Shown here: piece after piece, positions 1 to 24,795 of the stretch
Layout of the letters: every line of letters begins with the position of its first letter
Numbering within the stretch: the first letter of the stretch is position 1
IMG/VR virus record: IMGVR_UViG_3300030108_003415
Coordinates: 1-24,795 of that record
Strand: one strand, 5' to 3'
Source of the DNA: a virus
Length of the DNA: 24,795 bases
Position numbers and translations under genes: made by a program
The notes under the pieces: generated by a model
Databases searched by the model: none
Seen by the model: the letters and a program-made list of their open reading frames with translations, nothing else
Told to the model about the DNA's origin: nothing

Positions 1-2265
1 GCTGGGATCATGGCTTCCTCACCAGAACTTATGGGAGAGGTTCAAGGTTTTCAAGCTGGTGGTCCAGTAATTTTAGAAACTAATAGAGAAGCCTTATTTG
101 CATCCCAACAAGATCCTACAAATACTTTTTTAGGTAGTGATAATTTTTATAACAAAGATACAGGTAATTATATGGGATATCCTGTTTACAAAGCAGGTAA
201 AATAATTGGTTTTCAAAGTGAGCCTCCTTTAGCTAGAACAATAACAAGGACAGAAGTTCCAGAAAATATTAGAACAAGACCTTTTAATGTTACAGAAGGT
301 CAATTAAAGGAAATTTCTAACATTGATCCTATGTCTGGTTATGAACAAAGTATTAGAGATTTCATAGAAAATCCTATTAAAAGAGGAGGAGAATTAAGCC
401 AAACAATAGAGGAAGCTTTAGAAAACGCTATAATTGGATCAACTAAAGGCGTAGCTGGATTAACTAATGAAGTCTTAAAAGACCTTTATCAATATGATCC
501 AAGTTATTTAGAGGAATTATCTGAAACCATATTAGACCAAACTCCAACAGGTATAGACCTTGCGGAGATACCGGGAAGTGGTGTTGGTCGAACAGTGAAT
601 GGACAACAAGTTTTTCAACCCGGAGTAGTTACACAAACAGGGTATGGAAAAACTAAAGGTCAACCTCCCTCCCAAGAAGTTTATAATATGTTAGATATTA
701 ATCAGCCAATTGGCCCAGGAGCAGATCCAAACGAAATTAATCAAATAATTAAACAAGCACAGGATATTTCAAGGAATCAAGAATTAGAAAGATTTAGAGG
801 AATAGACCGTGCTTCTGTAAAAAAAGCAGAAGAATTTGCTAACCGAGAACAGGATAAAGAAGCCGCTACAGCAGATTTACTTCAAGAAGCACAGGATAAA
901 GAGGTTTTTGATTTTTTAGAAGGTCAAAAGAAAAAAGAATTTAGAAAAACTGAAGAAGCTAGGTTACAGGATAAACAGTTTTTTGAAAAGCCAGAATCAG
1001 AAGAAGCAAAAGAAGCAATAGTAAATCAAACAGATAAAGTTGTACAAACAACAACTGGTAGTGATTTAGATGACTTAATGCAAGCTTTTATAAGCAAAGC
1101 TCCTGATTATGAAGGAGTTGATAAAGGTATGGCAATTGCTAAAATTGGTTTTGCAATTGCTTCAGGAAAAAGTCCAGATGGCATACAAAACATTGCTGAA
1201 GGTCTTTCTATGGGAGCAGATATGTTTATGAAAGATGACGCAGATAGAGATGCTTTTAATAGACAAGTCCAGTTAGCTGCTCTTCAATATGGTCTAGGGG
1301 AAATTAGCAAAGAAAAAGCAGAACAAAGATTGTTAAACAGAGCTAGACAAGGTTTTGAAAATTATACTTTTGGCCCAGAAGGAGGAGAGTATAGAGGTAA
1401 ACAGTATGGACCATACGCAACGGTTCCTATTTTAAAGAGTGATATTCTTGATAACAATGTTCCTGATGGATTAGTAGATTCTTCAATTATCACCGCATTA
1501 TCTGCTAAAAATGCAGCAATTACTAAAACAATGCAAAAGTTAGTAGAAGATAAAGTATTAAGTGGAACTGAAGAAGACACTGCTCAAAAAGATTATGCTG
1601 AAGCTGTAGATAACGCAATAAGATCAGAAAGAGGCATTACACTAACTCAAAGTGTTCTTCTTAATGTTGCAGACAATGGTGTAACGGGGATAGGCCCTGC
1701 TTTTGATACAGTATATGAAAAAGCTAAAAGATTTGTAGGATTGGAAAGTAAAATTACTTCTTTAGAAGAGGCAAGAGCTGCTATGAGAAAGCTTCTCCAA
1801 GGAATTGTACCTGTTACTTTAGGTAGAGATCAATCTGCAAATTCAATTTCTAATAGAGATATTGACTTTTTAATTGCAGCTTATTTTGGAGATGGTGCTT
1901 TAGATCCGGGTTCTTTTAATTTTGTTCTTACTTCTAAAGAGGAGTTAATCGGAAAACTTCAAGCTGCTGCTAGTGCTATGCAACAAGCTCAAGTAAGTGA
2001 TTTTAACAAAATGAGTTCTATAGAAGTTAGATTAAGAGATAAAATAATAAAAGGAACTTTGAGTATTGATGCTACGGGAGGGTTTACAGGTAAATCTGCT
2101 TTAGAACTCTTAGCACCTTCTATAAAAACTTTAGAACAAGCAAATTTAACTAGAGTTTATGAGGGAGATAAGATAGGCGGTGCAGTGGGAACGGGTTCTG
2201 GAATAAATTGGTCTAGGGGAGAAGATGGTTTGATAAACATAAAATTACCTGGAGAGGATTCTTAA
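1..2265 (+). CDS. Large phage virion structural protein, 5' partial
   Basis: The reading frame is open to the left edge of the window, so this gene is probably cut off at its 5' end. The first ATG is at 10, but the codons before it (Ala-Gly-Ile) continue naturally into MASSPELMGEVQGFQAGG, a type of sequence I associate with internal repeats of phage structural proteins. At least 751 aa remain. The middle (about residues 245-345) is strongly charged and rich in E, K, Q and A, probably helical or coiled coil. It is followed by an Ala/Gly-rich helical stretch (about 370-415). I see no enzyme motif. It ends immediately before the TTG start of the next large protein and lies two genes upstream of the lysin, so a late virion or ejection protein is the most likely role. 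The exact role is unknown. Confidence 0.75.
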   Translation, partial: AGIMASSPELMGEVQGFQAGGPVILETNREALFASQQDPTNTFLGSDNFYNKDTGNYMGYPVYKAGKIIGFQSEPPLARTITRTEVPENIRTRPFNVTEGQLKEISNIDPMSGYEQSIRDFIENPIKRGGELSQTIEEALENAIIGSTKGVAGLTNEVLKDLYQYDPSYLEELSETILDQTPTGIDLAEIPGSGVGRTVNGQQVFQPGVVTQTGYGKTKGQPPSQEVYNMLDINQPIGPGADPNEINQIIKQAQDISRNQELERFRGIDRASVKKAEEFANREQDKEAATADLLQEAQDKEVFDFLEGQKKKEFRKTEEARLQDKQFFEKPESEEAKEAIVNQTDKVVQTTTGSDLDDLMQAFISKAPDYEGVDKGMAIAKIGFAIASGKSPDGIQNIAEGLSMGADMFMKDDADRDAFNRQVQLAALQYGLGEISKEKAEQRLLNRARQGFENYTFGPEGGEYRGKQYGPYATVPILKSDILDNNVPDGLVDSSIITALSAKNAAITKTMQKLVEDKVLSGTEEDTAQKDYAEAVDNAIRSERGITLTQSVLLNVADNGVTGIGPAFDTVYEKAKRFVGLESKITSLEEARAAMRKLLQGIVPVTLGRDQSANSISNRDIDFLIAAYFGDGALDPGSFNFVLTSKEELIGKLQAAASAMQQAQVSDFNKMSSIEVRLRDKIIKGTLSIDATGGFTGKSALELLAPSIKTLEQANLTRVYEGDKIGGAVGTGSGINWSRGEDGLINIKLPGEDS

Positions 2266-5200
2266 TTGAGTGTTCTTCAAGTAAAAAATCCATTCACGGG
2301 TAGTGTAGAAAAAGTAAACTTTGCTGGTGAAGAGCCTACCCAAGAGGAGATAAATAGTTTAGTAAATTTTTTTAAAGGTGAATCTTCTGGAAGCAGAATT
2401 GATTTACTAAAGGCTAGTCCAGAAGAAATACAAAATTATGCTAGAGAAAGAAGAGCGGCAGGTTTAGATCCTGTCACTGGCAAACCTTTATCAGAAGATG
2501 AACTCATAAGAACATATAAAGAACCGGGTGTAGATTACTCAACAGGTGTAGATAGTATTGGTGGGTTTTCACGTTTTCAATTTGGTAGAATGGATACCAA
2601 GGAAGAAAAAGAAGGCTACTTAGATACTGTTGTGGGTAAAAATGGTTATAGATCCGATGCCCTTGGACGATTGTTAATTACACAAACTGGTAGAAAGAAA
2701 CTAGGACTTGGAGAAGGTCCAGATATAGCTATAGATGAAGAAGGTCTATCTTTTAGTGATGTGAAAGATTTTGCGGGTCAAGCAGGATTGCCTATCATAT
2801 CTGCCATAGGAGCAGGAATAGCAGCTTCTGGTGTTGGTTTTATTCCAGGAACTCTTATTGTGGGTGGAGCAGCAGCTTTAGGAAAAGCTTTAGATGAAGG
2901 TATAGAGTATTCACAAGGATTGCAAAAACAAACTGGTTTAGAGATCGCTAGAGATTCTGCAATTGAAGGTGGATTTGCTATGCTTGGTGAAGGTATAGGT
3001 AGAGGACTATCTAGACTATTTGGAAGAATTATAAAAGGTCCCGGTGGAAAAGAGAACGAAGTGTTAAGGACACAAGCAAGAGAGTTGATAAACAGAGGGT
3101 TTCGTCCTACTGTAGGAGGTGCTACTGATGAAGAATTCAGACCTTTGTTAAACAGATTACAATCTGTTTATGAAGGAGTATTTCCTAATGCAAATGCCGC
3201 TAGAGTAAATCTTCAAAACATAATTAAAGAAATGAGAGCTTTAGGAGTTACTGATAACACTGTTTTAAAAAATCTAGATGAAGTAGTTAAAAAAGACATT
3301 GATAATATTTATCAAGACGCTAATCAAGCTCTTTCTGCTGCTCAAAAAAATATGGATGCCTCTACTAAAACAGAAATAGAAAATTTAATGAGAGGTTTAA
3401 GAGATACAACAAAAGTTCCTAAAGATTTAAATGATCTTATTAAAAGTAAAAATTTAAGTGAGTTAGTTAGAATACGAAAAAACATTTTTGATCAAGATAT
3501 AGATAGAGTTTACTCAAAAATAACAGATAAATTTAAAGAATCTAATATTATTCCAACATCTATGTTAAAAGCAGAATTAAAAGAAGTTTCAAAAGGTGTT
3601 AGTGAAATAGAAAAATCAAAGCTTGCTACTCAAATAAATCAACTAGGTCCGTTTGCAACTCCCATACAAATGGCTAGATTAAGAACTGGATTAATAGAAG
3701 CAGGTAAAAAATCAGATTTAGTTGGAGGAGCAAACGTAGGAGCGTTATCACCTTTAAAAAAAGCTATTGATCAAGCTTTTTTAGATGCAGAGATATCTAT
3801 AAAACAAATGATGAGTGGTGGTTTCAGAAATTTAAAAGCAATTGTTCCAAAAGGAGTAGAGGTCAAAACACCGATTCCAGAAGGATTTAATTTAAACGTG
3901 CCAATGGATGAAGCAGGAGAGGCACTTTCTTTATTAAGAAGAGCTAACAATTTTTATAAATTAGGTGTTAAAAGATTTGATAATGCCACAGTACAGAGCA
4001 TTATTAAACAAGCACAAAAAGGACAGTTAAATACAAAATTTATTGTTTCTAAAATTATTGAAGAGGATAATCTTGATAGTTTTGATCAATTAATGAAATC
4101 TTTGAGAGGAGTTCCTCAAGGTAGATTAGTAGATTTAGAAGATGGTAAAAAAATAATAAAACAAAGAATGATAGGTAATAGAACATTTGAACAAGCTTTA
4201 GAAGATGTTAGCACTTTACCAAAAAATGATCCAACAAGAAGAACTGTAGAAAAAACAGTTCAAGATACTATAAGGCAAGCACAAAACCAAGCTACGACTC
4301 AAGGAAGTGGCAGAGAATTATCTGATGCTGTAAGAAGAAAAATAGCAGCAGACTACTTAGATTATCATGCTAGAAAATCTACTGTTTTAACTAGCACGGG
4401 AAGAAGAGTTATTGATCCATTGGCTTTTGTTAATGGTGTAAAATCAAAAGGCATAGTTTTACAAAGATTATTTGGAGCAGAGTATAAAAACTTAGATGAT
4501 TTATTAACAGTTTTAGAAAAATCAAAAGCTGATCTTGCTCCAGATATTATTCAAAGCATAAAAAACAAACCTTTAGGTAGTGCTTTGTTAGAGTTTAAAG
4601 AAGCAGAATTAAAAAGAGCAAGTCTAGACTCTGAAACATTGATGAAAACAATATCGTCAACTAATGATCCAGATGTAATTGCAGGAGCAGTTTTTAAAAA
4701 TCCTGCTTCTGTAAAACAAGCACAAAAGTATTTTGAAAAAAGTCCAGAAACTATGGAAAAAATAAAAGATGCTTCTATGGGTAGATTATTAAAACAAATA
4801 GGAGCAACAACAGACGATAATGGCGTAATTACTTTAAGTGATGATTTTATTAACTCTTTTAAATCGGGTAGATTAGGAGATAAACTTCAAGGAGTTATAC
4901 GTAATTATGGTGATGATACTTTAAACGCAATGTTTGGAAAAGAAGCAACAGAAGGTTTAAAAAAATTAGCAGTGGATATGGTAAAAGTTTCTAATGCTTC
5001 CATTGCAGGTAAGGGTGGATTAGCTGCGCCACAAATTGCTTTAGGATTTACTTTTGGAAATTTATTGTTCAGTGGAAATTTTTTAAGCTTGGTGGGTACA
5101 GGACTAGCATTTAAATTTATGTCCAACGCTTTAAGAAATCCAAAAGTATTAAAAATGATGATGGCTTCGAGAGAACCAAACACAGTAAAACAATTTTTAT

Positions 5201-5514
5201 CTGGTAAATTAAAAAGTAATCATCCTTTTGCTCAAGGTTTTCAAGTTTTTCAACAGCTATTAGCTCAATCTCTTGCTCAATCTGGAAGAGGTTTAGTTGA
5301 TCAATCTATTGAAGAAGCACAACCTTATGTCGAAGAAACAGTAAAGCAGGTTACACCAAAGGTACAGGAAATGACCTCTGACATTGTATCACAACTTCCA
5401 AACGTACAACCTCCTGCACCGGGAACGAGTGCTAGTATGATCAATCCAATAACGATACCAGATCCAACGACCTTGGCTCTGGCACAAACATTACAAAACA
5501 GGAGAAGAGCATGA
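2266..5514 (+). CDS. Very large phage structural / internal virion (ejection-type) protein
   Basis: A 1082-aa protein starting at TTG directly after the upstream stop. GGAGAGG at 2251-2257 gives a good ribosome binding site for this non-ATG start. The N-terminal part has a Gly/Ala-rich hydrophobic segment (about residues 171-206), and a second hydrophobic stretch lies near residues 914-955. Between them is a long, charged, mostly helical region. Long helical proteins with amphipathic or membrane-compatible segments, located between structural genes and lysin, are typical of internal virion proteins that form or cross the DNA-ejection conduit in podoviruses. That is inference from layout and composition, as no catalytic motif was recognised. 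The C terminus is Pro/Gln-rich. The stop overlaps the lysin start by ATGA. Confidence 0.72.
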   Translation: MSVLQVKNPFTGSVEKVNFAGEEPTQEEINSLVNFFKGESSGSRIDLLKASPEEIQNYARERRAAGLDPVTGKPLSEDELIRTYKEPGVDYSTGVDSIGGFSRFQFGRMDTKEEKEGYLDTVVGKNGYRSDALGRLLITQTGRKKLGLGEGPDIAIDEEGLSFSDVKDFAGQAGLPIISAIGAGIAASGVGFIPGTLIVGGAAALGKALDEGIEYSQGLQKQTGLEIARDSAIEGGFAMLGEGIGRGLSRLFGRIIKGPGGKENEVLRTQARELINRGFRPTVGGATDEEFRPLLNRLQSVYEGVFPNANAARVNLQNIIKEMRALGVTDNTVLKNLDEVVKKDIDNIYQDANQALSAAQKNMDASTKTEIENLMRGLRDTTKVPKDLNDLIKSKNLSELVRIRKNIFDQDIDRVYSKITDKFKESNIIPTSMLKAELKEVSKGVSEIEKSKLATQINQLGPFATPIQMARLRTGLIEAGKKSDLVGGANVGALSPLKKAIDQAFLDAEISIKQMMSGGFRNLKAIVPKGVEVKTPIPEGFNLNVPMDEAGEALSLLRRANNFYKLGVKRFDNATVQSIIKQAQKGQLNTKFIVSKIIEEDNLDSFDQLMKSLRGVPQGRLVDLEDGKKIIKQRMIGNRTFEQALEDVSTLPKNDPTRRTVEKTVQDTIRQAQNQATTQGSGRELSDAVRRKIAADYLDYHARKSTVLTSTGRRVIDPLAFVNGVKSKGIVLQRLFGAEYKNLDDLLTVLEKSKADLAPDIIQSIKNKPLGSALLEFKEAELKRASLDSETLMKTISSTNDPDVIAGAVFKNPASVKQAQKYFEKSPETMEKIKDASMGRLLKQIGATTDDNGVITLSDDFINSFKSGRLGDKLQGVIRNYGDDTLNAMFGKEATEGLKKLAVDMVKVSNASIAGKGGLAAPQIALGFTFGNLLFSGNFLSLVGTGLAFKFMSNALRNPKVLKMMMASREPNTVKQFLSGKLKSNHPFAQGFQVFQQLLAQSLAQSGRGLVDQSIEEAQPYVEETVKQVTPKVQEMTSDIVSQLPNVQPPAPGTSASMINPITIPDPTTLALAQTLQNRRRA

Positions 5515-5981
5515 GTTTTAAATTATCTCAAAAAAGTTTAGATAGATTAGAGGGCGTTCATCCAAGTCTTCTTTCTACTGTCGAAAAAGCTATACAATTA
5601 ACGAAAGTAGATTTTGGTTGTTCTTGCGGAGTTCGCACAATTGAAGAACAAAAAGTTCTTTTAGCCAAAGGCGCAAGCACCACGATGAAATCAAAACATT
5701 TAATTCAAGAAGATGGTTATAGTCATGCAGTTGATCTTATCGCCTATCTTGAAGGACGTGTGTCTTGGGAACTCAATCTTTATGATGACATTGCAGATGC
5801 TATGAAAGAAGCCGCTGATGAACTTGATATTGGTATTGTGTGGGGAGCAGCATGGCACATAAAAGATTTACGAAGTTTTGATGGTACAATGGAAGATGCT
5901 ATGAACGAATATATTGATTTAAGGCGTAGCCAAGGTAGACGGCCTTTCATCGATGGACCGCATTTTCAAATGTCTGAATAA
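5511..5981 (+). CDS. Endolysin, peptidase M15 family (L-Ala-D-Glu-type endopeptidase)
   Basis: A 156-aa protein matching the M15 zinc peptidase pattern of T5-like endolysins and VanY relatives. The SKHL...GYSHAVDL stretch (residues 61-76) supplies the His and Asp zinc ligands (H63 or H72, and D75). The C-terminal GPHFQM (H151) supplies the third ligand. The VWG-W stretch near 110-115 is also typical. Such enzymes cut the peptide stem of peptidoglycan to release progeny phage. The spacing between the first His and the Asp is longer than in the compact family motif SxHxxGxAxD, so there is either a small insertion or H72 is the ligand. There is no signal peptide, so export would need a holin. 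It is translationally coupled to the upstream structural gene by a 4-base ATGA overlap. Confidence 0.85.
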   Translation: MSFKLSQKSLDRLEGVHPSLLSTVEKAIQLTKVDFGCSCGVRTIEEQKVLLAKGASTTMKSKHLIQEDGYSHAVDLIAYLEGRVSWELNLYDDIADAMKEAADELDIGIVWGAAWHIKDLRSFDGTMEDAMNEYIDLRRSQGRRPFIDGPHFQMSE

Positions 5982-5982
5982 A

Positions 5983-6198
5983 ATGTGGATGTCCATCATG
6001 ATACTTTGCGGAAGTGTTTACGCACAATCTTGTATGGTCATCACAGGAAATGAATTGTATCCAAACAAGGAAGCTTGTTTTAAGAGTGCAATAGAAAAAG
6101 CTAATAAAGCTATTGAATTTCCAACTGTATATCAAGCAAAACCTTTTTGCCAAGTAATACCCGGTACTCAAAAAAGTGAAGAAGAAAAGGATACTTAA
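5983..6198 (+). CDS. Small secreted or membrane-anchored Cys-containing protein
   Basis: About 71 aa. The start at 5983 lies just after the lysin stop. An in-frame ATG at 5953, inside the lysin gene, would add ten residues, and neither start has a strong ribosome binding site. The N terminus (MWMSIMILCGSVYAQ) looks like a short signal peptide with a possible cleavage after YAQ. The mature part has Cys residues arranged as C...C...C (SCMVITG, EACFKSA, PFCQV). The pattern resembles the 61-aa protein at 15539-15724. It is followed after one base by a tiny membrane peptide, so the two could form part of the lysis cassette, for example as a spanin-like or holin partner. That is inference only. Confidence 0.6.
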   Translation: MWMSIMILCGSVYAQSCMVITGNELYPNKEACFKSAIEKANKAIEFPTVYQAKPFCQVIPGTQKSEEEKDT

Positions 6199-6199
6199 A

Positions 6200-6316
6200 A
6201 TGATAACTAGAATTATGACTTTTTTTAAAGACAAAGGTGAAGGAACAAATTGGGATTTAGACTATGGTAAGCTTATTATCATTGCGCTTTGTATTTACAT
6301 AGCACTAAAAGTCTAA
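6200..6316 (+). CDS. 38-aa single-pass membrane peptide (holin candidate)
   Basis: ATG at 6200, one base after the upstream stop, with AAGGA about 8 bases upstream. It encodes 38 aa: a short charged N terminus with FKDKGEGTNWDLDYGK, then a hydrophobic C-terminal segment (about residues 25-38, LIIIALCIYIALKV). It is the last gene of the plus-strand late block, two genes after the lysin, which is where a small holin-like protein would be expected. Its TAA stop overlaps the TAG stop of the convergent DNA polymerase gene. Function is not demonstrated, and the transmembrane segment is short for a holin. Confidence 0.55.
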   Translation: MITRIMTFFKDKGEGTNWDLDYGKLIIIALCIYIALKV

Positions 6317-8220
6317 CCAACTTCTCCCCAATTATCACCGAGTTCTTGATCCACTTTACTTGGAACTTTCAATGGTAAACCTGTTTCCATGATTTCGGTG
6401 ATTTCTTTAGCTTGTTCTTTAGAGTGAATACTAAAACACAATTCATCATGAACACTTAATAAAGGCAAGTGTCCTTTTTCATAACAATCAAGCATGGCTT
6501 TTTTGGTTTGATCAGCAGCACTTCCTTGTATCAGTTTATTTAAAGCTTTGTATGTAAAAGCTCTTCTCAATCTTTGAGGTCCATATTCGGCCATAGCTTC
6601 TTTTTTTGGTAATGCTTTATTGTAACCAAAAGTACAAGGTTCCCATAAATCAAATCTACAGCGTCTACCTAGAATGGTTCTAATCTTTCCATGTTTTTGT
6701 GCATAAACAGATATTCTATTAGCTAACCCTTTTACAAAAGGTACTTTCTCATGATATTGATCTAAAAGTTTTTTAGCATCATCAATTGTTATATCTAAAG
6801 TAGCAGCTAGTTTCCCCTGACCCATGCCATACATAATTCCTAAGTTTACTGTTTTTGCTTCAGTTCTAGTGATCCCTGCCATATCGGCAACCATTTGATG
6901 AAAATCATCATCACCTTCATGATATTTAGCTACAACTTCATCTATCAAAGGGTGTCTGTCCTCTTCATTTAATTCAGAACAATAATGAACTAATAATCTT
7001 GGCTCTTGAGAAGAATAATCAAAACTCCCCCATTTCTCTCCTAGTTCTGGTTCAAATAATCCCCTAATTAGCTTTTTAATTTCTGGATCTCTAGCCGGGA
7101 TTTGTTGTAAGTTTGGGTTAGAGGAAGAAAATCGACCTGTTACAGTACCTCCGTCCTCGGACCTTAATTGATGAAACTCACAATGAATCCTATCTTTATG
7201 GGCATGATTTATGATACTATCTATAAAAGTTTTTTGAGCTTTATTTAACTCTCTCACCTTTAATATTTTGGCTGCTATTGGATGAGGGCAAGCTTGTAAA
7301 GAAGATTTAGTAAAGGATGGCTTATTTGTTTTATCAGTTTTTTCGTAAGGTATTTTGTAATATTCAAATATTTTGGCTATACTGGTGGATACCCAAGGTT
7401 CAAGTTCGATTGATGTCTCTTTTTTAATAGCTAAAAGAAGTTTTTGTTCTCTTAATAAAAAATCTTTTTTTATTAACTCTGCCCTATGTGTATTAACTTT
7501 AACACCAACTTGCTTCATGTCTAAAAGAACAGGTAGAAGTTTTGTTTCCATATCAAAAATTGAAGTTACTTTCTCTCTTACAATTTCTGTTTCAAATTTT
7601 TTCCACAAATTTAAAGTTATTCGAGCATCTTGTTCTGCATAGTGACCTACATATCTAGCAGGTAATCTCCATAAATCTTTTTTAGGATCCACACCAAAAG
7701 CTTTGGCGGCAGCTCTTAAACCTTTTTCATCCTTAGACATGGCTAAGTAATCTCTACCAAGATTATTTAAACTATAACTAAATCTATTTTCATCAAGAAG
7801 AGGAGCAGCAATCATAGTATCAATAATTCTACCTTGAACTGGTATTTTTGCCCAACGTAACCACCCTAAATCATACAAAGCATTGTGCATAATCTTTGGA
7901 ATATGAGGAGTAGCCAGTTGTGCTTTGAGCCATTCTTTGACTCTTCGACCAGATATATTACCACCACCCTCATGTTTAATAGGATAATACCCAGTAAAAT
8001 CTCCTGCTGCTATAGCCACACCTACAATGAAACCATCATCCCGAACCCAACCAGGTCCTTTTGTCAAAAGATTTGGATCACTAGTTTCTAAGTCTACTGC
8101 AATGTAATCACAGTTTCTCAAATCGGGGAACTCATCTGGAGCAACCCAATCAACTTCGGGCATTTCCATTTCATTCTTTAATTCATAGTGTAAAGCACTT
8201 TTAAAAAGACTATTCTGCAT
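6313..8220 (-). CDS. polA: DNA polymerase family A with 3'-5' proofreading exonuclease
   Basis: Replicative phage DNA polymerase, 635 aa from the ATG at 8220. That ATG follows a GGGGAG ribosome binding site and overlaps the upstream gene by 11 bases. A GTG at 8250 would add ten residues. Exonuclease motifs are present: DLET (D43, E45), N113 with YD at D117, and Y194-x3-D198. There is no 5'-3' exonuclease domain. Polymerase motifs are TGRFSSSNPNLQQIP (about 361-375), motif A FDYSSQEPR (D401), motif B RTEAKTVNLGIMYG (R452, K456, Y464) and motif C SVHDEL (H591-D592-E593). At the position equivalent to E. coli Phe762 the residue is Leu460. All catalytic residues appear intact. It is the last gene of the minus-strand replication operon. 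Confidence 0.96.
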   Translation of the reverse strand: MQNSLFKSALHYELKNEMEMPEVDWVAPDEFPDLRNCDYIAVDLETSDPNLLTKGPGWVRDDGFIVGVAIAAGDFTGYYPIKHEGGGNISGRRVKEWLKAQLATPHIPKIMHNALYDLGWLRWAKIPVQGRIIDTMIAAPLLDENRFSYSLNNLGRDYLAMSKDEKGLRAAAKAFGVDPKKDLWRLPARYVGHYAEQDARITLNLWKKFETEIVREKVTSIFDMETKLLPVLLDMKQVGVKVNTHRAELIKKDFLLREQKLLLAIKKETSIELEPWVSTSIAKIFEYYKIPYEKTDKTNKPSFTKSSLQACPHPIAAKILKVRELNKAQKTFIDSIINHAHKDRIHCEFHQLRSEDGGTVTGRFSSSNPNLQQIPARDPEIKKLIRGLFEPELGEKWGSFDYSSQEPRLLVHYCSELNEEDRHPLIDEVVAKYHEGDDDFHQMVADMAGITRTEAKTVNLGIMYGMGQGKLAATLDITIDDAKKLLDQYHEKVPFVKGLANRISVYAQKHGKIRTILGRRCRFDLWEPCTFGYNKALPKKEAMAEYGPQRLRRAFTYKALNKLIQGSAADQTKKAMLDCYEKGHLPLLSVHDELCFSIHSKEQAKEITEIMETGLPLKVPSKVDQELGDNWGEVG

Positions 8221-8470
8221 CCAACTCCCCACCAAGTCCTGCATACCCACAAATATCTATCCAAGAGTCTTCTTTGCTATCATGCACTAACCGTGCCATT
8301 TTTATCCCAATCATGCACAAAATAACTTCTTTAACTGTTACCTCTCTACCCATAACCACAGACCATATATCTGCAATTCTTTTATGATTGATGTAAGCAT
8401 CTCCATAATCTTTTGCTCTATCACCGTTAATAAGATTTTCGGCTTCTTTTAAAATCTCATCTCTTTTCAT
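8210..8470 (-). CDS. DUF6378-type phage protein
   Basis: An 86-aa protein with the pattern typical of the DUF6378 family of small phage proteins: an N-terminal ILKEAENLINGDRAKDYGD motif, then NHKRIADIWSVVM, and a central IGIKMARL helix followed by DSWIDICGYAGL. The family is common in phage replication or nucleotide-metabolism regions and its biochemical role is not established. It overlaps the upstream helicase stop by 4 bases (ATGA) and the polymerase start by 11 bases, so it is translationally coupled on both sides. Family assignment is by recognition of the motif order, not by a search. Confidence 0.8.
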   Translation of the reverse strand: MKRDEILKEAENLINGDRAKDYGDAYINHKRIADIWSVVMGREVTVKEVILCMIGIKMARLVHDSKEDSWIDICGYAGLGGELDAE

Positions 8471-9984
8471 ATGTTATACCTGTACTTTGAACCTGTTTCT
8501 ATAATGTGTAATTGTTTTTTTGTTCTTGTTATTCCAGTGTAAAAAACTCTATGTTCATCATCTGGAAATTGAGTTTCTACGCAAGGATAAGCTGACTCTG
8601 TTAATAGCATGATATTATCATCTTCTCCACCTTTCATTGCGTGTATTGTTGATAGTGTTATTCTTGGTTTCTTTACGTCTTCTCCTCTTTTTACTAGCGC
8701 TCTATAATATTGCTGCTCTTCTGGTGTCATATTAACTACTGTAGTAGATGGAGTATCTTTCGAAGCAATCAAACCATGATTTTGAACTAAATCATCATAG
8801 GATAAAATACTTTCTGGATCGATAAAATCTAAAGATTTTGCAAAGCCTCTTTTAACAATTGCATTTGTTCCTTGCTTTGGAACTATTCTATAAAGCTCTT
8901 TAATAGCTGTAATAGGTAAAGATTCACCTTGAACGAGAGATTTCCATATCTCCATACCCTCTAAATAACTATAATCTAAACTTGATCTACCTCTATGCTC
9001 GAATAAATAACCGTCCTCTTGTAGGTCTTTTTTAATGCCACCAATTATTCGATTGGTTCTAGCTAGAATTGTCCATGAACCTTGATCCATATCAACATCA
9101 TACCAGTGCATATGATAATTTAATTCTCCTTCTTCTTTAGTAGGAAACCAAGTCTTTGGTAAACGATCATCAATTCTATTTACAACCTTGTTAGCAACAT
9201 GATGAGCAAGTATGGGAACTCTGTAGCTTTGTTGTAAAACCTCTGTGTTATCACACATATGAATAAACTGTTCTACATTTACACCCATCCATCTATGTAC
9301 TGCTTGATCATCATCTCCAGCATACCAGACTCTTTTTGCAGATCTACGCATAATTTTAATTTGCTCCCATTGTAAGGGAGTTAAATCCTGTGCTTCATCA
9401 ACAATTAAAACTTCTAAGTTGGGGGAGGTTCCTTGCTCAACAAAAAGTTTTATCATATCTGTAAAATCAAACTTATCGTTTTTCTTTTTATACTTTTGGT
9501 AAATTTCATTAACTTTCACGAGTAAAGGCCAACTCATTTTATAGTTTCTATTTTCATTGTATTGTTGTTCTAGACTAACACAACGTAAACTAGCCTTACC
9601 AATAGTCTCTATGTATTTATTACCTTCTTTGGCAGAAGTTGGTAACAAACCATCTTCCATGCTAGTGGCAGTGCCTTGATCGAATAACATCCCTAGTTCC
9701 AATCCTAATTGATTAAAATCATATCGGGATAAGATTTGATCACTATTCATACCTAACCATTGAAAACCAATGGAGTGTAAAGTTCTAAACCAAGGTACGT
9801 TATCTAATGCAAGTCCTAACTCAGACACAGTACGCATTTTAGCTTCTTCTATAGCCTTTTTAGAAAAAGAAACAAAACCTATCTTATCAGGAGACACGCC
9901 TTTTTGTAACTCCTCTTTTACTATCTCAACAAGTCTATATGTCTTCCCACATCCCGGTGGTCCAAGCAAAAGTTTTTCAACCAT
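8467..9984 (-). CDS. Superfamily 1 (UvrD/Rep-like) DNA helicase
   Basis: A 505-aa protein with the full SF1A helicase motif set. It has Walker A GPPGCGKT (8-15), motif Ia GFVSFSKKAI (about 36-45), and motif II VDEAQD (195-200). Motif III is AGDDDQAVHRW (222-232), motif IV QQSYR (251-255), motif V TLSTIHAMKG (about 444-453), and motif VI YTGITRTKKQL (481-491). These indicate an ATP-dependent, presumably 3'-5', single-strand translocase for phage replication or recombination. It is shorter than UvrD (about 720 aa), with reduced 1B and 2B insertions, as often seen in phage helicases. It overlaps the upstream HTH gene by 8 bases and the downstream DUF6378 gene by 4. Confidence 0.93.
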   Translation of the reverse strand: MVEKLLLGPPGCGKTYRLVEIVKEELQKGVSPDKIGFVSFSKKAIEEAKMRTVSELGLALDNVPWFRTLHSIGFQWLGMNSDQILSRYDFNQLGLELGMLFDQGTATSMEDGLLPTSAKEGNKYIETIGKASLRCVSLEQQYNENRNYKMSWPLLVKVNEIYQKYKKKNDKFDFTDMIKLFVEQGTSPNLEVLIVDEAQDLTPLQWEQIKIMRRSAKRVWYAGDDDQAVHRWMGVNVEQFIHMCDNTEVLQQSYRVPILAHHVANKVVNRIDDRLPKTWFPTKEEGELNYHMHWYDVDMDQGSWTILARTNRIIGGIKKDLQEDGYLFEHRGRSSLDYSYLEGMEIWKSLVQGESLPITAIKELYRIVPKQGTNAIVKRGFAKSLDFIDPESILSYDDLVQNHGLIASKDTPSTTVVNMTPEEQQYYRALVKRGEDVKKPRITLSTIHAMKGGEDDNIMLLTESAYPCVETQFPDDEHRVFYTGITRTKKQLHIIETGSKYRYNI

Positions 9985-10186
9985 CTGTTTTCTCTCTTGG
10001 TCTTTTCTTTAACCATTCTTCTACTTCTTCTTGAATCCACCTAATAGTAGAATTCTTTCTTGCATCACCAAAATGAACTGGTTTCGGGAAAGAACCCTCT
10101 TCCACCCATTTGTATATTGTTGATCGAGAAACACCAAGCATTTCGGTAATCTCTCCTATTTTTATGTATTTGTTAGAAAGGGACAT
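9977..10186 (-). CDS. AlpA/MerR-like helix-turn-helix DNA-binding protein
   Basis: A 69-aa protein with a winged HTH of the AlpA/excisionase type: KIGEITEMLGVSRSTIYKWVEEGSFPKPVHFG, then RWIQEEVEEWLKKR. The ATG at 10186 is preferred because GAGGAG lies about 10 bases upstream. A more upstream ATG at 10207 lacks a site and would lengthen the overlap with the primase gene. Such proteins are transcription activators (AlpA) or recombination directionality factors. With no integrase in view, a regulator of phage transcription or replication is more likely. It is a candidate binder of the TGTTAC-type repeats seen in three intergenic regions, though nothing in the sequence proves that link. Confidence 0.82.
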   Translation of the reverse strand: MSLSNKYIKIGEITEMLGVSRSTIYKWVEEGSFPKPVHFGDARKNSTIRWIQEEVEEWLKKRPREKTDG

Positions 10187-11711
10187 CTTCCTCAAACTCC
10201 TCTTCATTGTTAACAGGTATCTCTACCTCTGCTGATTTAAATTTGGGAACCCACCAAACTCTTATGTTTGTCCAATTCCCATTCTCATCTTTTACTTTGT
10301 ACATTCCATTACACACATTTCCATCATTCATATCTTTTAATCTTTGCTGGATTTGTGGACGATTGTATAAAGTAAAACCTCGCTGTTTTAAAAACTCTTG
10401 GAGACCTTTCATAGTGAAATAAGTCTTTTCATCTTCTGTCCAAGGTTTTCCTACTGCGAGTTCTTCTGCAAACTTTGCTCTGATTCTACTCATGCAAAAA
10501 GTTTCCAAAAGTTCTTTGAACTGACCAAAGCCAGTTAATTCTTCCGATACTTCTATTTCTGTAGCATTGCTTAAAAGATCATTTACAATTGGTTGCCAAT
10601 CTCCCGATTTAGTTAAAGGTGGCATAAAATTAATTTGTTCCATACAAGCACGTTGAAACTGTATAGGCATTTGTAATTGCTCTGTTGTTAGTTCTAATCT
10701 TTTGCCATCTACATCTAAAAAATATAATCTAGGATCGGACAATAAAATAGTAAGACCACCTATTTCGGGAGAAGCTTCAGAAGTTCCCACACCAAACTGT
10801 CGGGTCATACATAGCGATTTGTTGCAATGGCTTACTAATGGTTCGGCTTTGCACGTATAAAAATATTCTTTCTTATCTAGCTGACCTTGTAAAGTTACGA
10901 TATCAGATGCCGGTAAAGGTGGAAGACAGTGCTTTTGGTTCATTTCTTCCAGTTTTTCTTTCCAAGAGTCGGGAAACTTACGCTTTACGTAAATACCACA
11001 ATTAAACATGACATTGTTCCTTGTTCCTTCGGGAATACCCATTAACAGAAACATCTGCAAACATGGAGGAGCATCTTTAAATTGTTCTCTCTGTGTGCCA
11101 AAATCTATTTTTTCCAAATCGGCTAAAGAAACTTTTGACTTGTCAATTTCATTTAAGAATTCTTCTAAAGTTAAATCATCACCTTTTTTGTCAATGGCAT
11201 ATCTAACCGTATTCTTTGCATTAAAGTATGGAAGATTAATAAAATTACCAACATCGCCACGTTCAAATAAAATTTCATCTTGTTTTGGAAATATCTCACA
11301 ACCCGAATAACCTAGCGCCGCAGAAATCTCTCCCAAATAATCTCGAACCTCTGATGCTTTAGTAGCTTCTTTCATAAACAAAAATAAATGCGCTCCACCA
11401 GATTTAGACCTACAGACCACCAAGGGTAACTTTAATTTCTCACACTTCTTTTTAATTTCAACATGATCTATCGGATATGTATCAATATCTAAGACACCAA
11501 AATAACAATTATTGTCTTTGTTAATCGGGATAGAACCAATACCTTTTTTACCCTCCAAATGCTCTTGAATAAGTTCTTTGGTCAATGGTTGTTTAACAAT
11601 AAAACTTTTTGCCTCTGTTTTACCGTTTCTTCTTTTATTCCCAATTTCAGTTTGTCCATGAGCAAAATCCGAACCTTTAAACGCTAACATGAACCTATCA
11701 GTTAAACTCAT
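10173..11711 (-). CDS. Archaeo-eukaryotic-type (AEP superfamily) DNA primase
   Basis: A 512-aa protein whose N-terminal third shows AEP primase motifs: DxD in YFGVLDIDTYP (D75, D77), the SxH-type motif in CRSKSGGAHLFLF (H108), then EIFPKQ (139-144) and NFINLPYF (156-163). It resembles the primase domain described in TOTE-type conflict systems and related phage primases. A Cys-rich stretch follows near 288-305 (TCK...HCNKSLCMTRQFGVG), probably zinc binding. No helicase motifs are present, so unwinding would be done by the neighbouring SF1 helicase. The C terminus is acidic and ends EEEFEEDVPF, like the tip of an SSB. The ATG at 11711 has GGAG upstream, after a hairpin-rich intercistronic region. 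Confidence 0.85.
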   Translation of the reverse strand: MSLTDRFMLAFKGSDFAHGQTEIGNKRRNGKTEAKSFIVKQPLTKELIQEHLEGKKGIGSIPINKDNNCYFGVLDIDTYPIDHVEIKKKCEKLKLPLVVCRSKSGGAHLFLFMKEATKASEVRDYLGEISAALGYSGCEIFPKQDEILFERGDVGNFINLPYFNAKNTVRYAIDKKGDDLTLEEFLNEIDKSKVSLADLEKIDFGTQREQFKDAPPCLQMFLLMGIPEGTRNNVMFNCGIYVKRKFPDSWKEKLEEMNQKHCLPPLPASDIVTLQGQLDKKEYFYTCKAEPLVSHCNKSLCMTRQFGVGTSEASPEIGGLTILLSDPRLYFLDVDGKRLELTTEQLQMPIQFQRACMEQINFMPPLTKSGDWQPIVNDLLSNATEIEVSEELTGFGQFKELLETFCMSRIRAKFAEELAVGKPWTEDEKTYFTMKGLQEFLKQRGFTLYNRPQIQQRLKDMNDGNVCNGMYKVKDENGNWTNIRVWWVPKFKSAEVEIPVNNEEEFEEDVPF

Positions 11712-11730
11712 AATTTCTCCGAAAGTAAAT

Positions 11731-11808
11731 GTTACTTGGTACTAGAGTCGGTTGGTGAATGGTTCCGAATCTACTCATAGTTATAAACCGACCCTAGTAT
11801 AAAGTAAC
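11731..11808. repeat. Long inverted repeat / stem-loop upstream of primase gene
   Basis: Two 23-base arms, 11731-11753 and 11786-11808, are complementary at 20 of 23 positions. As minus-strand RNA one of the three mismatches becomes a G-U pair, leaving a 2-base internal bulge. The apical loop is 32 bases (11754-11785). The outer ends carry TGTTACT and AGTAACA, the same 7-mers that form the operator-like palindrome at 13232-13249. It could be an RNA stabiliser or attenuator between the SSB-like and primase cistrons, a protein-binding site, or a replication element. Confidence 0.75.
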
Positions 11809-11811
11809 AAA

Positions 11812-11861
11812 TAGGGGATGCGCCACATGAAAAATACAAGAGTTGTATGACCCATCCCCTA
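11812..11861. repeat. Nested hairpin downstream of SSB-like gene
   Basis: A perfect 9-bp inverted repeat, TAGGGGATG at 11812-11820 and CATCCCCTA at 11853-11861, encloses a 32-base loop. Within that loop is a second perfect hairpin, ATACAA-gag-TTGTAT (11834-11848). On the minus-strand transcript it begins 5 bases after the SSB-like stop codon. There is no T-tract directly after it, so it does not look like an intrinsic terminator. Confidence 0.7.
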
Positions 11862-11866
11862 ACAGA

Positions 11867-12628
11867 TTAAAACGGTACTTGTTCAGTTTCGTTGTCAGAG
11901 CCATGATCTTCTTCCACGGCTTTAGCTGCACCAGACTTTACAGAGTTACGAAAGCTTATTGCCTCCGAAAACAAGTTTTTATCATCTACTTGTTTTACCA
12001 TTTCAACACTCCAGTTATACCAACTACCTTTATCGTTGCTTTCTTCTGTAGTCTTTAAAGACCACACTGTTGCAAACAAGGCAGGAGTTTTTAACTGACC
12101 TTTCGGATCTTTTATTTTCAACATAGCAATTTGTGTTTTCCAACGTCTAGATACCTTAAGTTGCGTTGATTTCATATCCACAATCACTGGTTGAAACATA
12201 CCATCCTCACCTAATAACAAACAAAAATGTTGATCAGATTTAACCAACTCATTGCCATTAGGTAATATTTCACTAGCACCCACTCTTTGAGTTTTGGAAA
12301 TGTCTGGGTTATTTATATCAACCTCTCCCACAAATCCTCCTCCTTCGGCTCTGGGTACAAACTCAAAATATTTGGTTTGCTGAAAACAAGGAACAACGTG
12401 TATTCCTTTTTCTCCTTCCCAATACTGTCCTGTAACAGTATTGAAAACATCACCTGCACTTGCGTTCTTAATAAAGGCAGGATCATTCTTTTTTACTTGT
12501 GGGGATAATGCTTGGATTACCCTCACAAAAGGAATTTGCAGTTCAGATGTATCATAATCAACACCTTCCCCCGCAGTTGCAAATATATCATCCATAATAT
12601 TTGCAGGTAAGTTTGCTTGACTAGCCAT
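11867..12628 (-). CDS. Single-stranded DNA-binding-like protein
   Basis: A 253-aa protein of a phage replication-module type I recognise as a putative ssDNA-binding protein. It has a beta-rich core with aromatic residues (GQYWEGEKGIHVVPCFQQTKY, FATVWSL, WYNWSVEMV). It ends in a disordered acidic tail, EEDHGSDNETEQVPF. An acidic tail ending in Phe is typical of bacterial SSB (DIPF) and T7 gp2.5, where it docks polymerase, helicase and primase. The gene is the second in the replication operon, one gene before the primase, and shares one base with the upstream stop. The fold assignment is inference from tail, context and composition, as no classical OB-fold signature is evident by eye. Confidence 0.7.
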   Translation of the reverse strand: MASQANLPANIMDDIFATAGEGVDYDTSELQIPFVRVIQALSPQVKKNDPAFIKNASAGDVFNTVTGQYWEGEKGIHVVPCFQQTKYFEFVPRAEGGGFVGEVDINNPDISKTQRVGASEILPNGNELVKSDQHFCLLLGEDGMFQPVIVDMKSTQLKVSRRWKTQIAMLKIKDPKGQLKTPALFATVWSLKTTEESNDKGSWYNWSVEMVKQVDDKNLFSEAISFRNSVKSGAAKAVEEDHGSDNETEQVPF

Positions 12629-13197
12629 TATGTTTTTCTCCTTTTAACGTCAGCAGTTCGAGCCACAAAAGCACCGAACAAATCAAGATCTATTGGTAAA
12701 CCCTTTTCTACTCTCTCCTTTACAAAAGCTTTGAGTGTCATTGAGTGTATATGTGTTTTGCTTTCGGGATGAAAACCACGTTGCTCTAGTTCTCCCATTA
12801 GAGAACCTGCAACATTATCCTCTCCCCGGCTAAACGATAAGATAACATCATTCTTAATAATATCATCTAAACCATTTTCACGAAGCCAAGTATATGCCTC
12901 TTGTCTTCGATCAGATGGGATACTAGCAGATACAAATGGTTTTAACGTAACAGTAGCACCATCTACATCTAACCTTTCTATTCCCATCTCATCCATTAGC
13001 TCTGGAATAGTTTCAATGGATAGTCTTTGCTTTTCCTTTTTCAAAACTTTTAGGTTTTCTTCACATTTTGTGATTTTGCTAGAAACATCATTTAGTTGTT
13101 GAACTAAGGAAGATAGGCTTTTTGTTTCTTCAACATTTACGTTATTCAACGTATCTGAATCTACAAACATATTTTCTTCAAAAATATCTGTCTTCAT
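12628..13197 (-). CDS. Conserved phage replication-module protein with coiled coil
   Basis: 189 aa from the ATG at 13197, which has GAAGAGGA about 10 bases upstream. A longer ORF to 13287 would run through the divergent promoter. Residues about 25-70 form a heptad-like coiled coil (LSSLVQQLNDVSSKITKCEENLKVLKKEKQRL). After this come the conserved stretches IPELMDEMGIERL, a short beta segment with DGATVTLKPFVSASIP, then AYTWLRENGLDDIIKNDV and HSMTLKAFVKERVEKGLPIDLDLFGAF. I have seen this architecture in many unannotated phage proteins encoded beside replication genes, but I know of no assigned function. It is the first gene of the leftward replication operon. Confidence 0.8.
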   Translation of the reverse strand: MKTDIFEENMFVDSDTLNNVNVEETKSLSSLVQQLNDVSSKITKCEENLKVLKKEKQRLSIETIPELMDEMGIERLDVDGATVTLKPFVSASIPSDRRQEAYTWLRENGLDDIIKNDVILSFSRGEDNVAGSLMGELEQRGFHPESKTHIHSMTLKAFVKERVEKGLPIDLDLFGAFVARTADVKRRKT

Positions 13198-13225
13198 GAC
13201 AAGTACATCCTCTTCAGGTTTAAGT

Positions 13226-13254
13226 TTGACAAGTAACAGGATTGTTACTATATA
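13226..13254 (+). promoter_or_regulatory. Sigma70-like promoter with internal palindromic operator
   Basis: TTGACA (13226-13231), a 17-base spacer, and TATATA (13249-13254) match the sigma70 consensus spacing exactly. The spacer is occupied by a perfect palindrome, AGTAACA-ggat-TGTTACT (13232-13249). The helicase gene ribosome binding site AGGAGG (13265-13270) follows, giving a 5' leader of only about 15-20 bases. A protein bound between -35 and -10 would be expected to repress. The site lies between divergent operons and could also affect the leftward replication operon. Confidence 0.78.
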
Positions 13255-13276
13255 TATAACATATAGGAGGACATTT

Positions 13277-14770
13277 ATGAAAGTCAACTACAAATTTAAA
13301 ACTAAACCATTTAAACATCAAATAGATGCTCTTCGAGCTTGCACTGGTAAAAAACGTTACGCTTTTTTTATGGAAATGGGAACAGGTAAATCAAAAGTTC
13401 TTATAGATGATATTTGTCGTCTACACGTAGAAAAAGAAATTCATTTTGCTCTTATTATTGCACCTAAAGGAGTATTCAGAAACTGGACAGAAAAAGAGAT
13501 ACCACAACATTTTTGGAGTACTGTACCAGTATATTTGTCTAGATGGAGTTCTAATTTAACAAAAGCTCTTAAAGAAGAAATCCATGTAATGATCAGAGCA
13601 GGATATTCTAAAATGAAAATTTTTGTTATGAACGTTGAAGCTTTTTCCAATCCAAGTGGAAAAGGCATTGAAGCTGCTGAGTGGTTTGCAAAAAAATATG
13701 GAATGTCTGGATTAATTGCAATAGACGAATCAACAACAATTAAAAATCCAAAATCAAAAAGAACTAAATCTTTATTAAAAATTGCAAAACATTTTAGATA
13801 TAAAAGAATTCTTACTGGATCTCCAATCACACAATCTCCCATGGATCTTTATTCGCAATGTGAGTTTTTAGAAGAGGGATCTTTAGGACATAGTTCTTTC
13901 TATTCTTTTCAAGGTCGATATGCCATCCTCAATCAAAAACAAATGGGACCTAGATCCTTTCGACAAGTCATAGGTTACAAGAACCTCGAAGAACTTACCA
14001 AGAAACTCGAACCTCTGTCCTTCCGGGTTTTAAAAGAAGATTGTTTAGATTTACCTAAAAAAATTTACACTGTCCGATATATAACAATGAATTCAGACCA
14101 AGAAAAAATGTATAAGAAAATACAAAAAGAAGCATTGCTTATGTTTGATAACGGAGAGATTGTTTCTACTCAAGAAATGATTACACAAATGCTTCGGCTG
14201 CAACAAATACTTTCGGGTCATTTAAAATCAGATGATGGTAAAACGATTAGTTTTCCAACATCCCGGTTAGATGCGTTAATAGATATATGCCAAGAAACTT
14301 CGGGGAAATTAATTGTTTGGTCTAGATTTAGATACGACATTATTTCTATTACCAATAAACTAAAAGAATTGTTCGGGGAACAAAGTGCAGCTTCTTTTTT
14401 TGGGGATACTTCTGAAAAAGAAAGACAAAGAGTTATTAATGAATTTGAAAATGCAAGCTCTAAATTAAAATTTTTAGTAGGCAATCCAAATACAGCAGGT
14501 AGAGGATTAACTTTAAATCAAGCCAAAACGGTGGTATATTATGCAAATGATTTTGATTTGGATATTCGTACTCAAAGCGAGGATAGATGCCATAGGATAG
14601 GCCAAGATAAATCAGTTTTATATATTGATTTACTTTGTGAAGGAACAATAGACGAGAAAATAATTAAATCTTTAAAAAATAAAATAAAAATTGGAGCAAA
14701 GGTTTTAGGAGAAGATGAAAGAGAATGGCTAGAGATAAAGCAAATGAAAATGAGATTGACCCAAAAGTAA
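13277..14770 (+). CDS. SNF2-family DEAD/DEAH-type helicase (SF2)
   Basis: 497 aa from ATG 13277, chosen because AGGAGG lies 6 bases upstream. A longer ORF from 13196 would run through the promoter. It has an N-terminal HQ pair (H14, Q15), Walker A MEMGTGKSK (about 32-40), motif II as DEST (150-153) rather than DEAH, and motif III LTGSPI. The C-terminal lobe has KLIVWSRFRYDI, AGRGLTLNQAKTVVYY and motif VI RCHRIGQ (437-443), typical of SNF2/Rad54-like ATPases. Such phage proteins are thought to translocate on double-stranded DNA during replication, recombination or packaging. It is the first gene of a short rightward operon and overlaps the next gene by 46 bases. Confidence 0.92.
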   Translation: MKVNYKFKTKPFKHQIDALRACTGKKRYAFFMEMGTGKSKVLIDDICRLHVEKEIHFALIIAPKGVFRNWTEKEIPQHFWSTVPVYLSRWSSNLTKALKEEIHVMIRAGYSKMKIFVMNVEAFSNPSGKGIEAAEWFAKKYGMSGLIAIDESTTIKNPKSKRTKSLLKIAKHFRYKRILTGSPITQSPMDLYSQCEFLEEGSLGHSSFYSFQGRYAILNQKQMGPRSFRQVIGYKNLEELTKKLEPLSFRVLKEDCLDLPKKIYTVRYITMNSDQEKMYKKIQKEALLMFDNGEIVSTQEMITQMLRLQQILSGHLKSDDGKTISFPTSRLDALIDICQETSGKLIVWSRFRYDIISITNKLKELFGEQSAASFFGDTSEKERQRVINEFENASSKLKFLVGNPNTAGRGLTLNQAKTVVYYANDFDLDIRTQSEDRCHRIGQDKSVLYIDLLCEGTIDEKIIKSLKNKIKIGAKVLGEDEREWLEIKQMKMRLTQK

Positions 14771-14952
14771 TTGCAGGGATACACGTTCTTATAGATTTTA
14801 AGAACGGTCTTCTTACCTATAAAAAAGCTCGTCAACAATTCAAAGCATTAACTGGTTTAAACCACGATATTGCAGAAAAATTTATTCGGGGAATTGTTAA
14901 AATTAATAACAAGAACAACGTCATACCTTTTCCAGAGAGGAGAAAAAAATGA
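14725..14952 (+). CDS. Small conserved phage protein of unknown function
   Basis: A 75-aa protein, basic overall, predicted mostly helical (DPKVIAGIHVLIDFKNGLLTYKKARQQFKALTGLNHDIAEKFIRGI) with a short NVIPFPERRKK tail. GAAGATGAAAGAGAATGG precedes the start inside the helicase gene. The 46-base overlap with the helicase and 4-base overlap (ATGA) with the zinc-ribbon gene indicate translational coupling. I do not recognise a characterised family. Confidence 0.72.
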   Translation: MARDKANENEIDPKVIAGIHVLIDFKNGLLTYKKARQQFKALTGLNHDIAEKFIRGIVKINNKNNVIPFPERRKK

Positions 14953-15206
14953 GTATCTGTATTGATTGTAAAATTCAAATACAAAAAACTTCGGGTCGTT
15001 GTGATAAATGTGAAGAGAAAGAAAAAATCATTGCGTCTTGGAGAAGAATTGGTGTTCCTCAAGGTCGGGTTAATGCTCAACTATCTTCCGAAGTTATTGA
15101 ATGGTTATGTGTCCAAGCAGATAAAAGCAAAGTAGATATGGCAACAATTATAAGTTCTATTGTAGTAGATGCTTATTTTGATGAACTAGAAGAAAACTCT
15201 AAATAA
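14949..15206 (+). CDS. Zinc-ribbon protein with ribbon-helix-helix-like C-terminal part
   Basis: An 85-aa protein. Residues 4-21 carry two CxxC knuckles (C4/C7 and C18/C21), a small zinc ribbon. The remainder, RVNAQLSSEVIEWLCVQADKSKVDMATIISSIVVDAYFDEL, has the strand-helix-helix pattern of a ribbon-helix-helix domain. A zinc-dependent DNA- or RNA-binding regulator is plausible. It starts with an ATGA overlap and GGAG upstream (AGAGGAG at about 14937-14943). Its last 34 bases overlap, antisense, the end of the convergent RHH gene at 15173. Confidence 0.7.
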   Translation: MSICIDCKIQIQKTSGRCDKCEEKEKIIASWRRIGVPQGRVNAQLSSEVIEWLCVQADKSKVDMATIISSIVVDAYFDELEENSK

Positions 15207-15340
15207 ACTTCATTAATTATTCTAGCAAGTTGTCTGTTAAGTGGTCTGTCTTCTTCCTCTGACATTTCTTTCAATTTTTCATGGACATCAGCCGGTAGAC
15301 TAACAGTTCTCCAGATTTTATTATCTAATTCATTTTTCAT
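15173..15340 (-). CDS. Ribbon-helix-helix (Arc/CopG-like) DNA-binding protein
   Basis: 55 aa from ATG 15340, with GAGG about 8 bases upstream. An upstream in-frame ATG at 15355 lacks a site. The sequence IWRTVSLPADVHEKLKEMSEEEDRPLNRQLARIINEVYLEF has the RHH layout: a short beta strand, then two helices with an alternating hydrophobic pattern. RHH dimers are typical phage repressors or antitoxin-like regulators. No toxin is adjacent. The Ser-rich C terminus (SSSSSK) is encoded antisense to the end of the convergent zinc-ribbon/RHH-like gene. It is the last gene of the long leftward operon. Confidence 0.75.
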   Translation of the reverse strand: MKNELDNKIWRTVSLPADVHEKLKEMSEEEDRPLNRQLARIINEVYLEFSSSSSK

Positions 15341-15515
15341 TTTCACTAGCCTCATACATTTTTGTTTCTTTATTATAAACTAATTTAAGATCGGTAATAA
15401 CTTCCATTAAATTATGAATGGCAAGCATATCATTTTCCTCTAATATAAAACGTACTAACTTACCTCTTAAATGATTTAAATAATCATTTATCAATAAAAT
15501 TTGTCTTTCTTCCAT
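15330..15515 (-). CDS. Small phage protein, unknown
   Basis: 61 aa from ATG 15515, chosen because AAGGAG is about 7 bases upstream. The longer frame to 15557 overlaps the upstream gene without a site. It is predicted helical (ERQILLINDYLNHLRGKLVRFILEENDMLAIHNLMEVITDLKLVYN). It overlaps the RHH gene by 11 bases. The two could be a translationally coupled pair. I do not recognise a family. Confidence 0.62.
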   Translation of the reverse strand: MEERQILLINDYLNHLRGKLVRFILEENDMLAIHNLMEVITDLKLVYNKETKMYEASENEK

Positions 15516-15538
15516 TTTTTTCTCCTTACAACACATAA

Positions 15539-15724
15539 TTACTTTTTTTTGTAACAATCATCAAGCACTATTTTTTTATTTAATGGCATACCATAAAATC
15601 TTTTTCTAATTAACCAAACTTCACATTCTTTTTTGTTTTTAAACTCTTTTTCAAAATGAACTGTAGGACATTTTGTTTCTCCATTTTCAATCATACAAAC
15701 TAAAGCCATGGCTTTCCAAATCAT
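15539..15724 (-). CDS. Small Cys-containing phage protein
   Basis: A 61-aa protein, MIWKAMALVCMIENGETKC..., with Cys residues at about 10, 19, 34 and 57. The N terminus is mildly hydrophobic and resembles a short export signal. The spacing (W, C, C, then EC-W, and a final C) resembles the secreted protein at 5983-6198, and similar small proteins occur in many marine phages. A periplasmic disulfide-bonded role is possible but unproven. It overlaps the upstream nuclease gene by 4 bases (ATGA). Confidence 0.65.
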   Translation of the reverse strand: MIWKAMALVCMIENGETKCPTVHFEKEFKNKKECEVWLIRKRFYGMPLNKKIVLDDCYKKK

Positions 15725-16137
15725 TTAATTACTCCTATATGTTTTAAACATTTTATAAATGTTCTTTGCTCTAAATCTTCTTCATTAAAATATTTTTTAT
15801 TAATTCTTTTAGAGGATGCTCCACCAATTAAATCTATGTGCATAAAATAAACTTTTTCTTTTGGAATAGATACAAAAGCCAAAACATCACAATGAGATAT
15901 ATTTAAAGGTCTCTTCTTTCCAGAATGTGATACTGCAAACTGATAAGACGCTCTCATATTTCTACTACTATCTGCTATCAGAGAACTTGATTTAACCTGC
16001 ACTCGTAAAAGATTTCCTCGAATATCTACGATCACATCTGTTTTATTAAGATTTACTATTTCAGCATTAAATCCTAATTTCATTAGGCGAACACAACAAA
16101 TATGCTCGCCTAATTTTCCTATTTCAACTTCGTTCAA
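15721..16137 (-). CDS. PD-(D/E)XK family nuclease
   Basis: A 138-aa protein with the PD-(D/E)XK fold signature: IGKLGEHICCVRLMKLGFNAE (E11), NLNKTDVIVDIRG (D34), then LLRVQVKSSS (Q47-V-K49). This resembles the small family of group I intron-type or Holliday-junction-type PD-(D/E)XK proteins. It may be a resolvase or endonuclease acting on host or phage DNA. It is coupled by 4-base overlaps both to the GIY-YIG nuclease gene upstream and to the small Cys protein gene downstream, placing two nucleases in tandem after a methyltransferase. Confidence 0.82.
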   Translation of the reverse strand: MNEVEIGKLGEHICCVRLMKLGFNAEIVNLNKTDVIVDIRGNLLRVQVKSSSLIADSSRNMRASYQFAVSHSGKKRPLNISHCDVLAFVSIPKEKVYFMHIDLIGGASSKRINKKYFNEEDLEQRTFIKCLKHIGVIK

Positions 16138-16703
16138 GGATAATCCAACTCTTTTTTCGTTGGTGGTTTATGTATGAATTTAAAACCACCATATCTGTCC
16201 TTAACTATCTCTGGAAGCTTATGTACAACGGGTCGTGCAGATTTTTCCCATTCTTTGTGTTTTTCTTCCAACTCATCTTCTCTTGCGTTAAAAATAGGCT
16301 CTGCTTCTTCCATAGAAATACCAAGTTCATTAGCCACCTCTTTTACCCCAAAGCAATAAAAATCACCTATTAAATTACCATCAATTCTCCACTCATTAGA
16401 GTAATAGCTAGGTTTAAAACTCAAAAATTTGCTTGAATATTTTTTTCCTTTTTTATTGTACTTTGGCTTAAACCAGCGAATACATTTGTGTTCAGCATAC
16501 AATCTGTGTTGTTCTGAATCTAGCCAGAAAAAAGTTTTACTTGAAATAAACTTAAAGTTGTCAAATACTTTTGAGTTTTTGTGTTCGCCTATTCTTCTGA
16601 TAATACAATCTGATTCGCCAACGTAAACAATCTTTCCTTTATGTGTTAAAAAATATATTCCAGACAGAAATAAATCTGCATGACAGTTGTTCTCCCACTT
16701 CAT
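16134..16703 (-). CDS. GIY-YIG nuclease
   Basis: A 189-aa protein with an N-terminal GIY-YIG domain: SGIYFLTHKGKIVYVGES (G15-I-Y and V26-Y-V-G), catalytic Arg in CIIRRIGEH (R36, with H41), and the metal-binding Glu in LYAEHKCIRWFKPKYNK (E71). After the domain come SYYSNEWRIDGNLIG and a helix with a LGISMEEAE motif that could be a DNA-recognition element (residues about 125-155). It could be a freestanding homing-type or structure-specific endonuclease, or a restriction-like enzyme working beside the methyltransferase. It overlaps the methyltransferase stop by 4 bases. Confidence 0.87.
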   Translation of the reverse strand: MKWENNCHADLFLSGIYFLTHKGKIVYVGESDCIIRRIGEHKNSKVFDNFKFISSKTFFWLDSEQHRLYAEHKCIRWFKPKYNKKGKKYSSKFLSFKPSYYSNEWRIDGNLIGDFYCFGVKEVANELGISMEEAEPIFNAREDELEEKHKEWEKSARPVVHKLPEIVKDRYGGFKFIHKPPTKKELDYP

Positions 16704-17809
16704 TCTATTTCCTTCTTAATTGCTAATCCAATTTGCATGGCTAACTGTGGAACAATGGCATTGCCTAGTCCTTTAAGTCTGTCCATCCTTTTGGGTATCC
16801 CATGAGCCACTCGACCCACGTTGGGTTCAGAGAACCAGATTCCTTCGTCTTGCCTAATTCTGGGTGATTGCCCAACATCTTTTGCATTTGACCCTGCCAT
16901 GTTCTTCCTGCGTGATGTTCGTTGGCTGATGGTGTCGGCCACATTTGATGTACCACCATGTCTGGTAAAGAATTGGTCGGAGTTCTTCCTGCATTTTTCA
17001 ATGTTTCTGGTTTCCTCGCTCCCTTGTAATCCCTCGCAGTTGGAGTAGGCCATAGATGAACTGATTTCGGATCTTGTGCATCTTTCACTGCTGAAATCAA
17101 ATTGATCTGATGACTCTTCTCTATCAAATTCTTCTTGCTCCTCGGACCTCTGTTCCCATCCCAAGCATTTGGAGTAGGCCATAGTTTCATGGTTTGCTCG
17201 TCCACTTGCTCCCTCAGATTGCTCGGTTTCGATCTCCCCTTTCTGTGACCCTGCTGCATTTTCTTGGTTGCTTCTTCTGATCTCGGTGGAAGATGATCCA
17301 TTGTATTCGGTGTCGCCCACATTTCTTGCGATAATCCAGAGTCTGTCTCTTCGGTGTGGCGCATTTTTGGCACAAGCTGGAACAATAAACGTCCTTGTGG
17401 CGTAGCCTTGGCTTTCCATGTCAAGCAACACTTTGTCGAGACCCAAGGCAACGTGACCATAAACGTTTTCGCAAACGACCCAAGAGGGTCTTTTTTGTGT
17501 AATAATTCTAAAGATGCTCGGCCAGATGTGCCTGTCATCTTCTTCTCCTTTTCTAAGTCCTGCAACCGAGAACGGTTGGCACGGGTATCCACATGAGAGG
17601 ATGTCATGGTCGGGAACATTTCTTTCTGGGTCATTTGCTAACTCCTTTACATCTTTAGCTATTGGTACATTTGGAAAATTCTTTGCGAGTATTTTACGAC
17701 ACCATTCTTCGGTGTCGCAAAACATTATAGTTCTGGATAGTTCTGCCCAAGAAAATCCCAAGCTAAAACCACCTATGCCACTACATAAATCTACGTGTCT
17801 AAGCATCAT
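16700..17809 (-). CDS. C5-cytosine DNA methyltransferase
   Basis: A 369-aa protein with the C5-MTase motifs: I VDLCSGIGGFSLGF (7-19), IV SCGYPCQPFSVAG with nucleophile C77, VI CENV (E114), VIII APHRRDRLWIIA (150-161), and X RLKGLGNAIVPQ (344-355). It would transfer a methyl group from SAM to cytosine C5, presumably to protect phage DNA or shape regulation. The target-recognition region (about 162-330) contains imperfect repeats (VGDTEYNG, MAYSKCLG, MAYSNCEG, VADTISQR, MAGSNAKD). From about residue 59 to 347 the gene also carries a long +1-frame ORF (separate entry), and local GC is clearly higher than in flanking genes. The start at 17809 follows AGGA and overlaps the upstream gene by 11 bases. 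Confidence 0.94.
   Translation of the reverse strand: MMLRHVDLCSGIGGFSLGFSWAELSRTIMFCDTEEWCRKILAKNFPNVPIAKDVKELANDPERNVPDHDILSCGYPCQPFSVAGLRKGEEDDRHIWPSIFRIITQKRPSWVVCENVYGHVALGLDKVLLDMESQGYATRTFIVPACAKNAPHRRDRLWIIARNVGDTEYNGSSSTEIRRSNQENAAGSQKGEIETEQSEGASGRANHETMAYSKCLGWEQRSEEQEEFDREESSDQFDFSSERCTRSEISSSMAYSNCEGLQGSEETRNIEKCRKNSDQFFTRHGGTSNVADTISQRTSRRKNMAGSNAKDVGQSPRIRQDEGIWFSEPNVGRVAHGIPKRMDRLKGLGNAIVPQLAMQIGLAIKKEIE
16765..17634 (-). CDS. Embedded +1-frame ORF inside the methyltransferase gene (WPTP-repeat protein)
   Basis: 289 codons with no stop, in the +1 frame relative to the methyltransferase. The ATG at 17634 has AAGGAG 7 bases upstream. The product has DPLGSFAKTFMV (49-60), CLTWKAKATPQGRLLFQLVP (70-89), four repeats WATPNTMD (106), WPTPNAWD (152), WPTPTARD (195) and WPTPSANE (232), and a C terminus NPTWVEWLMGYPKGW (270-284). 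I recognise this series from many database proteins overlapping phage C5 methyltransferases, often labelled hypothetical or as methyltransferase themselves. The motif conservation could partly be a shadow of conserved methyltransferase codons, for example the APHRRDRLW region read one base on. The good ribosome binding site, length and raised GC favour real dual coding. Function unknown. Confidence 0.6.
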   Translation of the reverse strand: MTQKEMFPTMTSSHVDTRANRSRLQDLEKEKKMTGTSGRASLELLHKKDPLGSFAKTFMVTLPWVSTKCCLTWKAKATPQGRLLFQLVPKMRHTEETDSGLSQEMWATPNTMDHLPPRSEEATKKMQQGHRKGRSKPSNLREQVDEQTMKLWPTPNAWDGNRGPRSKKNLIEKSHQINLISAVKDAQDPKSVHLWPTPTARDYKGARKPETLKNAGRTPTNSLPDMVVHQMWPTPSANEHHAGRTWQGQMQKMLGNHPELGKTKESGSLNPTWVEWLMGYPKGWTDLKD

Positions 17810-18254
17810 AGGTTCCTGTGAATTTTATAGGTTGCTCTACGTTTCCATCTGTCAAACCACAATCTTCGTCAAGATATCCACAAAACATATCTGCTTCATC
17901 ACGGTAAAACCATCTGACATATTCCAAACCTTTAGAGAATTTTGGATCATCAAGTATTTTTCGTAAAATATTAGTCGGGGGAGACCATGCAGTAAAAAAA
18001 CTTACTTGAAAAGATTTTGAACCATCTCCTATTTCACTCTCAACACATAAGTCATAACAATCCCATTTAGTATCCCAATTTTCTCTACACCAATTATAAT
18101 CCCATTTATTATCTGGCAAAGGTATAATAGAATTAAAAGTAAAATCAGACTCATCTCCTGCATCATCTTTACCTTTAACATTTTTTAAAAAACGGTCTTT
18201 GTCTTCAACTGTTTTAAAACTAAAGTATATTTCGTTTGTGCAATGATTTGGCAT
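17799..18254 (-). CDS. Api92-like / DUF1281-type ferredoxin-like-fold phage protein
   Basis: 151 aa from ATG 18254, with GGGAGA about 6 bases upstream. The longer frame to 18287 lacks a site. The N terminus MPNHCTNEIYFS, the central FNSIIPLPDN, and WCRENWDTKWDCYDL followed by FFTAWSPPTNILRKI are characteristic of the Api92-like/DUF1281 family found in phages and plasmids. The family's function is unknown. The gene shares one base with the stop of the 51-aa zinc-finger gene upstream and overlaps the methyltransferase by 11 bases. Confidence 0.83.
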   Translation of the reverse strand: MPNHCTNEIYFSFKTVEDKDRFLKNVKGKDDAGDESDFTFNSIIPLPDNKWDYNWCRENWDTKWDCYDLCVESEIGDGSKSFQVSFFTAWSPPTNILRKILDDPKFSKGLEYVRWFYRDEADMFCGYLDEDCGLTDGNVEQPIKFTGTYDA

Positions 18255-18409
18255 TACTTCTCTCCCTCGTTTAAATAATCTATACAATCTGGACAGGCAA
18301 TTCTGTCATCAACTCCAATGTTACTGAAAGCAGTACCATTACAAAAAGCAGAACCCTCTCCATCATTTTCAATAAATATATTACAAAAATCACACTCTAA
18401 ATTAGGCAT
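18254..18409 (-). CDS. 51-aa Cys-rich putative zinc-finger protein
   Basis: ATG at 18409 with AGGAG 7-8 bases upstream; the stop overlaps the next start as TAATG. The 51-aa product carries CDFC (C6, C9) and CPDC (C39, C42) knuckles, plus C23, consistent with a small treble-clef or zinc-ribbon fold. It is one of several CxxC proteins encoded in succession here. Confidence 0.72.
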   Translation of the reverse strand: MPNLECDFCNIFIENDGEGSAFCNGTAFSNIGVDDRIACPDCIDYLNEGEK

Positions 18410-18429
18410 TATTTTCTCCTGTTTTGGTT

Positions 18430-18606
18430 TCAATTAATTTCGGTATTGGACTCATACTCAATCTCCCCAACACCTCGGCATTTCGGACATTCTATTGAAA
18501 CGTCCGTCTTATCATGACCATTGGTTTTTTCAGCTAAAGGAAGAATTGCCTTTATCATTCCCTCACCTAAACATAATGGGCATAATTCGTATTTTCGGAT
18601 AATCAT
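18430..18606 (-). CDS. Small DnaJ-type zinc-finger protein
   Basis: 58 aa from ATG 18606, overlapping the upstream stop by ATGA. A TTG two codons upstream is less likely. It has two CxxCxGxG motifs, CPLCLGEG (C9, C12) and CPKCRGVG (C40, C43), separated by about 27 residues. This is the signature of the DnaJ central zinc-finger module, here without J domain or substrate-binding domain. Free-standing copies in phages may bind zinc and partner proteins or nucleic acid; the role is unknown. Confidence 0.75.
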   Translation of the reverse strand: MIIRKYELCPLCLGEGMIKAILPLAEKTNGHDKTDVSIECPKCRGVGEIEYESNTEIN

Positions 18607-18893
18607 AAACAATTATCCTCTTCGGGTTGATATTCTTCTATTTCAATATCTAACCACTCATAAACTTTTTCGGTAGCTTTCTCTTTAGCTTCAGAAAGTG
18701 TATCTGCTTCAATTTCAAAATAATTATCATATTCTACTTTCACTTTTAAAAAAAAAGTTTTTTGCTTTTTCGGTGAGCAGATTTCTCCATTACAACAATC
18801 TTCAATAACTGATCCACAAACTGAACATTGGTAATGCCCATGTACATCAATCATTTTACCAACATTCTGGCATCTTGGACATTGCTCATTCAT
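18603..18893 (-). CDS. Zinc-ribbon protein with acidic C-terminal domain
   Basis: 96 aa from ATG 18893 with GGAG 6 bases upstream; an ATG four codons earlier overlaps that site. The N terminus has CPRC (C5, C8) and CSVC (C23, C26), a zinc ribbon. More cysteines follow at 33, 34 and 39. The rest (KTFFLKVKVEYDNYFEIEADTLSEAKEKATEKVYEWLDIEI) looks like a small beta-alpha domain with an acidic end. It is coupled to the DnaJ-type finger gene by a 4-base overlap. Confidence 0.7.
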   Translation of the reverse strand: MNEQCPRCQNVGKMIDVHGHYQCSVCGSVIEDCCNGEICSPKKQKTFFLKVKVEYDNYFEIEADTLSEAKEKATEKVYEWLDIEIEEYQPEEDNCL

Positions 18894-19002
18894 AATATTC
18901 TCCATATTCGTCTTCTTCGTTTGACCAATATTCTATCCATTCTCCTTGTTGATCTTTTGTAAGACTATCCCATTCTTCATCTGACATTTCCCAATTTTTC
19001 AT
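18886..19002 (-). CDS. 38-aa acidic, Trp-rich protein
   Basis: ATG at 19002 after GGAGAATATT, with its stop 8 bases into the next gene. The product is 38 aa (MKNWEMSDEEWDSLTKDQQG..., ending YGEYYE), with four Trp and about a dozen acidic residues. It overlaps the upstream 106-aa gene by 4 bases and contains the ribosome binding site of the downstream gene, which fits a genuine member of the overlapping series. Very acidic small phage proteins sometimes act as DNA mimics; no direct evidence here. Confidence 0.6.
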   Translation of the reverse strand: MKNWEMSDEEWDSLTKDQQGEWIEYWSNEEDEYGEYYE

Positions 19003-19319
19003 AATATTCTCCTTATGTGTAAATCATACTCCATATTAACAAATTCAGTTGGATACTTTTGGTTCGGTATCATTTCTGATCTCTTGAATAAATTACATAC
19101 TTCAAAAATATCATCTATTGTTTTTACATTTTGTATGGTTGCCGAACTTTCATAACAATTCCATTCTTTGCTTTCCAAAATTTTTTCATAACCATTATTA
19201 AGATAAACAACTAAACTCTTTTCATTGTGAATAGTCATTTCATCATCTTCCATATCGGTCAGTAAATATAAAACTGTTTCTTCTTCCGATTTATATAAAT
19301 GCGTAATATTAACTGTCAT
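18999..19319 (-). CDS. Phage protein of unknown function (106 aa)
   Basis: ATG at 19319, two bases after the upstream stop; GGGAGATAATC precedes it. The product is 106 aa, acidic in its N-terminal half (KSEEETVLYLLTDMEDDEM), with no recognisable motif or membrane segment. It overlaps the 38-aa acidic gene by ATGA. I do not recognise a family. Confidence 0.65.
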   Translation of the reverse strand: MTVNITHLYKSEEETVLYLLTDMEDDEMTIHNEKSLVVYLNNGYEKILESKEWNCYESSATIQNVKTIDDIFEVCNLFKRSEMIPNQKYPTEFVNMEYDLHIRRIL

Positions 19320-19321
19320 GA

Positions 19322-20323
19322 TTATCTCCCATTTAAAATATAATCCTTGTGAACTTTACCTAAAGATAAATCACCTCTCTCATGTGATTTAATCCAAACT
19401 CTCTTACCATCTTTGTACTTTCTTATATGTCCTCGAACCTCATGTCTTCTTTTGGGAGAACCAACTCCAACAATAACATCTAACATTTGATGACCCTTAC
19501 TTTTTGGTAAATCAATTTCTAATGTTTCAAAAACATCACCTTTTCCTGTAAATTTACCAAAATACTTTTTTCCTTTTCCCTCTTCAATTTTTCTAGGTTC
19601 AATCCAATCATAATTCAATGTTTCCAAAATCTTCATGCAATGTCTTACTTCATCTATATAAATCGCACTAAATTGATATAACTTATCACTTGTAGCTTTT
19701 TGCTCATAAAAATCTCTTACTATTTCTGGGTTCATCATTTGGTTCATAGCATGATCTGTTTGTGCAATTATTTGCTTTTCTTCTTTTTCCTCTAAGTAAT
19801 CTACATCAACTGTTAATGGTAATTGATAAAGACAATATTCTTCATCAAAATAAATTCTTTTAAAATTGTAAACTAATTCTCTATTCTTTTTAAGAGTTAT
19901 ATGAAATCCAACTTTTGTATATTGTGGGTTATCAACAGAAAAAGGATCATTGCAGAATTCAATAAACATATTATCAAAACAAGGCAACATATCTGTTAAT
20001 ACACCATTAAACTTACCTCTCATTTGAAAAGATCGCATCTTTGTTAAATTTTTTAGACTATCATAATATTGATCTCCAAATGTATTTCCTGCAATCCATT
20101 TAACTAGACCATTTGTAACAACAAACTTTTTTGCTCTTCTAAATATTGCTCTCTCTCTTGCCAACAAACTTGTAAATTTTGATCTCTTTATATGATGATG
20201 AAATTTTCTACCATTTGATAAAAGTTTCATATATAAATCAAATAAGTGATCAGAGTCCTTTGAATATTTCATTGGACTCCGACCATCAAATTCCCAAAAA
20301 CTATTGGCTTGTTTACTAAGCAT
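19322..20323 (-). CDS. Conserved phage protein with basic RGH/HERGD C-terminal motif
   Basis: A 333-aa protein, the largest of the proximal part of this leftward block, starting 8 bases inside the preceding 45-aa gene. Its N-terminal region is basic and helical (FHHHIKRSKFTSLLARERAIFRRAKKF). The C-terminal 45 residues have a striking conserved-looking pattern, GSPKRRHEVRGHIRKYKDGK, then VWIKSHERGDLSLGKVHKDY, which I associate with uncharacterised marine phage proteins. The clustered His, Arg and Asp residues suggest nucleic-acid binding or a catalytic centre, but no known fold is evident. Confidence 0.7.
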   Translation of the reverse strand: MLSKQANSFWEFDGRSPMKYSKDSDHLFDLYMKLLSNGRKFHHHIKRSKFTSLLARERAIFRRAKKFVVTNGLVKWIAGNTFGDQYYDSLKNLTKMRSFQMRGKFNGVLTDMLPCFDNMFIEFCNDPFSVDNPQYTKVGFHITLKKNRELVYNFKRIYFDEEYCLYQLPLTVDVDYLEEKEEKQIIAQTDHAMNQMMNPEIVRDFYEQKATSDKLYQFSAIYIDEVRHCMKILETLNYDWIEPRKIEEGKGKKYFGKFTGKGDVFETLEIDLPKSKGHQMLDVIVGVGSPKRRHEVRGHIRKYKDGKRVWIKSHERGDLSLGKVHKDYILNGR

Positions 20324-20453
20324 AAAATCTTTCTAGTGCCTTGATTTCTGCCAAACCCTCTTTCTCTTCAAGTGTTAAACTCAAATCATTTTTTAATTTT
20401 TCAAGTTCTTCCTCAAATAATTGTTCTAATACTTCATCATTATCGTAATACAT
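20316..20453 (-). CDS. 45-aa acidic coiled-coil-like protein
   Basis: ATG at 20453 shares one base with the upstream stop (TAATG), and its TAG stop lies 8 bases inside the 333-aa gene. The 45-aa product (MYYDNDEVLEQLFEEELEKL..., then SLTLEEKEGLAEIKALERFYA) is acidic and almost certainly a long helix. The overlaps on both sides and intact frame support it as a real gene; function unknown. Confidence 0.6.
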   Translation of the reverse strand: MYYDNDEVLEQLFEEELEKLKNDLSLTLEEKEGLAEIKALERFYA

Positions 20454-20656
20454 TATTTTTCTCCATCTTCAATAAATACAAATCCACCACCGTTGCCTTC
20501 TGGATCTTGAGAAACTACAAGATCAAGTTTTTCACCACCTCTTGTTACTTCAAAAATAAGCCACGGGTTATTTGGGTTATCTTCTATTTCATCAGTTCTA
20601 AAACCAACAATTCTAAAACCTATCAATGTTTTATAAAGTTCTTCATGTGCGTTCAT
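20453..20656 (-). CDS. Small phage protein, unknown (67 aa)
   Basis: A 67-aa protein beginning with a 4-base overlap to the DUF3846-like gene. It is beta-rich (IVGFRTDEIEDNPNNPWLIFEVTRGGEKLDLVVSQDPEGNGGGFVFIE), suggesting a compact small domain. Context is the early-type cassette of tiny genes; no family recognised. Confidence 0.65.
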   Translation of the reverse strand: MNAHEELYKTLIGFRIVGFRTDEIEDNPNNPWLIFEVTRGGEKLDLVVSQDPEGNGGGFVFIEDGEK

Positions 20657-21072
20657 TTCAAATCCTCCAATGTAAATGGTCTGATTTCAAATCTTGGTTT
20701 TGGCTTATAAGCACTCCACCCAAAAATTATATGATCTGAATAAATCTCCATAGGAACAAATGGTTTATCAGTTGTTTCACCATTGTCATAATCCAAACCC
20801 ATAATTAAACCTTTACTATAAATCGGATCACAAATACCAAACGTAAAACAAAAATTCGTATCTTCATCCTCTACCAATAATCCCTCGTCATCTATATACA
20901 GACTATCGTTCAATGAACCATATCTAACAAAAGGATCTCTTTTTAAATAATAATCTGCACTTGAAAAAACCCTGCAATTCAAATGTTTTTGAATATCCTT
21001 GTAATCACCAACTTCAACTTCTGTCATTGATTGGTTTTTAGGATCAATTAAATAACCTTTTTTACTTTTCAT
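20653..21072 (-). CDS. DUF3846-like phage protein
   Basis: 139 aa from ATG 21072, with GGGAGATAAA immediately upstream. The in-frame start at 21105 lies inside the previous gene. The order of elements fits DUF3846: a basic N terminus, YLIDPKNQSMTEVEVGDYKDIQKHLNC, a YIDDEGLL strand, then KGLIMGLDYDNGETTDKP. The family is common in phages and mobile elements, of unknown function. It begins one base before the end of the 78-aa gene, so coupling is likely. Confidence 0.72.
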   Translation of the reverse strand: MKSKKGYLIDPKNQSMTEVEVGDYKDIQKHLNCRVFSSADYYLKRDPFVRYGSLNDSLYIDDEGLLVEDEDTNFCFTFGICDPIYSKGLIMGLDYDNGETTDKPFVPMEIYSDHIIFGWSAYKPKPRFEIRPFTLEDLK

Positions 21073-21073
21073 T

Positions 21074-21310
21074 TTATCTCCCTTTCCTTGAAAAAACTTC
21101 AACATCTTCTAACCAAAAATCTTTTGCGTTATATTTAATTCCAACATCATCTGCATCTATATGATCTTCATCAACTCTATCCTTGTTGGTTTCTTTCAAC
21201 CAATTATCAAAATCATTTGTTACTACATCTAACTCACGCTCTCCATAACTGTTTGCATAATAAACTGCATAGTATGTAGTATCATTTTTATGCCATTCTC
21301 CACCATTCAT
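21074..21310 (-). CDS. Small phage protein, unknown (78 aa)
   Basis: A 78-aa acidic protein (MNGGEWHKNDTTYYAVYYANSYGERELDVV..., then DRVDEDHIDADDVGIKYNAKDFWLEDVEVF). AGGAGAAAAAAG precedes the ATG. It overlaps the preceding gene by 4 bases. No motif recognised. Confidence 0.62.
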   Translation of the reverse strand: MNGGEWHKNDTTYYAVYYANSYGERELDVVTNDFDNWLKETNKDRVDEDHIDADDVGIKYNAKDFWLEDVEVFSRKGR

Positions 21311-21501
21311 CTTTTTTCTCCTTTTAAAAATCTATAAAAAGCTTGCTCCATTGCAACAAAATTAAGTTCAGAATTCTTTTCCTTTTCAACTCTGTCATAA
21401 ATATCAACATTAGAAATTCCATGTTTCTCGATCCACTCTTCTCGATCCAACTCCCAAACATCATCTTCCATGTCCATAACCCAACTTTTTACTCTTCCCA
21501 T
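21307..21501 (-). CDS. Small phage protein, unknown (64 aa)
   Basis: A 64-aa protein (MGRVKSWVMDMEDDVWELDREEWIEKHGI..., ending FYRFLKGEKR). It is predicted helical and Trp-containing with mixed charge. Its ATG shares a base with the stop of the upstream gene. No family recognised. Confidence 0.62.
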   Translation of the reverse strand: MGRVKSWVMDMEDDVWELDREEWIEKHGISNVDIYDRVEKEKNSELNFVAMEQAFYRFLKGEKR

Positions 21502-21806
21502 TATCCTTGCTCCCTATAAATAACTGAATACCAACTCTCATATTGAGAAATCTTACAATCAAGTTTGCTCAATACTTTCTTCATTCTTTCAATTTCATCA
21601 TTACAACAATATGCCCAATTAAAGAATTTACTAACGTCACTACCCTCATGTAGAACAACCAATTCAATATTGTCATGATAGGGTTCTAGATGGTCATGAA
21701 CTTTAAAAAAGTTTTCTGGGTTTTTGAAAAGCAATCCATCTAAACTTTTGTTTCTCTTTTTCAAATAAGAATAAATATTCCTTTTTATTTTTTCTTGAAT
21801 GTCCAT
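21501..21806 (-). CDS. Phage protein of unknown function (101 aa)
   Basis: 101 aa from ATG 21806, with GAGG 9 bases upstream inside the end of the preceding gene. The longer open frame to 21941 is read through that gene and is probably spurious. It has a basic helical N terminus (IQEKIKRNIYSYLKKRNKSLDGLLF), then a mixed region with YCCNDEIERM and CKISQYESWY. Unknown function. Confidence 0.62.
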   Translation of the reverse strand: MDIQEKIKRNIYSYLKKRNKSLDGLLFKNPENFFKVHDHLEPYHDNIELVVLHEGSDVSKFFNWAYCCNDEIERMKKVLSKLDCKISQYESWYSVIYREQG

Positions 21807-21807
21807 T

Positions 21808-22155
21808 TCAATAACCTCGTATCTGTGCAGTATCTTTACGAAAATACTTTTTATTAAAATCAACTTTATCCAAATGGAAAAAGGATATCTTTTCACTTGG
21901 TTCAAAAGTAGGTTTATAATTATTAATGATATTAACATCATAATTCTTATCTGACATAACTTTTAAGAATGTATTTAAATCACAATCTTGCTCTAAATAA
22001 ATCATGTGCGTATCTAAATCTATATATGAGAAATCAGTAAAATCTTTCTCCATATCAAAACCAAATCCAATTAGATCATATAACGATACTTTCAAATATC
22101 CGTGACCTAGTGTTTCAATGTGTGTAAATGTAATTTTTGTTTTTTCTTTTATCAT
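21808..22155 (-). CDS. Phage protein of unknown function (115 aa)
   Basis: A 115-aa protein with alternating hydrophobic strands (KITFTHIETLGHGYLKVSLYDLIGFGFDMEKDF, then YIDLDTHMIYLEQDCDLNTFLKVM), suggesting an alpha/beta fold. It overlaps the 52-aa gene by ATGA and ends one base before the next start. Unknown function. Confidence 0.65.
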   Translation of the reverse strand: MIKEKTKITFTHIETLGHGYLKVSLYDLIGFGFDMEKDFTDFSYIDLDTHMIYLEQDCDLNTFLKVMSDKNYDVNIINNYKPTFEPSEKISFFHLDKVDFNKKYFRKDTAQIRGY

Positions 22156-22310
22156 GTTCTATTCCTCACAATTTTTAAAAGACGATTAATTTCTTTTTGT
22201 TGCTCTTTTTTACTTCTTGCATTTCCAGAATAAAAATCTCGCATTTTTTCGTGATACTTTATTTGATCTAAAATCTCATAGTCTTTTGATTTATTTGGAT
22301 CAATTCTCAT
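22152..22310 (-). CDS. 52-aa basic helical protein
   Basis: ATG at 22310 overlaps the upstream stop by ATGA, and its own stop overlaps the next start the same way. The product (MRIDPNKSKDYEILDQIKYH..., then SKKEQQKEINRLLKIVRNRT) is strongly basic with a helical C terminus, suggesting nucleic-acid binding. The overlaps on both ends support it as a real gene. Confidence 0.65.
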   Translation of the reverse strand: MRIDPNKSKDYEILDQIKYHEKMRDFYSGNARSKKEQQKEINRLLKIVRNRT

Positions 22311-22720
22311 AACAAATCTCCCTCTAAATCTTCAAGAACTAATTCATCATCAAGACAAGAGGGTTTATAATCATACTTATTAAGTAGATCAATTTGATGT
22401 TTTAGTTCTCTATTTTTTACAGATAATTTTTGATAGTCATTTTCTAATTCAAGAAGACATTTATAATCAAAAGAAATTTGCTTTAATACAAAGTCATAAA
22501 TTTTTTCATCTATAAATAAGTTATCACAATCAGTTATATTAAGTTTTAAATATATTGGGATCTCGACCTCAAAAATTTTAACAATGTCATTGGACATTGG
22601 ATCTCTGCCAATTATTCTTTGAAAATGTGTTTTTTTATCTAACTTAAAATCAAAAGACCAAATAGTGTCAGAAAGAGTATTAACGATATTTAATAATTTA
22701 TTTAATTCTGATTTATACAT
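22307..22720 (-). CDS. First gene of leftward cassette, unknown (137 aa)
   Basis: 137 aa from ATG 22720, with GGAGATTTTAAT upstream. An almost identical leader, GGAGATTTTAATC, precedes the gene at 24595. The C-terminal half is coiled-coil-like (LLELENDYQKLSVKNRELKHQIDLLNKY) and ends acidic (DDELVLEDLEGDLL). It is the promoter-proximal gene of the long leftward block, directly downstream of the iteron region, which would suit an early protein. No family recognised. Confidence 0.65.
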   Translation of the reverse strand: MYKSELNKLLNIVNTLSDTIWSFDFKLDKKTHFQRIIGRDPMSNDIVKIFEVEIPIYLKLNITDCDNLFIDEKIYDFVLKQISFDYKCLLELENDYQKLSVKNRELKHQIDLLNKYDYKPSCLDDELVLEDLEGDLL

Positions 22721-23070
22721 AATTAAAATCTCCATTTCTTTAATACCTAAAATTCTAAATCATTTTTAAAAATAAATCAACAACATAATACATAATAAAT
22801 TATATTATTTTTTCCTGTAAACATATACAGTTTTTATTGAGTTCACTTATAACAGTTCTCAGAGAAAAATGAAAAAAAGTTTTTTTGTTTCAAATCTAGT
22901 GTTACAAGTGTTACAAGTGTTACAAGTGTATGTTTTATCCAATAAAATAAGGTAAAAAGTTTGTAACACTTCTCTTCTTTTTTGTAACGTTTGTAACACT
23001 TCTTTGGGCGTATAGACATTTTTGAAAATAATAATTTTGATTTTTGTGAAAATGGGTTATAAGAAAACTC
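22721..23070. promoter_or_regulatory. Divergent intergenic region with iterons (putative control region or origin)
   Basis: A 350-base, very AT-rich gap between the leftward cassette and the rightward terminase gene. Its right half carries six copies of a 9-bp repeat (separate entry). Its left half has runs of A and T and a CTGT-N8-ACAG palindrome (22815-22830). I found no convincing ORF or tRNA here. It must contain promoters for both directions, but no -35/-10 pair with good spacing stood out by eye, so the phage may use its own transcription factor. Confidence 0.7.
22899..22999. repeat. Head-to-head 9-bp iterons (GTGTTACAA)
   Basis: Three perfect tandem copies of GTGTTACAA lie at 22899-22907, 22908-22916 and 22917-22925, followed by a partial copy. 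Facing them on the opposite strand are TTGTAACAC at 22961-22969, TTGTAACGT (one variant) at 22982-22990 and TTGTAACAC at 22991-22999, the last two also in 9-base tandem. An AT-rich spacer separates the two groups. Such arrays are typical of initiator-binding iterons or multi-site operators. Confidence 0.85.
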
Positions 23071-23619
23071 ATGACTAAAAATACTGTAAGGCATCAAAAG
23101 ATAGCTAAAGAAGTTGAAAGTAAACTTGATCGTAAGTTGACTAATCGCCAAAGAGAATTTTGTAAATATTATGTCGAGGGTATTTACTCGAATGCAGAAT
23201 GTGCGAGGAAATCAGGATTTTCTCCAAAGGTTGCAAATACAATAGCTAGCCATCTACTTTCTGGAAAAAAATATCCTCAAGTTGTAGAATACATAAAAGA
23301 GTTAAGACAAGAACAAGAAAGAAAATATGGCGTAACCATGTTGGGTCAATTAAAACGATTAAGTGAATTATCAAAAGGCGCAGAAGATATTGGTCAATTT
23401 TCTGCATCAATAAATGCAGAAAAAATACGTTGTGCCTTGGGTGGATTAACTATTGATAGAAGAGAAACTGTCCATTCATTAGACGATATGACAAGAGAAG
23501 ATATTATTTCTCGTTTAACTCAATTACAAAAACAATATCCTCAAGCTTTTATAGAGGGTGAGTTTAAAGAAATAAAAGATGACAACAGAGAAAAACTTTT
23601 GGAAACAAATAAAAAGTAA
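23071..23619 (+). CDS. terS: Terminase small subunit
   Basis: A 182-aa protein of Terminase_2-like type. It has an N-terminal DNA-recognition region with LTNRQREFCKYYVEGIYSNAECARKSGF, a helix-turn-helix characteristic of the family, then VANTIASHLLSGKKYPQVVEYIKEL. The second half is a helical oligomerisation region. It recognises the packaging signal (pac/cos) and recruits the large terminase. The ribosome binding site is weak. The large subunit is not in the window. The gene directly follows the iteron region, so the packaging site could lie nearby. It overlaps the next gene by 41 bases. Confidence 0.85.
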   Translation: MTKNTVRHQKIAKEVESKLDRKLTNRQREFCKYYVEGIYSNAECARKSGFSPKVANTIASHLLSGKKYPQVVEYIKELRQEQERKYGVTMLGQLKRLSELSKGAEDIGQFSASINAEKIRCALGGLTIDRRETVHSLDDMTREDIISRLTQLQKQYPQAFIEGEFKEIKDDNREKLLETNKK

Positions 23620-24022
23620 TTTACCTGAAAATTGTTTAACTTATAGAATAGAAAGTAGAACAACAAAAGGAATACCAGATGTTCATGTTTTATGGGATAA
23701 TTTACCTTTTTGGCTAGAATTAAAAACAACTAAACACAATGCAATACAGATATCACCTTTTCAAATATCCTTTAATACAACGTATTGGAATAATGGTGGC
23801 TTTTCTTTTTACTTGGTCAAAAGGTTCAAGGATAATGGTCTATTTTTATTTGATGGAGATAAAGGTTCCGAACTATCGGAGTTCGGTGTTTCGGGCACTT
23901 CGGGATTTCGGGCTTCGGGATTTCGGGATATATGGATAAAGATAAAAGAAACAATAAAAAACCCTACTATAAAAGAAAGGAAAAAAAATAGTAGGGTTAA
24001 CTCGAATATTAAAATTTTTTAA
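23579..24022 (+). CDS. VRR-NUC domain nuclease
   Basis: A 147-aa protein with the VRR-NUC variant of the PD-(D/E)XK fold: E25 in YRIESRTTKGIPDVHVL with D34, catalytic WLELKTTK (E47, K49), and the Q62 motif in QISPFQISFNTTYW. This is followed by GGFSFYLVKRF. These standalone phage nucleases probably resolve branched DNA. The C-terminal part, from about residue 97, is odd: it is encoded by a TTCGGG-rich tandem repeat (SEFGVSGTSGFRASGFRD) and then by a hairpin-forming sequence, so it may be a recent extension of the domain. Confidence 0.85.
   Translation: MTTEKNFWKQIKSNLPENCLTYRIESRTTKGIPDVHVLWDNLPFWLELKTTKHNAIQISPFQISFNTTYWNNGGFSFYLVKRFKDNGLFLFDGDKGSELSEFGVSGTSGFRASGFRDIWIKIKETIKNPTIKERKKNSRVNSNIKIF
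23898..23927 (+). repeat. 15-bp tandem repeat inside VRR-NUC gene
   Basis: CTTCGGGATTTCGGG occurs twice in perfect tandem (23898-23912, 23913-23927). With the copy just before, TTCGGG appears five times within about 40 bases. The sequence is markedly richer in GC than its surroundings and encodes the Ser/Gly/Phe-rich tail of the nuclease. Confidence 0.85.
23960..23998 (+). repeat. 11-bp inverted repeat at the 3' end of the VRR-NUC gene
   Basis: AACCCTACTAT (23960-23970) and ATAGTAGGGTT (23988-23998) are perfect inverted copies with a 17-base purine-rich loop. They lie within the coding frame, just before the terminator. The site may act with the downstream hairpin in termination or mRNA end protection. 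Confidence 0.7.
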
Positions 24023-24023
24023 A

Positions 24024-24053
24024 AAAGCTTGCAAGAAAATTCCTGCAAGCTTT
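24024..24053. terminator. Bidirectional intrinsic terminator
   Basis: AAAGCTTGCA (24024-24033) and TGCAAGCTTT (24044-24053) form a 10-bp stem with a 10-base loop. Downstream on the plus strand is CTAGTTTTTT. On the minus strand the stem is followed by T-rich sequence from the A/T run at 24011-24026. It lies between convergent genes and should stop transcription from both. Confidence 0.82.
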
Positions 24054-24065
24054 CTAGTTTTTTAT

Positions 24066-24332
24066 TTAGTAATTTCTTTGGCCTATCCTAATTTCTAAAG
24101 TTTTATCTTTTTTTGAAACTATTCCTTCTTTTATAATTTCACCGTCAACGTATAACCTAAAAGATAAATCTCCGTTTTCTAATTCTCTACAAGTTTGAGA
24201 GATTTCTGCGAACTTATGAGAATTTTTTGAACTCGTGCCAACATTCATAATCTTTGTTGAGTGTTCATTTACTCCATAAGATTTATAAAGACATGATTGT
24301 ATATTATTCCAGATTTTATATTGTCTATTCAT
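24066..24332 (-). CDS. Small phage protein, unknown (88 aa)
   Basis: 88 aa with AGGAGAAAAAA before the ATG at 24332. It has a basic N terminus (MNRQYKIWNNIQSCLYKSYG), then a beta-rich second half (LSFRLYVDGEIIKEGIVSKKDKTLEIRIGQ). No family recognised. It is the last gene of a two-gene leftward unit, and its ribosome binding site follows directly after the T-tract of an intrinsic-terminator hairpin, so it may be expressed only by read-through or from an internal promoter. Confidence 0.65.
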   Translation of the reverse strand: MNRQYKIWNNIQSCLYKSYGVNEHSTKIMNVGTSSKNSHKFAEISQTCRELENGDLSFRLYVDGEIIKEGIVSKKDKTLEIRIGQRNY

Positions 24333-24350
24333 TTTTTTCTCCTAAAAAAA

Positions 24351-24374
24351 GAGCCAAGTATATATACTTGGCTC
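24351..24374 (-). terminator. Perfect 12-bp palindrome with T-tract (intrinsic terminator or attenuator)
   Basis: GAGCCAAGTATA and its exact inverted copy TATACTTGGCTC abut at 24351-24374. On the minus strand the stem is followed by seven T (complement of 24344-24350). This is a typical intrinsic terminator placed between the 67-aa and 88-aa genes. A second palindrome, AGGTTAATTAACCT, lies at 24376-24389. Confidence 0.8.
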
Positions 24375-24391
24375 TAGGTTAATTAACCTTT

Positions 24392-24595
24392 TTAATTTTT
24401 AAAATGTGAATTAATATTAACGATAATAGCGTTAACTTCGTCATACAATTTTCTTGCATCGTATTGACATATAGGATTGTTAACATCGTTAGAGTCCTTA
24501 AAGTATCCTAAAGCGTCTCTCATATATCTCAATTTATTTAAATCTGTTTCAATCGAGATTGGAGTTTCATTTATTTTTACGTAATTAAATTTCAT
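24392..24595 (-). CDS. Small phage protein, unknown (67 aa)
   Basis: 67 aa with AGGAGATTTTAATC before the ATG at 24595, nearly the same leader as the gene starting at 22720. It is helical and neutral to basic (ETDLNKLRYMRDALGYFKDSNDVNNPICQYDARKLYDEVNAIIVNI). No family recognised. It is followed by a strong terminator, so it may be a separately transcribed early gene. Confidence 0.65.
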   Translation of the reverse strand: MKFNYVKINETPISIETDLNKLRYMRDALGYFKDSNDVNNPICQYDARKLYDEVNAIIVNINSHFKN

Positions 24596-24678
24596 GATTA
24601 AAATCTCCTTTTCTTTTAATTAACCATATAAAGAGAATAACACAACCTGAGATAACATACAACAAAATAATTAATATA

Positions 24679-24744
24679 GTCAAATTATTGACACTTATAG
24701 GGTTACTTGGAGGGTCGGTCTCGGTATTCTGTCAAATTATTGAC
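24679..24744. repeat. 14-bp direct repeat GTCAAATTATTGAC upstream of leftward genes
   Basis: GTCAAATTATTGAC occurs at 24679-24692 and 24731-24744, 52 bases apart. Each copy is itself an imperfect palindrome (GTCAA/TTGAC). Read leftward, the first copy contains TTGACT, and TATGTT lies 18 bases further, a possible promoter for the 67-aa gene. The pair may be operator sites. Confidence 0.65.
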
Positions 24745-24795
24745 CCCCGTGCCCCCTTGACATCGGGCCGCCGCTGGGACCCCGCCCTCCCGCCC
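24741..24795. other. Abruptly GC-rich window end
   Basis: From about 24741 the sequence becomes C- and G-rich, roughly 75-80% GC by eye, against about one third in the rest. No ORF is visible. It may be an assembly or library artefact at a contig end, or a genuine compositional boundary. Confidence 0.6.

What the first reader, a model, noticed from the sequence alone, without database searches (positions are those of the whole stretch)
16765..17634. Methyltransferase gene appears to be dual-coding over 289 codons
Seen: a +1-frame ORF of 289 codons lies inside the C5-MTase frame, with AAGGAG 7 bases before its ATG. Its product has regular WPTP repeats and a distinctive NPTWVEWLMGYPKGW end, and the region's GC is about 42-50% by eye against about 30% in neighbours. 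Known: I recall many database proteins with the same motif series, mostly unassigned or named after the methyltransferase they overlap. Inference: two functional proteins could be read from the same DNA, perhaps a methyltransferase partner or a product that frees phage from restriction. Caveat: part of the motif conservation could be forced by conserved methyltransferase residues.
Basis: partly seen in the sequence, partly recalled or inferred. Interest (0 to 1): 0.82.

Follow-up and report, generated by a model that had tools for sequence, protein, structure and literature searches.

The report
Nested two-part phage DNA methylase
The same stretch of phage DNA encodes two proteins in different reading frames: the engine of a DNA-methylating enzyme and, inside it, what is most likely the detachable part that chooses which DNA sequences get methylated, built from swappable modules.

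Summary
A 289-codon +1-frame ORF (beta, 16765-17634, minus strand) lies inside a C5-cytosine methyltransferase gene (alpha, 16700-17809). It is a conserved, selected protein. In 65 non-redundant loci the +1 frame is open from a conserved start to a conserved end, where synonymous shuffling predicts about 240 stops. Synonymous divergence at four-fold sites falls from about 0.65 outside the overlap to 0.36-0.39 inside it. Beta dN/dS is 0.45 (bootstrap 0.35-0.55); the other frame gives 1.3-1.5. A Shine-Dalgarno AAGGA is held at synonymous sites (51/52 Lys-Glu pairs, against about 26% in flanking genes).

Best explanation: beta is the DNA-recognition subunit (target-recognition modules plus motif IX) of a split methyltransferase, and alpha keeps motifs I-VIII and X. 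Related loci carry the pieces in other arrangements. In four, the WPTP modules and LNPxWVExLMGYPxGW are in frame with the methyltransferase, between motifs VIII and X. In spirochaetes, alpha ends after motif VIII and beta carries the modules, IX and X. Beta has one to about eight modules, shuffled between phages and bacterial phyla, as in multispecific phage methyltransferases.

Closest precedents: M.EcoHK31I and M.AquI. Enzymatic dependence on beta and module specificities were not testable here.

The parts
16700..17809 (-). alpha: C5-cytosine DNA methyltransferase catalytic chain, 369 aa (motifs I-VIII, then a carrier region, then motif X)
   Evidence: Pfam DNA_methylase 3.4e-38; phrog_363 5.7e-67; M.HhaI similarity over aa 3-161 only
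16765..17634 (-). beta: nested +1-frame protein, 289 aa, proposed target-recognition/motif IX subunit
   Evidence: phrog_1008 2e-38; open in all complete relatives; dN/dS 0.45
17642..17647 (-). Shine-Dalgarno AAGGAG of beta, inside alpha codons for Lys-Glu
   Evidence: 51 of 52 Lys-Glu pairs at this site use AAGGA(G/A), against 47 of 183 in flanking ORFs
17327..17809 (-). alpha catalytic large domain, motifs I-VIII (aa 1-161)
   Evidence: HhaI alignment aa 3-161; within the overlap alpha dN/dS 0.24
16781..17326 (-). alpha carrier region between motifs VIII and X (aa 162-343), nearly neutral in the alpha frame
   Evidence: alpha dN/dS 0.76, beta dN/dS 0.45 here; no match to solved methyltransferases
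16703..16780 (-). alpha motif X region (RLKGLGNAIVPQLAMQIGLAI...)
   Evidence: Pfam alignment reaches aa 365; hhalign of the fused relatives to the motif X of canonical enzymes
17320..17634 (-). beta N-terminal domain (aa 1-105), overlapping alpha motifs IV-VIII; function unknown, perhaps assembly with alpha
   Evidence: alignment; dN/dS 0.45 in this part
17182..17319 (-). module 1 (cluster M0, WATPNTMDHLPPRS...), aa 106-151
   Evidence: module clustering: found in 20 loci
17053..17181 (-). module 2 (cluster M2, WPTPNAWDGNRGPRS...), aa 152-194
   Evidence: 12 loci
16942..17052 (-). module 3 (cluster M10, WPTPTARDYKGARKP...), aa 195-231
   Evidence: 4 loci
16831..16941 (-). module 4 (cluster M1, WPTPSANEHHAGRTW...), aa 232-268
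   Evidence: 17 loci
16783..16830 (-). motif IX-like end of beta, LNPTWVEWLMGYPKGW (aa 269-284)
   Evidence: same register as canonical LTPRECARLQGYPETF; in frame between modules and motif X in L135, L175-L177

Best explanation
Alpha and beta are the two subunits of one split C5-cytosine DNA methyltransferase encoded by the same DNA. Alpha (motifs I-VIII and X) binds AdoMet and carries the catalytic cysteine. Beta, started independently from its own ribosome-binding site inside alpha, supplies the small domain: an N-terminal domain, one or more target-recognition modules beginning WPTP, and motif IX (LNPxWVExLMGYPxGW). Alpha's stretch between motifs VIII and X is mostly a passive carrier of the beta reading frame. 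Each module probably recognises one DNA target, so four modules in this window would make a multispecific enzyme that protects the phage genome from several host restriction enzymes. Shown here: beta is a selected protein, its independent start signal is conserved, modules and motif IX occupy the place between VIII and X in relatives, and modules are shuffled. Inferred: physical association, need for beta in catalysis, one target per module, anti-restriction role.
For: Frame open in all complete relatives: 41 beta-found and 47/49 alpha-found loci, two truncated. 0 stops against about 240 expected. Four-fold-site divergence 0.65 outside on both sides, 0.36-0.39 inside; 24 of 28 independent pairs lower inside, Wilcoxon P 8e-7. 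dN/dS beta 0.45 [0.35-0.55], control +2 frame 1.3-1.5; alpha 0.24 in the motif part but 0.76 in the variable part. SD and start codon conserved, stop codon in the beta frame just upstream in 58/59. Arrangement variants: L138, L140 (L119) alpha ends after motif VIII and beta runs into motif X; L135, L175, L176, L177 modules plus motif IX in the alpha frame before motif X, with modules matching beta-frame modules elsewhere. The beta end aligns without gaps to the canonical motif IX. 197 modules in 60 clusters, shuffled; same module at 65-93% identity between loci whose N-domains are under 45% identical.
Against: No expression, binding or activity data. Profile comparison of motif IX on its own is weak (P = 0.026). 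AlphaFold of beta alone is poor (pLDDT 51), and the small domain of the in-frame relative L176 is also not resolved. A published summary of M.EcoHK31I places its predicted recognition domain in the large polypeptide and only motif IX in the small one (PMC3404938), unlike the split proposed here. In L135 and L175-L177 a shorter beta (N-domain plus one module) still lies in the +1 frame, so the N-domain has a role that is not explained. Some relatives are metagenome assemblies, where frameshift errors are possible.
Confidence: 0.85

Rival explanations
1. Beta is a real, selected protein but a separate product, for example a regulator or an anti-restriction protein, not the recognition subunit of the methyltransferase.
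For: No direct evidence of complex formation; the N-domain has no known relative; AlphaFold of beta alone gives no confident fold.
Against: Beta matches in the Paenibacillales genomes searched coincide with a methyltransferase locus where both families were searched. In L135, L175-L177 the modules and motif IX are part of the methyltransferase chain, and in L138/L140 beta also carries motif X.
Confidence: 0.08
2. The +1 ORF is a passive by-product of the methyltransferase coding sequence, kept open by codon bias and conserved methyltransferase residues.
For: Region GC of 45-47% lowers the number of stops expected; for the window alone about 6% of synonymous shuffles leave the frame open.
Against: 0 of about 240 stops across loci, reduced synonymous divergence bounded by the overlap, beta dN/dS 0.45 against 1.3-1.5 in the control frame, conserved SD at synonymous sites, modules kept in other frame arrangements.
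Confidence: 0.02
3. Beta is made by ribosomal frameshifting from alpha, giving an alpha-beta fusion instead of a separately started protein.
For: Same strand, +1 frame, and in some relatives the pieces are fused in one frame.
Against: Own SD plus ATG/GTG at a fixed place, with a stop codon 2-6 codons upstream in the beta frame in 58/59 loci, so a shift before the start would meet a stop. A shift after it would skip the beta N-domain.
Confidence: 0.04

Closest known systems
M.EcoHK31I (YGGCCR), two-polypeptide C5 methyltransferase (Lee, Kam, Shaw 1995)
   Same: Two polypeptides are required; the large one has motifs I-VIII and X, the small one motif IX (PMC3404938). From memory, not checked here: the small chain is encoded in another reading frame inside the large chain's gene.
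   Different: Here beta carries one to about eight modules in the recognition-domain position and alpha's variable region looks like a passive carrier, whereas the published summary puts the EcoHK31I recognition domain in the large chain.
M.AquI (CYCGRG), split C5 methyltransferase
   Same: Two chains, with motifs I-VIII on the large one and IX-X on the small one (PMC3404938); spirochaete relatives L138 and L140 have this layout.
   Different: The window's pair is nested in two frames, and motif X stays in the large chain.
Multispecific phage C5 methyltransferases of Bacillus (SPR, phi3T, H2 type)
   Same: Several recognition domains in tandem and several DNA targets, in phages (PMC8936443); that they sit between motifs VIII and IX is from established knowledge.
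   Different: Those are single chains; here the modules sit on a separate chain in an overlapping frame. One target per module is untested here.
phrog_1008, annotated DNA methyltransferase
   Same: Beta of the window matches it at 2e-38 over aa 4-168.
   Different: The name is probably borrowed from the overlapped gene; beta has no methyltransferase catalytic domain.
SITARA_60 of Paenibacillus phage Sitara, noted 'g59 internal gene'
   Same: Same nested arrangement, annotated as a hypothetical protein.
   Different: No function or dual-coding analysis is given in the record.

Membership tests
C5-cytosine DNA methyltransferase (alpha) | Catalytic domain with the PCQ motif and motifs I-VIII, plus motif X | tested here: met
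   Pfam PF00145 3.4e-38, TIGR00675 above cut-off; HhaI alignment aa 3-161 with GYPCQ and ENV; GNAIVP motif X in sequence
C5-cytosine DNA methyltransferase (alpha) | Motif IX and recognition domain in the same chain | tested here: not met
   HhaI similarity stops at motif VIII; the motif IX-like sequence is in the beta frame
M.EcoHK31I-type two-polypeptide methyltransferase | Large chain I-VIII and X, small chain carries motif IX | tested here: met
   motif IX by register and by position in relatives, weak by profile alone
M.EcoHK31I-type two-polypeptide methyltransferase | Small chain encoded in an alternative frame within the large chain's gene | tested here: met
   Met by the window and nearly all complete relatives; that EcoHK31I itself has it is from memory
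M.EcoHK31I-type two-polypeptide methyltransferase | Both polypeptides required for methylation | not testable with these tools
   needs biochemistry
M.EcoHK31I-type two-polypeptide methyltransferase | Sequence homology to the EcoHK31I chains | not tested
   EcoHK31I sequence not identified in the collections used
M.AquI-type split | Second chain carries motifs IX and X | tested here: not met
   In the window motif X is in alpha; met in relatives L138, L140
Multispecific phage C5 methyltransferase | Tandem, exchangeable modules between motifs VIII and IX | tested here: met
   Four modules in the window, shuffled clusters across loci; in-chain position in L177
Multispecific phage C5 methyltransferase | Each module recognises its own DNA target | not testable with these tools
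   needs methylation mapping

The most novel reading that the evidence does not exclude
A widespread class of phage and bacterial methyltransferases stores its DNA-recognition half as an overprinted gene: exchangeable target-recognition modules, about 30-45 residues each, sit on a nested +1-frame subunit, so modules can be shuffled only if the DNA stays open in both frames, and the number of modules sets the number of DNA targets methylated.
Probability: 0.6. Interest if true: 0.82.

Novelty: new variant of a known kind. Interest (0 to 1): 0.72.

Why it matters
Long same-strand dual-coding genes are rare and usually unproven in prokaryotes. This one extends over about 160 to 450 codons, occurs in phages and in many bacterial phyla, and has a plausible function for both products. 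Annotation pipelines often record only one of the two proteins or give beta the name methyltransferase. If beta is the recognition subunit, specificities assigned from the large chain alone are misplaced, and the modules become a testable code for methylation targets and phage resistance to restriction.

Tried and rejected
AlphaFold of window beta with 58 homologs: pLDDT 51, pTM 0.22, not interpretable, so no fold search was run on it. AlphaFold of the in-frame relative L176: catalytic domain confident and closest to M.HhaI/M.HaeIII in Foldseek, but the small domain is mostly under pLDDT 50 and says nothing. First mixed alignment A4 misaligned WPTP to a WPxVP stretch of alpha and was dropped. 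phmmer of beta and of the L140 beta-plus-motif-X chain against PDB sequences: no hit; Pfam and NCBIfam: no family for beta. Loci L105, L115 and L129 show mixed frames that could be assembly frameshifts or decay and were not used as evidence; L119's alpha is broken and counts only as supporting. One query typed for L175 did not match the locus exactly and is not used. Literature searches for a description of this nested family found none in the held library; Lee et al. 1995 is not held.

Full report
OBSERVATION. The window is a 24.8 kb virus record. On the minus strand it has a C5-cytosine methyltransferase gene (alpha, 16700-17809, 369 aa) and, inside it, a 289-codon ORF in the +1 frame (beta, 16765-17634) with AAGGAG seven bases before its ATG. 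GC is 45-47% here against about 27-34% around. Alpha is Pfam DNA_methylase, 3.4e-38. Beta has no significant Pfam or NCBIfam match but matches phrog_1008, labelled DNA methyltransferase, at 2e-38.

IS BETA REAL? A beta search of IMG/VR gave 41 loci, all with both frames open. To remove that ascertainment, alpha was used as query: 47 of 49 loci also encode beta, and the two without end at the contig edge before it. In 65 non-redundant loci the offset is always 1 mod 3. Shuffling synonymous alpha codons predicts about 240 stops where none is seen. Four-fold-site differences are 0.65 on both sides of the overlap and 0.39/0.36 inside it (pairs at 50-65% identity); for close pairs 0.32/0.47 outside and 0.11/0.03 inside. 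In 28 independent pairs, 24 are lower inside (Wilcoxon P = 8e-7). Beta dN/dS is 0.45 in both halves of the overlap; the same calculation for the +2 frame gives 1.5 and 1.3. Start signals are also selected: at the SD site Lys-Glu is written AAGGAG 42 times and AAGGAA 9 times out of 52, but AAGGAG only 13 of 183 times in flanking ORFs. The start is ATG (41) or GTG (18), and a stop lies just upstream in the beta frame in 58 of 59 loci. Independent initiation is therefore favoured over frameshifting.

WHICH CHAIN USES THE SHARED DNA? Alpha dN/dS is 0.24 over motifs IV-VIII but 0.76 over the region between VIII and X, where beta stays at 0.45 and the fastest codon position is alpha position 1, i.e. 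beta position 3. Alpha's similarity to M.HhaI ends at motif VIII. So the alpha variable region looks mostly like a carrier for beta.

WHAT IS BETA? Beta consists of an N-terminal domain of about 100 aa, one to about eight modules each opening with WPTP or a variant, and LNPxWVEWLMGYPxGW. That end sits in the same register as the canonical motif IX, for example LTPRECARLQGYPETF; profile comparison alone is weak, P = 0.026. The stronger evidence is rearranged relatives. In L135, L175, L176 and L177 the modules and the motif IX-like stretch (LNPAWVEQLMGYPDGW in L135, L175 and L176) are in the same frame as alpha, between motif VIII and motif X, while the beta N-domain with one module remains in the +1 frame. 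L177 and L176 alpha-frame modules match beta-frame modules of other loci at about 46-61% identity. In the spirochaete loci L138 and L140 alpha ends just after motif VIII and beta continues through the motif IX-like end to RLKCLGNAVVP, motif X. The WPTP modules therefore occupy the place of the target-recognition domain, and the LMGYP motif that of motif IX.

MODULES. 197 modules from 61 betas fall into 60 clusters in many orders and combinations. The same module recurs at 65-93% identity between loci whose N-domains are below 45% identical, including between virus contigs, Paenibacillus phages and spirochaete or verrucomicrobial genomes. This is how exchangeable recognition domains of multispecific Bacillus phage methyltransferases behave; those have tandem recognition domains and several targets (PMC8936443). 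Four modules in this window suggest up to four targets; that is inference.

DISTRIBUTION. A scan of one genome per species found 52 loci in many bacterial phyla, most with the same nesting. 8 of 200 genomes of the Paenibacillus alvei order match phrog_1008, and none of 14 control genomes does. E. coli prophage-like loci keep the nested frame, with only alpha annotated. Paenibacillus larvae phage records annotate both ORFs, in Sitara as 'g59 internal gene'.

COMPARISON WITH THE KNOWN. Split C5 methyltransferases are known. In M.AquI the second chain carries motifs IX-X. In M.EcoHK31I the large chain has I-VIII, X and the predicted recognition domain, and the small chain has motif IX (PMC3404938). 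From memory, unverified here, the EcoHK31I small chain is also encoded in an alternative frame within the large chain's gene. This locus thus works like an EcoHK31I-type enzyme; its difference is that the recognition modules appear to be on the small chain and are multiple. Whether it is homologous to EcoHK31I was not testable. The verdict is a new variant of a known kind, with strong evidence for dual coding and good but indirect evidence for the subunit role.

LIMITS. Structure prediction failed for beta alone and for the small domain of an in-frame relative. No expression or activity data were available. Loci with mixed frames that might be assembly errors were left out of the argument.

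Noticed in passing
window 16134-16703 and 15721-16137 (minus): A GIY-YIG nuclease gene and then a PD-(D/E)XK-like nuclease gene (below Pfam cut-off) follow alpha, each overlapping the previous ORF by 4 nt. A GIY-YIG gene also lies just downstream of the methyltransferase in L003/L050 and, further off, in L146. They could be restriction partners or homing-type nucleases.
   Followed up: partly
window 17799-18287 (minus): A small protein of unknown function just upstream of alpha, overlapping it by 11 nt, is kept next to or near this methyltransferase in about 18 related virus loci.
   Followed up: partly
L135, L175, L176, L177: Methyltransferases with the modules and motif IX in the alpha frame still keep a short +1-frame protein made of the beta N-domain and one module. 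Why it is kept is unexplained.
   Followed up: no
L129, L115, L105: Loci with mixed reading frames and, in L129 and L115, two motif IX-like ends; frameshift errors, decay or further arrangements.
   Followed up: no
L230 (E. coli NZ_CP025703.1, 718-1650): RefSeq annotates only the methyltransferase; the nested beta ORF with WPTP-type modules is present but not annotated.
   Followed up: partly
window 6313-14770: Neighbouring phage replication genes: DNA polymerase A and UvrD-type helicase at 6313-9984, primase-like AEP-TOTE, Pam3 gp34-like and gp33-like proteins, and an SNF2-type helicase on the opposite strand.
   Followed up: no
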